DNA from: Methylobacterium sp. E-065
Lineage (GTDB): Bacteria > Pseudomonadota > Alphaproteobacteria > Rhizobiales > Beijerinckiaceae
NCBI RefSeq assembly: GCF_022829605.1
Contig: NZ_JAKSYD010000253.1
Location: 124,001-188,000 of the forward strand
Length of the DNA stretch: 64,000 nt
Reading direction: 5' to 3'
Shown: positions 1-64,000 of the stretch, in pieces
Layout of the letters: the number at the start of each line of letters is the position of its first letter
Numbering within the stretch: the first letter of the stretch is position 1
Program-made: the position numbers and the translations under genes
The notes under the pieces: generated by a model
The model's input: the letters and a program-made list of their open reading frames with translations, nothing else
Database searches by the model: none
Told to the model about the DNA's origin: nothing

Positions 1-279
1 GGCCGGGCGCGCCGCGCGTTGTCGGCGCCTTGGGCTTATGAAGCGCCTGTCCCTGACAGGTGCAGCGAAGCGGAACCTGATCCGGAATTCAGCACAAAGA
101 GCGCCGCGCTAGCGGCTCAGAATGATCCAGATCGACGCTGCGCGACGTCTTGTGCTGGATCCCAGATCGCATTCCGCTGGCGCTGCATGCGCTCGGCAAA
201 GGGGGGCCTGGATCCATCTCGGCGGAGCTTTCACATCTCTGCCGACTATCGCGACAGGACCAGCCGAGCGGCCGTTCGC

Positions 280-612
280 TTAGCGCCCCATGAAGGCGTC
301 GAGCATCTTCGCCGCCCGGGCCATCTGATCCTCGTTCATGTCGGCGAGGATCGCCTGGATGTGTGCGATCAATCGGCCCCGGTCACCGTTCGGCAAAGCG
401 CCGCCGCCCGCGCCGAACAGGGCGAGCGGTGAGATCTGGAGCGCCGAAGCGATCCGCTCGACCGTGTCGAAGGACGGTGCCGCAACACCGCGCTCGATCT
501 TCCCGATCGTCTCGATGGAAACCTCGACGCGCTCGGCCAGATGCTCCTGGGTCATGCCGACAGCCCGGCGATGCTGGCGCACGTTGGTTCCGAATGCCTG
601 TCTGAGATCCAC
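280..612 (-). CDS. XRE-family HTH transcriptional regulator
   Basis: A 110-residue DNA-binding protein. An HTH_3 domain fills residues ~8-63 (GMTQEHLAERVEVSIETIGKIE is the core, followed by PSFDTVERIASAL). The C-terminal tail (HIQAILADMNEDQMARAAKMLDAF) looks helical and probably dimerises. The start is the ATG at 612, preceded by a purine-rich stretch. It is divergent from a small membrane-protein gene at 735, and the 122-bp space between them holds an inverted repeat that could be its operator. This suggests autoregulation and control of the neighbour. The target is unknown. Confidence 0.85.
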   Translation of the reverse strand: MDLRQAFGTNVRQHRRAVGMTQEHLAERVEVSIETIGKIERGVAAPSFDTVERIASALQISPLALFGAGGGALPNGDRGRLIAHIQAILADMNEDQMARAAKMLDAFMGR

Positions 613-671
613 GCCTCACCTCCGGAGCCTTCATCGGAGGTAGGACGGCGGGTTTAGAGGAACTGAAAGTT

Positions 672-707
672 CTGATTCCTATCTTAACGAATCAGTGGTT
701 CTGATTA
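672..707. promoter_or_regulatory. candidate operator of the XRE regulator
   Basis: Perfect 7-bp inverted repeat CTGATTC / GAATCAG (672-678 and 689-695, 10-bp spacing) followed by a third half-site CTGATTA at 701-707. It lies in the AT-richer gap between the divergent XRE and membrane-protein genes, where XRE repressors usually bind. Binding is inferred. Confidence 0.4.
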
Positions 708-734
708 TGATCAATCGGTTCCCTGTTTACGGAT

Positions 735-1067
735 ATGCCGATGGCCGAAGCGCCAACCTCGATTACGGCTTGGTTGCTCATCGCGCTCGCGCTCTCGCCC
801 CCTGCCTGTGCAATCGCTTTGATGATCCTCTGGGGCTTCATCCTGCCGGCGTCGATCCCGCGCGCCGAGATCGAGCGGCTAGCAAACGATATCATGGGTC
901 GCTACCCGGACGATCCTGAAGAGGCCGCCTTCATTGAAGAACAGGCGGCTTGGTTTCGGTCGCAAATGCGCGAGCAAATGCGATGGCGCCGCGTGCGGAG
1001 GCAGATCCGCGCCTCTCTTCGCTACGCGAGACCATTGAGAAGCGGCCGCGGCTGCGCTCAGCCCTGA
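735..1067 (+). CDS. small membrane protein of unknown function
   Basis: 110 residues, not assigned to a family. Residues ~10-38 form one long hydrophobic segment (ITAWLLIALALSPPACAIAL continuing into MILWGFILP), followed by a charged cytoplasmic-type tail rich in Arg and Glu (EIERLANDIMGRYPDDPEEA, then RWRRVRRQIRASLRYARP). It reads as a single- or double-pass membrane protein. The start is ATG 735 or the second ATG at 741; the ribosome-binding site is weak. It is divergent from the XRE regulator and may be its target. It could be spurious, but the hydrophobic-then-amphipathic layout favours a real gene. Confidence 0.5.
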   Translation: MPMAEAPTSITAWLLIALALSPPACAIALMILWGFILPASIPRAEIERLANDIMGRYPDDPEEAAFIEEQAAWFRSQMREQMRWRRVRRQIRASLRYARPLRSGRGCAQP

Positions 1068-1341
1068 CAGACTTCTCGGGGCGTTCTTGGGAGGGCTAAC
1101 TGAGTGGCCAATCCCGCACACTTCGTCCAACCCATACCCCTCACCTGAGGTGACCCCGACGCGGGCCTGGATGGGGGCTCCAGATATCACACACCCTTCT
1201 GGAGTGCGCCTTGGAGGCTTCCGCTGCGCTCCGGTCCTTTAGAATGGGATCGGATGGATTGGATCATCGTCGTCGAGAATCATTCCGACCGGACGTCCGG
1301 AGCTTTTTCTGGCCCAGTCGGTGTGGCTCAAACGATAACCT

Positions 1342-2583
1342 TCAGGCCATCATCTTCCGCGCGAACATGGAGGCGGCGAACAGCACCGCCGCGCCCGCCG
1401 TGACGAGGCTGATCATCAGGAGACGCCGGGGCTCGGTCGAGGATTCGGCCCGCACCGGCTCCACGATCGGGCTGAAGAACTCGATCTGGCGGGCTGCGAT
1501 CATCCGGGAGCGCTCGTAGGCCGTCAGCACCTGCTGATAGTACTTCTCGGCGTTCTTGCGATCGTTCTCGAGGGCCTCGAACCGCGTCAGCGCGTCCGAG
1601 AGAAGGCGCTTCTGCTCCGGATCCTGGCTGGCGGATTGCCGCTCGATCCGTGCGATGTTCTCGTCGAGATCCTTGATCTGCTGCTTGATGTCGATGATGC
1701 GGCGTGATTCGGGACCGAGATCCCGTTGGCCGATGGCAAGCTGGACCGCAAGGTTGATCCGCGCAGAGCGCAGCTCGGCGATCATCTTCAAATTGATTTC
1801 GTTCGACTTCTGGGCGTCAAGCACGCCTTCGCGGTTGCGCAGGTCGCGCATCGCGAGGCGGATCTTGGTCATTCGCTCCTCGGCGAGCTTCAACTCGCGG
1901 GTGCTCTCCGCCACCGCATCCTCGCGCGCCTTCACGCTGAGGTCGTTCACCATCCGCTCGGCCTCCTTCATGACGGCCTTGGCGATGGCGAGGGAATGAT
2001 CCGGGTTGAACGCCTCGACGGTGACCGCCATGATCCCGGAATTGGGCTCGATGTCGATGTCGACGCGCCGCTTCCAGTAGCGGATGAATTTCTCGATCGG
2101 CTTGCTCGGGTCGAAACGCGAGACGTAATCGATGCTGTCGCTGCCGAACCACTCGCGCAGCGGAAGCTGCGCCTCGAGCGATTCCAGCATCGGCCGGCTG
2201 ACGATGTATTCCTTGGTGATCAGCGTGTCCTGCGCGACCATCTGGCTCGGAACGCCGGCGCTGGTTCCGACCGAATCCGGAGCCGCCTTGTCAGCTGTTC
2301 CGATGGCCGGCCGGATCGCGAATCGCGCTTCGGTCACATACCGGTCTGAGGCAATCAACCCGTAGTAGATGGCCCCGGCCAGCGTCGGCAGCACGAAGCA
2401 GACCACGAACAGGATCGGGATCCAGGGATCGTTCTTGACGTGGCTCTGGTAGGAGCGGATGCCCTTCTTGCGATCGGCGAAGCGCGACATCCGCGCGATC
2501 TGCCGCAGCGACTCGGTGATCGCCTGCTGGCGCTCCGCGGTCGTGACCGGCTGCCCCTCGGCTTTCCGGATCTCCATATTCAT
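1342..2583 (-). CDS. capsule polysaccharide export inner-membrane protein, KpsE/CtrB-like (Wzz family)
   Basis: 413 residues. It is a polysaccharide co-polymerase/export protein that spans the periplasm beside an ABC exporter of capsular polysaccharide. It has the family layout: N-terminal membrane segment (ILFVVCFVLPTLAGAIYYGL, residues ~55-75), a Wzz-type periplasmic start (SDRYVTEARFAIRP), a long coiled coil in the middle (ELKLAEERMTKIRLAMRDL onward) and a C-terminal membrane segment (LVTAGAAVLFAASMFA). I chose the ATG at 2583, which has AGGA eight bases upstream, over the upstream in-frame start at 2652. The KpsT-like ATPase gene lies 136 bp upstream on the same strand. No permease or outer-membrane KpsD is present here. 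Confidence 0.85.
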   Translation of the reverse strand: MNMEIRKAEGQPVTTAERQQAITESLRQIARMSRFADRKKGIRSYQSHVKNDPWIPILFVVCFVLPTLAGAIYYGLIASDRYVTEARFAIRPAIGTADKAAPDSVGTSAGVPSQMVAQDTLITKEYIVSRPMLESLEAQLPLREWFGSDSIDYVSRFDPSKPIEKFIRYWKRRVDIDIEPNSGIMAVTVEAFNPDHSLAIAKAVMKEAERMVNDLSVKAREDAVAESTRELKLAEERMTKIRLAMRDLRNREGVLDAQKSNEINLKMIAELRSARINLAVQLAIGQRDLGPESRRIIDIKQQIKDLDENIARIERQSASQDPEQKRLLSDALTRFEALENDRKNAEKYYQQVLTAYERSRMIAARQIEFFSPIVEPVRAESSTEPRRLLMISLVTAGAAVLFAASMFARKMMA

Positions 2584-2719
2584 GGCTTGATTCCTGGCCT
2601 CCCCGGCCCTGACGGTCGATCCGTCCGGAAGCACCCGGCCGCACAGCGGCACACGCGTCCGGATCGTCTCTCACGCGGTCACGGCAAAAGCATGTCCGCC
2701 AGCCGCGGACGGCGTCGCG

Positions 2720-3373
2720 TCACGCGTTGAGGCGCCGGTAGACCTCGATGGCGTCGTTCACGTCCTCGTAGATGATCGCGCGGCCGTTGAGCAGCACGAG
2801 GCCCTGCGAGCACCATTGCCGGATCGTCTCCATGGAGTGGGAGACCATGATGATGTCGGCGTTCTTGCGGCGCTGGGAGAAGACCTCGTCGCAGCGCTTC
2901 GAGAAGCGCGCGTCGCCCACGGAGGTGATCTCGTCGATCAGGTAGCAATCGAACGGGATTGCCATGCTCATGCCGAAGGCGAGGCGCGCGCCCATGCCGG
3001 ACGAGTAGGTGTAGATCGGCACGTCGAGGTAGCTGCCGAGTTCTGAGAAGTCCTCGACGAAATCCAGTACCTTTCGCGGGTCCTCGCCGTAGATTCGGGC
3101 GACAAAAATCACGTTGTCGCGGCCGGTCATCTTCGGGTGGAAGCCGCCCGCGAAGCCCAGCGGCCAGGAGACCCGCAGCCCGCGATAGATCTTGCCCCGG
3201 GTGGCATCTTCCGTCCCGGCGATCAGCCGCATCGTGGTCGATTTGCCGGCGCCGTTGATGCCGAGGATCCCGTAAGAAATGCCTGGCTTCAGGGTGAACG
3301 AGGCCTGTTCGAGGATGGTCCGCTTGTGACCGTCCGTGCGGTAGACCTTGCTGACTTTCTCGAAGCGGATCAC
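2720..3373 (-). CDS. capsule polysaccharide ABC transporter ATP-binding protein, KpsT-like
   Basis: 217 residues, the usual KpsT/CtrD length. It hydrolyses ATP to drive export of capsular polysaccharide across the inner membrane. Walker A GINGAGKST (residues ~45-53), ABC signature YSSGMGARLAFG, Walker B CYLIDE and H-loop MVSHS are all present. The start is the GTG at 3373 (VIRFEKVSKVYRT), with GGAG nine bases upstream; the longer open frame to 3625 has no family-like sequence. It is followed by the KpsE-like gene. The ABC-2 permease (KpsM) that it needs is not encoded next to it. Confidence 0.88.
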   Translation of the reverse strand: MIRFEKVSKVYRTDGHKRTILEQASFTLKPGISYGILGINGAGKSTTMRLIAGTEDATRGKIYRGLRVSWPLGFAGGFHPKMTGRDNVIFVARIYGEDPRKVLDFVEDFSELGSYLDVPIYTYSSGMGARLAFGMSMAIPFDCYLIDEITSVGDARFSKRCDEVFSQRRKNADIIMVSHSMETIRQWCSQGLVLLNGRAIIYEDVNDAIEVYRRLNA

Positions 3374-3671
3374 CGGATGAACTCCAGGGCGGGGTGCCGA
3401 ACCGCCGGTCCGAGCTGTCGGCTGCGGCGCTCCTGCGCGCCGAAAGCGGCAAATCTGAGAACACGATAGGCCGAACCGACCCCGCTTCCGGCCCCATCGC
3501 GCGCATTCCCCGGGATACAGAACGGGTCGGAATGAAAGTGCAGCTCTTGGCGGGTCGTTGACGCCATTCCACATTTGGCATACCAAATACCAACGGTTCG
3601 GAGCGGTTAAACGCTGGCGCTGCACCGGTAAGCCGGAACTTTAGCTCCAAGTCCGGAGAGAAAGGCCGCCC

Positions 3672-4154
3672 ATGACGCATCCCCCGCTGCAACCGATCCC
3701 GCACGGGGCGGCCAGCACGACGACAGGGTCAGGATCCGAGCTTGCCAATCTCGTCGCGGCCATCGGCGACGCCGTGGTCGTGGCCGATCCGGAGGGTTTG
3801 ATTACCGTCTGGAACCCGGCCGCCGAGCGGATCTTCGGCTATTCCGCCGCAGAGGCGCTCGGCCAGACGCTAGACCTGATCACGCCCGAACGGCACCGCC
3901 GTCGCCACTGGGACGGCTACGCCAAGACGATGCGGACCGGCACCACCCGCTACGGGGCAGAGACCCTGAGGGTGCCGGCCATCTGCAAGGACGGAAGCCA
4001 GCTCTCCATCGCCTTCACGGTGGGGATGGTGCGGGACGCCGCCGACCGGGTGACCGGGATCGTGGCGGTGATCCGCGACGAGACCGAGCGCTGGACGGAA
4101 GAAAAGCGGCTGCGCCAGCGCGTGGCCGAGCTCGAAGCCACCGTGCCGGCCTGA
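3672..4154 (+). CDS. stand-alone PAS-domain sensory protein
   Basis: 160 residues, consisting almost entirely of one PAS/PAC fold (residues ~25-145). [20 protein letters not shown] is the PAS core, with the PAC end at [13 protein letters not shown] short C-terminal coiled coil ([15 protein letters not shown]) follows. No kinase, HTH or cyclase output domain is present. It starts at ATG 3672 after a GGAG motif and ends 59 bp before frc, so the two are probably co-transcribed. A role in sensing redox state or a small molecule linked to oxalate use is an inference from position. Confidence 0.8.
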
Positions 4155-4213
4155 CCGGGCCCGCCGCGCATCGCCTTCACCCGAACGCCCAACATTCCAA
4201 GGGAGGACGCCCC

Positions 4214-5464
4214 ATGAGCAAGCCGCTGGAAGGCATCAAGATCATCGATTTCACGCACGTTCAGGCCGGGCCGGCCTGCACGCAGCTCCTCGCCTGGTTC
4301 GGTGCCGACGTAATTAAGGTCGAGCGCCCCGGCTCCGGTGACGTGACCCGCACGCAGCTGCGCCACGTCGAGGACGCCGACGCGCTCTACTTCACAATGC
4401 TGAACTCCAACAAGCGCTCGCTCACCCTCGACACCAAGACCCGGGCCGGCAAGGAAGTCCTCGAGAAGCTGATCCAGGATTCCGACGTCATGGTCGAGAA
4501 TTTCGGCCCCGGCGCGCTCGACCGGATGGGCTTCTCCTGGGCCCGAATCCAGGAGCTGAACCCGGGCATGATCCTCGCCTCGGTGAAGGGCTTCTCGGAC
4601 GGCCACCACTATGAAGACCTGAAGGTTTACGAGAACGTGGCCCAGTGCGCGGGCGGTGCCGCCTCGACCACGGGCTTCTGGGACGGGCCGCCCACCGTCA
4701 GCGCCGCCGCACTCGGTGACTCGAACACCGGTATGCATCTGGCCATCGGCATCCTCACGGCCCTTCACCAGAAGAACAAGACCGGCACCGGCCAGAAGGT
4801 CGCCGTGTCGATGCAGGACTCGGTGATCAATCTCTGCCGGGTGAAGCTGCGCGACCAGCAGCGCCTCGACGCGCTGGGCTACCTCGAGGAGTACCCCCAA
4901 TACCCCCACGGGGAGTTCTCCGACGTGGTGCCGCGTGGCGGCAATGCCGGCGGCGGCGGTCAGCCGGGTTGGGTTCTGAAGTGCAAGGGCTGGGAGACCG
5001 ACCCGAACGCCTACATCTACTTCACGATCCAGGGCCACGCCTGGGCGCCGATCTGCAAGGTGCTCGGCAAGGAGGAGTGGATCTCCGATCCCGCCTACAA
5101 CACCCCGCGGGCCCGCCAGGACAAGATCTTCGACATCTTCAAGACGATCGAGGAATGGCTCGCCGACAAGACCAAGTTCGAGGCGGTGGACATCCTGCGC
5201 ACCTACGACATCCCCTGCGCGCCGGTCCTGTCGATGAAGGAGATCGCCGAGGATAAGTCCCTGCGCGAGAGCGGCACCGTGGTCGAGGTCGCGCATCCGA
5301 AGCTCGGCACGTATCTGACCGTCGGAAGCCCGATCAAGTTCTCCGACATGAAGGTCGAGGTGAAGGCTTCGCCCCTGCTCGGCGAGCATACCGACGAGGT
5401 TCTGGCGGACCTGGGCTACACGCAGGAGCAGATCCGGGCCATGCACGAGGCCCGCGCGGTCTGA
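4214..5464 (+). CDS. frc: formyl-CoA:oxalate CoA-transferase
   Basis: 416 residues, family III CoA-transferase. It moves CoA from formyl-CoA to oxalate, giving oxalyl-CoA and formate in the cytoplasm. The CaiB/Frc fold is evident throughout ([20 protein letters not shown] at the N terminus). The catalytic aspartate is residue 169 in [10 protein letters not shown], the same number as in the Oxalobacter enzyme. The flexible glycine loop [11 protein letters not shown] that covers the active site is intact, as is the C-terminal [14 protein letters not shown] 4214 has a strong GGGAGGA site upstream. Its partner oxc is 2.3 kb downstream on the other strand. A GC hairpin follows the gene. Confidence 0.96.
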
Positions 5465-5493
5465 TAGGGACCGGACACCTTCTGCGATCCTGA

Positions 5494-5526
5494 GACAGGA
5501 CGGCGTCGCCGCGGCGCCGTCCTGTC
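5494..5526 (+). terminator. hairpin after frc
   Basis: A 12-bp perfect stem (5494-5505 with 5515-5526, arm GACAGGACGGCG) and 9-nt loop begin 29 bp after the frc stop. There is no T-run, so it may attenuate transcription or stabilise mRNA rather than terminate fully. Confidence 0.5.
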
Positions 5527-5547
5527 CATGTGTGAGCCTCGGACCCG

Positions 5548-6720
5548 ATGCGTGCGTTCCTCAGTCGTTTCCTGCCGGAGCTGACCCCGGTCAGCAAGCG
5601 CGAGCGCCTGCGCTCTGCCGCGGGCGCCCTGGTGGGCATCCTGGCGACCGGCCTCGTCTGCCGGGCATCCGCCCCGGCCGAGGCGTTGCCGATCCTGATC
5701 GCCCCGATGGGCGCCTCGGCGGTGCTCCTCTTCGCCGTGCCGGCGAGTCCCCTGGCCCAGCCCTGGTCGATCCTCGGCGGCAATCTAATCGCTGCTCTGG
5801 TCGGCGTCACGGCGGCGGCCTGGATCGCCGATCCGTTCGTGGCTGCGGCCTGTGCCATCGGGGTAGCGATCGCTCTGATGATGCTCCTGCGCTGCCTGCA
5901 TCCGCCGAGCGGCGCCGTGGCGCTGACGGCGGTCCTCGGCGGTCCCGCGATCCACGCGCTGGGCTACGGCTTCGTGCTCTGGCCGGTGGCGGCCAATTCG
6001 CTGATTCTTCTCGCGACCGCCCTGCTGTTCAACAACCTGACCGGGCGCACCTACCCGCACCTGCGCCCGGCCGGCCCGCGGACCTCCGATCCGCCCTCCG
6101 ACGCCCGCGTGGGGTTCCGGGCCTCGGATCTCGACGCTGCGCTGGAGGATTTCGACCAGCTGCTCGATGTCGATCGCGGCGACTTGGAGCAGATCCTGCG
6201 GCGGGTGCAGATGCGGGTCTACGGCCGCCGCTCGGGGCCGATCGCCTGCGCGGCGATCATGTCGCGCGATGTGATCGCGGTGGCGCCGGATGCGTCGCTG
6301 GACGAAGCCATGCGGCTGTTGCGTCGCCACCGGATCAAGGCGCTGCCGGTCACCGACGAGCGCGCACGGGTGCTGGGAATCGTCACGCAGACCGATCTTC
6401 TCGACAAGGCCGCCTGGGACCGGGCCGGGCCGCGGCTCGGACTCGGCCGCCGCCTGCGTCTGACCGCCGAGCGGGGCAGGGCGCCCCATGGCTGCGCCGC
6501 CGACATCATGAGTGCGGTCGAGCCGGTCGCTCCCGATACACCCATCGCCGCCCTGGTGCCGCGGATGTCGGAGGCGGGGCTCCACCACCTGCCCGTGGTC
6601 GATGCCGACGGCCGGCTGGTCGGGATCGTCTCGCAGACGGACCTGATCCCGGCCCTCCTGTCCGAGGCCGATGCGCCCGAGGAACCGCTCCGCACGCAGG
6701 CCCGGGCCGCGCTGGCCTGA
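5548..6720 (+). CDS. HPP-family membrane protein with paired CBS domains
   Basis: 390 residues. The N-terminal ~175 residues form the HPP domain with four or five membrane segments (ILIAPMGASAVLLFAVPASP, and the name motif LHPPSGAVAL at ~125-135). Residues ~230-385 carry two CBS repeats (SRDVIAVAPDASLDEAMRLL and MSAVEPVAPDTPIAALVPRM), which typically bind adenine nucleotides. HPP proteins are thought to be transporters or channels; nitrite transport is reported for a plant chloroplast member, but the substrate here is unknown. It starts at ATG 5548, 83 bp after frc, and converges on the esterase gene with only 3 bp between them. The position suggests a link to oxalate or formate metabolism (inference). 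Confidence 0.85.
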   Translation: MRAFLSRFLPELTPVSKRERLRSAAGALVGILATGLVCRASAPAEALPILIAPMGASAVLLFAVPASPLAQPWSILGGNLIAALVGVTAAAWIADPFVAAACAIGVAIALMMLLRCLHPPSGAVALTAVLGGPAIHALGYGFVLWPVAANSLILLATALLFNNLTGRTYPHLRPAGPRTSDPPSDARVGFRASDLDAALEDFDQLLDVDRGDLEQILRRVQMRVYGRRSGPIACAAIMSRDVIAVAPDASLDEAMRLLRRHRIKALPVTDERARVLGIVTQTDLLDKAAWDRAGPRLGLGRRLRLTAERGRAPHGCAADIMSAVEPVAPDTPIAALVPRMSEAGLHHLPVVDADGRLVGIVSQTDLIPALLSEADAPEEPLRTQARAALA

Positions 6721-6723
6721 GCC

Positions 6724-7419
6724 TCAACGGGCGTCGGATGTATCGTCCAGGAAGAACGCGACTGCCTGCGCCACCACGGCCGGCTGGTGGGCGTGCGGAC
6801 CGTCATACTCGACAAAGGAGACCGGGTAGCCGGCCTCGCGCAGAGCCGGAACGTGGACCCGGGCGCTGCGGTCGATGGGGATCTGCTCATCCTGCGTGCC
6901 GTGCGACAGGAAGATTCTTGGCGCGCCGACTTGCAGGTGCGCCGACAGGAAGCCCGCGGACGAGACGATCAGGTGGCTCGCCACGTCACCGTTCGCGAGC
7001 CCCAGGGAGAGGGTGTAGCTGCCGCCGTCGGAATGGCCGGCGAAGCAGAGGTGCTGCGGGTCGAGCAGAAAGCGGTCCGCCACGTAGCCGAGCGCCGTTG
7101 CGACCCGCTCGCGGTCCGGCCCGTGGCCGGCGATGACGATGTCCCAGGTCGGGAACAGCGATTGCGGTGCGAGGAGCAGGAATTTCTCGGCGTGGGCGTG
7201 CCGCTCCAGCATCGGCAGGATCCGTTCGGCGCTGCCGCCGCCGCCGTGGAACACCACCATCAGGGGGCAGGGCCGGCGCGGATCGAGACCTGCAGGGACC
7301 ACCAGCACCGCGTCTCGCTCGGCAAACAGGCCGAGGTCATGCCGGCCTGGGGCGAGGGGCTGCTGGGTGGGCAGGCGGTGGCGGAAGTCCAGGCGGCCGG
7401 CGAGGTCGGGATCGATCAT
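6724..7419 (-). CDS. alpha/beta-hydrolase (phospholipase/carboxylesterase type)
   Basis: 231 residues. Motifs in order are the oxyanion region PLMVVFHGGGGSAE, nucleophile elbow FAGHSDGGSYTLSLG (GHSDG), the acid region in LSHGTQDEQIPID, and the terminal histidine YDGPHAHQPAVV. Together these give a Ser-Asp-His triad like PHB depolymerase-type or phospholipase/carboxylesterase enzymes. There is no signal peptide, so it is cytoplasmic. I place the start at ATG 7419 (MIDPDLAGRLDFRHR); the longer frame runs into repeat sequence. The substrate is unknown. Confidence 0.85.
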   Translation of the reverse strand: MIDPDLAGRLDFRHRLPTQQPLAPGRHDLGLFAERDAVLVVPAGLDPRRPCPLMVVFHGGGGSAERILPMLERHAHAEKFLLLAPQSLFPTWDIVIAGHGPDRERVATALGYVADRFLLDPQHLCFAGHSDGGSYTLSLGLANGDVASHLIVSSAGFLSAHLQVGAPRIFLSHGTQDEQIPIDRSARVHVPALREAGYPVSFVEYDGPHAHQPAVVAQAVAFFLDDTSDAR

Positions 7420-7485
7420 CTCAGGACATCGCTCGCTCTGATTGGGTTCGATGCTGTCGGGATGGGAGCGATGGCATCCGCATCT

Positions 7486-7674
7486 CTCCCTCCCCCTCGG
7501 CGGGGGAGGGTGGCCCCCGAAGGGGGTCGGGTCGGGACGTAGTCCCGCAAGGGGGGAGCGACGGTGCAGAACAGCGCACCGACCTTCATGAAGGCTTCCA
7601 CCCTGTCCGGAAGCCGGGCTCCCCTCTCCCGACCCGGCCTGACGGCCCACCCTCCCCCGCAGAGCGGGGAGGGA
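7486..7674. repeat. interspersed palindromic repeat element, copy 1
   Basis: About 190 bp of GC-rich sequence between the esterase and oxc. Two outer arms begin and end with CTCCCTCCCCCT-like / GGGGAGGGA sequence and enclose sub-palindromes (GGCCCCCGAAGGGGGTC; CCGACCCGGCCTGACGGCC). A matching element lies inverted at 12802-12978: the arms match and the spacers share the ends CCCGG-TTC and TGTCGCTCCCC/CGTCGCTCCCC. No transposase or open frame is present, so it resembles a MITE- or REP-like element. This is the only large non-coding stretch between 7420 and 7776. Confidence 0.7.
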
Positions 7675-7776
7675 CGGCGCGCGGATACGGTGGTCCATAT
7701 TGAAAACGGCCGGACCGCTGAGCGATCCGGCCGGGGTGACGACGTCAGGAGTGCACGTTGAGGGCGCCCGCCGCCC

Positions 7777-9522
7777 TCACTTCTTCTTCTTGATGCCGCT
7801 CTGCGGGTTGAGGCTGCCGATATTGCCGCTCTCGCTGCCGGCGGCCGGGTCGATCACCGCGTTGACCAGGGCCGGCCGGCCCGAATTCATCGCCTCGTTG
7901 ACCGCCCGGGTCAGCTCGTCCGGCGTGGTGACGTGGTAGCCGACGCCGCCGAAGGCCTCCATCATCCGGTCGTAGCGGGAATCCGGCACGAACACCGTCG
8001 TGGCCGGATCGCGGCCGGTCGGGTCGGTGTCGGTGCCGCGGTAGATGCCGTTGTTGTTGAACACCACGATGCAGATCGGCAGCCCGTACCGGCAGATCGT
8101 CTCGACCTCCATGCCGGAGAAGCCGAAGGCGCTGTCACCCTCCACGCAGAGGACCGGCTTGCCGGTCTCGACGGCGGCCGCGACGGCGAAGCCCATGCCG
8201 ATGCCCATGATGCCCCAGGTGCCGACATCCAGGCGCTTGCGCGGCTGGTACATGTCGATGATGCCCCGGGCGAGGTCGAGGGTGTTGGCGCCCTCGTTCA
8301 CCAGGATCGCGTCCGGCCGCTCCTTGACGATAGTCCGCAGCGCCCCGAGCGCGGCGTGGAAGTTCATCGGCGCGGCGTTGCTCATGAGCTTCGGCGCCAT
8401 CTTGGCGATGTTCGCTTCACGCTTGCTCTTGAGCGTCTCGATCCAGTCGGACGGGGGCTGCTGCCAGCCCTTGCCCATGCCGTCGAGCAGCGCCTGCACG
8501 CAGGAGGCGATGTCGCCGACCACCGGGGCCACGATCTCGACGTTCGAATCCATCTCGCGGGGCTCGATGTCGATCTGGATGAACTTGGTCGAGCCTGGCT
8601 CGCCCCAGCTCTTGCCCTTGCCGTGCGACAGCAGCCAGTTCAGCCGGGCGCCGATCAGCAGCACCACGTCCGAATCCTTCAGCGCCGTGGAGCGCGCGGC
8701 ACCGGCCGAGAGCGGGTGGGTGTCGGGCAGGAGGCCCTTGGCCATGCTCATCGGCACGTAGGGGATGCCGCTGGTCTCGACGAGGGCGCGGATGGCGTCG
8801 TCGGCCTGGGCGTAGGCGGCGCCCTTGCCGAGCACGATCAGCGGCCGCTTGGCGGATTTCAGGACGTCCAGCGCCCGGGCGATCGCCTCGGGGGCGGGAA
8901 GCTGGGCGGGCGCCGGATCGATCACCTTGACCAGCGACTTCTGGCCAGCCTCGGCGTCCATCACCTGGGAAAACAGCTTGGCGGGCAGGTCGAGATAGAC
9001 GCCGCCCGGCCGGCCCGAGCAGGCGGCGCGGATCGCGCGGGCGACGCCGATGCCGATATCGGCCGCGTGCAGCACCCGGAACGCCGCCTTGCACAGGGGC
9101 TTGGCGATCGCGAGCTGGTCCATCTCCTCGTAGTCGCCCTGCTGCAGGTCGACGATCTCGCGCTCGGAGGAGCCCGAGATCAGGATCATCGGGAAGCAGT
9201 TGGTGGTGGCGTTGGCCAGAGCGGTCAGGCCGTTCAGGAAGCCCGGGGCCGAGACGGTGAGGCAAATGCCGGGTTTCTGGGTGAGGAAGCCCGCGATCGC
9301 CGCGGCATTGCCGGCATGCTGCTCGTGGCGGAACGAGATCACCCGCATCCCCTCGGCCTGCGCCATGCGGCCGAGATCGGTGATCGGAATGCCCGGCACG
9401 CCGTAGATCGTCTCGATGCCGTTGAGCTTGAGCGCGTCGATGACGAGGTGGAAGCCATCGGTCAGATCGGGCTCCGCCTCGATCTCGGGGGTGGTGTGGA
9501 CGATCTTGGCCAGTGCGGTCAT
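7777..9522 (-). CDS. oxc: oxalyl-CoA decarboxylase
   Basis: 581 residues, ThDP-dependent. It decarboxylates oxalyl-CoA to formyl-CoA and CO2 in the cytoplasm and pairs with Frc. The N-terminal Pyr domain has the conserved glutamate region [19 protein letters not shown]. The central domain binds ADP in the family. The C-terminal PP domain has the ThDP/Mg motif [14 protein letters not shown] ending in FNNNGIYRG. The start is ATG 9522 (MTALAKIVH) with GGAG upstream; the frame extends to 9600 without family sequence. It lies 49 bp downstream of the antiporter gene on the same strand, so the two are probably one transcript. Confidence 0.96.
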
Positions 9523-9571
9523 CGCAGGGTCTCCGGAAGGTCGATGTCGAAGTTGGCGGGGCGGACGGCCT

Positions 9572-10858
9572 TCAGGCCGCCCGGATCGGTCGGGCGGCAA
9601 GCGCCGCGGCGGGCTCCGGCTCGGCGAGGTAGCGGGCCCGCATCGGGCGGAGCAGGAACATGGCCAAGGCTGCCGCCGTGACGTTCAGGACGATGATCAG
9701 CGTGAACACCGCCGACCAGCCGTAGGCCGTCGAGAGCAGGCTCGCGAAGGGCACGAGGAAGGCGGCGGTGCCCTTGGCGGTGTAGAGCAGGCCGGCATTG
9801 CTGGCGGCATACTTGGACCCGAACGTGTCGCCACACGTCGCCGGGAACAGCGAGTAGATTTCGCCGAACACCCCGAAATACACCGCGGTCGCAAATACGA
9901 AGACCATCGGGTTGTGGCCGTAGGTCAGGAGCACGATCACCGCTGCCGCCGCCGTCGAGAAGGCGATGAACATCGTGTTTTCCCGGCCGATATGGTCGGA
10001 GACGTAGCCGAAGAACGGCCGCCCGAACCCGTCGAAGATCCGGTCCAGGGAGATCGCGAGTGTCAGCGCCGCCATCTGCAGGCCGAACAGGCTCACCGGG
10101 ACGCCGGCGACCTGGAAGTCGTGGGCGATCGGTGCGATCTGCGCCGCCGCCATCAGGCCCCCGGAGGCGACCATCACGAACATTGCGTACATGACCCAGA
10201 AGACCGGAGTGCGGACCGCCTCGCGGGGGCTGCGATCGATCTTGGTCTGGGGCAGGCGCGAGCTCTTGCGCTGGACCTGCGCGATCGTCGACGGCTTGCG
10301 CAGCAGGAAGGCGAGCACGAACACCACGGCGCCCTGACCGATGCCGAAATACAGGAACGCGTCCTGATAACCGCTGGTGGCGATCATCCGGGCGATCGGC
10401 ACCACCGTGATGGCCGCGCCGGCGCCGAATCCGGCTGCGGTGGCACCGGCCGCGAGGCCGCGCCGATGCGGGAACCACTTCAGTGCGTTGCCCACGCAGG
10501 TGCCGTAGACCGAGCCCGCGCCGATGCCGGCAATGACGGCCCCGAGATAAAGAAGGAACAGGCTGTCGGCGTAGGCGTCGATGGTCCAGGCCAGGGCGAT
10601 CATCACGCCGCCGAACGCCACGACGATCTTCGGGCCGTAGCGATCCACGAACCACGCCTCGACCGGCACCAGCCAGGTCTCGGTGGCGACGAACAAGGTG
10701 AAGGCGAGCTGGATCGCCGCCCGGCCCCAATGATACCGTTGGTCGATCGGATCGACGAACAACGTCCAGCCGTATTGCAGGTTGGCGATCATGGCCATGC
10801 AGATCACGCCGAAAGCGAGCTGCCACCATTTCGCCGACGGCGAATCCTGGCGTTCCAT
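9572..10858 (-). CDS. MFS transporter, oxalate:formate antiporter (OxlT-like)
   Basis: 428 residues with about 12 membrane segments. OxlT-type proteins exchange external oxalate for internal formate. Matching features are the N-terminal [20 protein letters not shown], the MFS loop around WFVDRYGPK and the family-typical [20 protein letters not shown]. The start is ATG 10858 with GAGAGG about nine bases upstream; a GTG at 10912 would add a poorly conserved leader. It precedes oxc (49 bp), which fixes oxalate as the likely substrate. Specificity is inferred from context and family. Confidence 0.9.
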
Positions 10859-10997
10859 CCCTAAGCCTCTCTTGGGCGGCGCGGCCTTACGCGGCGGCGT
10901 CTCGTGCACCACAGATCATGCACATCCGTTCCAGGTATGCAATATACCAGCGTGAGACGGACGGAATGAACTGTCAGGACGGCGATATTGTGCCGGT

Positions 10998-12794
10998 TCA
11001 CAGGCATGGGGAATCGCTCCCCCACGATCCAAGGGTCGGCTGATCCGCCGGCCGCAAAGTCTCATCCAGGATCGGGATCGCCGCCAGGTCATCCGGCATG
11101 CCGATCAGCGCGCGGGCTGCCATCCAGTCCGATTCGTCGGCGAGAGCCGCCAAAGCGGCGGGGTCGAGCCCGGTGATCCGTCCGCGATCGAGCCGCAGGA
11201 TCGCCCGTCCGGTCTCGGCCTGAACGAAGCGGATCGCCGTCATCCGGCGCAGGCATTCCCGCAGGAACGCCGTGTTGGCGGATGCCGAAAGGTCCGCGCC
11301 CTTGAACACCGCTTCCGGTCCGCGCGCGAAAATGTCGACCTTCCGGAAGCGGTCGATGTCGATGAGCCCCTTCACGTCGAGGATGTTGAGGATCCCATCG
11401 GCCCAGAACGCGATGGTGCGCGGGCGATCGCCGAGCGGCACGCTGTTGTCTAGGAACTCGCAGACCACCTGCTTGTCGCGTGACAATGCCCAGTTGAAGA
11501 ACAAGCGCGGCATGCCGGTATAGGCCTCGACATTGTGGGCGAGGAGATCCTCCACGGCCTTGTAGCGGCCGAACATCTCACCGCGCTGCCAAGCCCGCTC
11601 CACGGTGTCGGCCGGCGGCGTGACCATGAACTGCATGTAGACCCGGTCGCCGAATCGGGTGAGCAGCTGGCCGCCGCCGTCCGAGCCGGCCTCGGCCTGG
11701 AAGCTGTCGAACCGGAACCGGTCGATCAGCAGGTTCGAGATCCGCCGCTCCGCCGCCTTGCGGGTGACGTAGCGGTCGAGCTTCATGTCGATGATCTCGA
11801 CCTCGTAGCCCGTCAGTGTCCCGGCGTAGCGGGCCGCGGGCCCAAGGCTGTCGTAATCGAGCAGGTACTTCCGCCAGACATCGGGCGTGATCACCGCGAA
11901 GTCCGACCACGCCATGCCGAGGCGTCTGGCAAGACCGAGCTGATAGGGGCGGATCGTGCTCTTGCCCGAGGCCGAGGCGCCCTTGACGTTCATCACCACC
12001 GGATGGTCCTGGGCCGCGAGCCGGCGGTAGCCTCGGGCCTCCACCACGGCGGCGATCCAGGGCTCGATCCTCTCGCCGATCCGGCGGCTGCCGTAGCCGT
12101 TGGAGACCAGCGTCCCGGCCAGGCTGCGCAACAGACCTGCGTCGCGGATCAAGGTGTTGTGTCGGGCGATCAGGCCCGACACGACCGTGCGGAGCGCCTC
12201 GCAAGCCGCGATCTCGAGGCCGTCGCCGGATTCCGACGCCCGCCGCTGCCAGGATTCGATATGGAGCAGCGCCCGGGTCGCACGGTCCACGCGCGGCGCC
12301 TCGACCGCGGGCGGGCGCCGGCCGAGGAGCCGGTCGAGCCAGCGCGGCTCCGGCGGGGGAGGGATCGGCGGGTCGTCGAGGATCGCGGCGATCTCGCGGG
12401 CCAGGACCGCGTCGGCCTCGGCGCGGATCCGCGCCAGGGCGTCCTCGACGTCTCCGAGGCGGGGCTCGACGCCCTCGCGCAGGATCGTGGCGACGATCGC
12501 CCGGAAATTCACGCCGAGATCGGCGTAGACCGCGCCCACCGGCACGGACAGGTCCGACATGACCCGAATCAGCACCTCGTGGACGACGAGGCGGCTCGCC
12601 CGGAATCGCGTGAGCTGCCGGGCCGGCAGGCCGAACAGGTCGCTGAGATCGAGGGCGTCGCGCAGCGGGGTCTCGACGTGCTCCGGACGGTAGACGGTGA
12701 CCAGCGGCAGGAAGGCGGACGGCAGGTCGGAGCGGACACCGGGGTTCCAGGGTCCGATGGGCGGTTCTGTGTGCTGGGCGACCGCGTCTGTCAT
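10998..12794 (-). CDS. P-loop NTPase/kinase-like protein of unknown function
   Basis: 598 residues, no recognised named family. Residues 1-260 are mainly helical with no identified domain (SRLVVHEVLIRVMSDLSVPV; a proline-rich break PPIPPPPEPRW near 155). A Walker A motif GASASGKST lies at 272-280 after a beta strand (HPVVMNVK). The downstream VITPDVWRKYLLDYDSLG and the later DRFRFDSF are reminiscent of zeta-toxin or polynucleotide-kinase-type P-loop proteins, but this is only a resemblance. The C-terminal 200 residues are unassigned (FWADGILNILDVKGLIDIDR). It is cytoplasmic. ATG 12794 uses a ribosome-binding site contributed by the adjacent repeat element. It lies 139 bp upstream of the antiporter gene on the same strand; a link to oxalate is unproven. 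Confidence 0.85.
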   Translation of the reverse strand: MTDAVAQHTEPPIGPWNPGVRSDLPSAFLPLVTVYRPEHVETPLRDALDLSDLFGLPARQLTRFRASRLVVHEVLIRVMSDLSVPVGAVYADLGVNFRAIVATILREGVEPRLGDVEDALARIRAEADAVLAREIAAILDDPPIPPPPEPRWLDRLLGRRPPAVEAPRVDRATRALLHIESWQRRASESGDGLEIAACEALRTVVSGLIARHNTLIRDAGLLRSLAGTLVSNGYGSRRIGERIEPWIAAVVEARGYRRLAAQDHPVVMNVKGASASGKSTIRPYQLGLARRLGMAWSDFAVITPDVWRKYLLDYDSLGPAARYAGTLTGYEVEIIDMKLDRYVTRKAAERRISNLLIDRFRFDSFQAEAGSDGGGQLLTRFGDRVYMQFMVTPPADTVERAWQRGEMFGRYKAVEDLLAHNVEAYTGMPRLFFNWALSRDKQVVCEFLDNSVPLGDRPRTIAFWADGILNILDVKGLIDIDRFRKVDIFARGPEAVFKGADLSASANTAFLRECLRRMTAIRFVQAETGRAILRLDRGRITGLDPAALAALADESDWMAARALIGMPDDLAAIPILDETLRPADQPTLGSWGSDSPCL

Positions 12795-12801
12795 GTGCGC
12801 G

Positions 12802-12978
12802 CCTCCCTCCCCCCTCTGCGGGGGAGGGTGAGCCGGCCGTAAGGCCGGGTCGGGAGAGAGGAACCCGGTTTCAGAAGCGGGCGCGACTGGCAGAACGGGC
12901 AGAACTTAATCCTGTACTGTCGCTCCCCTCTCCCGACCCCCTTCCGGGGCCACCCTCCCCCGCAAAGGGGGGAGGGAG
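12802..12978. repeat. interspersed palindromic repeat element, copy 2 (inverted relative to copy 1)
   Basis: About 177 bp with the same two-arm architecture as 7486-7674, in the opposite orientation. One arm has GAGCCGGCCGTAAGGCCGGG; the other has CCGACCCCCTTCCGGGGCCA. The outer ends are CCTCCCTCCCCCCT and GGGGGGAGGGAG. It ends eight bases before the start codon of the P-loop gene and supplies that gene's purine-rich Shine-Dalgarno sequence. Confidence 0.7.
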
Positions 12979-13052
12979 CGCGCTCGGCCGAGCCGCTGTG
13001 CGCGTTCGAAAAGCCCAAACCGCTCCCCGCCAATGCGGACGGTTCAAAAGTC

Positions 13053-14141
13053 TCAAAACACCTTCTGGAACCAGCCATGGGCATCATTCGTGTTGCCCCG
13101 CTGGATATCGACAAGCAGGTTCCGCAGCCGTTGGGCCACCGGCCCGGCCTTGCCGTTCCCGATGATGAAGCTGTCCTCGCGGCCCTTCACGGTGCCGATC
13201 GGCGTGATCACCGCGGCAGTCCCGCAGGCGAAGGCCTCGGTCAGGCGGCCTTCGCGGACATCGGCGCGCCACGCGTCGATCGCGTAGGGCTCCTCCTTCA
13301 CGGTAAGGCCGGCCTCCTGCGCGAGGGCGAGCACCGAATCGCGGGTGATGCCGTGCAGGATGCTGTCCGAGAGCGGGGGGGTGACGAGCGTCCCGTCCTC
13401 GAACACGAAGAACACGTTCATGCCGCCGAGTTCCTCGATGTAGCGGCGCTCGACCGCATCGAGGAACACCACCTGCTCGCAGCCCTGCGCGGTCGCCTCC
13501 GCTTGTGCGGCGAGGCTCGCCGCGTAGTTGCCGCCGCACTTGGCCGCGCCGGTGCCGCCCGGGGCGGCGCGCGTGTAGTGCTCCGAGACCCAGACCGTGA
13601 CGGTGCTGTTCGGGTCTTTGAAGTAGGAGCCCACCGCCGACGCGATGGTGATGAACAGGTACTCGGAGGCCGGCTTGACCCCCAGGAACGCCTCGGTGGC
13701 GATCATGAACGGACGGAGATAGAGGCTGCCATCCGCCGTGTCGGGGATCCAGGCGCGATCGATCTCGACGAGCTTGTGCATCGCCTCGACGAAGGCATCC
13801 TCGGGAAAGGGCGGGATCGCCAGGCGCTCAGCCGAGTGACGGAAGCGGCGCGCGTTGGCGTCCGGCCGGAACAGGGCGGCGCCCCCATCGGCGGTCCGAT
13901 AGGCCTTCAACCCCTCGAAGATCTCCTGCGCGTAATGCAGCACCGCGGCGGCCGGATCGAGCGGGATCGGCTCACGGGCCTTGATCGTTGCGTCGTGCCA
14001 GCCGCGTCCGGCCGAATAGCGTGCCACCACCATGTGGTCGGTGAACACCTTGCCGAAGCCGGGATTCACCATCAGCGCGGCCCGCTCCTCGGCGGTCCGG
14101 CGGGCGGGGTGGCTCTGGATCTCGAACGTCAGGTCGCTCAC
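13053..14141 (-). CDS. ilvE: branched-chain amino acid aminotransferase
   Basis: 362 residues, the length of the longer (group II) class IV aminotransferases. It transfers the amino group between glutamate and the keto acids of Leu, Ile and Val, using PLP. The family markers are HYAQEIFEGLKAYR near residue 70, the PLP lysine in GTGAAKCGGNYAASL (~190) and the C-terminal GTAAVITPIGTVKG. ATG 14141 has an RBS-like purine stretch. The MsbA-like transporter gene is 91 bp upstream on the same strand with no functional link. The assignment is firm; D-amino-acid or 4-amino-4-deoxychorismate activity is unlikely at this length. Confidence 0.95.
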   Translation of the reverse strand: MSDLTFEIQSHPARRTAEERAALMVNPGFGKVFTDHMVVARYSAGRGWHDATIKAREPIPLDPAAAVLHYAQEIFEGLKAYRTADGGAALFRPDANARRFRHSAERLAIPPFPEDAFVEAMHKLVEIDRAWIPDTADGSLYLRPFMIATEAFLGVKPASEYLFITIASAVGSYFKDPNSTVTVWVSEHYTRAAPGGTGAAKCGGNYAASLAAQAEATAQGCEQVVFLDAVERRYIEELGGMNVFFVFEDGTLVTPPLSDSILHGITRDSVLALAQEAGLTVKEEPYAIDAWRADVREGRLTEAFACGTAAVITPIGTVKGREDSFIIGNGKAGPVAQRLRNLLVDIQRGNTNDAHGWFQKVF

Positions 14142-14232
14142 GGTGGGGTCCTCATCGGCTGAGGCTCTTATGGCGTGCTCTCGCGCGCGAATCTACGGAG
14201 CCGGCGCATGACGATGTCGCCGTTCATGCGGA

Positions 14233-15993
14233 TCACTCCGCCGCCGCGGGCTCGGAGAGTTGCAGCCGGTGCAGGCGCGCGTAGGCGCCGCCCAACGCGA
14301 GGAGCGTGTCGTGCCGCCCGGCTTCGATAACGCGGCCGGCTTCCATCACGACGATCTGATCGGCCTCGCGCACGGTCGAGAGGCGATGGGCGATCACCAA
14401 GGTGGTGCGGCCCTGCATCAACCGGGTCAAAGCCTCTTGAACCAGGCGCTCCGATTCGGAATCGAGGGCCGAGGTCGCCTCGTCGAGGAGCAGGATCGGC
14501 GCGTCCTTCAGGAAGGCGCGCGCCAAGGCCACCCGCTGCCGCTCGCCGCCCGAGAGTCGGCCGCCACCCGGCCCGACGCGGAACTCGTAGCCCTCCGGCA
14601 AGGCCGAGACGAAGCCGTGGGCCGCGGCCGCGCGCGCCGCCGCCTCGATCTCGCCCCGGGAGGCACCGGGCCGGCCGAAACCGATGTTGACGGCGATCGT
14701 GTCATCGAACAGCACGACCTCCTGCGAGACCACCGCCACCGCCGCACGCAGCGAAGCCAAGGTCACCGCCCGAACGTCCTGGCCATCGACGGTCACCCGT
14801 CCGGCAGTGACGTCGTAGAGCCGCGGGACGAGATTGAGCAGCGAGGATTTTCCCGAGCCGGAGCGCCCGACCAGGGCCGTGACCGAGCCCGCAGGCACCG
14901 TAAGATCAATTCCCTCCAGCGCCGGCGCATCCGGGCGATAACGGAATTGAACGCCATCGAAGCGGATCGCACCGGCTGTGACGGTCAGCGGCCGGGCATC
15001 GGGCGCCTCGCGGATCGTGGGCGCCTCATCCATCACGTCGAAGTAGCGCCGCAGCGCGGCCGCAGCCTCCTGCAGGATGGCGTTGAGGTTTCCGAGAGCC
15101 CGGGCAGGCTGGGCGGCGAGCAGCAGGGCCGCCACGTAGCCGGTGAAGTCGCCGACCGTCTTCTCCCCTGCGAGCACCCGCTGCCCCACCAGCACCAGCA
15201 CGCCCGCCACCGCGATGCCGCCGCCGATCTCGAGCAGCGGATCGAGCCGCCCGCGGGCGTTGGCGGCCTTCATCTTGAGGCGACGCACCTCGTCGAGGGC
15301 CTCGGCGGCGCGGCCCTTCAGGTAGGGCTCCATCGCGTAGGTCTTGGCGACGCGGGCGCCCTGCAGGCTCTCCGAGATCAGGCTGGCGGTGGCGCCCATC
15401 TGCTCCTGCGTCGAGGTCGAGACCCGCCGGAGCTTCTTGCCGATCCGCCCGATCGGGCCAGCCACGAACGGCACCGTGAGGCCGGCCACGAGCGTCAGCA
15501 CCGGATCCATCCAGAGCAGAGCCGCCACGAGGCCGATCAGCATGGCGATGTCGCGCAGCAGAACCGTCGAGATGCGGGTCAGCGCCTCCTTGATGAAGGC
15601 GAAATCGGTGGTGAAGCGCTGGGTCAGCGCCGCCGGGCTCTCGCGGCCGAGCTGGGCGAGATCGGACTCGATCAAGTGCCCATACAAAGCCGCCTGCATG
15701 TCGGCCTCGACCCGGGTGACGACCCGGTTGGTCAGCACCGTCTGTCCGAACAGCGCGAAACCGCGCGTGGCCGTGACAACGATCACAACCAGAGGTCCGT
15801 AGGCGACCGCCACGGAATCCTTGCGGTCGAAGGCGTCGAAGGCCGCCTTGATCAGCGCCGGGTAGAGCCCGGTCGAGGCGCCGACCAGCGCGATCAGCAC
15901 GAGCACCACCGCGAGGGTGGCCCGATGCGGGTACAACCACGTGCGCCAGAGTCGGGCGAGAAGGGGTGCCGTGTCGCCGGGAAGGCGCGCCAT
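14233..15993 (-). CDS. ABC transporter, fused permease-ATPase (MsbA/lipid exporter type)
   Basis: 586 residues, a half-transporter expected to dimerise. Six membrane segments fill residues ~20-310 (TLAVVLVLIALVGASTGLYP first). The C-terminal ATPase has Walker A GRSGSGKSS, signature LSGGERQRVALARAF, Walker B ILLLDEATSALDSES and H-loop VIAHRLSTV. The closest family is MsbA-like exporters, which flip lipid A or related lipids; multidrug export is the alternative. ATG 15993 is followed by MARLPGDTAPLLARLWRTW. It is probably transcribed independently of ilvE or as a loose pair (91 bp). Confidence 0.88.
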   Translation of the reverse strand: MARLPGDTAPLLARLWRTWLYPHRATLAVVLVLIALVGASTGLYPALIKAAFDAFDRKDSVAVAYGPLVVIVVTATRGFALFGQTVLTNRVVTRVEADMQAALYGHLIESDLAQLGRESPAALTQRFTTDFAFIKEALTRISTVLLRDIAMLIGLVAALLWMDPVLTLVAGLTVPFVAGPIGRIGKKLRRVSTSTQEQMGATASLISESLQGARVAKTYAMEPYLKGRAAEALDEVRRLKMKAANARGRLDPLLEIGGGIAVAGVLVLVGQRVLAGEKTVGDFTGYVAALLLAAQPARALGNLNAILQEAAAALRRYFDVMDEAPTIREAPDARPLTVTAGAIRFDGVQFRYRPDAPALEGIDLTVPAGSVTALVGRSGSGKSSLLNLVPRLYDVTAGRVTVDGQDVRAVTLASLRAAVAVVSQEVVLFDDTIAVNIGFGRPGASRGEIEAAARAAAAHGFVSALPEGYEFRVGPGGGRLSGGERQRVALARAFLKDAPILLLDEATSALDSESERLVQEALTRLMQGRTTLVIAHRLSTVREADQIVVMEAGRVIEAGRHDTLLALGGAYARLHRLQLSEPAAAE

Positions 15994-16087
15994 GAAACCT
16001 ACCGGGTCGGATCAGCGCCGTCCTCCGGCAGGAGGCGCGGCGGAAGCGGGTTTGCCGCCGCCGCCGCCGCGGATCAAGGTTTATGGG

Positions 16088-16612
16088 TCAGCGGTCGCCG
16101 CCGCCCGGACCGTGATCTTCGTCGTGGCCGTGATGCCGGCCGCCCCGCATCCCGTGGCCGTCCATCGGTCGGGCGAGGATCATGGCGCGCCGCTTCTGGT
16201 CCTGGTCCAAGCTGGCGTAGAGCGGCTGCGACGCGTCGGCGAGCTTGCGCAGGGCTTCGCCACGGGCGGTCGCGGTGTCCGCCATGGCCCGCAAGGCTGC
16301 GGGGGCATCGTCGGCCAGTTTCGGCCGGTTGCGCATCGCCTCGCGGCGCTGCTGGCGCAGCGTGGCCATATCGCGGATCGCGGATTCCACTGGCGGCCAC
16401 AGCTTCTCCTGATCGGCATTGAGCTTCAAGCCGGCATGGAGCGCGGCGATCCGGGCATCCGTGAACGCCGCCCGGTCCTCGGGACTCAGCGCGCTCCACC
16501 GGCCATGCCCGCGGACCCCGTCCATCCCATGATCGCGGGCGATTGCCGCGCCGGTCAGCCCAAGGCCGAGGGCACCGGTGACGAGGAGTGCGGCTCTCAA
16601 ACGTCGGGACAT
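16088..16612 (-). CDS. Spy/CpxP-like periplasmic protein with His-rich tail
   Basis: 174 residues. A signal peptide (ALLVTGALGLGLTGAAIA, cleaved near residue 25) is followed by the helical LTxxQ-type region (LSPEDRAAFTDARIAALHAG, LNADQEKLWPPVE). The C terminus is rich in His, Gly and Asp (DGHGMRGGRHHGHDEDHGPG). Family members are periplasmic chaperones or metal-responsive regulators. The tail suggests metal binding (inference). It is divergent from the ZnuA-like gene across 156 bp that contain a palindromic operator candidate, so both may answer to the same metal regulator. Confidence 0.8.
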   Translation of the reverse strand: MSRRLRAALLVTGALGLGLTGAAIARDHGMDGVRGHGRWSALSPEDRAAFTDARIAALHAGLKLNADQEKLWPPVESAIRDMATLRQQRREAMRNRPKLADDAPAALRAMADTATARGEALRKLADASQPLYASLDQDQKRRAMILARPMDGHGMRGGRHHGHDEDHGPGGGDR

Positions 16613-16707
16613 GGAAACCTCCGTCTCACACGCGGGGCATCGGCAGGTCCGCCGCCAGGATGCCCGGTGACGCCTATCGAATGCCGGGCGTGTATCCCGC
16701 TTGTGTA

Positions 16708-16722
16708 TGTAACATTGTTACA
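16708..16722. promoter_or_regulatory. candidate metalloregulator (Zur/Fur-family) operator
   Basis: Perfect palindrome TGTAACA-T-TGTTACA, 7-bp arms around a single base. It is placed between the divergent spy-like and znuA-like genes, about 45-60 bp before the latter's start. The shape resembles Fur/Zur-family boxes. The regulator itself is not in this window. Confidence 0.5.
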
Positions 16723-16768
16723 CTACTGGCCTGCGCGGACGTGAGTGGGAGCTGAGACCGTGCGTGGG

Positions 16769-17716
16769 ATGGCGGAAACGATGCGGATTGCGATCCGCGC
16801 ATGGGCCGGCTTTGCGATCCTGGCCCTCATCCTCGCGGTTCCGGCTCGGGCAGCGCCGGAGGCGAGCCCGGTCCGGGCGGTGGCGAGCTTCTCGATCCTG
16901 GGCGATCTGGTCCGGGCCGTCGGCGGCACGCGCGTGGTCGTCTCGACGCTGGTCGGGCCCAACTCCGACGCCCATGGCTTCAGCCCGACCCCGGCCGATG
17001 CCCGCAAGCTCGCCGAGGCCGACATCGTGTTCGTCAACGGCCTCGGATTGGAGGGCTGGTTCGACCGGTTGATCCGGGCCTCCGGCACCCGCGCGCCGGT
17101 GGTGGTGGCCTCCGCGGGGGTGACGCCGATCCCCGCCCAGGACGAGCACGCCCATGGAGCGGGCGGGCACGATCACGGCGACCATGCGGTCGATCCGCAT
17201 GCCTGGCAGAGCGTCGCCAACGTGCGGATCTACGTCGCCAATATCTGCGACGGCCTCGCCAAGGTCGATCCGGCCCATGCCGCTGCCTACCGGGACGCGG
17301 CTGCCGCCTACATCGCCGAGCTCGACGCCCTGGAGCGGGCGGTGCGCGCCACGATCGACGGCATCCCGCCGGACCGCCGCCGGATCATCACGACCCACGA
17401 TGCCTTCGGGTACTTCGCGGCGGCTTACGGTTTGCGGTTCGTGGCACCCCAAGGCGTCTCGACCGACAGCGAGGCCAGCCCGCGCGACGTGGCGGCGATC
17501 ATCCGGCAGATCCGCCAGGACCGCATCCCCGCCGTGTTTCTGGAGAACGTCAGCGATCCCCGCCAAATGGAACAGATCGCCCGGGAGAGCGGTGCCCGGA
17601 TCGGCGGCAAGGTCTATTCCGATGCGCTCTCGGGGCCCGACGGCTCGGCACCGACCTACCTGGACATGATGCGCGCGAACCTGCGCGCCTTCGCGGCGGC
17701 GTTGGGGGCGGGCTGA
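16769..17716 (+). CDS. zinc ABC transporter substrate-binding protein, ZnuA-like
   Basis: About 315 residues, periplasmic, cluster 9 metal-binding protein. A signal peptide (GFAILALILAVPARA) is followed by two lobes. Metal-ligand regions are the histidine in NSDAHGFSPTPAD, the His-rich loop DEHAHGAGGHDHGDHAVDPH typical of zinc rather than manganese proteins, HDAFGYFAAAYGL, and the C-terminal aspartate in KVYSDALSG. The start is uncertain: GTG 16745, ATG 16769 and ATG 16781 are all in frame. The permease and ATPase (ZnuB, ZnuC) are not adjacent. The upstream palindrome suggests zinc repression. Confidence 0.9.
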   Translation: MAETMRIAIRAWAGFAILALILAVPARAAPEASPVRAVASFSILGDLVRAVGGTRVVVSTLVGPNSDAHGFSPTPADARKLAEADIVFVNGLGLEGWFDRLIRASGTRAPVVVASAGVTPIPAQDEHAHGAGGHDHGDHAVDPHAWQSVANVRIYVANICDGLAKVDPAHAAAYRDAAAAYIAELDALERAVRATIDGIPPDRRRIITTHDAFGYFAAAYGLRFVAPQGVSTDSEASPRDVAAIIRQIRQDRIPAVFLENVSDPRQMEQIARESGARIGGKVYSDALSGPDGSAPTYLDMMRANLRAFAAALGAG

Positions 17717-17793
17717 GATCTCGACCGCGGGGCGACGGGCATGACATAGCGTAAACTGGCGGTTAAGAGGCCCCCTCTAGCCTTACGTAACGG

Positions 17794-19614
17794 GTGCCAG
17801 CCGATCCTCGTCCGCGAGGGCTCAGGGCCGTGGGGCCTTGTCGGATCGCGCAGCTCGGAGATCGCGTGGCTTGGGGGCCTGACCGCTGGCGCTTCTATCG
17901 GCTCGTCGCGCGCGAGGCCGCGCGCGCGATCCGTGCGGCCGCCGCCAGCCTGACGGCGTCCCCCGACATCCTCGCCCGGATGCGGGTGACCGGGCTCGTG
18001 ATCGCCCCCCAGGATCTGCGCACCTCCGACGCAACCTTCGCGGACGACATCTACGCGGGGCTGTTCGTCTTCGCCGGGCGGTCGCTCGCGGCGAGCGGCG
18101 GCTCGCCGTTCGACTATGCGCCTCCCTCTCCGGAATGGGCCGACGAGCTCTACGGTTTCGGCTGGCTGCGCCATCTGCGCGCCGCCGACACGGCGCTGGC
18201 CCGGGCCAATGCCCGCGCCTTCGTGGCCGATTTCATCGCCGGGCGGGGCGACCCGATTCTGGCCCGCCAGACACCGGTGGCGGCGCGGCGGCTGATCTCG
18301 TTCCTCTGTCAGTCGCCCCTCGTGCTGGAGGGCGCAGACCATGCGTTCTACCAGAGCTTCCTCAAGGCGATCGCCCGCAACGCGCAACAGCTGGAGCGCG
18401 ATCTGCGGCGGGGCGTGCCGCCGCAATGGCGCCTGAACGCCGCCGTTGCGCTCTGCTACGCGGGCCTGTGCTGCGACGGGATCCAGCCGATCCTTCGGCG
18501 GGCGACCCGGGTCCTGTCGCGGGAGCTCGACCGTCAGATCCTCACCGACGGCGGCCATCGCTCGCGCGATCCGCGCTTCGCCATGGAGCTGCTCCTCGAC
18601 CTGTTGCCGCTGCGCCAGAGCTATCTGAGCCGCAGCGTCGAGCCGCCGGTGGCGCTCCTGGGGGCGATCGACCGGATGCTGCCGCTCCTGCGGCTCCTGC
18701 GCCACCCGGACGCCTCGCTCAGCCATTTCAACGGCATGGGCGCCACCGACGCGGACCACCTTGCCACCCTGCTGATCTATGACGGCGCCCTAGCCCAGCC
18801 GCTGATGCATGCCCCGAATTCCGGCTACGAGCGGCTGGAGGGCGCCCGGATCGTGATCGTCGCCGATGTCGGCGCGAGCCCGCCGTTGCCGTACTCGGTT
18901 AATGCCGGGGCGGGCTGCCTCGCCTTCGAGATGTCGAGCGGACCGCAGCGGATCGTGGTCAATTGCGGCCTGCCGGCGAGCGGGCCGGATCTGCGCCTCC
19001 TTGCCCGGTCGACGCCCGCGCATTCGACGGCCTCCGTGGCCCAGGCCTCTTCGTGCCGGTTCCTGACGCGCAGCGGCTGGTGGGGCGAGCGCCAGGTCGC
19101 CGACTGGTTGATCCGGCGGCGCGGATCCGTGGTTCTGAGCGGCCCGACCGCCGTCGCGGCCGAGCGGGCCGAGGATGCCGAGCGCGTCGTGCTGGCCGCC
19201 CGGCACGACGGCTTCGGCCCGGATTACGGGATCATCCACGAACGGCGCTGGGAGCTTGTCGCCACTGCGGCGCGCGTCGAGGGTCGGGACGCCTTCCTGC
19301 GCCAGGGCAAGGCCGGGAGCCGGGCACGCCGCCGCGCCCAGGATGTCGCGATCCGCTTCCACCTGCATCCCGGCATCGCCGTGCGCGGGGTGCCGGAAGG
19401 GCTCGAACTCACCTCGGCGCTCGGCGAGATCTGGCAGTTCCGCGCGGAAAATGCCGAGATCGCCCTGGAGGAGAGCGTGTACTTCTCCGGCCTGACCGGC
19501 CCGCGCCGGACCGACCAGATCGCGCTCCACCTGACCGTGTCGGAGGATGTCGAGGTGCGCTGGAGTTTCACGCGCCTCGCCTCGGCGCCGCTGCGGGGCG
19601 TCGCGCCGAGCTGA
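17794..19614 (+). CDS. heparinase II/III family protein
   Basis: 606 residues. The N-terminal half is an alpha/alpha-barrel ([41 protein letters not shown]). The C-terminal beta-sheet heparinase II/III domain starts near residue 370 ([43 protein letters not shown]). The family are polysaccharide lyases, but proteins of this type beside purH in alphaproteobacteria are uncharacterised and the substrate is unknown. No clear signal peptide is visible. The GTG start at 17794 is tentative, since several in-frame GTGs follow. It ends 70 bp before purH. Confidence 0.82.
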
Positions 19615-19684
19615 CGAGCGGCTGGCCCGGATCGCCGTTTCCGTGCTACCGCCCGAAAAAATCTCACGCTTTCGGCACGAAACC

Positions 19685-21283
19685 ATGGCGCACGATCAGG
19701 TGCGGGTCTCCCGCGCGCTCCTCTCGGTCTCCGACAAGACCGGACTCGTCGACTTTGCCCGGGCGCTCCAGGCGCGCGGAATCGCCCTGGTCTCGACCGG
19801 GGGCACCCATCGGGCGTTGCAGGAGGCCGGCCTCGCGGTGTCCGAGGTCGCCGACCTGACCGGCTTCCCCGAAATGATGGATGGGCGGGTCAAGACGCTG
19901 CATCCGGCGGTGCATGGTGGTCTGCTGGCGATTCGCGACAACCCGGAGCATCAGGCGGCCCTCGCCGCCCACGGGATCGGGGCGATCGACCTGCTCGTCG
20001 TGAATCTCTATCCGTTCGAGGCGACGATCGCGGCCGACAAGCCGGACGCCGACTGCATCGAGAACATCGATGTCGGCGGCCCCGCGATGATCCGCGCGGC
20101 GGCCAAGAACCATGCCGACGTGGCGGTCGTCACCGACGTGGCCGACTACGCGTCCGTGCTCGCCGCGCTGGAGGCCCATGACGGCGCGCTGGACGCGGAG
20201 CTGCGTCGGCGGCTGGCGCAGAAAGCCTTCGCCCGCACGGCGGCCTACGACGCGTCCATTGCCAACTGGATGGCCGGCCGCTTCGGTGCCGATGCGGCGG
20301 CGCCATTCCGCGCCTTCGGGGGCAGCCTCGGGCAGAGACTGCGCTACGGCGAGAACCCGCACCAGATTGCGGCCTTCTATCGGGCCCCGGGCAAACCCCG
20401 CTCGGGCGTCGCGACCGCGCGCCAGCTCCAGGGCAAGGAGCTGTCCTACAACAACTTCAACGACACGGATGCCGCCTACGAGTGCGTCGCGGAGTTCGAT
20501 CCCGCCCGCGCCGCCGCGGTGGCGATCATCAAGCACGCCAACCCTTGCGGCGTCGCCGAGGGGGCGAGCCTGCTCGAGGCCTACGAGCGCGCCCTGAGCT
20601 GTGATCCGACCTCGGCCTTCGGCGGCATCGTGGCGCTCAACCGGACGCTCGACGCGGAGGCGGCTGCGAAGATCGTGGAGATCTTCACCGAGGTGATCAT
20701 CGCGCCGGATGCGACGCCCGAGGCCGCCGCGATCGTGGCCGGCAAGAAGAACCTCCGGCTCCTCCTGGCCGGCAGCCTGCCTGATCCGCGGGCGCCCGGC
20801 GAGGTCGTGCGGTCGCTGGCCGGCGGGCTGCTGGTCCAGGGCCGCGACGCGGCCGTGGTCGACGACATGCCGCTTCAGGTCGTCACCAAGCGCGCGCCGA
20901 GCGAGGCGGAACTCGCCGATCTGCGCTTCGCCTACCGGGTCGCCAAGCATGTGAAGTCCAACGCCATCGTGTACGTGAAGGGCGGTGCGACGGTAGGGAT
21001 CGGGGCCGGGCAGATGTCGCGGGTCGATTCCTCGCGGATCGCCGCCTGGAAGACCGCGGAGGGCGCCAAGCGCCTCGGCCTGTCCGAGAGCCTCGCCGTG
21101 GGCTCCGTGGTGGCGTCGGACGCGTTCTTTCCCTTCGCGGATGGCCTGATGGCGGCGGCGGAGGCGGGGGCTACGGCGGTGATCCAGCCCGGCGGTTCGA
21201 TGCGCGATTCGGATGTGATCGCCGCGGCCGATGCGGCCGGCCTTGCCATGGTGTTCACCGGACACCGCCACTTCCGGCACTGA
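19685..21283 (+). CDS. purH: bifunctional AICAR formyltransferase/IMP cyclohydrolase
   Basis: 532 residues, catalysing the last two steps of IMP synthesis in the cytoplasm. The N-terminal MGS-like IMP cyclohydrolase domain ([44 protein letters not shown]) is followed by the AICAR transformylase domain with the catalytic KHANPCG motif (~residue 280). The C terminus [14 protein letters not shown] is typical. I chose ATG 19685 ([12 protein letters not shown]); the frame is open further upstream across the heparinase end. No purine riboswitch was seen upstream. Confidence 0.97.
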
Positions 21284-21629
21284 CAGGCCGAGAAGCCGCG
21301 CACGATTCAGGCGAAGCCGACCGCACCCGCCGCGTTAACGATGGTGCCAGATTGGTTGCCGCGAATCGATTGTCGTACGGCCGCGTGGCCGCCGCGTGTC
21401 ATCTGATCTCGGCCAATTCTCTGTTGCGAGGGATATAAAATCCAGAAGAATCGCCGATCCAATTAAAATTTCAAAGTCTACTCGGACGGAACCGTTAGGC
21501 GGAATGTAGATAAGTTGCCCGGGCCGCACCGGGGTTGATGTCGGAACTTCAGCACGTCATCATCGATCGGACTGATGCAGGAGGATTGCGCGCAGCATCT
21601 CCTCGAACGGATCCGATCTGGGTGGCGCG
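21284..21629. other. intergenic region, no gene seen
   Basis: About 345 bp between purH and a small membrane-protein gene, with lower GC around 21420-21480. No convincing open frame, RNA or strong hairpin was seen. It may carry the promoter of the small gene. Confidence 0.5.
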
Positions 21630-21860
21630 ATGCTGGTGGCCGTGATGTTGTTCGGAGTGGGGTGGCTGGTCGGCCGAACCTATACAGTGGTCGTCCTTGC
21701 CATGACGTCGACGGTCATCATGGTCACGGCATCGGCTATCTTCATCACGACCTTCGGTTTTGATGTGCTTCATACGCTGATCACACTCGGTTACCTCGGT
21801 GCGCATCAATCCGGCTACCTGCTCGGCGCGTTCATGAGTGGCTACCAGCACGACAGCTGA
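21630..21860 (+). CDS. small hydrophobic membrane protein
   Basis: 76 residues, no family. Two membrane segments are clear: LVAVMLFGVGWLVG (residues ~2-16) with VVVLAMTSTVIMVTASAIFI (~20-42), followed by a softer hydrophobic stretch TLITLGYLGAHQSGYLLGAF. The start at ATG 21630 lies just after GGTGGCG. It is convergent with another tiny membrane-protein gene at 21876. Hydrophobicity and layout support a real gene; nothing indicates function. Confidence 0.5.
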   Translation: MLVAVMLFGVGWLVGRTYTVVVLAMTSTVIMVTASAIFITTFGFDVLHTLITLGYLGAHQSGYLLGAFMSGYQHDS

Positions 21861-21875
21861 CCGCATATCCGCCGA

Positions 21876-22070
21876 TCACCACCACCAGACCGGACGTCCG
21901 GCATAGGTGTTGATCAGCAACCATAAGGCGATCGTCGCAGACGGCCACAAAAGCACCAGTAGAGCAGGTGGTTTGGTCCCCGGTTTACGGCGGTGCGATG
22001 TCGAGGTGAGGTTAACCATCTGAACTCTGAAATCGTTTTGATCGGGCGTGCCATTACGGTTGGAGACCAT
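21876..22070 (-). CDS. small single-pass membrane protein
   Basis: 64 residues, unassigned. A polar N terminus with a basic stretch (HRRKPGTKPP) precedes one membrane segment ALLVLLWPSATIALWLLINTY; it ends in VWWW. It is convergent with the gene at 21630, with 15 bp between the stops. It could be spurious. Confidence 0.4.
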   Translation of the reverse strand: MVSNRNGTPDQNDFRVQMVNLTSTSHRRKPGTKPPALLVLLWPSATIALWLLINTYAGRPVWWW

Positions 22071-22380
22071 ACATGGTTACCTAAAATTATGGATTTAAAT
22101 GCCGAGACGTAGTCAACGCATCGCAGTACCGTGTTGCGTGTTGAAGTTCGAACGCACGATCTTTGCGCCGTTATATCGCATTCATGGCAGACTCCAAAAA
22201 TATTATCGGCGTGTATATTTTAGATAGCCGGCACTAAAATCAAAAGATCAAATCAATTCGACCCCTGTCAGCAAATTATTCGGTCTTCGAAGCTCGCCGC
22301 GCAGGCACGGCGGTTTTCGCGAGGCCGCTCGGCGCGCCGAGTGATGATCCGATTTGGCCGGGCACCGTTTCAAAACAAAA
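22071..22380. other. AT-rich intergenic region
   Basis: Distinctly lower GC than the rest of the window, notably 22075-22095 and 22180-22260, with several A/T tracts. No open frame of note. It may contain the promoter of the 21876 gene. Confidence 0.4.
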
Positions 22381-22409
22381 GCGCCCAGGCCGCGTGTGCG
22401 GCCTGGGCG
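22373..22409 (-). terminator. rho-independent terminator of the MHS transporter gene
   Basis: 12-bp perfect stem (22382-22393 with 22398-22409, arm CGCCCAGGCCGC), tetraloop GTGT. Read on the minus strand it is followed by a T-rich tract (complement of AAAACAAAA). Confidence 0.85.
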
Positions 22410-22452
22410 TCGCCGGCGCAGGTGGTGTCCGGGCGAGGCCCGATCCGGGTAA

Positions 22453-24135
22453 TCAGTCGTCCGCGAAGATATCGCGATCCTTGGTCTCCGGAACGAACAG
22501 GACTCCGATAATCACCGTCGCGACGGCGATGACGATCGGATACCAGAGGCCGAAGTAGATATCCCCGGTCTGGGCCACCATGGCGAAGGCGGTGGCCGGC
22601 AGCAGGCCCCCGAACCAGCCGTTGCCGATATGGTAGGGCAGGGACATCGAGGTGTAGCGGATCCGGGTCGGGAACAGCTCCACCAGCATGGCGGCGATCG
22701 GGCCGTAGACCATCGTGACGAACAGCACGAGGATGAACAGCAGGCCGATCACCTGCGCGACCTGCGGCCGGAAGATGTCGAACGGGCTCGCCATCTTCAC
22801 GATCTCCGGGTCACCGGCCTTCGGGTAGCCGGCCGCCTGGAGCGCGGCGGTCGTGGCCTTGTTGGCCTCGACATTGCCGCCCTGCGGGTAGGGGATCTCG
22901 GTGTCGTTGACCCGGATCGTGGCGGGCTGGCCGGCCGCACCGGCGGCGGTCGTGTAGCGCACCGAGGCCTTCGACAGGAAGTCGCGGGCGAGGTCGCAGG
23001 GCGCGCTGAACACCCGGGTCCCGACCGGATTGAACAGCGTCCCGCAGGCCGCCGGATCGGCCGTCACCGTCACCTTCACGGATTCGATGGCCGCCTCGAG
23101 CTTCGGATTGGCTGCCGAGGTAATGCCCTTGAAGACAGGGAAGAAGCTCGCCGCCGCGATCGCGCAGCCCGCCAGGATGATCACCTTGCGGCCGATCTTG
23201 TCGGACAGCCAGCCGAACACCACGAAGAAGCCGGTGCCGAGCAGCAGCGACCACGCGATCAGGAGGTTCGCCGTATAGCCATCGACCTTGAGGATCGATT
23301 GCAGGAAGAACAGGGCGTAGAACTGGCCCGTGTACCAGACCACGCCCTGGCCGGCGACGAGCCCGAACAGGGCGATGACGGCGAACTTCGCGTTCCGCCA
23401 CTGGCCGAAGGCCTCCGTCAGCGGTGCCTTCGAGGTCTTGCCCTCGTCCTTCATTTTCTGGAAGGCCGGCGATTCGGACAGCTGGAGCCGGATCCACACC
23501 GAGATGCCGAGCAGCAGCACCGAGACCAGGAACGGGATGCGCCAGCCCCATTCGGCAAAGGCCGCCTCGCCCGTGAAGCTGCGGGTCGCCAGGATCACCA
23601 GAAGCGACAGGAACAGGCCGAGCGTCGCCGTGGTCTGGATCCAGCTCGTGTAGAAGCCGCGCCGGCCGTTCGGCGCGTGCTCGGCCACGTAGGTCGCCGC
23701 GCCGCCATACTCGCCGCCGAGCGCCAGTCCCTGCGCCAGCCGGAGCACGATCAGGATGATCGGCGCCGCGATGCCGATCGTGGCGGCATTGGGCAGCACG
23801 CCGACGATGAAGGTCGACAGGCCCATGATCAGGATCGTGATCAGGAAGGTGTACTTGCGCCCGACGAGGTCGCCGATGCGGCCGAACACCAGCGCGCCGA
23901 ACGGCCGGACGATGAAGCCCGCCGCGAAGGCCAGCAGGGCGAAGATGTCCCGGGTCGCCGGCGGATAGGCCGAGAAGAACTGGGCGCCGATGATCGCGGC
24001 GAGCGAGCCGTAGAGATAGAAGTCGTACCACTCGAACACGGTGCCGAGTGAGGATGCGAAGATCACGCGCTTCTCGGCCGAACTCATCGGCCGTGCCGCC
24101 CCACCCGCCCGCGGGACTGCGGTTGCTACAGCCAT
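22453..24135 (-). CDS. MFS transporter, metabolite:H+ symporter (MHS) family
   Basis: 560 residues, longer than usual (about 430). The start is typical of the family (SSLGTVFEWYDFYLYGSLAA). Further family matches are FGALVFGRIGDLVGRKYTFL and RLAQGLALGGEYGGAATYVAEHAP. The extra length is a soluble insert at residues ~342-452 between membrane segments, containing two cysteines (ADPAACGTLFN; SAPCDLARDF), probably periplasmic. The substrate is unknown; organic acids are typical. It ends in a strong terminator and lies near, but is separately terminated from, the acetate genes. Confidence 0.88.
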   Translation of the reverse strand: MAVATAVPRAGGAARPMSSAEKRVIFASSLGTVFEWYDFYLYGSLAAIIGAQFFSAYPPATRDIFALLAFAAGFIVRPFGALVFGRIGDLVGRKYTFLITILIMGLSTFIVGVLPNAATIGIAAPIILIVLRLAQGLALGGEYGGAATYVAEHAPNGRRGFYTSWIQTTATLGLFLSLLVILATRSFTGEAAFAEWGWRIPFLVSVLLLGISVWIRLQLSESPAFQKMKDEGKTSKAPLTEAFGQWRNAKFAVIALFGLVAGQGVVWYTGQFYALFFLQSILKVDGYTANLLIAWSLLLGTGFFVVFGWLSDKIGRKVIILAGCAIAAASFFPVFKGITSAANPKLEAAIESVKVTVTADPAACGTLFNPVGTRVFSAPCDLARDFLSKASVRYTTAAGAAGQPATIRVNDTEIPYPQGGNVEANKATTAALQAAGYPKAGDPEIVKMASPFDIFRPQVAQVIGLLFILVLFVTMVYGPIAAMLVELFPTRIRYTSMSLPYHIGNGWFGGLLPATAFAMVAQTGDIYFGLWYPIVIAVATVIIGVLFVPETKDRDIFADD

Positions 24136-24335
24136 GGCCTAACCTCCCCAACACCATCTGCCTCCAGCGTTTCACCGGGGGCACGGGATGCGCTGCGCGT
24201 CCTCGCCTTGCGCGAGCTGCAGATCACCTATGCGTTATAGGAAGTGTAGCTGCGGTCAATTGGTAAAGCGATTGTGATCGCCGCCATCAACACGGCCGTC
24301 CGCGGATCGTCGCGCCGCTTGTCCTGAAACGAGGA

Positions 24336-24359
24336 AGGGCGCGGCCATAGCCGCGCCCT
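24336..24359 (-). terminator. terminator of the acs-DUF485-actP block
   Basis: 10-bp perfect stem (24336-24345 with 24350-24359, arm AGGGCGCGGC), loop CATA, 27 bp beyond the actP stop. On the minus strand it is followed by a short pyrimidine-rich tail. Confidence 0.7.
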
Positions 24360-24386
24360 CCGATGCTCATCCTATGGCGCGTGGGG

Positions 24387-26069
24387 TCAGTGCGCGTGCG
24401 CGCCGGACGCCCCGATTCCCGTCTCGGAGCGCACGTATTGCGCCTCGAACGCCGCCCGCTCGCGCTGGCCCCGGCGGGATCTGTCCATGAGGGACACGAC
24501 CCAGATCGTCGCGAAGGCCAGCGGCATCGAGAACAGAGCCGGGTTGTCGTAGGGGAAGATCGGCGCGGGGTTGCCCAGCGTCGTCACCCACACGGCCTTC
24601 GACAGCACCACCATGATCACCGCCGCGAGCAGACCGACGAGCCCGCCGGCGAGGGCACCCCAGGTGGTCGTGCCCCGCCACAGGATCGACATGGACAGCA
24701 CCGGGAAGTTGCAGCTCGCCGCCACCGCGAAGGCGAGGCCGACCATGAAGGCGACGTTCTGGTTCTCGAACACGTAGCCGAGGAAAATCGCCACGATCCC
24801 GATCACCACCGCCGAGAGCTTCGACAGGTTGACCTCGCGCTTATCGGTGGTGCGCCCGCGGGCGATCACCTGAGCGTAGAGATCGTGGCTGATCGCCGAG
24901 GCGCCCGCCAGCGTCAGGCCGGCGACGACCGCGAGGATCGTCGCGAAGGCCACCGCCGAGATGAAGCCCAGGAAGTACGGGCCGCCGATCGCGTTGGCGA
25001 GGTTGACGGCGACCATGTTGGTCCCGCCGATCATGTCCTTCAGCTTGTCGAAGGTGCCGGCCGCGCCGAGCTTGTAGTAGCTCGGATCCGACATCAGCAG
25101 GGCGATGCCGCCGAAGCCGATGATGAAGGTCAGGATGTAGAAGTAGCCGATCAGGCCGGTGGCGTAGAACACCGACTTGCGGGCGGCCTGCGCGTCCGAC
25201 ACCGTGAAGAACCGCATCAGGATGTGCGGCAGCCCGGCGGTACCGAACATCAGGCCGACGCCGAGCGAGATCGCCTCGATCGGGTTCGACACGAGGCCGC
25301 CCGGTGCCATGATGGCGTCGCCCTTCGGATGGACCTGCACGGCGTTGGCGAACAGCGTCTCCGGGTTGAAGCCGTACCTGTACAGCACCGCGCCGGCCAT
25401 GAAGGTCGCGCCGCCGAGCAGCAGGCAGGCCTTGATCACCTGCACCCAGGTGGTCGCCTTCATGCCGCCGAAGGCGACGTAGACGATCATCAGCACGCCG
25501 ACGATGATCACCGCGTAGAGGTAGGGCAGGCCGAACAGGAGCTGGATCAGCTTCCCTGCGCCGACCATCTGGGCGATCAGGTAGAACGCCACCACCACGA
25601 GGGTGCCCACCGCCGAGATGATGCGGATCGAGGTCTGGTCGAGCCGGAAGCTCGCCACATCGGCGAAGGTGAACTTGCCGAGGTTGCGCAGGCGCTCCGC
25701 GATCAGGAACAGCACGATCGGCCAGCCGACCAGGAAGCCCGTCGAGTAGATCAGCCCGTCGAAGCCCGAGGTGTAGACCAGGCCCGAGATGCCGAGGAAC
25801 GAAGCCGCCGACATGTAGTCGCCCGCGATCGCCAGCGAGTTCGTGCCGGCCGAGATGCCGCCGCCCGCCGCGTAGAAGTCGGCGGCCGACTTGGTGCCCT
25901 TGGCGGCCTTGTAGGTGATGCCGAGGGTCGCCAGCACGAAGAACAGGAACATGCCGATGGCCGGCCAGTTTGTGGCCGATTGCTGCACGGCGCCGAGATC
26001 GGGCCCGGCGGCGTAGGCCGCAGTCGCCGCGATGGTGGCGAGCGTCAGGCCGAGGAGGATGCGGTTCAT
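24387..26069 (-). CDS. actP: cation/acetate symporter
   Basis: 560 residues, solute:sodium symporter family, taking up acetate and other short acids. A signal-like first segment ([17 protein letters not shown]) is followed by about 13 membrane segments. Family markers are [52 protein letters not shown] and [15 protein letters not shown]. Its start overlaps the DUF485 stop in an ATGA arrangement, showing translational coupling. With acs upstream, the acetate role is well supported. Confidence 0.95.
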
Positions 26070-26443
26070 CGGCCAACGCTCCGCTTGAGGGCGTCGCTCA
26101 GCGCGTCGAACCGGGTGTTGGCCCGGGCCACGTAGACGCCGGTCAGCGCGAAGGCGAACAGGATCACGAACACGCCCATGAACAGGCCGAGCGAGGCGGT
26201 GCCGCCGCCGACCTTCACGGCGAGCAGCGCCTTGTCGAAGGCGATCAGGCCGATAAAGCCGAAATACACCACCAGCATCAGGATGGTGAGGATCCAGCCG
26301 AACCGGGTGCGCTCATGGACGAGCTGCTGGAATTCCGGGGTGCGGACGATCCGCGCGACCTGCGGATCGGCATCTGCCCCGAGGGTGCCGGATCCCGGGG
26401 GCGCTGGTCGTCCCCGAGCGCCGAGTGTCGTTCCGCTGCTCAT
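26066..26443 (-). CDS. DUF485 inner-membrane protein (YjcH-like)
   Basis: 125 residues. Two membrane segments ([39 protein letters not shown]) lie within the DUF485 domain, preceded by the family pattern [25 protein letters not shown]485 proteins regularly precede actP and are thought to assist it. ATG 26443 has an ideal GGGAGGA site; the frame is open further upstream. It overlaps actP by four bases and lies 123 bp after acs. Confidence 0.92.
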
Positions 26444-26566
26444 AATGTTTCCTCCCGCGAGGGCTCTCCGGCCCTCGGGTTCATCGCGTTGATTCGTGGT
26501 TCTTGTTGGGGGCGGGCGCCGGACCGGCATCCGCCTCATCGTGTGCTCAGCGAGGGGCTGACCCGA

Positions 26567-28513
26567 TCAGGGGCGGTTCTGCCGATTCTCGATCAGGTCT
26601 TCGACGACGGTCGGTTCGGCGAGCGTCGAGGTGTCGCCCAGCGAGCCGAAATCGTCCTCGGCGATCTTGCGCAGGATGCGGCGCATGATCTTGCCCGAGC
26701 GGGTCTTCGGCAGGCCCGGCGCGAACTGAATGAGATCCGGCGAGGCGATCGGCCCGATATCCTTGCGGACCCAGGTCACGAGCTCCTTGCGCAACGTATC
26801 GTCACCCTCCTCGCCGTCGTTAAGGGTCACGTAGGCGTAGATGCCCTGGCCCTTGACGTTGTGCGGGTAGCCGACGACCGCCGCCTCGGCGACTTTCGGA
26901 TGGGCAACCAGGGATGACTCGACTTCGGCCGTACCCATCCGGTGACCCGAGACGTTGATGACGTCATCGACCCGGCCGGTGATCCAGTAATAGCCGTCGG
27001 TGTCACGCCGCGCGCCATCGCCGGTGAAGTACTTGCCGGTGTAGGTCGAGAAGTAGGTCTGCTCGAACCGCTCGTGGTCGCCGTAGACCGTGCGCATCTG
27101 GCCGGGCCAGGAATCCGCGATGCACAGATTGCCCTCGCAGGGGCCTTCCAGGACCTTGCCCTCGGCATCGACCATCTCGGGCTTCACACCGAAGAACGGC
27201 CGCGTCGCCGAGCCGGGCTTGAGGGCCGTGGCACCCGGGAGCGGGGTGATCAGGATGCCGCCGGTCTCCGTCTGCCACCACGTGTCGACGATCGAGCAGC
27301 GCTTGTCGCCGACCACGTTGTAGTACCACTCCCACGCTTCCGGGTTGATCGGCTCGCCGACCGAGCCCAGCACCCGCAGCGAGGCCCGCGAAGTCTTCTT
27401 CACCGGGCCCTCGCCGCCGCCCATCAGCGAGCGGATCGCGGTCGGTGCGGTGTAGAAGATGTTGACCTTGTGCTTGTCGATCACCTCCCAGAAGCGGGAA
27501 TTCGACGGGTAGGTCGGGATGCCCTCGAACATCAGGGTCGTCGCGCCGTTCGCGAGCGGCCCGTACACGATGTAGCTGTGGCCGGTGACCCAGCCGACAT
27601 CGGCAGTGCACCAGTATACGTCGCCCGGGCGGTAATCGAAGACGTACTCATGCGTCATCGACGCGTAGACGAGATAGCCGCCTGTCGTGTGAACCACGCC
27701 CTTCGGCTGGCCGGTCGAGCCCGAGGTGTAGAGGATGAACAGCGGGTGCTCGGCCTCGACCGGGGCGGCGGGGCATTCGTCGGTCACCTGCTCGGCCGCC
27801 TCGTCGTAATAGACGTCGCGGCCGGCCTCCATGGCGATGGGGCTGCCGGTGCGGCGCACCACGATGACATGGTCGACCAGATCGGTACCGATCCGCTTGA
27901 TCGCCTCATCGACATTGGCCTTCAGCGGCACCTTGCGGCCGCCACGCAGGCCCTCGTCGGCGGTGATCACCACCTTCGACTCGCAGCCCTGGATGCGCGA
28001 GGCGAGCGAGTCCGGTGAGAAGCCGCCGAACACGATGGCGTGGATCGCGCCGAGCCGTGCGCAGGCGAGCATCGCGTAGGCGGCTTCCGGGATCATCGGC
28101 AGATAGAGGGTAACCCGATCGCCCTTGCCGACGCCGCGATTGCGCAGCACGTTGGCCATCCGGCAGACCTGTGCGTGTAGTTCGCGGTAGGTGATATGCT
28201 TGGACTCGTCCGGGTTGTCGCCCTCCCAGATGATCGCCGTCTGGTCGCCGCGGGACTCGAGGTGCCGGTCGATGCAGTTATAGGCGACGTTGGTGGTGCC
28301 GTCCTCGAACCACTTGATCGAGACCTTGCCCGGCTCGAAACTGGTATTCTTGACCTTGGAGAACGGCGTCATCCAGTCGATGCGCTTGCCGTGCTCGCCC
28401 CAAAAGGCGTCCGGATCAGAGATCGACGCCTTGTACATGTCTTGATACTTGGCATCGTCGACGAGAGCACCCTCCCGCCACGCTGCCTGTACCTCGATGA
28501 CCTTGCCGTCCAT
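26567..28513 (-). CDS. acs: acetyl-CoA synthetase (AMP-forming)
   Basis: 648 residues. It converts acetate, ATP and CoA to acetyl-CoA via acetyl-AMP. ANL-superfamily motifs are in order: [20 protein letters not shown] (P-loop-like A3), the acetate-pocket region [22 protein letters not shown] (A5), [20 protein letters not shown] (A7-A8) and the C-terminal [14 protein letters not shown] containing the lysine that is acetylated in regulated Acs enzymes. ATG 28513. It is followed by DUF485 and actP, forming an acetate uptake and activation block. Confidence 0.97.
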
Positions 28514-28786
28514 GGCTTTCCATCCCTGCTTGGCGCCCGATCGTATCGCGGTCTATGCCGCGCAGCCAGGACTTCCAAAGTAACGTACCGTATACTCTAC
28601 GCTGGCGATATCATCGTCGATCCACGGGGCAAAGCCTCGAATCCACTAAATAAGTTGGGCACAATGTAAGGTGGTGCGCGAAGCACCGCTGTCGGTATGT
28701 CGGGCCGTGCGCGAAGCAGTTCGAGATCGCGGATCGGCCCACGCCAAACCCGCGACGCCTTGCACGGTCGCACGCGGGCTAGGGCT

Positions 28787-31378
28787 CTAGCCCGCCGCCG
28801 CCTGACGCGCCGGCATGATGATTTCCACCAGCGTGCCATCCTCCGCCGGAGTCGACAGCTGAAGGCGGCCGCCATTCGCCTCCACCAGGGCGCGGGGCAG
28901 GGCCAGACCCTCCTCGACATCCCGGCCCCGGTCGGCGGCGGACCGCGCGGCGGCCCCCGTATCGCGAACCCGGAGCGCGACGCCGGCCCGCTCGGCCGCA
29001 CCGGTCGACACGATGATCTGGCCGCCGACTGCCGACCGGCGGATTGCGTTCTCGATCACCAGGGCCGCGGCTCGACTTACGGACGGCTCGTCGGCCTCCA
29101 GCTCCGCAAGATCCGACGCAAAGCTCGTGCGCACGACGATGCGGCCGCGGGCCGCCTCGGCCTGGAGCTGCGCCACGCATCCCGCCACGACATCGTTGAG
29201 ATCGAGGGTGCGCGGCTCGAGGTGCAGGGCGCCAGCCTCCACGGCCGCGAGGTCGAGCAGCTTGCCGACGCGTTCGAGCATCGCATCGCCGGACGCCTTG
29301 ATCTCGGCGAGGCAGGCCCGGTAGCGCGCGTCGCCCAGGGAGCCGAAGGGCTCCTTCAGCATCGCGTCGGCGAGCGCGATCATGCCGGTCAGCGGTTCGC
29401 GGAACGCGCGATCAGCGCGCACCAGCGCGAGACCGGTGCCGTTCGAGGCGTCCCGATCCGATGCGCCCGTCGGCGTCTGTCCGCGGAGACGGCTCGCCGG
29501 CTCGACGATGGCGAACCGGTGGCTATCCCCCTCCGCAGCCTTGACGTCGAGACTCACGGGCGTGCCGGAGAGGGTCACGCGACGCGGTCCCTTGACCACG
29601 CCACGTAGGACATCGGCGACGGTCAGCACGCAGTCCCGATCGAACTGAGCGACGAAACTGCCACCCACGATCTCTCGTGGCGCGCAGTCGAACAGGCGGG
29701 CGGCGGCACGATTCACCGACACGATCCGCCCTGCCTGATCGAGGGTCACCACGCCCGTATCGAGCGCGTCCAGCGCGGCCTCGGCGGCGGTCGCCCGCTC
29801 GGCTTGAGCGGTGCGGTCGAGGCGCTCGGCAGCCAGGGCCATGGCGGCATCGGCCTCGTCGATCGGACGCAGGACCAGGCATGCCGCAGCCGCCCCGGCC
29901 CAAAGGCAAGCGCCGCTCAGCATCTCGACCGGCCTGACGTACCCGTCGGCGCCTGTGACGGTGGTCCGTCGCGCCGCCGGATCCGCGTCCGCCTTGCGTT
30001 GTGCCCCTGGAAGTACCGCGCTGAGCCCGCGCCCCGACAGGGCCGCGCTGTCGGCGTCGCCGGTCAGCTCCAGAAGCTTGCGACTCGCCCCGAGGATCAC
30101 GCCGTCCCGATGCACCAGCACCGGAACCGGAAGCCCGGCCAGTAGCTCGGGGAACGCAGCGGCGCGGCCTGCACCGTCCCGCGATTCCACGGCGCCCGCT
30201 TGCGGCCCGGGAAAGGGCATGACGGCGCCGCCTTCCGGCCTCGGCGCGGCTTCCTCCGACGTCGCCTCATCGCCGGCATAGCGTGCCCCGAGGGCCCGGG
30301 CGATCTCGCGGAACGCGGCATGCTCGTCGTTCGAAAGCGCGGTCGCTACGGGTTCCAGCTCACCAGCGGGCGGCGGTTCGGGTTCGCTCGTCACCGCTGC
30401 TGGTTCGGGCAGTACGGACGGGGTTGCTGTCGGTGGGAGCGGCGCGTCCGCGACCGGCTGCGCCCCCGGCAAATCGACCGGCGATGCCTCCGGCAGGTCG
30501 ACCGGCGCCGCCGTGGGTCCGGACCGGAGCAACCCGAAGCCGGCAAAGCCCGAGCCGCTGGCTTCACCCCGGCCGAGCGGTGCACCCGAGAGTTCGACTC
30601 GGCACGGACCGGCGCCGGCATCCAGCACCGCCGGCTCTCCGCGGAAGGTTCGCCGCTCCCGCAGAGCCGCCAAAACCCCGTCGGCGCCCGACATGCGTCC
30701 GGCCGCCGCGAGATCCTGCCACCGTTGCCCGACGAGTCCGGCCAGAAGATCCGGGCCCGTGAATTGGATCACCGTGCCCGAAGCGTCGAGCCGCCACAGA
30801 AACCGATCGTCCCGGACGACGACAGAGGCCGGCTTCGGCGCCGGCGCGCTCTCGGGTTGGCGCTGACGCGCCCGCGGTCCGACGGGAGCCGTGGGAATTA
30901 CCAGGATCGCATCCGTGCCATCGTCGCGGTGCCCACGGGCCAGCCAGCAGAGCACCGGGGGCGCGATGCGGCGGGGATCGAGGCGCAGCCGCGCGAGCCG
31001 GGGCGCATCATCGTTCGGCGCCGTCGACAGGATCTGCCGAAATAATTCCGCGCGACCGGGGCCGGAAAGCGCGTCGGACAGGGCGTGCGCGGCTGGAGAG
31101 GCGTGCAGCATCTGCCCGTCGCCCGCATCGACAACGAGATGGATCGGGTTCGGCATGGCCAGGGCCGCCGACAGACTTGGCAGCCGCCGCCAGGCCGCAA
31201 AAGCGGTGGTGAGACCGAGCCCACGCTCCGGATTGGCCGGTGTCAGTGTCGTCTCCAAAGCCCGCGACCTCGAACCCCTACGCGATCCGACGCTCCTCCC
31301 GGTGAGAAACGACGACGACCGACGCACTTTTGTAAACGCTGTGTCGCCGCGGCGCTTAATCTTCGCAACGACCGTCAT
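28787..31378 (-). CDS. PAS-domain sensor-kinase-like protein with degenerate kinase core
   Basis: About 863 residues. The N-terminal 450 residues are low complexity and Pro/Ala rich. Two PAS-like domains follow (VILGASRKLLELTGDADSAA and VVTLDQAGRIVSVNRAAARL), then a DHp-like helix and an HATPase-like domain. In the DHp region RADRAFREPLTG the phospho-accepting histidine position is arginine. The N-box (ALVIENAIRRS) is kept, but the G1 box reads RVRDTGAA and the G2 box is reduced to EEGLALPRALVEANGG. It is therefore probably a signalling pseudokinase (inference). The start is ATG 31378, or 31423 in frame. It is divergent from the phasin gene and upstream of acs on the same strand (273 bp). Confidence 0.8.
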   Translation of the reverse strand: MTVVAKIKRRGDTAFTKVRRSSSFLTGRSVGSRRGSRSRALETTLTPANPERGLGLTTAFAAWRRLPSLSAALAMPNPIHLVVDAGDGQMLHASPAAHALSDALSGPGRAELFRQILSTAPNDDAPRLARLRLDPRRIAPPVLCWLARGHRDDGTDAILVIPTAPVGPRARQRQPESAPAPKPASVVVRDDRFLWRLDASGTVIQFTGPDLLAGLVGQRWQDLAAAGRMSGADGVLAALRERRTFRGEPAVLDAGAGPCRVELSGAPLGRGEASGSGFAGFGLLRSGPTAAPVDLPEASPVDLPGAQPVADAPLPPTATPSVLPEPAAVTSEPEPPPAGELEPVATALSNDEHAAFREIARALGARYAGDEATSEEAAPRPEGGAVMPFPGPQAGAVESRDGAGRAAAFPELLAGLPVPVLVHRDGVILGASRKLLELTGDADSAALSGRGLSAVLPGAQRKADADPAARRTTVTGADGYVRPVEMLSGACLWAGAAAACLVLRPIDEADAAMALAAERLDRTAQAERATAAEAALDALDTGVVTLDQAGRIVSVNRAAARLFDCAPREIVGGSFVAQFDRDCVLTVADVLRGVVKGPRRVTLSGTPVSLDVKAAEGDSHRFAIVEPASRLRGQTPTGASDRDASNGTGLALVRADRAFREPLTGMIALADAMLKEPFGSLGDARYRACLAEIKASGDAMLERVGKLLDLAAVEAGALHLEPRTLDLNDVVAGCVAQLQAEAARGRIVVRTSFASDLAELEADEPSVSRAAALVIENAIRRSAVGGQIIVSTGAAERAGVALRVRDTGAAARSAADRGRDVEEGLALPRALVEANGGRLQLSTPAEDGTLVEIIMPARQAAAG

Positions 31379-31493
31379 ACGTTTACGTTGTATCAACCTT
31401 AACGCCGATGGCGTGGCTGGCATATGGCGGCGAATCGGTTATTGTGCAGCGCACAACAAGCCATCCACAGGCTGACACGAGAGGAGACGACAC

Positions 31494-31982
31494 ATGGCCA
31501 ATCCCCCGAACTATGAAGTTCCCGCCGAGATGCGCGACATGGCCGAGAAGAGCGTCGAGCAGGCGCGCAAGGCCTTCGACAGCTTCATTGGTGCGGCCCG
31601 TCGCACGGCCGATACGGTGCAGGGTTCCGCTGAAGTCGCGCGCACCAACGCCCGTGATGTCTCTACGCGCGGCTTCGAATATGCCGAGCAGAACGTCAAC
31701 GCGGCCTTTGACCTCGCTCAGAAGCTCGTCCGCTCCCGCGACATGCAGGAGGCGATGCAGCATCAGGCCGAGTTCGTGCGCAGCCAGTTCGCCGCTATCC
31801 AGGCTCAGGCCAAGGAGTTCAGCGGCCTGGCGCAGAGCGCGATGCAGCAGGGTGCCGAGCGCGCCAAGTCGGCAATGCAGCAGGGCGCCGACGAGGCCCG
31901 CAAGGCCATGGAGCAGGGGCAGGATGCTGCCAAGCAGACGGCTCAGAACGTGCAGGATGCCGCCGAGCGCGCCAACCACTAA
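31494..31982 (+). CDS. phasin family protein
   Basis: 162 residues. Phasins coat polyhydroxyalkanoate granules in the cytoplasm. The Phasin_2 domain spans residues ~10-110 (MRDMAEKSVEQARKAFDSFI; VNAAFDLAQKLVRSRDMQEA). The C terminus contains tandem amphipathic 11-residue units (GAERAKSAMQQ, GADEARKAMEQ, GQDAAKQTAQN), like apolipoprotein-type helices. ATG 31494 follows GAGGAGA. The gene is monocistronic, with a strong terminator immediately downstream. No PHA synthase is in the window. Confidence 0.93.
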   Translation: MANPPNYEVPAEMRDMAEKSVEQARKAFDSFIGAARRTADTVQGSAEVARTNARDVSTRGFEYAEQNVNAAFDLAQKLVRSRDMQEAMQHQAEFVRSQFAAIQAQAKEFSGLAQSAMQQGAERAKSAMQQGADEARKAMEQGQDAAKQTAQNVQDAAERANH

Positions 31983-32006
31983 CATCGCCTGAGTGTGATG
32001 CTGCTG

Positions 32007-32046
32007 CGGCCCGCCGCCGGTTTCCGGCGGCGGGCCGTCTCGTTTT
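32007..32046 (+). terminator. rho-independent terminator of the phasin gene
   Basis: 14-bp perfect stem (32007-32020 with 32024-32037, arm CGGCCCGCCGCCGG), TTT loop, then TCTCGTTTT. Confidence 0.9.
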
Positions 32047-32112
32047 CGCCGGTATTGCCGTCGAGATCCGCCCGGCGGACGGGTCGGTCCGCATCGAGCG
32101 AAGGATTCAAGG

Positions 32113-32469
32113 ATGCGCCCCGCTGTCTCCGGCCGCACGCGCCCGCGTGACACACTCCGTCTGACGATCGCTGCGCTGGCCCTCGCTGCCGCGCTGCCCG
32201 GGACCGCGGCCCGTGCGCAATACGTCGACGAGCCGGCCTACGGCGCGCCGCCGTCCGGCTACGAAGGCGAGTACCGCCCGGTGCCGCGCCGGCGGGAACG
32301 GGCCCCTGTGGGCTTCAACTGCGATGCCGTCCAACAGGGCATCACCGGGCCGAAGCCGTTCTCCTGCCCGCTTCCGGGTCCGCGGCCCCTCGGCGTGCGT
32401 TGCTTCTGCGATCTCCCGATCGCGTCGTTCAGCCCGGCACAGACGGCCGTGGGCCGCGTCGTTCCGTAG
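32113..32469 (+). CDS. small exported protein of unknown function
   Basis: 118 residues. A Sec signal peptide (LTIAALALAAALPGTAARAQ, cleavage near residue 36) is followed by a Tyr/Pro-rich segment (YVDEPAYGAPPSGYEGEYRP). The C-terminal part has four cysteines (FNCDAVQQ, FSCPLPGPRPLGVRCFC), suggesting periplasmic disulfides. ATG 32113 has AAGGA upstream. It is convergent with the L,D-transpeptidase gene, and a shared hairpin lies between them. No family was recognised. Confidence 0.75.
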   Translation: MRPAVSGRTRPRDTLRLTIAALALAAALPGTAARAQYVDEPAYGAPPSGYEGEYRPVPRRRERAPVGFNCDAVQQGITGPKPFSCPLPGPRPLGVRCFCDLPIASFSPAQTAVGRVVP

Positions 32470-32473
32470 AACG

Positions 32474-32512
32474 ATTTGGCCGCGTCGCCTGATTCAAGCA
32501 ACGCGGCCAAAT
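32474..32512. terminator. bidirectional terminator-like hairpin
   Basis: 12-bp perfect stem (32474-32485 with 32501-32512, arm ATTTGGCCGCGT) around a 15-nt loop, between two convergent genes. The A/T ends of the stem suit termination in both directions. Confidence 0.6.
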
Positions 32513-32550
32513 TATCGAGAAGAGGGCGGGCCGGAGCCGGGCCAGACCGT

Positions 32551-33198
32551 TCAGTTCAGCACGACGACCTTGGCGCCAACCTTGACCCGCTCGTACAGGT
32601 CCGTGACGTCGTCGTTGGTCATGCGGATGCAGCCCGAAGACACGGCCTGACCGATCGTATCCGGCTCGTTCGAGCCGTGAATGCGAAACTCGGTGCGGCC
32701 GATATACATAGCGCGGGCGCCGAGCGGGTTCTCGATGCCGCCGGCCATGTAGCGCGGCAGGTCGGGGCGGCGGGCGATCATGGCCGCCGGGGGCGTCCAC
32801 GAGGGCCACTCGCGCTTGGCCGTAATCGTGTTGGTGCCGCTCCAGCTGAAGCCCGGACGACCGACACCAACGCCGTAGCGCAGCGCCTGACCGTTGCCCA
32901 TGACGTAGTAGAGCCGGCGCTCGGCGGTGGAGACCACGATCGTGCCTGGGGCGTAGGGCGCGTCGAACGCCACGACCTCGCGGGGGATCGGCTGGACCTG
33001 AGCCTGCGGTGCGGCCTGCACGCCCTGGCCATACCCCGGGGCGTAAGTCCCCTGGTAACCGTACTGACCCTGATCCTGGTAATACGAGTCGGCGCCCTCG
33101 GTCCCGAAGGGATCGTAGGACGAAGCGGCGAGGGCCGGCGTTGCGGCAAGAACAGTCGCGCCCAGCAGCGCGGCGAGTGCGGTGACCGTGGTCTTCAT
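32551..33198 (-). CDS. L,D-transpeptidase (YkuD domain)
   Basis: 215 residues. It makes 3-3 peptidoglycan cross-links or anchors proteins to the wall, acting in the periplasm. A signal peptide (ALAALLGATVLAATPALAAS) is followed by a Tyr/Gln/Gly-rich linker (YYQDQGQYGYQGTYAPGYGQ) and then the YkuD domain (~85-213). The catalytic motif is HGSNEPDTIGQAVSSGCIRM with Cys in SSGCIRM. ATG 33198 has AGGTAGG upstream; the open frame extends to 33606 without family sequence. It is the last of a run of minus-strand envelope genes. The LdtR-like regulator at 63.4 kb may control genes of this class. Confidence 0.93.
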   Translation of the reverse strand: MKTTVTALAALLGATVLAATPALAASSYDPFGTEGADSYYQDQGQYGYQGTYAPGYGQGVQAAPQAQVQPIPREVVAFDAPYAPGTIVVSTAERRLYYVMGNGQALRYGVGVGRPGFSWSGTNTITAKREWPSWTPPAAMIARRPDLPRYMAGGIENPLGARAMYIGRTEFRIHGSNEPDTIGQAVSSGCIRMTNDDVTDLYERVKVGAKVVVLN

Positions 33199-33323
33199 GA
33201 GTGGCCTACCTGTGCAATAACCTTTGCCATTACAAGCGTGAGCATAGGCAGACAGTTCCACACAACCGCCACGATTTCGGTGGGCGGCGGAATACGCAGG
33301 CCCGCTCGCCCGTGCTGGTCCGC

Positions 33324-34142
33324 TCAGACGACCTCGTCGGTGTGCACATCGAAGCGGGCGAGATGGGCATAGCCGAAGTTGGTCGAGATCGCGCAGTCGG
33401 TGGCATCCCGCCCACGGGCCATGACGATGCGGCCGATGCGGGGGCGGTTGTGGCGGGCGTCGAACGTGTACCAGCGCGGGCCCGCCGGACCGTCGAGATA
33501 GGCCTCGAACCAGGCAGAGAAGTCCATCGGCGCGGGGTCGATGGGCACGCCGATGTCGCCGAGATAGCCGGTGGCGTAGCGGGCCGGTATGTTCATGCAC
33601 CGGCACAGGGCGATGGCCAGATGGGCGAAGTCGCGGCAGACGCCTTCGCGCTGCATGAAGCCGTCATGGGCAGTACGGGTGGCATCGGCGCGCTGATAGT
33701 CGAATCGCAGGCGCTCGTGGGTGTAATCGACAATCGCCTGGACGCGGGCCCAGCCCTCAGGCGTGGAGCCGAACAGCGACCATGCCGTCTGGGATAGCTT
33801 GTCGGTGTCGCAGTAGCGCGAGCCGAGCAGGAACATCAGCACGGCGTCCGGCAAATCCTGCACCGGGATCTGTCGCGCCTCGCTCTCGATAATATCCGGC
33901 TCGCCGCTGTCGGCGACCATGAAATCCGCCGAGACCGTCAGCTGGCCCGCCGGCGCGACGATGCGGTGGCAGATGTTGTCGTAGGTGTCCCTGAACTCGT
34001 GCACAGGGAGTGGCGGATCGAAGGTGATCACGTGCGGCGTCAGAACGTCGGGCATCCGCGACGGGTGGACGCTTACCATCAGGATCATCGGGGTCGGCTG
34101 GGTCATCGTGAAGGCGATATCGAAACCCGTCTTGATCTTCAT
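33324..34142 (-). CDS. transglutaminase-like cysteine protease family protein (1)
   Basis: 272 residues. The transglutaminase core carries the Cys-His-Asp triad: Cys in REGVCRDFAHLAIAL, His/aromatic region in DFSAWFEAYLDG, and Asp in WYTFDARHNRPR. The N-terminal domain is beta-rich (VHPSRMPDVLTPHVITFDPP). The family includes proteases and peptide-modifying enzymes in bacteria; the substrate is unknown. There is no signal peptide. ATG 34142 has AAGGTGG upstream. The second homologue starts 65 bp upstream, so they likely form an operon. The histidine expected in the HAW motif is replaced (SAWFEAYL), which should be checked. Confidence 0.85.
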   Translation of the reverse strand: MKIKTGFDIAFTMTQPTPMILMVSVHPSRMPDVLTPHVITFDPPLPVHEFRDTYDNICHRIVAPAGQLTVSADFMVADSGEPDIIESEARQIPVQDLPDAVLMFLLGSRYCDTDKLSQTAWSLFGSTPEGWARVQAIVDYTHERLRFDYQRADATRTAHDGFMQREGVCRDFAHLAIALCRCMNIPARYATGYLGDIGVPIDPAPMDFSAWFEAYLDGPAGPRWYTFDARHNRPRIGRIVMARGRDATDCAISTNFGYAHLARFDVHTDEVV

Positions 34143-34207
34143 CGCGGCCACCTTGCTGTATCGCTCTCCGCGCGGGGTCGCCACGCATGTTCGTTCCGGA
34201 TCCGGGA

Positions 34208-35209
34208 TCAACGCGCCGGGCTGGGGGCGGACCCTTGATGCAGTATCTGGTCTGTCGTGATTGGAGTTGCCGCAGTCCCGGTCAGTTCCACGACGTCGAC
34301 CTCGACACGCATACCCAGATCGTCACTGGCCAGGCCGAAGAAGGAGCCGTGCAGCGGCACCGCCTGCGCGGGATCCCGGGTCACTGCTACGCGAATCAGG
34401 TCGCGGTTTCCGACGATCCCGTTGGTCGGGTCGAACTCGACCCAGCCGGCGCCCGGAAGATAGACTTGCAGCCACGCATGGGTTGAGCCGCCCCCGACAT
34501 GGCGCGCGCGGTCATTGCGGGGATTGTAGAGGTATCCGGACACGAACCGGGCTGCCATCCCGAGCGCGCGCACCGCTTCCATCATCAGCACGGCGAAGTC
34601 CCGGCACGAGCCACGCCGGCCGCGCAGGGTCGTGAGCGGGTCCTGCACGCCCTTTTCGCTACGGGCGAGATAAGTGAAGTTTGCCCGGACGCCGCGGGTC
34701 ATGGCGGCCAACAACTCCTGCGTGGGAATGCGCCCGTTTGCCGGCAGGAAGCTGCGTGCCCAGGCATCCACCTCATGCTTCGGGTCGGGCCATTGCCGTT
34801 CGATGGAGCGGGCAAGGTCCGGCATGTCCTCGGCCCCGTACCCGAACGGGAAATGGGTCGCGTGCGGGGCCAGCGGGAAGACCGGCGCATGCTCAGGCGT
34901 GTGCTCGAGGGTGATGCCGCAGGCGAAGGTGAGCGTTTCCGCGCGTATGTCGAAGGTGGCCACCGCCACGCAGTTGCCGAACACGTCGAACAGCCAGCGC
35001 AGCGTTGCCGGTTCCGGTGCGATATCGAGGGTCGCCTCGATCAACCGCTGATCGTAGCTGTCGCGTGGCCGGAACATGATCCGGTGCTCGCCGAACGAGA
35101 CCGGGCGCCTGTACCGATAAGTCGTTCGGTGTTGGACGGATAGGATCGGCAAAGCGGCTCTCTTCCGGCGCGCGCCGTTGCGAACTCCATCAACGCGCGA
35201 ACGTGTCAT
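34208..35209 (-). CDS. transglutaminase-like cysteine protease family protein (2)
   Basis: 333 residues. The N-terminal Bact_transglu_N domain (LSVQHRTTYRYRRPVSFGEH, residues ~20-95) precedes the transglutaminase core. The triad is complete: Cys in RRGSCRDFAVLMMEA, His in GGSTHAWLQVYLPGAGW, Asp in WVEFDPTNG. No signal peptide is evident, so it is probably cytoplasmic. The start is ATG 35209, although the frame is open to 35365. It precedes the first homologue by 65 bp. Pairs of such genes are common in Rhizobiales; substrates are unknown. Confidence 0.88.
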   Translation of the reverse strand: MTRSRVDGVRNGARRKRAALPILSVQHRTTYRYRRPVSFGEHRIMFRPRDSYDQRLIEATLDIAPEPATLRWLFDVFGNCVAVATFDIRAETLTFACGITLEHTPEHAPVFPLAPHATHFPFGYGAEDMPDLARSIERQWPDPKHEVDAWARSFLPANGRIPTQELLAAMTRGVRANFTYLARSEKGVQDPLTTLRGRRGSCRDFAVLMMEAVRALGMAARFVSGYLYNPRNDRARHVGGGSTHAWLQVYLPGAGWVEFDPTNGIVGNRDLIRVAVTRDPAQAVPLHGSFFGLASDDLGMRVEVDVVELTGTAATPITTDQILHQGSAPSPAR

Positions 35210-35295
35210 GCAAGGGCCGGGCCCCGCAGGTTCGCGGGGCGGGCTCGTTCGACGGGAGCCGCACCGCGGCCGGCCAACGACCGCGGGCCGCAGCG

Positions 35296-35892
35296 TCAGA
35301 CAACAGGAGGCGCAGGCTCGGCAGCCGCGCGCTCCGCCTCGACCAGCACGTCGAGCGGACGCCACGGCTTGGAAATGAACACGGCCTCCTGCGGGAGGTC
35401 GGGACGGGGCAAGTCGTGGCCGGAGGTCACCACCAGCCGCGCCCGGGGCCAGAGGGTCGCCACAGCCCGCGCAAGTTGCAAACCGTCCATCTGGCCGGCC
35501 AGCCGGATATCGGCGAAGACCAGGGCCACCTCTCCGCCGCGCGCCTGCAGTACCAACAGTGCGGCCTCAGCACTGTCGCAGCCGATCACGTCGAGCTCGG
35601 TCTCCTCGAGCAGCGTCTCGGCCAGCGCACGGATCTGGGGATCGTCTTCGACGACAAGCGCAAGCCGCGCATGCACGGCAGCCGTCGCGACGGCGCCCGC
35701 CTCCGGTCGCGCGGGCTCTTCGGTCTCGGTCTGACGGACGCGGCGAACCAGTGCGGCGAGGTGCTCGGGCACGCCCTCGGACACGAGGTCGTCGTAGAAC
35801 GACGCGAGGGTCCGGCCGATCTGATCGAGCGGAATACCCGGTGTGAGCGTATCGGTGAGCGGCAGGGGTGCGCTCGTCTGGTGCTTCCTCAA
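35296..35892 (-). CDS. NepR-like anti-sigma segment fused to a receiver domain
   Basis: 198 residues. Residues ~22-51 (PLDQIGRTLASFYDDLVSEG, then VPEHLAALVRRV) match the NepR pattern, the EcfG anti-sigma factor of the alphaproteobacterial general stress response. After a linker, residues ~76-190 form a receiver domain with acid pair D83/D84, phospho-acceptor D128 (VFADIR), T156/S157 and K175 (ISKPW). The layout suggests that phosphorylation changes how the NepR segment binds sigma or PhyR (inference). The TTG start at 35892 follows GGGGGGAG. Neither phyR nor ecfG is adjacent. It is annotated by motif only; the NepR match needs a profile search. Confidence 0.8.
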   Translation of the reverse strand: MRKHQTSAPLPLTDTLTPGIPLDQIGRTLASFYDDLVSEGVPEHLAALVRRVRQTETEEPARPEAGAVATAAVHARLALVVEDDPQIRALAETLLEETELDVIGCDSAEAALLVLQARGGEVALVFADIRLAGQMDGLQLARAVATLWPRARLVVTSGHDLPRPDLPQEAVFISKPWRPLDVLVEAERAAAEPAPPVV

Positions 35893-36008
35893 GGACTCCC
35901 CCCGAAGTCTTCACGCGCAGGACGAAAGCGCGGCGCGCAAGGAAGAAAGTCGGCAATCCGCCGGTGGTTGCGCGCCGATGTGGAATCTGGCGCTGGCTCG
36001 CCGACCCG

Positions 36009-37175
36009 TTACTGGGTGGCGGTCTCCGCATCCGCGTACGCCATGACACCCGAGACGGCGCGCACGTTTTGGTAACGCGAACCGCGGCTGCTCATCATCG
36101 TCTCGAACTTCTCGTGGACCTGGGCCACCGAGAGGCTCAACGGCTTGCGGTGCCGGCCCCGGCCGATGAAGCGGCCGGCCGCGAAGAAGATCGAGCGGTT
36201 GGCCCTGGCCGGACCGGGGAGGAGCGCGGCCGCTGCGGCGGCGGGCTTGTTGACCACGTTGGCCAGGAACTCCTCGGCGTCGTCCGGACCGAGGAAGTGG
36301 GCGAGATAGACTTCACCGAGGGTCAGTTCGCGCCCGATGCGGAGCGCGATGCGGGCCGCGTCGCGCTTGAGCATCTCGCCGGCCATCAGCGCCGAGAGGT
36401 AGGGGTCGCGGCGGAGTTCGAGCACCCGGGCCCGTTCGGCCGGATCGCTGATAACGGGCCGGTCGTTGCCGTCGGCCGTGATCAGCGCGGCCTCCTTCGC
36501 CATCCCGTACTTGGTGCCGAAGTCGCGGACCACGCCGAGCCACGTGCGCTCGATGAATTGGTAGAGGCCGGTCGCCGAGGAGGTCTTGGCCTGGACCGCG
36601 GTGACGAAGCTCGATTCCTTGTCGGCCACCGCCATGAGCAGGACCGGATCGGTCTGGACCGCCTGGGCGGCGCGCACGATCGTCTGCACGAGGTGGCGCC
36701 GGATCTTCATCGGGCCGAATTCGAGAATGTCGTTCGGGTCGCCCGCCGCGCTCTCGGAGAGCAGGAAGTCGTAGGAGACACGATCGACCGTGTTGGAGCC
36801 GATCTCGGTGTCGAGGTCATGCACGGCGGCGAAGCTCGAAGAGGCCCGCAGCGGCGTCCGCTCCAGCTCGTCCTCCAGCGCAACCGTGTGGATGCGCGGG
36901 CGGGGCATCGGGATCTCGGTGGCGGCTTCCGCGACCGACACGGCCGGTGATAGGCCCACCTTGCCGAGGTCGATACCCGACCCGATCAGGGCGGCGCTGA
37001 GACCGCCGGCGATCAGCGTCACGGTCATCAGCGACCGGACCAGGGCGGGAGCGCTGCCATGGGCGCGGCCGAGCATCGGCTGCGCGGCGATCACGTCGGC
37101 ACGGCGCGTGCCGAAATGCCCGGCGCCAGACTTGCCTGTGATGGCCTTCGACGTTCCGACCGTGCGGCCCTGCAT
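36009..37175 (-). CDS. lytic transglycosylase (SLT domain)
   Basis: 388 residues. It cleaves peptidoglycan between MurNAc and GlcNAc. An N-terminal membrane anchor (ALVRSLMTVTLIAGGLSAAL, ~44-68) and a linker precede the SLT domain (~170-330). The catalytic glutamate is in VADKESSFVTAVQAKTSS, followed by the family GLYQFIERTW. The C-terminal tail is basic and has no recognised domain. I chose ATG 37175 (MQGRTVGTSKA); the frame continues to 37418. It is 116 bp upstream of the NepR-receiver gene and divergent from alaS. Confidence 0.85.
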   Translation of the reverse strand: MQGRTVGTSKAITGKSGAGHFGTRRADVIAAQPMLGRAHGSAPALVRSLMTVTLIAGGLSAALIGSGIDLGKVGLSPAVSVAEAATEIPMPRPRIHTVALEDELERTPLRASSSFAAVHDLDTEIGSNTVDRVSYDFLLSESAAGDPNDILEFGPMKIRRHLVQTIVRAAQAVQTDPVLLMAVADKESSFVTAVQAKTSSATGLYQFIERTWLGVVRDFGTKYGMAKEAALITADGNDRPVISDPAERARVLELRRDPYLSALMAGEMLKRDAARIALRIGRELTLGEVYLAHFLGPDDAEEFLANVVNKPAAAAAALLPGPARANRSIFFAAGRFIGRGRHRKPLSLSVAQVHEKFETMMSSRGSRYQNVRAVSGVMAYADAETATQ

Positions 37176-37532
37176 CGTTGATCCGATTCCCCGCGCCGTT
37201 GACGGCGCCACGGGTTCATCATCGCTTGACAGATGTGGCAACAACACGGCCGCGCTTGTGGCGGAGCTGGGGCTAATCGCGGTGTTTTCGCGGCCGATAC
37301 CTGTAAGCCACAGGTTCAGACCACATTTCCGGGCGCCGTTGCGGGGAAGGCGCAATTTTTGTCGAGCGATGCCACGCCGGAAGCGGCGAATCGCCAGGGA
37401 GCAGGGAACGGCAAGCACTTAGGCCGGGCACCGATTGCAACCCGGTCCGGAACGGCTCTAAGAGGGCGCCATGCGGATGCCGCTCGAAGGTGAGCGGTGC
37501 CCGATCCCGTGTTCCTGCCAGAGCTAGCCTTG

Positions 37533-40211
<2,679 letters not shown>

Positions 40212-40219
40212 ACGAACAA

Positions 40220-40243
40220 GGCCGCACCGTTTCCGGTGCGGCC
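40220..40243 (+). terminator. hairpin terminator after alaS
   Basis: 10-bp perfect stem (40220-40229 with 40234-40243, arm GGCCGCACCG), loop TTTC, nine bases after the alaS stop. The T-run is weak. Confidence 0.65.
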
Positions 40244-40278
40244 TGTCCTATCCGGAGCGTTGCGCTCTCGGCGAGGGC

Positions 40279-40560
40279 TTACTTGCCGCCTCCGCCAGCG
40301 CCGCCCTGCGGCGCGACCCGCGACGGCTGGTTCGCGTTGCCGGCGGCGGCCGAGTCAGTTGAGATCGTGTCGGCCGGCTGGCCGGTCGGAGAGTACGTGA
40401 TCGACGGGTCGTTGCCGGTCGTGCTGGACTGCGTGCTGACCACACCGGGAGCGCCAGGCGGTACCCCGACCCGGGCGCCATTCGGTGTCTCCACGACTTG
40501 GGCGGCGGCCGGCGCGATGGCGGCCAGCGTCAGCACGGTGATGAGAAGTGCCCGGGTCAT
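40279..40560 (-). CDS. small exported Ser/Thr/Gly-rich protein
   Basis: 93 residues. A clear signal peptide (ALLITVLTLAAIAPAAAQ, cleavage near residue 21) precedes a low-complexity mature part rich in Pro, Ser, Thr and Gly, ending GGAGGGGK. No domain was recognised. ATG 40560 follows a purine-poor leader. It is convergent with alaS. Short proteins of this style are frequent in Methylobacterium-like genomes, and the function is unknown. Confidence 0.7.
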   Translation of the reverse strand: MTRALLITVLTLAAIAPAAAQVVETPNGARVGVPPGAPGVVSTQSSTTGNDPSITYSPTGQPADTISTDSAAAGNANQPSRVAPQGGAGGGGK

Positions 40561-40650
40561 AAGAAATCCTATCGTTGTCCGACCCAGGCAACTTCGTTAG
40601 CGCACAATCGATCCTGCGTTGTTGCGACGCGGTAGAGGGCGGACAGCGGG

Positions 40651-41061
40651 TTAGTTGACCCGCGTCCAGCTTTGGCGCTTGCAGAAAACGCTCATGACGC
40701 AGCCCGAAACCTCGAGCGTGTTGGGGCTGGTTAGGCGCAGGGACCCCGAATAGGTCTTTCCGTCATTCGGGTTGTAGAGCGAGCCCGAAAAGCCCGAACC
40801 ATCCTTCTGGCGGGCGTCGAGGATCTGTACCCCGACGACGCTGCGGGTGCGCAACGCAGGGTCCGGATTCTTGGCGTCCAGCGCCTTGCCGGGGGCGCTG
40901 ACGATCGTTCCGCAATAGCCGTTGCCGCAGGGTGCGACGCGGATGCGCGAACTGCCGGTCTCTGTCAGCCAAAGTCCCGCCGGATCGGCCGCCCTTGCCG
41001 GACCCGACAGGGAGCCGATCCCGACCGTCACCAAAGCTGCAAGGCCAAGCCTCGAACGCAT
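40651..41061 (-). CDS. DUF2147 exported protein
   Basis: 136 residues. A signal peptide (LGLAALVTVGIGSLSGPARA) precedes the DUF2147 pattern: GLWLTETGSSRIRVAPCG, YCGTIVSAPGKALDAKNPD, and LYNPNDGKTYSGSLRLTSPN with the C-terminal VFCKRQSWTRV. Members are secreted beta-barrel-like proteins of unknown role. ATG 41061 has an ideal GGGAGGA; the frame is open further upstream. Four cysteines probably form disulfides. Confidence 0.88.
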   Translation of the reverse strand: MRSRLGLAALVTVGIGSLSGPARAADPAGLWLTETGSSRIRVAPCGNGYCGTIVSAPGKALDAKNPDPALRTRSVVGVQILDARQKDGSGFSGSLYNPNDGKTYSGSLRLTSPNTLEVSGCVMSVFCKRQSWTRVN

Positions 41062-41283
41062 GCCCGTTCCTCCCGCTTTTCTCGTTCGGCTCGACTCGGA
41101 GCCTGCTTGATCGTGGCTCACGGCTTGTATCACCGGGCTGGCAGCCTAACCCGCTCGAGAAGCGTCCGCCCAACGGCACAGCCGACGGTCCGCCGTGGAC
41201 GCGGCTCGGTCGCGCAATCCACGCGCCGGGGCAGAGCGACCTGAACCATCGCCGGCTGATGCGCCCGAATGGCTACCGAAGCC

Positions 41284-41940
41284 TTAGCGCATCGCGGTCG
41301 GTAGGGCGGATCCGAGATAGGTCTCGACGACTTCACAGAAGGGCTGTCCGGCTCCGGTCGAAAGCACCGCATCGACTTCGAACAACGGATCCTCCGGTTC
41401 TGTGCCCGGTGGGCGAGCCCGAACTTCGACGGTCCGACGGACCGGGGCGAGCGGACGTACGACCCGACCGAACGGCGTGCGGGTCCCGTCCAGCACGGCG
41501 TTCATCTCAGGCGTCAGCCGCGCCGGCACGTACCAATTGTCCGCCTCGGACATCACGTGCTCGCCGCAGACGAGGCGCACCCGCCGATAGCGCACCGGCT
41601 CATCCGGGCCGATCGCCAACCGGGCGCGCTGCGCAGCGGACAGCGACTTGTCCGGACCCGGCAGGCGTAAAGCCACGAGATGTGGATCGGCGGCGAGCCG
41701 ATGCTCGGCGCACCAGCTCTCGAGGGCGAGCGTCGCGCTGTCGGAGCCGAGGATTCGGTCGCGCAAAGCCGCAACGAGGGCTTCGGAGTTGGCAGGCTTG
41801 CCGATGACGATCGGGGCCTCAGCGAGGGCTCGACCCGGAATGGTCATCACCAGCGTGGCCACCAGGGCAACCCAGACGACGATCGGATGCCTCTGGGATC
41901 GCCCTGCCGGTAACGGCATCTCCACACACAGATTCCTCAT
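41284..41940 (-). CDS. exported protein with chorismate-lyase-like (UbiC/UTRA) fold
   Basis: 218 residues. A signal peptide or N-terminal anchor (VVWVALVATLVMTIPGRALA, residues ~21-40) leads to a region resembling UbiC-type lyases. It has an EPVRYRRVRLVCG strand, ADNWYVPARLTPEMNAVL (like the product-site arginine region), TPFGRVVRPL (like UbiC PLGRYLF) and a C-terminal acidic strand FCEVVETYLGSAL (like UbiC TELFLP). A periplasmic chorismate lyase would be odd, so it may bind another ligand. The match is by pattern, not by search. It lies just downstream of lpdA on the same strand (94 bp). Confidence 0.65.
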   Translation of the reverse strand: MRNLCVEMPLPAGRSQRHPIVVWVALVATLVMTIPGRALAEAPIVIGKPANSEALVAALRDRILGSDSATLALESWCAEHRLAADPHLVALRLPGPDKSLSAAQRARLAIGPDEPVRYRRVRLVCGEHVMSEADNWYVPARLTPEMNAVLDGTRTPFGRVVRPLAPVRRTVEVRARPPGTEPEDPLFEVDAVLSTGAGQPFCEVVETYLGSALPTAMR

Positions 41941-42034
41941 CGACGCACCGCCTTCGGCGTGCCGTTAACGCCGCAGCCGCTCCGGAGTCCATCCCGGGGG
42001 CATTGCCAGTCTCGATGCGTCCGCCCGCGGACCG

Positions 42035-43741
42035 CTACCGCCGCGCCGCCGGTGGCAGGTCGGTGCAGAGGCCGAGGGCGGCCTCTGCGGCGAGGCCGAC
42101 CGTCTCACCGAGGGTCGGATGCGGATGGATCGTCCGGCCGATATCGATGGCGTCCGCCCCCATCTCGATGGCCAGCGCGATCTCGCCGATCAGGTCGCCC
42201 GCGCTTGGTCCCACGACGGCGCCGCCCACGACACGCTTGTTTCCCGCCTCGAACAGCAGTTTGGTCAGGCCATAATCCGCGCCGTTGGCGATGGCCCGAC
42301 CCGAGGCGGCCCACGGAAAGCGCGCCACCTCCACGGCCCGGCCAGCCGCCCGCGCTGCCGTTTCGGTGACACCGACCCAGGCGATTTCCGGATCGGTATA
42401 CGCCACGGACGGGATCACGGCGGCGTCGAACCCCGCCCGGTGTCCGGCGGCGACTTCGGCAGCCACGTGGCCCTGGTGAACGGCTTTGTGGGCCAGCATC
42501 GGCTGCCCCACGAGATCGCCGATGGCGAGGATGTTGGGCACGTTCGTTCGCAACTGCGCGTCGACCGGCACGAACCCGTTTTCCACGGAGACGCCGGCAG
42601 CCTCCAGACCGAGCTCCGCGCTGTTTGGCCGGCGCCCGGCCGCTTGGAGCACGAGGTCGTAGATCGTGGCCTGCGCCTCGCCCGCCAGCGTGACGGCGAT
42701 GCCCTCCGGGCCGGCGGTAGCGGAAATCACCTCGGCTCCGGTCAGCAGACGGTCGAAGCGGTACGCGTTGCGTTTGGTCCAGATCGCAACGAGGTCGCGA
42801 TCGACGTCTTCCAGCAGGTTCGGTAGCCGTTCAACGACGTCGACCCGGGCGCCGAGCGCGCTGTAGACGGTGGCCATCTCCAAACCGATGATGCCGCCGC
42901 CGATCACCAGCAACCGGCGGGGCACGAACGGCAGCTCCAGGGCACCGGTGGAGTTCACGATGCGCGGATCCTGCGGCAGCATCGGCAACGCCACCGGTGA
43001 GGAGCCGGCCGCCACGATGGCGCTGGCGAAGGCGACGCTGCGTTCGCCGCCCTCTTGTGTGGCGACCGTAACCGTCTTGGGTCCGGTGAATCGCGCGGTC
43101 CCGCGGATGACGCTGACCTTGCGCTGGCGCGCCATCTGGGTGAGCCCGTCGGTGAGACGGCGCACGGTCCCGGCCTTGAAGCTCCGCAGCTTGTCCAGAT
43201 CGATCGCCGGAGCGCCGAAGCTGATGCCGTGGGCGGCGAGGCGCTGGGCCTCCTCGGTCACGGACGCAACGTGCAGCAGGGCCTTGGACGGGATGCAGCC
43301 GACGTTCAGGCACACGCCGCCCAGCGTCGCGTCGCGTTCCACGAGGATGACCCGCTGCCCGAGATCGGCGGCCCGGAAGGCCGCCGAATACCCGCCTGGG
43401 CCGCCACCGATCACCAGCACGTCGCAATCCGCATCCGGGTTCTGGGTGGGAGTCGGCACGGGGGAGGGTGCCTCGGCATCTTGGTCGGCTATGGCAATGC
43501 GCGCGATCAGCGTCCCGGCCGAGACCCTGTCGCCGAGGCCGACCAGCATCTCCGTCAGCCGTCCCGCCACCGGGGACGGAATGTCCAGGGTCGCCTTGTC
43601 GGATTCGACCACCAGCAGCGACTGATCGCGGGTGACCGCCTGTCCCGGCGCCACCGGGATCTCGATGACCGGCACGTCGGCATAGTCCCCCAGATCGGGG
43701 ACGCGGATCTCGTGGAACGCGGGCATGGCGGGGACCGTCAC
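42035..43741 (-). CDS. lpdA: dihydrolipoyl dehydrogenase (E3) with N-terminal lipoyl domain
   Basis: 568 residues. It reoxidises dihydrolipoate of the PDH complex with NAD+. The N-terminal lipoyl domain (lysine in VVESDKATLDIPS, residues ~10-80) is joined by a Pro/Thr linker to the flavoprotein. That part has FAD motif DVLVIGGGPGGYSAAFRAAD, redox-active cysteines GGVCLNVGCIPSKALL, NAD motif LLVIGGGIIGLEMA and dimer histidine HPHPTLGETV. The GTG start overlaps the aceF stop (GTGA), indicating coupling; ATG 43726 is the alternative. It is the last gene of the PDH operon. Confidence 0.95.
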   Translation of the reverse strand: MTVPAMPAFHEIRVPDLGDYADVPVIEIPVAPGQAVTRDQSLLVVESDKATLDIPSPVAGRLTEMLVGLGDRVSAGTLIARIAIADQDAEAPSPVPTPTQNPDADCDVLVIGGGPGGYSAAFRAADLGQRVILVERDATLGGVCLNVGCIPSKALLHVASVTEEAQRLAAHGISFGAPAIDLDKLRSFKAGTVRRLTDGLTQMARQRKVSVIRGTARFTGPKTVTVATQEGGERSVAFASAIVAAGSSPVALPMLPQDPRIVNSTGALELPFVPRRLLVIGGGIIGLEMATVYSALGARVDVVERLPNLLEDVDRDLVAIWTKRNAYRFDRLLTGAEVISATAGPEGIAVTLAGEAQATIYDLVLQAAGRRPNSAELGLEAAGVSVENGFVPVDAQLRTNVPNILAIGDLVGQPMLAHKAVHQGHVAAEVAAGHRAGFDAAVIPSVAYTDPEIAWVGVTETAARAAGRAVEVARFPWAASGRAIANGADYGLTKLLFEAGNKRVVGGAVVGPSAGDLIGEIALAIEMGADAIDIGRTIHPHPTLGETVGLAAEAALGLCTDLPPAARR

Positions 43742-45120
43742 AGGAGGGCGCGGCGCAGGTCCGACAGGACCGCGGCCACGTGTCCGAGGAAGCGGGCGGC
43801 GGCCACGCCGTCCACCACGCGGTGGTCCCAGGACAGGCTCAGCGGCAGGATCAGGCGCGGCTGGAAGGCTTTGCCGTCCCAGACCGCCTCCATGCGCGAG
43901 CGCGCCGCGCCAAGGATCGCGACCTCGGGGGCGTTGATGATCGGCGTGAAGCCGTCGCCGCCGATGCCGCCGAGCGACGAGATCGAGAAGCAGCCGCCCT
44001 GCATGTCCGCGCCCGCAAGTGTCCCGGCCCTGGCCTTGTCGGCCAGCGCAGACATCTCAGTGGCGATCTCGATGATCCCCTTCCGGTCGCATTCGCGCAC
44101 CACCGGCACCATCAGGCCCTTCGGTGTGTCGACCGCGAAGCCGACATGGACATAGTCCTTGAGGACGAGGTCGCCGCCTTCGAGCGACGTGTTGAAGCGC
44201 GGGTAGGCCCGGAGCGCGGACGCCGCAGCCTTGATCAGGAAGGTCACCATGGTGACCTTCGCGGGCGGCGTGCGCGGCTCCTTGTTGAGTCCTATGCGGA
44301 ACGACTCGATCTCCGTCACGTCGGCCCGGTCGAAATTCGTCACATGCGGGATCGTCAGCCAGTTGCGGCTGAGATTGGCGCCCGAGAGCGTCTGGATCCG
44401 CGACAGGGGTTCGCGCCGGACTGGGCCGTACTTGGCGAAATCCAGCGCTGGCCAGGGCGGCAGACCGGCGCCGATCCCGGAGGCCGGCGCGCTCGGCTGC
44501 CCGGCCGGCGCGGCGAGGGCGGCCTTGACGAAGGTGTGGATGTCCTCGCGCAGGATCCGTCCCTTTGGGCCGGTGGCGGGCACGTGCTCCAGGGCCACGC
44601 CGAGTTCACGAGCGAGCTGGCGCACCGACGGACTGGCATGCACATCGCCGGACGATGCCGGGAGCGGTTCGCGCTGCGCGGTCTCCGACGCGGCGCGACC
44701 AACCCCCTCTCCGGTGCGGGAGAGGGGTGGGGTGAGGGTTGCGCCGTTTCCGGAAAGACCTGATCCCTCGCCCTGTCCTTCTGCCGCACGGGGAAGGGGT
44801 CGGGCGTCCTGTCCGGGCTCCGGTTGTGCAGGAGCAACAGGGGTATCCGTTGGAGTTGCTGTTGCGGCGCCGCCCCCCTCCGCGGGCTCGACCATCAGAA
44901 TCGGCGTCCCCTCCGAGACCTTTGAGCCCACCCCGACCAGCAGCTCGCGTACAACGCCAGCGACCGGGGAGGGGACCTCCATGGTCGCCTTGTCGGATTC
45001 GATGCTGAGGATCAGGTCGTCCACCGCGAGGCGGTCGCCGGGCTTCACCAGAAGCTCGATGACCGGAACGTCCCGATATTCGCCGATATCCGGAAGGGCG
45101 ATCTGCAGCGCGGCGCTCAT
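43738..45120 (-). CDS. aceF: dihydrolipoamide acetyltransferase (E2) of pyruvate dehydrogenase
   Basis: 460 residues. It transfers acetyl from lipoate to CoA. There is one lipoyl domain (lysine in SIESDKATMEVPSP, ~40), a linker, a peripheral subunit-binding domain (SPSVRQLARELGVALEHVPA, ~155-190) and the catalytic domain with DHRVVDG (LSLSWDHRVVDGVAAARFLG). The linker at ~105-140 (ATLTPPLSRTGEGVGRAASE) is encoded by sequence that looks like an interspersed palindromic repeat read in frame. ATG 45120; the frame is open upstream to 45414. It lies 76 bp after aceE and overlaps lpdA. Confidence 0.96.
   Translation of the reverse strand: MSAALQIALPDIGEYRDVPVIELLVKPGDRLAVDDLILSIESDKATMEVPSPVAGVVRELLVGVGSKVSEGTPILMVEPAEGGGAATATPTDTPVAPAQPEPGQDARPLPRAAEGQGEGSGLSGNGATLTPPLSRTGEGVGRAASETAQREPLPASSGDVHASPSVRQLARELGVALEHVPATGPKGRILREDIHTFVKAALAAPAGQPSAPASGIGAGLPPWPALDFAKYGPVRREPLSRIQTLSGANLSRNWLTIPHVTNFDRADVTEIESFRIGLNKEPRTPPAKVTMVTFLIKAAASALRAYPRFNTSLEGGDLVLKDYVHVGFAVDTPKGLMVPVVRECDRKGIIEIATEMSALADKARAGTLAGADMQGGCFSISSLGGIGGDGFTPIINAPEVAILGAARSRMEAVWDGKAFQPRLILPLSLSWDHRVVDGVAAARFLGHVAAVLSDLRRALL
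44700..44808. repeat. palindromic repeat-like sequence inside aceF
   Basis: Sub-palindrome 44704-44727 (CCCCTCTCC / GGAGAGGGG) followed after about 50 bp by CCGCACGGGGAAGGGG. This is the kind of C/G-tract palindrome normally found between genes. It falls exactly in the interdomain linker and keeps the frame. Confidence 0.55.
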
Positions 45121-45196
45121 GCGGGTAAATTTCCGTAGATCGGGCGTTTGGAGGAGTTGCTGGATGTATGGAGGCCCCTCGGCAGGCCGCCCGGAC

Positions 45197-47872
45197 TCAG
45201 ATGGTCCAAGGCGCGGGAGCGTCCGCGGTGATGCCGTATCGGCGGATCGCCTCGGCAACCGTGGCGCGTGGCACCTCACCGGCCTCGGCCAGAGCGTGCA
45301 GGGCGGCGATCGCCACGTGCTGCCGATCGACCTCGAAGAAGCGGCGGAGTGCGCTGCGGGTGTCGCTGCGGCCGAACCCGTCGGTGCCGAGCGCGACGAA
45401 GCGCGCGCCGACATAGGAGGCGATCAACTGCGGGTAGGCCCGGACGTAGTCGCTCGCTGCAACGATCGGCGCCGATCCCGGTAGCAGCGCCGCCACGTGA
45501 CTGACCGGCGCCTCAGCCTCGGGCTTCAGCATCGCCTGCCGCTCGGCTTCCCGGGCATCGCGCGCCAACTCGCTGAAGCTCGTGACGCTGAACACCTCGG
45601 CAGTGACGCCCCAATCCTGCGCCAGCAGGCCGGCCGCCGCGATCACCTCCGGCAGGATCGCCCCTGAGCCGAGGAGGCGCACCGTACCGGCAGCGCTCTC
45701 CGGTCCCGACAGGCGGTACATCCCCTTGAGTATGCCGACCTCCGCGCCCTCCGGCATCGAAGGCTGAGCGTAGTTCTCGTTCATGCCGGTTAGGTAGTAG
45801 AAGGCGTCCTCGCCCTCTTCCATCATCGCCCGGGCGCCCCGGTCGACGATCACCGCCATCTCGTAGGCAAAGGCCGGATCGTAGGCGCGGCAATTCGGGA
45901 TCGCCGCCGCCTGCATGTGGCTCGATCCGTCCTGATGCTGCAGGCCCTCGCCGCCGAGCGTTGTGCGGCCCGCCGTGGCGCCGATCAGGAAGCCCCGGGC
46001 CCGCTGGTCAGCCGCCGCCCAGATCAGGTCGCCGACCCGCTGGAACCCGAACATCGAGTAGTAGATGTAGAACGGCAGCATCGACAGGCCGTGCACGCTG
46101 TAGGCCGTAGCCGCGGCCGTCCAGGACGAGATCGCCCCGGCCTCGGTGATGCCTTCCTCCAAAAGCTGCCCGTCCTTGGCCTCCCGGTAATACAGCATCG
46201 AGCCGGCATCCTCCGGCTCGTAGAGCTGCCCTTCAGGAGCGTAGATTCCGACCTGCCGAAACAGGTTGGCCATGCCGAAGGTCCGCGCCTCGTCGGCGAC
46301 GATCGGGACGACGCGGGGCCCGAGATCCTTGTGCTTCAGGAGATTGCCGAACAGGCGCACCACCGCGGTGGTGGTCGACATCTCCTTGCCGGCGGCTTCG
46401 AGCGCGAAGCCCGCATAGGTCGAGAGCGGCGGCACCAGCACGGTCGGAGCCGTGCGGCGCCGGGCCGGCAGCACGCCGCCAAGCATCTCGCGGCGCTCGC
46501 GCAGATAGCGCATCTCAACGCCATCCTCGGCCGGCTTGTAGAATGCCAGGCCCTCCACCTGCGCGTCGGTGAGCGGCAGGGCGAAGCGGTCGCGGAAGGC
46601 GCGCAACGCGTCGACATCGAGCTTCTTGGCTTGGTGGGCGGTCATACGCGACTCGCCCGCGCCGCCCATGCCGTAGCCCTTCTTGGTCTTGGCCAGGATC
46701 ACGGTCGGCCGGCCTTTTGTGGCCTTGGCGGCCGCGAAGGCCGCGTGCAGCTTGCGGAAATCGTGGCCGCCGCGCTTCAGCCGATCGACATCTGCGTCCG
46801 ACATGTGGGCGACCAGCTCGCGCACCTCGGGGTCCTCGCCGAAGAAGTGGGCGAGGTTGTAGGCGCCGTCCTTGGCGCCCAGCGTCTGGTACTTGCCGTC
46901 AACCGTCTCGGCGAAACGGCGCAGCAGGGCGTGGTTGGTGTCGCGGGAGAAGATCCCGTCCCATTCCGAGCCCCACAGCACCTTGATGACGTTCCAGCCC
47001 GCGCCCCGGAACAGGCTCTCCAGCTCCTGGATGATCTGGCCGTTGCCACGCACCGGCCCGTCGAGCCGCTGCAGGTTGCAGTTGATGACGAAGGTCAGGT
47101 TGTCGAGTTTTTCGCGGGCGGCGAGCGCGAGGCCGCCGATCGATTCCGGCTCGTCCATCTCGCCGTCGCCGAACACGCCCCAGACGTGCCGGTCAGATGT
47201 ATCGACCAGCCCGCGATGGTCGAGATAGCGCATGAACCGGGCCTGATAGACCGCGTGGATTGGGCCGATCCCCATCGAGCCGGTCGGAACCTGCCAGAAA
47301 TCCGGCATCAGCCAAGGATGCGGGTAAGAGCACAGGCCGTCGCCGGCGATCTCCTGGCGGTAGTGCTTGAGTTGATTTTCGGAGAGCCGCCCTTCAAGGA
47401 ACGCCCGCGCGTAGACGCCGGGCGCCGAATGCGGCTGGAAGTAGACGAGATCGCCGTCCGCGCCGCCCTTGAAGAAGTGGTTGAACCCGACCTCGAACAG
47501 CTCCGCAGCCGAGGCGTAGCTCGCCACGTGCCCGCCGAGCTCGCCGTACGCCATGTTGGCGCGCACCACCATGGCGAGCGCGTTCCAGCGCATGATCGAG
47601 GTGAGCCGCTCCTCGATATCGAGGTCGCCCGGGTAGCGCGGCTGCTTCTCCAGCGGAATCGAGTTGCGATAGGGCGAGTAGGGCAGGGCCTCGTCGAGGA
47701 TCCCGATTTCCTTCGAGCGCCGCTCCAGCCGGTCGAGGATGAACCGTGCCCTCGCCGCGCCCTCCATGCGGAACAGCGAGTCTAGCGCCGCCAACCAGTC
47801 CTGCGTTTCCGCCGGGTCGTGATCGATTTCGGCAGACCGCACGATCGTGGCTTTCGGCGGTATGGCGTTCAT
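45197..47872 (-). CDS. aceE: pyruvate dehydrogenase E1, homodimeric type
   Basis: 891 residues. It performs ThDP-dependent decarboxylation of pyruvate and reductive acetylation of E2. It has the AceE-type single-chain layout: N-terminal HNPYRNTI-like SPYRNSIPLEKQPRYPGD, ThDP motif GDGEMDEPESIGGLALAARE ending in NCNLQRLDGPVRG, then a transketolase-like pyrimidine domain and a C-terminal domain. ATG 47872 with GGGAGG upstream. It is the first gene of the aceE-aceF-lpdA operon and is divergent from an Lrp/AsnC regulator 221 bp away, a probable regulator of the operon (inference). Confidence 0.96.
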   Translation of the reverse strand: MNAIPPKATIVRSAEIDHDPAETQDWLAALDSLFRMEGAARARFILDRLERRSKEIGILDEALPYSPYRNSIPLEKQPRYPGDLDIEERLTSIMRWNALAMVVRANMAYGELGGHVASYASAAELFEVGFNHFFKGGADGDLVYFQPHSAPGVYARAFLEGRLSENQLKHYRQEIAGDGLCSYPHPWLMPDFWQVPTGSMGIGPIHAVYQARFMRYLDHRGLVDTSDRHVWGVFGDGEMDEPESIGGLALAAREKLDNLTFVINCNLQRLDGPVRGNGQIIQELESLFRGAGWNVIKVLWGSEWDGIFSRDTNHALLRRFAETVDGKYQTLGAKDGAYNLAHFFGEDPEVRELVAHMSDADVDRLKRGGHDFRKLHAAFAAAKATKGRPTVILAKTKKGYGMGGAGESRMTAHQAKKLDVDALRAFRDRFALPLTDAQVEGLAFYKPAEDGVEMRYLRERREMLGGVLPARRRTAPTVLVPPLSTYAGFALEAAGKEMSTTTAVVRLFGNLLKHKDLGPRVVPIVADEARTFGMANLFRQVGIYAPEGQLYEPEDAGSMLYYREAKDGQLLEEGITEAGAISSWTAAATAYSVHGLSMLPFYIYYSMFGFQRVGDLIWAAADQRARGFLIGATAGRTTLGGEGLQHQDGSSHMQAAAIPNCRAYDPAFAYEMAVIVDRGARAMMEEGEDAFYYLTGMNENYAQPSMPEGAEVGILKGMYRLSGPESAAGTVRLLGSGAILPEVIAAAGLLAQDWGVTAEVFSVTSFSELARDAREAERQAMLKPEAEAPVSHVAALLPGSAPIVAASDYVRAYPQLIASYVGARFVALGTDGFGRSDTRSALRRFFEVDRQHVAIAALHALAEAGEVPRATVAEAIRRYGITADAPAPWTI

Positions 47873-48093
47873 CGGCGCGGCCTCCCTTGATGCGCCGGAT
47901 CATAGTGGCGTTGGGACGGCTGGACATGCCCAAGATCAGGCTATGCTGTCGCGTTTCCGGTTCATTTGCCCCAAACACGCGCCAAGATCGGATAATTCAA
48001 CCGTATCGATCCCCCCGATGGAAGCGACAGAACGCTTCGCGTATCCGCCCTTGAGCGGCATGATGTGCCGGCATTGATTACGAAAGCGAATGA

Positions 48094-48582
48094 ATGGCCC
48101 CTCGCCCTGTCGCCCTGGATCCCGCCACGCTGCGCATCCTCGAACGCCTGCAGCAGGACAGCGAGATCAGTATCGCAGATCTCGCCGAGAAGGTCGGGCT
48201 TTCGACCTCGCCGTGCTGGCGGCGTGTCAACGACCTGAAGGAGGCCGGCGTGATCCGCGGCTGTGTCGCGGTGGTCGATCCGCTGAGCCTGGGACTCGCG
48301 GTCAACGTCTTCGTGCATGTCTCGCTGGAGAAGCAGACCCAGGCGGCACTTCAAGCCTTCGACGAGGCGGTGCGCAACCGTCCGGAGGTCATGGAGTGCT
48401 ACCTGATGAGCGGCGAGGCCGACTACATGCTGCGGGTGGTGGTCGAGGATCTGGGCCAGTACCAGAAGCTTCTGCTCGACCATCTGACCCGGATTCCCGG
48501 GGTGGCCAACATCCGCTCAAGCTTCGCGCTGGGTCAGGTGAAATACAAGACGGCGCTGCCGCTCGGGCATTTGACCCGATGA
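48094..48582 (+). CDS. Lrp/AsnC-family transcriptional regulator
   Basis: 162 residues. The N-terminal HTH (LDPATLRILERLQQDSEISI; KVGLSTSPCWRRVNDLKEAG, residues ~8-60) is followed by the RAM/AsnC ligand-binding domain (AVNVFVHVSLEKQTQAALQA; VMECYLMSGEADYMLRVVVE). Such proteins form octamers and sense amino acids or related metabolites. ATG 48094 lies after GCGAATGA. It is divergent from aceE, which makes PDH control or autoregulation plausible; the ligand is unknown. Confidence 0.93.
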   Translation: MAPRPVALDPATLRILERLQQDSEISIADLAEKVGLSTSPCWRRVNDLKEAGVIRGCVAVVDPLSLGLAVNVFVHVSLEKQTQAALQAFDEAVRNRPEVMECYLMSGEADYMLRVVVEDLGQYQKLLLDHLTRIPGVANIRSSFALGQVKYKTALPLGHLTR

Positions 48583-48678
48583 GCAGACTGCCCTCAATGA
48601 GGAGGATATTGGTTCTTGTCGAATTTGAGAGGACCGAAGCACGAAGGGCCGATCCGGTCACGACGTGCGAGAGGAGGA

Positions 48679-48754
48679 TGGTGGAGCCTAACGGGATCGA
48701 ACCGATGACCTCTTCCATGCCATGGAAGCGCTCTCCCAGCTGAGCTAAGGCCCC
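48679..48754 (-). tRNA. tRNA-Ala (GGC anticodon)
   Basis: 76 nt on the minus strand including an encoded CCA. The acceptor arms GGGGCCT / AGGCTCC pair with one G-T. The D-stem is GCTC/GAGC, the anticodon stem CTTCC/GGAAG with loop ATGGCAT (anticodon GGC), and the T-loop TTCGATC. It reads GCC codons, which are abundant in this GC-rich genome. It lies downstream of the FYDLN-type gene on the same strand. Confidence 0.97.
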
Positions 48755-48905
48755 ACTCTCATCCACCGCGGTTTGGGTTCCGCGGGGGTCTCGCCGTCCG
48801 GCTAACGTCCGGCGAGGCCGGTTCTATAGGCGGCTCGCGCCGCAGACTCAACCCCTTTTTTTCGCCTTCATCGGGGGATTTTTCGAGAGGGAGGCGGGGA
48901 CCGCC

Positions 48906-49292
48906 TCAACTCTCTTCGTCGTTCTCGATATCGCCGTCGATCAGGTCGGAGACGTCGTCGTCGCCGGCATCCTCTTCCTCAAGGAAGGTATCGTCCTCTG
49001 CCGCATCCGCGTCCTCGGTCGTCTCGTCGTCGGGCGTGGGATCCGCCTCGTCCTCGGCCGCCTCAACTTCGTCCAGAGAGACCAGCTCCGGCCCCTTCTC
49101 GTCCGTCTCGTCCTCTTCGTCGTTGGTGTTCGAGGCCCGCGCCAGCGCCGGAGGCGCCGCGCGGCTCGATGTGGCGACCGCCTGGTAAACTGCGCCGCAT
49201 TTCGGGCAGGTGGCGGGATCACGGGCGAGGTCGTAGAACTTCGCGCCGCAGCTCATGCACTGGCGCTTTAAGCCAAGTTCCGGTCGGGCCAC
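48906..49292 (-). CDS. FYDLN-type zinc-ribbon acidic protein (TIGR02300-like)
   Basis: 128 residues. The N-terminal zinc ribbon has CMSCGAKFYDLARDPATCPK with two CxxC pairs (CMSC, CPKC), followed by a strongly acidic low-complexity tail (Asp/Glu-rich, residues ~60-128, ending DLIDGDIENDEES). This family is found in alphaproteobacteria and has no known function; the acidic tail suggests interaction with basic proteins or RNA machinery (inference). The start is ATG 49292. It is divergent from aroA. Confidence 0.93.
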   Translation of the reverse strand: MARPELGLKRQCMSCGAKFYDLARDPATCPKCGAVYQAVATSSRAAPPALARASNTNDEEDETDEKGPELVSLDEVEAAEDEADPTPDDETTEDADAAEDDTFLEEEDAGDDDVSDLIDGDIENDEES

Positions 49293-49342
49293 GGGGGGAC
49301 ACCTCGTCGTCTACTACTGTCTCGGGGAAGCGGCCCCGTTAG

Positions 49343-51546
<2,204 letters not shown>

Positions 51547-51642
51547 GCGTTCTTCCCTTTCCCCGTGTTGACCCCCCGGTTCAGCTCACCTATTGCGGAC
51601 GCGCCGTCCCCGGCGACCCGCCCCAAGGCGCTCCTGGGACGC

Positions 51643-51718
51643 GAGCGCGTAGCTCAGCTGGTAGAGCAACGGACTTTTAATCTGTAGGTCTTGGGTTCGA
51701 ACCCCAACGCGCTCACCA
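51643..51718 (+). tRNA. tRNA-Lys (UUU anticodon)
   Basis: 76 nt with an encoded CCA. Acceptor GAGCGCG / CGCGCTC, D-arm GCTC-AGCTGGTA-GAGC, anticodon loop CTTTTAA (anticodon TTT), T-arm TTGGG-TTCGAAC-CCCAA. It lies 96 bp after cmk. The region downstream is gene-poor with small hypothetical genes, but I found no repeat of the tRNA 3' end that would mark an integration site. Confidence 0.98.
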
Positions 51719-52166
51719 ATTTACCAGCAAAAACAGCAAGTTGTATGACCTGGCCAATTCGATGCTACCCAGCGACGCGCTTGAGTTGCACGAGGCTGGC
51801 ACTTCGGTTCTCGTCAGCACCAAACTGGGACAACTCCGGCCCAACGTCGGTGACGGCCGCCTAACCCGCCCAGTTCATGATGCCCCTGGGCTGCGTTGCG
51901 TATCGGCCCACCGCTGGTGAGATCGGACGCTCCCCCGTCCCGTGAGCAGATCGGGGTGGGGCCGAGCGGGCCGCTGTAGCTGGCCCGACGATTGCGGGTG
52001 GCCACGCTCCTCCCAAGGATTCCTCCCCCCGCCGGCTCCGCCGCGCGGGGTTTTTCGTTTACCCGTGGCCTGCATTTTGTGGTGGGATCCGGCCCATGTA
52101 TCCCCTCACGGTCCGGATCTCGAGAAGCCCGCCCGGCTTGCCCTGGCAGGCTTCTTCGCGCCGCGC
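51719..52166. other. gene-poor region after tRNA-Lys, possible small RNA
   Basis: About 450 bp without a convincing protein gene. The plus strand from ~51850 contains several short complementary GC stretches and ends in a terminator at 52027-52055, about 310 bp after the tRNA. This could be an unannotated small RNA transcript; no known RNA family was recognised. Confidence 0.35.
52027..52058 (+). terminator. rho-independent terminator
   Basis: Stem CCCCGC / GCGGGG (52027-52032 with 52045-52050) followed directly by TTTTTCGTTT. No plus-strand protein gene lies just upstream, which points to the tRNA transcript or a small RNA. Confidence 0.65.
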
Positions 52167-52394
52167 CTACTCTGCCTTCTTCCAGTTTATGCCGATCTCG
52201 CGGATGATCTCGGCAACCGCGGAACTTGAGGCCGTTCCAAGCCAAGCAGCCTCGGCTTCCGCTGCCCGCACCAATCTCGCAACCTCTATGCTTGTCACGA
52301 CACCGGTGCTGATCAGCAACGTCCCGAGATGTTTGATCAAAAGCGCGGCCGCACTGGCGTTCTCCTGTGCACCTTTCGTGGTGTGGACCGACAT
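52167..52394 (-). CDS. small protein of unknown function
   Basis: 75 residues, unassigned. It looks helical and Ala-rich (AAALLIKHLGTLLISTGVVT; VARLVRAAEAEAAWLGTASS) and ends INWKKAE. ATG 52394 has GGGGAG four bases upstream; the frame extends to 52667, where the sequence looks like a shadow of the gene on the other strand. It is divergent from the small gene at 52496. Confidence 0.5.
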   Translation of the reverse strand: MSVHTTKGAQENASAAALLIKHLGTLLISTGVVTSIEVARLVRAAEAEAAWLGTASSSAVAEIIREIGINWKKAE

Positions 52395-52495
52395 CGGCTC
52401 CCCGTAGCATCCGCATTCGGGCAGCAAACGAGGGCCGATTACGCCACGCCAATCTCCGACGGTGAACGAATTTTCAGCTGCGCCGTTAAGCAGCC

Positions 52496-52726
52496 ATGTC
52501 GGAGCCGGAAGAACCCAACGCGATCGAAAGCGATGTGCTGTGTCGCAGGATCTCGCTCGCGATCGCAGTGGACGAGCAGGTGATCGAAGTGCTGGCGGTC
52601 GCCGCGACCGTTCTGCGCGATGCGGATGATCCCGGTGCGGCTGATGTTGAAGGTGCAATCCGAACACACCGTGTCGGCATCATCAAGCAGCGAGCGATAC
52701 TGGGTGCTGCGGGAATTGAGATTTGA
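52496..52726 (+). CDS. small acidic protein of unknown function
   Basis: 76 residues. An acidic N terminus (SEPEEPNAIESDVLCRRISL) leads into an alternating hydrophobic/charged segment (AVDEQVIEVLAVAATVLRDA) that is probably helical. Its stop overlaps the start of the next small gene (TTGA), so the two are likely translated together. No family recognised. Confidence 0.5.
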   Translation: MSEPEEPNAIESDVLCRRISLAIAVDEQVIEVLAVAATVLRDADDPGAADVEGAIRTHRVGIIKQRAILGAAGIEI

Positions 52727-52965
52727 GCGCTCAGCCCCGCATCTACGTCGTCCGAAGCAGCCGTTCACATGGCGGCAACGTGACTTATAAATGCCCTACG
52801 GCCGAGTGGGCGCTGCAGAAGCTGCGCGACGCTGCCGCGAAAGGTTACAGCGACATCACTGTTCTCGACCCGGATGGCCGAAAGATCTCGGAAGCCGACC
52901 TGATCAGCTGCATCCAGGATGCGAGCACTGTACCGAGCAAGGAACTACTTCCAGCTGGTTCTTAG
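52723..52965 (+). CDS. small protein of unknown function
   Basis: 80 residues. It looks like a compact alpha/beta domain: PRIYVVRSSRSHGGNVTYKC, then a helix EWALQKLRDAAAKGY and a strand DITVLDPDGRKISEADL. The TTG start overlaps the previous stop by four bases. The residue pattern is protein-like and differs from random frames nearby. Function unknown. Confidence 0.55.
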   Translation: MSAQPRIYVVRSSRSHGGNVTYKCPTAEWALQKLRDAAAKGYSDITVLDPDGRKISEADLISCIQDASTVPSKELLPAGS

Positions 52966-53128
52966 AGCATCGGCCGGCCGGTCCGCGCAGAGAAACAAAG
53001 CACCCCCGGATGGGCCCATCCTCGCGGCGGGCCTTCTCGGCGCCAGCGCGCCGAAAACAGCCTCATCGTACGACCGCTGTTGGGTGTCGTTCGCTTGGGC
53101 GTGAGCCGCGCCTTCGCCGGAGCGACCC

Positions 53129-53545
53129 CTAACCCCGATCAGGCTGACGCTGGAGGCTGGCTGTCGCCTTTACGATCGCCAGCACGCCGGCCCGGGCGGT
53201 GCTGTCCGTGATGCTCGCGAAGGCCATCACAAGCTCCATCGCCTGCGGATCCTCCAGGAAGGTCGCCGAACTGGCCTCAGTCTCGTTCGATCCCGGCTGA
53301 CGTGCGAAGAAGGTCTCGACCGGGACTTTCAAGAGGTCGGCGATCGCCTGAAGCCGCCCGGCGCCGATGCGATTGCGCCCCTTCTCGTACTTCTGCACTT
53401 GCTGGAAGCTGACGCCGAGGGCGTTTCCGAGAGCGGTCTGGCTCAAGCCCTGTGCGGCTCGCAGCACGGCGATACGGCTGCCGATGGTGCGATCGGCGTC
53501 TGTCGCCAACTTGGGTGCCGTGTGAGTGATCGACCGTGCAGACAT
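53129..53545 (-). CDS. XRE-family HTH transcriptional regulator
   Basis: 138 residues. The HTH_3 domain at ~20-75 (IAVLRAAQGLSQTALGNALG; SFQQVQKYEKGRNRIGAGRL) is of the SinR/phage-repressor style common in Rhizobiales. The C-terminal part (LEDPQAMELVMAFASITDST) is helical and probably mediates dimerisation. ATG 53545 (MSARSITHTAPK) is the likely start; the frame is open to 53641. It sits among small orphan genes, so its targets may be local. Confidence 0.85.
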   Translation of the reverse strand: MSARSITHTAPKLATDADRTIGSRIAVLRAAQGLSQTALGNALGVSFQQVQKYEKGRNRIGAGRLQAIADLLKVPVETFFARQPGSNETEASSATFLEDPQAMELVMAFASITDSTARAGVLAIVKATASLQRQPDRG

Positions 53546-53921
53546 GCGAACGTGGCTTTCGAGTAGATCGGTAGGGAAGGCCGCGATTCGGCCGCCTACC
53601 AAACAAAATAATGCGCGATTGAGTTGCGCACAAATATGCAATCCAGGCGTGCGTCAACTAGCTGGCTCACTCGCAGCCCGTGAAAGTTTGGGACGTGCGC
53701 AGTCTGCATCTTCAACTCAGGCTTGAGTTTTACCGCATTACCCAAGGAGCCGGGCGTCAGCCTGCGGCGCCGGATCGCGGACGAGCCGGGCTGTGATCTG
53801 TGGGGATGTTGGGGGCAACCCCGATGTTGGCCGACACAGGTTGTTGCGCTAGCCAAGTCATTAATCCGGCGCGACTTTCCGCAGTCCATGATGTGTGCAT
53901 GTTCAGACACGCGAGCCAATC
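53546..53921. other. intergenic region upstream of the XRE gene
   Basis: About 375 bp. Repeated TGCGC motifs near 53610-53635 may be operator half-sites. No convincing gene was seen on either strand. Confidence 0.35.
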
Positions 53922-54119
53922 ATGCACTTCGAGATCCGTTCGACCGGACGCCACCTGTGGACCTGGGTCCTGCTCGACGCCACGCAGCTGACGGTCCTCG
54001 AGTCGGACCGGGCCTTCCCGTCGGAAACGCAGGCTTCGGCGGCGGCTCTGGCCTTCGCCAAGCTCGTCACCCGCGCTGGCCGTACGCTGACATCCAGCCC
54101 GGTCGGCGGGCTGATCTGA
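53922..54119 (+). CDS. small protein of unknown function
   Basis: 65 residues. MHFEIRSTGRHLWTWVLLDA then LTVLESDRAFPSETQASAAA forms a strand-strand-helix pattern reminiscent of the short YegP/DUF1508 fold, though the match is loose. An in-frame ATG at 53895 would add nine residues. Monocistronic by position. Confidence 0.5.
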   Translation: MHFEIRSTGRHLWTWVLLDATQLTVLESDRAFPSETQASAAALAFAKLVTRAGRTLTSSPVGGLI

Positions 54120-54312
54120 GCCAGCCTTCAACCCACGCACTGGCGCCGCGCCGTCCCTCGCCGCCCTGCAGGCTTTCGGCGAAGTCGTTGAGGACCTGGC
54201 TTCGTTGACGCTATGGCGTTGCTACAACCGCTCGATCGATAGTGGTGAAGGGTTTTGGCCCCTAGAACGATCGGTCGCTTATCAAACGATCGTGCAAGGC
54301 GGCTTGTTCGGG

Positions 54313-54558
54313 TCAGACATCCGCGCAAGCGGCAGGCCGCATCGCGTAGGCCGTCGGGAACTCCGCGCGTAAGGCCCACAAGGCCGAACGGATCGCGCCC
54401 CGCACCTGCGCGGAGGCGCCTTCCCTCTCGGCTCTGACACGCAAATCCTGAAGCGCCCGCAGAAGCACGGTCCGCTGCGGGGCACCCGGTAGGCCGTGAT
54501 CCGTCGTCAGGAGTGCCAGCAGCGCCCGTCCGAGCGGATCGGCAAACAGGGTCGACAT
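54313..54558 (-). CDS. small protein of unknown function
   Basis: 81 residues, likely all helical (DPLGRALLALLTTDHGLPGA; RTVLLRALQDLRVRAEREGA) with a C-terminal ALWALRAEFPTAYAM. The start is ATG 54558 with a weak RBS. No family; it may be a real orphan or a chance frame. Confidence 0.4.
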   Translation of the reverse strand: MSTLFADPLGRALLALLTTDHGLPGAPQRTVLLRALQDLRVRAEREGASAQVRGAIRSALWALRAEFPTAYAMRPAACADV

Positions 54559-54947
54559 TCCGGCAGTCCTGACCCCTGTGTCGTTTTTGCGCGTGCGAGC
54601 ATATTCAGTACGATGGCGGTATCGATACTGTGTGGAGCCGCATAGAGCGTAGCCTGTACCGATGACGCGTCATTCACGGCGGGTTGCCGGTGACGCCGTT
54701 AACTGATTTCACAAAAAGCCTCGTCAACGGGCGCCGAGTCCTGTCATGGGCCGCCCGATTCTCTGGTCCAGAACGAGTAGGCCGGGAGGGAGGTATCCAG
54801 TCTGTTCCGTTGCGAAAACAGCATTGTCGATGCTGGAATGGGCGCGATGAGGCGCAGGGGCGAGGTCCCGCCATGCGGATCGGGCACCTTGGAACCCATC
54901 AATCCGGTTTGTGTTGGGCCTTCAACGCAATTGCGAAGGGTTCATCG
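54559..54947. other. intergenic region
   Basis: About 390 bp between a small minus-strand gene and the Gly/Tyr/Arg-rich exported protein. It probably carries promoters for both. No gene or structured RNA was recognised. Confidence 0.35.
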
Positions 54948-55232
54948 ATGCGTAAGCTGGTTCTTCTCTCCGCCGTCACGCTGTGCCTCGGCGCCGTCGG
55001 CCCGAGCGTCGCACAGGCCCAGGGTTACGGTTATCGCGACGGATACGGTCGCAGCTATGAGCGTGGCTATGAGCGTGGCTACGGGCGTCATCGGGATTAC
55101 GGCTATCGCCGTCATCGCGGTCTCTCGACCGGGGCCGCCATCGGCCTCGGCGTTGCAGGCGCGGCGGCTGGCGCTGCGGCAATGGGCGCGTTCGATCGGG
55201 GCGGTCCGGGCTATTACGGCCGCGGGTACTGA
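54948..55232 (+). CDS. small exported Gly/Tyr/Arg repeat protein
   Basis: 94 residues. A signal peptide (LVLLSAVTLCLGAVGPSVAQ) is followed by tandem short repeats (YGYRDGYGRSYERGYERGYG, then HRDYGYRRHRG) and a glycine-zipper-like hydrophobic stretch (AAIGLGVAGAAAGAAAMGAF). ATG 54948 has GAAGGG upstream; longer in-frame starts lack signal sequence. A strong terminator follows. Envelope location is likely; the function is unknown. Confidence 0.75.
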   Translation: MRKLVLLSAVTLCLGAVGPSVAQAQGYGYRDGYGRSYERGYERGYGRHRDYGYRRHRGLSTGAAIGLGVAGAAAGAAAMGAFDRGGPGYYGRGY

Positions 55233-55252
55233 GCCAAGCCACTGACAGACCA

Positions 55253-55290
55253 GGGCCCCACCGCACGCGTGCGGTGGGGCCCTTTTTGTT
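55253..55290 (+). terminator. strong rho-independent terminator
   Basis: 14-bp arms GGGCCCCACCGCAC / GTGCGGTGGGGCCC (55253-55266 with 55269-55282) followed by TTTTTGTT, 20 bp after the stop of the preceding gene. It also touches the 3' side of the convergent AlgX-like gene. Confidence 0.92.
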
Positions 55291-56416
55291 AAATGGGCTT
55301 GCCCGGTTTCCCAAATCGCAGAGTTCGCCGGAGCCATTCGCGCAGCGTCGGCCGAACGGCCCGCTTGGCCCGTTTCTCGGCGAAAGCGTCGATGCGGATG
55401 CGGTCGGTCGGGACTTGGCGCAGGAAACGTTCGGCGATCTCGAAGATCAGAACGTCGGGTTTGACGCTTTCGATATAGGCCCAGTCGAGGTTCGCCGACC
55501 AGATCGCGTGGACTTCGGCGAAGGACTCGGCGAGCATCGCGGTCAGGCGCGCGCCCGGACTGTAGATGTAGGAATCGCCGAACAGCACGACCCGGCGCGG
55601 GTCCGGCGCCGCATCATTCCGCATTACGACGCGCGAACCCACGAACAGGCCGCGCGGCCGGATCGCCCGACCGCTTTCGCGCACGTGAACGAGAGCGTTC
55701 GCGTCAACGCGGTCCGCGCGGCGCGAAAAATTGTAGGCCACGTAGTCTTCCTCGATCGGCGGTTTGAGCTTCTCGCCGAGATCGAACGTGAACCGCGCGC
55801 GCTCATGCACGCCGGTGAAGACATGCTCGGCCACTGGTGCATCGAGGGCCTCACACAGCGCGCGGTAGGCCGTGAGATAGCCGCGATAGGTCCAATGCGT
55901 GTCCGTCTGCAGATATACGGGCTCGTCGCCCCGCGCCGCGCGCAACGGCGTCAGCAGATCGAGCATCCGGGTACCGCCATCCGGTTTCAGGAGCCGGGCG
56001 AGGCGAACGGCGGGTGGGTTGTCGAGGCCCGGAAACGCGCGACCCAGCGTATCGGGATAGACCGCGAGCTTGTCGGGGACGACTGCGTGAACGTGGCGGA
56101 TGCCGAGGGCATCCAGGCGTCTGGCGCGCCGGTCGATCAGTTGTGCCCAGCGTGCGAGGATCCGGCGCGACAGGGGGCTGTCTCCGTAGAAGACTTCGAC
56201 CTCGCGGGCACGGCCGACCCAGAACAACCAGCCATCCTGCCCGACGGCCACGCCGTTGCCGCTCGCCATGGAAAGATCCGCGCACTCGCCGCGTCGCCGG
56301 CCAACCGAGCCGGCGCCCTCGCGGGTGGCCTCGACGGATCCGCGTCGGATTGCAAGCCCGATGCGCCGCGCGGCCGGACTCCGTGCGGGGCGCTGCTTGA
56401 AGATCGAAGCCGACAT
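55289..56416 (-). CDS. AlgX/AlgJ-like polysaccharide O-acetyltransferase (SGNH fold)
   Basis: About 375 residues. The SGNH hydrolase-like domain shows the DHHW-type motif QTDTHWTYRGYLTAYRA (Asp/His) and the nucleophile serine in VVLFGDSYIYS. It begins at GQDGWLFWVGRAREVEVFYG and ends with LIFEIAERFLRQVP. AlgX and AlgJ acetylate alginate in the periplasm, but no alginate genes are near, so the polymer is unknown. No clear signal peptide is visible with the ATG 56416 start; ATG 56269 and GTG 56497 are alternatives. Confidence 0.78.
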   Translation of the reverse strand: MSASIFKQRPARSPAARRIGLAIRRGSVEATREGAGSVGRRRGECADLSMASGNGVAVGQDGWLFWVGRAREVEVFYGDSPLSRRILARWAQLIDRRARRLDALGIRHVHAVVPDKLAVYPDTLGRAFPGLDNPPAVRLARLLKPDGGTRMLDLLTPLRAARGDEPVYLQTDTHWTYRGYLTAYRALCEALDAPVAEHVFTGVHERARFTFDLGEKLKPPIEEDYVAYNFSRRADRVDANALVHVRESGRAIRPRGLFVGSRVVMRNDAAPDPRRVVLFGDSYIYSPGARLTAMLAESFAEVHAIWSANLDWAYIESVKPDVLIFEIAERFLRQVPTDRIRIDAFAEKRAKRAVRPTLREWLRRTLRFGKPGKPI

Positions 56417-56544
56417 TCGCTTTTGGCTGAGCCGAGCGATGGTTTTCGCGGCGATCGGCGCGGCCGGATGAACCTTATTGCCGCGCCGGAGGTACACGGA
56501 GCAGGCGCGGGTCTTCGCGCTGTGCTTCGGAGAGGCAGCGGTTC

Positions 56545-56724
56545 ATGTCCGCACTCGTGTCCCTGCTCGGCTGCGGCTTGGTGCTAACGGGTTTCGCCGC
56601 GGAACGCTTTGCCGAACAGCGCTGGCTCGCCGCCGGTCAGCCAGGTTCCGTCGATGCCTGCGCGGTTCTGGCTCTGGCGCTACCCGCTGTAGGCCTCACG
56701 TTGATGGCTGCAATCGCTGCCTGA
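56545..56724 (+). CDS. 59-residue two-segment membrane protein
   Basis: 59 residues. The translated frame gives SALVSLLGCGLVLTGFAAER (membrane segment 1), a polar loop FAEQRWLAAGQPGSVD and ACAVLALALPAVGLTLMAAI (segment 2), ending in A-stop. ATG 56545 has GGAGAGG eight bases upstream, a good ribosome-binding site. It is convergent with the PilZ gene and just upstream of the AlgX-like gene on the opposite strand. Function unknown; possibly a regulatory small membrane protein. Confidence 0.55.
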   Translation: MSALVSLLGCGLVLTGFAAERFAEQRWLAAGQPGSVDACAVLALALPAVGLTLMAAIAA

Positions 56725-56795
56725 ACACCTACCGGCCTAGGGATGGCTCGCGCCTGTCATCAGCCCGCGCTGCGCGGTGGATCGCTGCGCCGAGA

Positions 56796-57086
56796 TCACT
56801 CCTGCTCGAGACAGAATTGTACGCCGGTCGTCCTTTCCTTGCGCCAGATGACTTTGACCGCGTACCGCACCTTGGCGTCCGCCAGCACCAAATCAAACGC
56901 GTTCTCAACCATCGTCGCGTGTTGGCCGAGGAACTCCAGCATCGCGCCGCGGTCGGAGATGTTCCTGACCTGGCAGGGAAACCGAACCCCGTCCGAGTTC
57001 AGCGCGAAGGCAAGGAGCGCCGTGGGTTTTCGAGGCGTGGCACGCCGCTCTGCATGGCCGCTGAAGGGCGTGGCATTGCGAGACAT
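56796..57086 (-). CDS. PilZ-domain protein
   Basis: 96 residues, a single PilZ domain. The c-di-GMP-binding pattern RRATPRKPT (RxxxR type) near residue 14 is followed by FPCQVRNISDRGAMLEF (the [DN]xSxxG motif as NISDRG) and VIWRKERTTGVQFCLEQE. It probably responds to cyclic di-GMP. ATG 57086 (MSRNATPFS) is the likely start; the frame is open to 57122. It could influence the polysaccharide genes nearby, which is speculative. Confidence 0.85.
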   Translation of the reverse strand: MSRNATPFSGHAERRATPRKPTALLAFALNSDGVRFPCQVRNISDRGAMLEFLGQHATMVENAFDLVLADAKVRYAVKVIWRKERTTGVQFCLEQE

Positions 57087-57283
57087 GGCCGATTTTCCTG
57101 CCCATGTCGGCCAACATGGCACGAGTTCAGTAAAAATGACGGTGATTTACTAATATGTAATTGACGACCCGGCGCCGCGCGGCAGCACTTCCACCCATAG
57201 GTCCGCAGGTTATCCGTGCTAGCGACAGGTCCGTTGCCGCGCATCAGTTCATGGCCCCTGGGTGTTGGTGCGTCGGAAGAGCG

Positions 57284-57415
57284 CTACGGCCGGTCCGAAC
57301 GGCTGTCATCGCCGGGGAGGGGCGGTCCTTTTCCTGCTTTGATGAATCGGCCTACGACCAGGCCGAGCGGAATCGACACCAGAAACCAGCCTCTGAGGAA
57401 TCGCAGGGCCTTCAT
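57284..57415 (-). CDS. 43-residue single-pass membrane protein
   Basis: 43 residues. KALRFLRGWFLVSIPLGLVV forms one membrane segment, with a short basic and polar tail (GRFIKAGKGPPLPGDDSRSD). ATG 57415 has GGGGAG nine bases upstream. The pattern FL-GW-VS-P-GL-VGRFI recurs in short Rhizobiales proteins of unknown function (recollection, not searched). Confidence 0.5.
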   Translation of the reverse strand: MKALRFLRGWFLVSIPLGLVVGRFIKAGKGPPLPGDDSRSDRP

Positions 57416-57608
57416 CGTGTATTGCTCCCCGATCTGAACTGGCGACGTCTTCGAAGTTGGTGCCGCACGGGGCTTACGCTGCGCGGGCACATTGGTTCAC
57501 TGGCCCGCGCGGAGTTGCGTTCGCCGCCGCGAAGCCCAGGCCTATCTGATCGGGATGAACGCCATCCTGGCCCTGCCGGGACCCACCAGCGGCGATCCCG
57601 GGACAATC

Positions 57609-58646
57609 ATGCATCTGTGCACCAGTCTGACGTTCGTGCCGTTCCTGTTCGGTCTACTTGCCGGGGTGTCGCTCCCTGCGGCCGCCGAGGCGCCAGGGCA
57701 ACCACCGATTGTTGCCGCCCAGGCTGCTCCGGTTTGGCTGCCCAGTTTTTCGCGCAACGTCCAGGGTACCGGTCTCCCCGGCATCGACGGGGGACACGTC
57801 TTCCTTTGGAATCAGCCCCAGGGTTTCGACCCGGTCTCGACGTTGCGGGTCGACCGGCACGTGCCGAACGGGTCAGGCGAGGCCACCCACACCTATAAGG
57901 CGCTGTGGGCGCTCGGCTCCACCGGCCCACATAATGCCGGCTACGAGTGGACGATCACCGGCGAGCTGCACAACCGGGCGCTGGCCAGCACCGGCGCTCA
58001 GAACGTCGCAGTGAACGGGACCATCTTCAAGGAGCCGAATGGGATCGGTCCGGTCGGCCCGTCCTGGGCCGGCAACTTCAACTGTGTGGACACGACCACC
58101 GAGGCCGATCCCTTCGCGTCGTGTATCGGCGCGGAGATCGACGTCTCAGCCCAGTCGCCGACCACCGACCGCAATCGCCAGCAGGTCGGACTGCAGATCT
58201 CCACAGGGGGCGTACCAGGCGCCCACACCGGATACGGCATCCTGATGGGCAATCTCACCGGATCGATTACCGACCGGGCCATCTCGTTTCAGGGCGAGGG
58301 TACCTATGGAATCGGGATCGACGCTGCTGCGGCTCGCTTCACCGGCGTGCCGATCCTGCTCGGTCCGGGCCAAATGATTGCGCTCGATGGCACGCAAGAC
58401 GGTGCTTTCTCGCGACGGCTCGGCTTTGACGGGCGCGACCTCATTTACGCCGGCGGTGCCGGTCCGGTGTTCCGGGTGAGCGATGCCGGCCATGTTGAGG
58501 CCGCCTCACTTCGCGAGGCGCGACCGCAACCGCCCGCAAGCAGCAGCGATCGTTGCGAACCCGGAGACCATGCCTGGGACGACGCCTACGAATATCGCTG
58601 CGTTGCCCCGAATCGCTGGAAACGCGCGGCGCTCACCGATTGGTAG
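57609..58646 (+). CDS. exported protein with tail-fibre-like C-terminal motif
   Basis: 345 residues. A signal peptide (LTFVPFLFGLLAGVSLPAAA) is followed by a Gly/Thr-rich, probably beta-structured region (GYEWTITGELHNRALASTGA; GAHTGYGILMGNLTGSITDR). The C terminus has a compact two-cysteine unit, CEPGDHAWDDAYEYRC then NRWKRAALTDW, of the kind seen at the ends of phage tail and appendage proteins. No enzyme motif was recognised. ATG 57609 gives the best signal peptide; ATG 57555 is in frame. Function unknown. Confidence 0.65.
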   Translation: MHLCTSLTFVPFLFGLLAGVSLPAAAEAPGQPPIVAAQAAPVWLPSFSRNVQGTGLPGIDGGHVFLWNQPQGFDPVSTLRVDRHVPNGSGEATHTYKALWALGSTGPHNAGYEWTITGELHNRALASTGAQNVAVNGTIFKEPNGIGPVGPSWAGNFNCVDTTTEADPFASCIGAEIDVSAQSPTTDRNRQQVGLQISTGGVPGAHTGYGILMGNLTGSITDRAISFQGEGTYGIGIDAAAARFTGVPILLGPGQMIALDGTQDGAFSRRLGFDGRDLIYAGGAGPVFRVSDAGHVEAASLREARPQPPASSSDRCEPGDHAWDDAYEYRCVAPNRWKRAALTDW

Positions 58647-58663
58647 GACGATCGGTTTCGGCC

Positions 58664-59005
58664 TTAGCGGTCGAGGATCCGAACCACGGCGCGCGACGCC
58701 GGATCGACCACCACGATCTTGTCGCCCGGCGCCACGAAATAGCCGAAACGGCGCAGTCGCGGATCGGGGGCGTCCGTGAACGGGGCGAGCCGGACATCCT
58801 CGGGCACGATGCTGCCGGGCCGCAGCGGGATCGATCCCACGATCGGTCCCGGGCCGACCGGGCGGCGTACAATGTAGTCGCGCACCACGACGTCGTCGTC
58901 GGGGCCGAAATCGTCGGGTCCCACGATGATCGCCTGTGCGAAGGCGGAGCCAGTGAAGAGCGCGGCGAACCCGAGGGCGGCGGCGAGGCTTGCGCGTGTC
59001 GACAT
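58664..59005 (-). CDS. DUF1236-like exported protein
   Basis: 113 residues. A signal peptide (RASLAAALGFAALFTGSAFA) precedes a mature part with the DUF1236 signature near the end (LRRFGYFVAPGDKIVVVDPA, then RAVVRILDR). Two shorter acidic and proline-rich segments precede it (VGPDDFGPDDDVVVRDYI). ATG 59005 has GGAG upstream. Secreted; function unknown. Confidence 0.8.
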   Translation of the reverse strand: MSTRASLAAALGFAALFTGSAFAQAIIVGPDDFGPDDDVVVRDYIVRRPVGPGPIVGSIPLRPGSIVPEDVRLAPFTDAPDPRLRRFGYFVAPGDKIVVVDPASRAVVRILDR

Positions 59006-59073
59006 GTCGGGCTCCATAAGCACGGCCGCCGGAAACACGGCCGAACCCGGATCGGTTCCCGTGCCGGGCGCGC

Positions 59074-59937
59074 TCAACGGCCGATCTGGCCCGCCTCGCT
59101 CAGCGGCAGCGGCGACCAGCGGGTGATCTGCACGTACCCGTCGAGGGCCGCGACCACGATGTGGCGGCGGTGGCGATGCACCACCGCACCGGCGGCGTGG
59201 GTATGCCGCTCCTGCCAGCCGTCAGCCTCCGCCACGTAGACGCGCGTATCGCCGAGGCGGGCGATGGTCTCGACCGTGCCGAAGGCCCGCACCCGGCGCA
59301 GGATCGCGCCCACGTCCTTTCGGAAATCGAGGGTCCGGTCGCCATCGGTGGCGCGCGGCCAGTAGGAGCCGTCACCCTGCGGCTCGGCCCAGCGCCAACG
59401 TCCGGGCAAGTCGCGCCCGAGGGGGCCGGCGACGAGGCGGCGCGCCGCCATCTGGCACTTGGCCAAGAGGGTCTCGTGCGATTCCTGCGGGCTGAGGGGA
59501 AACATCTCCTGCGCCAGGATATCGCCGGTGTCGAAGCCGTCCGCCAGCACGTGGGCGGTCACGCCCCAGGTTTCGTAGCGGTCGAGCACGGCGCGGAACA
59601 ACGGGTACGGGCCACGCCCGATCGGGAGCGGGGAGGGGTGGATGTTGAAACCGTAAGCCGCATGGCCGCGCCAGCCGCGCACCAGCCACGGGTAACCCGC
59701 GACCACGAGCGCCCAGTCCTTGCCGTGGTCGGCCTGGATCGCCTCGATGTCACGCTCGCGGATCCGCGAGAGCTGGATCGGGATGCGCAGCGACCGGGCG
59801 CGGGCGACAATCACGTCGTTGTGGTCGTAGATCCCGTCGCAGGGGCGGGTGAACAGCTTCACCGGCGTCCAGCCAGCGTCCAGAAGCCCCTCGAAGACGC
59901 CCCCCAGGAAGTCGATGCCGGCGAACGCGAACTTCAT
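59074..59937 (-). CDS. formyltransferase-family protein
   Basis: 287 residues. The Rossmann-type formyl_trans_N domain has the family motif FNIHPSPLPIGRGPYPLFRA (His and Pro of HPSxLP) and LADGFDTGDILAQEMFPLSP (the catalytic Asp region). The C terminus resembles the Fmt/ArnA end domain (ILRRVRAFGTVETIA). The donor is probably 10-formyl-tetrahydrofolate. It is shorter than methionyl-tRNA formyltransferase, lacks a def partner nearby, and more likely modifies a sugar nucleotide or amino sugar; the substrate is unknown. Confidence 0.8.
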   Translation of the reverse strand: MKFAFAGIDFLGGVFEGLLDAGWTPVKLFTRPCDGIYDHNDVIVARARSLRIPIQLSRIRERDIEAIQADHGKDWALVVAGYPWLVRGWRGHAAYGFNIHPSPLPIGRGPYPLFRAVLDRYETWGVTAHVLADGFDTGDILAQEMFPLSPQESHETLLAKCQMAARRLVAGPLGRDLPGRWRWAEPQGDGSYWPRATDGDRTLDFRKDVGAILRRVRAFGTVETIARLGDTRVYVAEADGWQERHTHAAGAVVHRHRRHIVVAALDGYVQITRWSPLPLSEAGQIGR

Positions 59938-60150
59938 GTGTCCCGCCTGCGACCTTGTGAACGTGGAGGGCGCAGGCTTGCAGCCTGCCCGCCGTCGCCC
60001 CCGGCCTTACCTTGAACCCGACGGCTTGTGTAGCGAGGGGGATCCACGTGAGGCGGGTGATCAGCGACAGCGGAACGGGGTGGTGGATCACAGAGAAAGT
60101 CATCGGCGTGGCTGGCGGCCGCTCGACCGTTCGGACCGAGAACTGAAACG

Positions 60151-61749
60151 ATGCCGGGCAAGCCCAAAGCCGGATCCTGCGGAACGCTGCGCCTGATCCT
60201 CGGCGACCAGCTCACCCGCCGCGTCTCCAGCCTGACCGACCTCGATCCAGAAAGCGATGTCGTGCTGCTGGTCGAGGTGCGGGACGAGGCGACCTATGTC
60301 CGCCACCACAAACAGAAGATCGCGTTCCTGTTCGCCGCCATGCGCCACTTTGCGGCCGAGCTGACGGCCGAGGGCATCCGGGTCGACTACGTGCGCCTGT
60401 CCGATCCGGACAACACCGGCAGCTTCACAGGCGAGCTCGAGCGTGCGGTGGCGCGGCACAAGCCGGAGCGCGTGACCGTCACCGAGCCCGGTGAATGGCG
60501 GGTCTGGCAGATGATGCAGGACTGGCGCGAGTCCCTCGGGCCGCCGGTGGACATCCGTGCCGACAACCGCTTCCTCTGCCCGCGGGAGGATTTCGCGGGC
60601 TGGGCCGAGGGCCGGCACCATCTGCGGATGGAAACCTTCTATCGCGGCATGCGCCGCCGCACCGGCCTGCTGATGGAGGGCGGCGAGCCGGTCGGCGGGC
60701 GCTGGAATTTCGACGCCGAGAATCGCAAACGCCTGCCGAAGGGCCACGCGCTGCCCGACCGGATCGGCTTCCAGCCGGATGCCGTGACCCGGGAGGTCAT
60801 CACCCTGGTGGAGCGGGAGTTCGGCGACCATTTCGGCGATCTCGCCAGCTTCTCCTGGCCCGTGACGCGGACCGACGCGCTCGCCGCACTCCGGCACTTC
60901 ATCGCCACGTGTCTGCCGACCTTCGGCGACTACCAGGACGCCATGAAGACCGGTGCACCGTTCCTGTATCATGCGCTGATCTCGCCGGCCCTGAACGCCG
61001 GCCTTCTGACCGCGGAGGAGATCTGCTGGGCCGCCGAGCGCGCGTTCCGCGAGGGGGCGGCGCCGCTGCACTGTGCCGAGGGATTCATCCGGCAGATCCT
61101 CGGCTGGCGCGAATATGTCCGCGGCCTCTATTGGGCGCGGATGCCCGAGTACCGCGACACGAACGCGCTCGGGGCCGGCAGGGCCTTGCCGTGGTTCTAC
61201 TGGTCGGGCGAGACCAAGCTCAACTGCATCGCACAGGTGGTCGCGGATACGCGCGCCCATGCCTATGCCCACCACATCCAGCGCCTGATGGTGACGGGCA
61301 ACTTCGCCCTGATCGCCGGTCTCGACCCGGGGCAGGTGGAGGAATGGTACCTGATCGTGTTCGCTGATGCCTACGAGTGGGTCGAATTGCCCAACGTTCA
61401 CGGCATGGTGCTCTGGGCGGATGGCGGCGTGATGGGCTCGAAGCCCTACGCCGCTTCGGGCGCCTACATCGATCGCATGTCGGATTATTGCGGATCGTGC
61501 GCGTTTGACGTGAAGGTCAAATCGGGCGCGACCGCCTGCCCGTTCAACTACCTCTATTGGAATTTCCTGATCGAGAACGAGGACAAACTCGCGAACAATC
61601 CGCGCATGGCGATGCCCTACAGGACCCTGCGCGGCTTCGGGGACACGCGCCGCGCCGAGATCCGCCATGACGCGACGACCTTTCTTCGGTCCCTCGCGAG
61701 CAAGCCCGAACCGGCCTACAAGGGCGACCAGACCGAAAGCGCCGTGTAG
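60151..61749 (+). CDS. iron-sulfur bacterial cryptochrome/photolyase (PhrB-type)
   Basis: 532 residues, deoxyribodipyrimidine photolyase-related family. It uses FAD and light to repair (6-4) photoproducts in the studied homologue. The N-terminal Rossmann domain (LRLILGDQLTRRVSSLTDLD) is followed by the helical FAD-binding part (FIRQILGWREYVRGLYWARM). The four cysteines at 359, 447, 450 and 463 keep exactly the spacing of the [4Fe-4S] ligands of Agrobacterium PhrB (350, 438, 441, 454). ATG 60151. It converges on the BcsS-like gene with a 34-bp overlap at the 3' ends. Confidence 0.95.
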   Translation: MPGKPKAGSCGTLRLILGDQLTRRVSSLTDLDPESDVVLLVEVRDEATYVRHHKQKIAFLFAAMRHFAAELTAEGIRVDYVRLSDPDNTGSFTGELERAVARHKPERVTVTEPGEWRVWQMMQDWRESLGPPVDIRADNRFLCPREDFAGWAEGRHHLRMETFYRGMRRRTGLLMEGGEPVGGRWNFDAENRKRLPKGHALPDRIGFQPDAVTREVITLVEREFGDHFGDLASFSWPVTRTDALAALRHFIATCLPTFGDYQDAMKTGAPFLYHALISPALNAGLLTAEEICWAAERAFREGAAPLHCAEGFIRQILGWREYVRGLYWARMPEYRDTNALGAGRALPWFYWSGETKLNCIAQVVADTRAHAYAHHIQRLMVTGNFALIAGLDPGQVEEWYLIVFADAYEWVELPNVHGMVLWADGGVMGSKPYAASGAYIDRMSDYCGSCAFDVKVKSGATACPFNYLYWNFLIENEDKLANNPRMAMPYRTLRGFGDTRRAEIRHDATTFLRSLASKPEPAYKGDQTESAV

Positions 61750-62441
61750 GGGGCGATGGACCGTCGGCCGGTCTCGCTCTGGATCCCGGCCGAGATCCTG
61801 AAGCTGATGCGTCCGACGGTAAAATCCGTCGCGTGCAGCCCGATGTTCAGTTTTCTGAAGCCGGACGCATCCGTGTTCAGACTGGCTTCCGGCCCGAAAT
61901 AGGTATCCCAAAGTCGATAACCCCAGGCGGCGCGGGCCCAGACGCTGTCGAGCGCGGTGCCCGCGACCACTGTGCCTTGAAGCATTGTGCCCTCGGAAGG
62001 GCGGGCCCAGATCTCGCCGTGCAAACGAAGACCGAAGCGGGATGGCAGGAGGAGCGGCCCATTCGGCTCCACGAGCATCTGCGTCGTCATCTCGGGGCCA
62101 GCGAAGGCCACGATCACGCCCCACTCGAAGAACCACTGATACCCGAAGACGAGCGCGCCGAGGGCCGTGTAGCGCTGAACCGAACCCTCCGGGCCACGCT
62201 CGGCCTGTTGGCCGCCGCCGAGGCTCGCCAACACCACGACGCCGTCGCGATCGAGGGACGGCAGGCCGACCTTTGCGCCGGCTGTCATGAACGTGGCGGC
62301 GCCCGCATCGAGACTGCCGAACACGAGCGTGTCGATCTCACCGGCGCGTGCAGCATCCGCCAGACTGATCCAGAACAAGATCCCGACAGCAACGCAGATG
62401 CCACGAAGACGGCGCTTGAGTTGAGGGTGTCCGACTCGCAC
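61716..62441 (-). CDS. outer-membrane-type beta protein, BcsS-like
   Basis: 241 residues. A signal peptide (GICVAVGILFWISLADAARA) precedes amphipathic strands typical of a small beta-barrel (TALGALVFGYQWFFEWGVIV; SVWARAAWGYRLWDTYFGPE), ending in W-SPL. The pattern resembles the cellulose-biosynthesis protein BcsS of Rhizobiales. No cellulose synthase genes are present, so the assignment rests on pattern only. It overlaps the photolyase 3' end by 34 bp on the opposite strand. Confidence 0.65.
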   Translation of the reverse strand: MRVGHPQLKRRLRGICVAVGILFWISLADAARAGEIDTLVFGSLDAGAATFMTAGAKVGLPSLDRDGVVVLASLGGGQQAERGPEGSVQRYTALGALVFGYQWFFEWGVIVAFAGPEMTTQMLVEPNGPLLLPSRFGLRLHGEIWARPSEGTMLQGTVVAGTALDSVWARAAWGYRLWDTYFGPEASLNTDASGFRKLNIGLHATDFTVGRISFRISAGIQSETGRRSIAPYTALSVWSPL

Positions 62442-62731
62442 GGTTTTACCTCCTTGCGGAGGATGATCCGTGAGATACGTGAGCGAGTCGAGTCGATCTA
62501 TGCGCGGTCTGCGTCGATGCGCGGATCTTAATCTTCGGCTGCGTTTGATTTATATCAAGAACTGTTTCGAAACACCTCGGGACGAGATTTCCGTTTCCCG
62601 ACTGCAGCGTTTGCTGCGAAATGGCGGCGCCCTGCCGAAGGAGTGGGCGGTGCTGACGCACAGCTGCCGTGCTTGGCGTACCACGCGATCTCCGCTAGAG
62701 CCCCCGCGGGACAGCGAAGGTTGGCGGATCC

Positions 62732-63337
62732 TTGACCTCCGGTGCACGAACGTCCGACGTCCTCACTGTTTTGGCGAGCCAAGAAGGTGAGCGCCTCACG
62801 GTGGGCGACATTGTTGCGGTCCTGCGGGACCGTGCCTTCGCGCTGCTCGTCGTGCTGCTCGGCTTACCGAACTGCCTGCCGATGCCGCCGCCGATCCCGC
62901 TGATCTGTGGGCTTCTGCTGCTGCTGGTGGCGACTCAGATCGCGGTCGGCATGTCGGCACCGTGGCTGCCGCGGATGCTGCTCGGCCGCTCCATCGCGTT
63001 GACCGATGTGCGGCGCGCCGTGACGCGGGCGGTGCCGGTTCTGCGGCGTCTGGAGCGCTGGTCGCGCCCGCGCCTGAGCGTGTTCGACACCGCGCTGGGC
63101 ATGCGCGGTATGGGCATAGCCCTACTGGCCCTAGCGCTGGCCCTGATCGTGGCCGCGCCCATTGTCGGGCAGATCCCGCTGGGACTCGCCGTCTGCCTCG
63201 TGGGCCTTGGCCTTGTCGAGCGTGACGGTGTCGTGGTGCTGGGCGGCCTCGTCATCGGTCTGTTCGGCGTCGCGATCAACGCCGGTTTCGCTTATGCGGT
63301 CATCGCGGGAATCCTGAGCCTTCTGAACGTCTGGTAG
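62732..63337 (+). CDS. exopolysaccharide synthesis protein, ExoD family
   Basis: 201 residues. The ExoD family pattern is clear: LTVGDIVAVLRDRAFALLVV, LLGLPNCLPMPPPIPLICGL (the characteristic N-P-rich membrane region) and LPRMLLGRSIAL. Further hydrophobic segments occur at 125-200. Members are membrane proteins affecting exopolysaccharide output and alkali tolerance. The TTG start at 62732 is tentative, as no ATG fits the family start. Confidence 0.9.
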   Translation: MTSGARTSDVLTVLASQEGERLTVGDIVAVLRDRAFALLVVLLGLPNCLPMPPPIPLICGLLLLLVATQIAVGMSAPWLPRMLLGRSIALTDVRRAVTRAVPVLRRLERWSRPRLSVFDTALGMRGMGIALLALALALIVAAPIVGQIPLGLAVCLVGLGLVERDGVVVLGGLVIGLFGVAINAGFAYAVIAGILSLLNVW

Positions 63338-63346
63338 GACGGATCG

Positions 63347-63380
63347 GAGGCGATAGTGGATCTGATCTGCCCAGAAGCGC
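63347..63380 (-). pseudogene. degenerate duplicate of the 3' end of the MarR gene
   Basis: 34 bp matching 63435-63468 at 29 positions, the last codons of the MarR-type gene. Read on the minus strand it still encodes RFWADQIHYRL against RFWTDQIRYRL, but the stop codon has become CGA. It lies between exoD and the intact gene. Confidence 0.6.
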
Positions 63381-63431
63381 CCGCTAGTCGGGTGTGCTCG
63401 ATTTTCTGTTAGCGGCGGACGGGAACGCGCT

Positions 63432-63944
63432 TCAGAGGCGGTAGCGGATCTGGTCGGTCCAGAAGCGCTCCAGACGACCGAGCGCCTGGTTGAGCCGACC
63501 GAAATCGTCATCCGAGATGCCGCCGATCGGTGCGATCGTGCGGGCGTGCTTGTCGTAGAGACCCTGGATGATCTCGTGCACCTGACGGCCCTTGTCGGTG
63601 AGGCTGATCCGGACTGAGCGGCGGTCGGTCTTCGAGCGAGCGTGGTGCAGGTAGCCGGCCTCGACGAGCTTCTTGACGTTGTAGGAGACGTTGGAGCCCA
63701 GATAGTAGCCCTTGGTCCGCAGCTCGCTTGCGGTGAGTTCCTTGTCGCCGATGTTGTACAGGAGCAGGGCCTGGACGCTGTTGACGTCCTCGCGGCCGCG
63801 CCGCTCGAACTCGTCCTTGATCACGTCGAGGAGCCGGCGGTGCAGGCGCTCGACGAGGTGAAGCGCCTCGAGATAGGAGCCCCGAGCCGGCAACGCCTCT
63901 TCGATGGTTTCGATCTTGGTGGCCCTGGCGCCCTGGGTCTTCAT
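63432..63944 (-). CDS. ldtR: MarR-family winged-helix regulator, LdtR-like
   Basis: 170 residues. The winged-helix region has ELTASELRTKGYYLGSNVSY, VKKLVEAGYLHHARSKTDRR and SVRISLTDKGRQVHEIIQGL (recognition helix and wing). The terminal helix ALGRLERFWTDQIRYRL is the segment duplicated downstream. The sequence resembles LdtR of Rhizobiales, which controls an L,D-transpeptidase gene and stress tolerance; the L,D-transpeptidase at 32.5 kb is a possible target. ATG 63944. Confidence 0.88.
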   Translation of the reverse strand: MKTQGARATKIETIEEALPARGSYLEALHLVERLHRRLLDVIKDEFERRGREDVNSVQALLLYNIGDKELTASELRTKGYYLGSNVSYNVKKLVEAGYLHHARSKTDRRSVRISLTDKGRQVHEIIQGLYDKHARTIAPIGGISDDDFGRLNQALGRLERFWTDQIRYRL

Positions 63945-64000
63945 GTCTGCCTCGCCGTCTGATGCCGCGGTATCCGTTCAATGCGGTGCCGCTGATGTTG

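Follow-up and report, generated by a model that had tools for sequence, protein, structure and literature searches.

According to the parts of the literature on the alphaproteobacterial general stress response (GSR) that treat its partner switch, NepR-type segments act as anti-sigma factors of EcfG in model systems (PMC12148442, PMC8103513), and the sigma-like domain of PhyR pulls NepR off EcfG once the receiver of PhyR is phosphorylated (PMC5898713, PMC5964349, PMC12148442). The phosphorylation of PhyR is, in turn, sped up by NepR, as described in sections of PMC5898713 and PMC5964349. The window analyzed here, a stretch of 64,000 nucleotides from Methylobacterium sp. E-065, contains a gene whose product carries a NepR-like segment and a receiver in a single chain (Pfam) and, hence, is not a free-standing NepR. 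This raises the question of which partner such a chain would meet and what its receiver would contribute. In sections of PMC4814048, the role of the extra NepR-like proteins of Methylobacterium and the kinase route to PhyR are both posed as questions.

Architecture of the fusion protein

In the fusion protein, a NepR-like helix pair at the N terminus is connected by a free linker to a receiver at the C terminus; both domains are under purifying selection and conserved across the genus. The coordinates of its parts and neighbors are given in Table 1. The stretch GGGGGGAG lies directly 5' of the TTG start.

Table 1. Features of the fusion locus, with positions in the window and residue numbers of the fusion protein
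Feature	Position	Strand	Basis or remark
Gene of the NepR-receiver fusion (198 aa), from the TTG start at 35892 to the stop at 35296	35296..35892	-	ORF read-out
NepR-like segment, residues 23-55; predicted helices 22-38 and 43-57	35728..35826	-	Pfam PF18557, AlphaFold2
Fast-evolving linker, residues 56-76	35665..35727	-	Mean commonest-residue frequency 0.38, dN/dS 1.0
Receiver domain, residues 77-191	35320..35664	-	Pfam Response_reg, AlphaFold2
D128 codon, expected phospho-acceptor	35509..35511	-	D in 46/46 other rows
K175 codon, expected receiver switch lysine	35368..35370	-	K in 46/46 other rows
SLT-domain transglycosylase ORF (slt), conserved upstream neighbor	36009..37418	-	Pfam SLT
Transglutaminase-like ORF, downstream neighbor	34208..35365	-	Pfam Bact_transglu_N and Transglut_core; in 50/59 loci
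Promoter-like footprint GCAAC-N17-CTTT, located between slt and the fusion gene	35946..35971	-	Alignment of upstream regions

The NepR profile of Pfam (PF18557) matches residues 23-55 with an E value of 5e-6 and 26.5 bits, barely above the curated cut-off of 25.7, and Response_reg (PF00072) matches residues 79-160 with an E value of 1.2e-10 and 42 bits. The initial annotation had read a NepR pattern at residues 22-51 and a receiver with intact D83/D84, D128, and K175, fused in one chain, and had proposed a search with both profiles as a check. Both profiles match, NepR significantly within the span of residues 15-55, and the receiver residues are as described. Since this architecture is confirmed and conserved, the premise of that annotation was right. 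With an independent NepR profile, for which nine NepR sequences from outside the fusion family were used, the protein scores 12.0 bits. Among 20,000 shuffles of the N terminus, the highest score is 8.7 bits, so that 0/20,000 attain the observed one. When the 39-residue segment is compared on its own with the PDB by phmmer, three NepR chains come out on top with E values of 0.19-0.39, which are not significant. Among 47 aligned homologues, a selection out of 120 listed plus the window's own protein, PF18557 is matched in 38 and Response_reg in 47 (E <= 1e-3), leaving 9/47 homologues without a PF18557 match at 1e-3.

In the AlphaFold2 model, the receiver is well predicted, with blocks mostly at pLDDT 78-93. 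The helices of the NepR segment are of low confidence (pLDDT about 50-61), the linker is loose, and the model (pTM 0.58) does not place the NepR helices confidently against the receiver. In a fold search, this model retrieved receivers, NtrX at the top, and no NepR-related entry. The receiver is best matched by other groups, namely NtrX, DctD, HupR, and CpdR-like receivers.

Within the NepR-like segment, the pattern Ile-Gly-x2-Leu...Tyr-Asp...Pro...Leu-x2-Leu is retained in 46/46 other rows. Two positions depart from ordinary NepR, and both do so in 46/46 other rows: Ala30 stands in place of the Arg that follows Leu29, and Gly40 in place of the Pro that follows Glu39. Seven of the nine NepR matches in the window's genome carry Leu-Arg. 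Because Arg30 and Pro40 are replaced by Ala and Gly, the canonical contact set of NepR is altered, and judged from these residues the partner could have changed as well.

Conservation, neighborhood, and upstream region

Some match at E <= 1e-30 is present in 111/111 genomes searched of the window's genus. The full-length fusion (E <= 4.5e-59, query start 1-14) is found in 90 of them, leaving 21 without it. With the version of genome G188 as query, 14 of these 21 were found to contain a diverged orthologue. In the remaining seven (G108, G223, G228, G242, G243, G264, and G269), these two queries gave neither the full-length fusion nor an orthologue of the diverged clade; in four of them, matches run from residue 22-25 onward with 45-48% identity, and the match inspected, that of G108, sits at a different locus and contains a weak NepR match of 15.0 bits. 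The named homologues among the matches listed belong to Methylobacterium and Methylorubrum, including a named orthologue of Methylorubrum populi (P0180).

The neighbors of the fusion gene are slt, transglutaminase-like, and ykuD genes. The transglycosylase gene adjoins it in 59/59 loci checked (some species being represented twice), as well as in 13/14 loci of the diverged clade and 6/6 loci of the M. populi-like group. The listed GTG start of the transglutaminase-like ORF overlaps the fusion gene; its true start probably lies further in. By neighborhood, no kinase, phyR, ecfG, or phosphotransferase gene is located beside the Methylobacterium fusion gene. That neither phyR nor ecfG is adjacent had been stated in the initial annotation and holds: the sole match above the PhyR cut-off is located on another contig (G000:C112) beside the canonical nepR.

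The rows of the first conservation counts and of the dN/dS analysis were chosen by a motif with seven fixed NepR positions; motif-failing orthologues are, thus, absent from these counts, from the dN/dS set, and from the promoter alignment. In a repeat free of this bias, conservation was determined on 46 other rows picked by overall similarity instead of by motif, and dN/dS with the seven codons removed. The mean frequency of the commonest residue in the 46 other rows is 0.91 for the NepR-like segment, 0.38 for the linker, and 0.89 for the receiver. The dN/dS ratio amounts to 0.105 for the NepR-like segment (0.150 without the seven selection codons), 0.163 for the receiver, and 1.006 for the linker (537 of 861 pairs). 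D83, D128, T156, and K175 are present in 46/46 other rows, and residue 84 is D in 57%. The conservation and low dN/dS of the NepR-like segment imply that it is kept for a reason; judged by its presence in 90/111 genomes and by the transglycosylase gene alongside it in 59/59 loci, the fusion is old and under selection.

A sister clade of 14 genomes (L123-L136) departs from this pattern in the receiver. Its NepR-like segment is kept (mean frequency 0.90), and so is the outline of the receiver. Herein, 14/14 members have D128 replaced by Gly, D84 by Val, and T156 by Ala or Val, and K175-Pro-Trp deleted. The orthologue of G188 scores 18.7 bits for NepR, which is under the cut-off, and its receiver is without a Pfam match; the tblastn matches of G212 and G298 contain one in-frame stop each, located before the NepR segment. 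Because the phosphorylation residues are gone and the NepR segment is kept, phosphorylation would be unneeded for the function that remains in this clade. From its sequence, the dead receiver argues against phosphorylation being essential. As the NepR score dropped too, decay of the whole protein in this clade is possible.

The promoter-like footprint upstream of the gene is a feature of the alignment. GCAAC-N17-C is found in 57/59 distinct upstream regions, with CTTT in 36, CGTT in 12, CTTC in 6, and CATT in 3, and column conservation is 0.99 for GCAAC, 0.64 for the spacer, and 0.89 for the CGACTTT block. Patterns of the GCAAC-N17-C type occur twice per 128,000 window positions. Matches to a looser GCAAC pattern lie within chance (5 in 22 upstream stretches of 2 kb vs 11 in the 128 kb of window strands); hence, the case for the footprint is carried solely by the upstream alignment. 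Across the genome, GCAAC-N17-CTTT is not enriched, with 24 matches vs 34 for the reversed control, and the footprint is missing upstream in 14/14 genomes of the sister clade. The M. extorquens consensus is given as GAAC-N16,17-C/GGTT in the promoter passages of PMC4814048. This classical EcfG promoter was looked for upstream of the fusion gene and rejected, occurring in 0/22 regions, and in 0/6 vs 6/6 for the canonical nepR. For GSR promoters of Sphingopyxis granuli, sections of PMC7083833 describe GCAAC as the second commonest -35 box, AAC as nearly invariant, and the -10 box as flexible; those sections do not list CTTT as a -10 box. GCAAC-N17-C(T/G)TT is regarded as a candidate ECF-type promoter on the basis of its sequence.

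Unfused relatives of the two domains are found in other genera. G036 belongs to another genus in the same family; in it, a nepR gene that scores 32.9 bits with Pfam stops 30 bp ahead of a gene for a receiver from the fusion's receiver family. G170, of genus g32, contains the solo receiver that is closest to that of the fusion (60% identity); ahead of it lies a 71-aa ORF that runs at its end into the receiver start and scores 17.4 bits for NepR, below the cut-off. In 4/6 g32 genomes (G032, G099, G157, and G183), a NepR-like gene lies convergently about 0.5 kb from the receiver gene and is backed by Pfam in G032 only (41.2 bits). Around the receiver of G122 and the second receiver of G170 (L119), a NepR-like ORF was not found. 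A hybrid HisKA kinase, not an HWE kinase, is located close to one g32 receiver, and in two g41 genomes the fusion is present in a weaker form (one with a Pfam E value of 0.02). In the receiver tree, ten fused Methylobacterium rows cluster (97/96), and several inner branches are weak. Since receivers near a separate NepR gene are not adjacent to the fused rows, the tree shows no single origin of the NepR-receiver association. A solo receiver of the same family (L083, G000:C67:75286-75684, plus strand) is 52% identical to the receiver of the fusion and lies on the same contig about 84 kb from the fusion gene.

Possible role in the partner switch

The genome of the window contains one phyR, located beside nepR, at least two EcfG-type sigma factors, and 37 HWE kinase matches. 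Within a few kilobases of two short NepR-like ORFs (L003 and L007, on G000:C194 and G000:C221), the respective contigs contain HWE kinase matches. A further gene, L082:4011-7436 (minus strand) on G000:C181, encodes a 1142-aa hybrid kinase with the order PAS-HisKA-HATPase-receiver-receiver and a NepR-like tail at its end (22.0 bits, under the cut-off of 25.7); the tail may continue from the last receiver helix, and one of this kind is found in 17/30 related loci. In the window itself, a PAS protein at 28787-31423 (minus strand) scores 21.6 bits for HisKA and 21.8 bits for HATPase, below the Pfam cut-offs, and may be a degenerate kinase.

For M. extorquens, the sections of PMC4814048 on NepR homologues report that two of three pull down PhyR and that 0/3 bind any EcfG in a two-hybrid assay, and its authors propose a damping role for them. 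With two of these homologues binding PhyR and none an EcfG, the combination of a NepR-like segment with a receiver fits a phosphorylation-tuned competitor for PhyR. The comparative evidence, that is, the conserved NepR core and the receiver and NepR gene neighbors in two genomes of other genera, favors a role in the PhyR/NepR/EcfG switch. The reading tentatively preferred here is a GSR partner-switch protein with a PhyR-like layout, in which the NepR-like segment would most likely bind PhyR and the receiver would tune this binding. In a first step, the NepR-like segment would bind a surface of the sigma type; the best candidate is the sigma-like domain of PhyR, with an EcfG as the less probable one. 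As judged from the sequence, binding of either form is rather probable, and PhyR is the likelier main target of the two. Given this binding, phosphorylation of D128 by a histidine kinase would, with reasonable likelihood, change how freely the segment binds. The net effect would be a competition with NepR for PhyR that damps the GSR or sets its threshold. Certainty declines from the first step to the third, and we infer the contacts with PhyR, EcfG, and a kinase. Several observations speak against this reading: the marginal Pfam score, the 9/47 unmatched homologues, the altered Arg30 and Pro40, the missing classical EcfG promoter, the unenriched footprint, the lack of an adjacent kinase, phyR, or ecfG, the dead receiver of the sister clade, and the lack of confident docking in the AlphaFold2 model.

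The initial annotation had conjectured two mechanisms, a phosphorylation-gated anti-sigma factor and a sink for PhyR. In a reading of the former kind, the segment would bind an EcfG-type sigma factor directly, and its own receiver, once phosphorylated, would either undo or strengthen this contact, bypassing PhyR. The binding of EcfG by NepR-type segments in model systems, described in parts of PMC12148442 and PMC8103513, is in line with this, as is the presence of at least two EcfG-type sigma factors in the genome; moreover, most EcfGs of M. extorquens are without a known NepR in the account given in sections of PMC4814048. However, as none of the three M. extorquens homologues bound an EcfG in the two-hybrid assay reported there, as the changes of Arg30 to Ala and Pro40 to Gly are conserved, and as no ecfG gene is adjacent, we consider a direct anti-sigma role unlikely.

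It is also improbable that the helix pair is a repurposed relic of NepR that no longer meets PhyR or EcfG and instead serves dimerization or docking to another partner, perhaps linked to the cell-wall genes alongside. The departures from the NepR consensus would fit such a relic, as would the constant neighbors, which are transglycosylase and transglutaminase-like genes and not GSR genes, and the sister clade, where decay has affected the receiver as well as the NepR score (18.7 bits). Yet the typical NepR pattern is kept in 46/46 other rows, and elsewhere related receivers come with separate NepR-like genes.

There is little to commend a PhyR-tethered phosphate carrier or sink, in which the segment would anchor the receiver to PhyR, or would prime PhyR, and the receiver would swap phosphate with GSR kinases or a phosphotransferase in the manner of SdrG or MrrA. 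Single-domain receivers of the GSR do exchange phosphate, as described in parts of PMC5898713 for SdrG and of PMC5964349 for MrrA and the sink LovR, and the genomes with the fusion also contain solo receivers from its receiver family (G000:C67:75286-75684); against this stand the 14 genomes that still keep the NepR segment with an unphosphorylatable receiver and the lack of a linked phosphotransferase gene. A chance match or gene-calling artefact, to which the score near the Pfam cut-off and the TTG start might point, is highly improbable, being contradicted by the 0/20,000 shuffles, the purifying selection, and the presence in 90/111 genomes.

For the PhyR-directed partner-switch protein, the clade of 14 genomes is a natural experiment that separates the role of the NepR part from the contribution of phosphorylation and supplies proteins for comparison. 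By uniting a NepR-like segment and a receiver, a single chain provides a direct physical connection of NepR-like proteins to stress-kinase input, and the gene is found in most of the genus. The fusion would, thus, point to an extra control point in the bacterial stress response.

Comparison with known systems

Databases pair NepR and receiver automatically already: one homologue is labelled NepR family anti-sigma factor in UniRef, and precomputed Pfam annotation pairs both domains. A description of a NepR-receiver fusion was not recognised among the listings and passages of the literature searched, chiefly main texts of open-access papers. Among the extra NepR-like proteins of the same genus are the M. 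extorquens AM1 NepR homologues META1p1275, META1p2700, and META2p0735 (PMC4814048), which may or may not include an orthologue of the fusion; the word 'receiver' is absent from the text of that paper.

Like NepR (PF18557), the fusion protein contains a two-helix core, at residues 23-55, that scores above the Pfam cut-off. It differs from NepR by the attached receiver, by Ala30 and Gly40, and by having neither a phyR or ecfG neighbor nor a classical EcfG promoter. An N-terminal NepR-like extension on EcfG was previously reported for Methylobacteriaceae in sections of PMC4814048, so that in the same genus a NepR-like segment is likewise joined to a GSR protein; there, however, it is joined to a sigma factor, whereas the fusion protein contains a receiver. 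Two EcfG-type sigma factors with such an extension were also observed here (L004 on G000:C99 and L009 on G000:C76).

SdrG and MrrA resemble the fusion in being small receivers without a DNA-binding output that are possibly linked to the GSR; for such GSR single-domain regulators, parts of PMC5898713 use the family name FAT GUY. In contrast to them, the fusion is not single-domain, the NepR-like segment is conserved in its chain, and its receiver best matches other groups.

With PhyR, the fusion shares the order of a partner-switch module first and a C-terminal receiver. The PhyR model matches the fusion protein partially, over profile positions 103-250 of 258 with 32.3 bits against a cut-off of 240, and Pfam finds no sigma domain in it. 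Where PhyR has its sigma-like domain, the fusion bears a NepR-like segment, that is, the opposite partner. One may, hence, speculate about an inverse PhyR, namely, a response regulator with a NepR-mimic output, in which a kinase input other than that of PhyR would, by phosphorylation, control the amount of PhyR (or EcfG) that is sequestered. If this rather doubtful proposal were right, the partner switch would possess a second arm under receiver control, which would exist nearly genus-wide and would have become a fixed, phosphorylation-independent brake in one clade by decay of the receiver.
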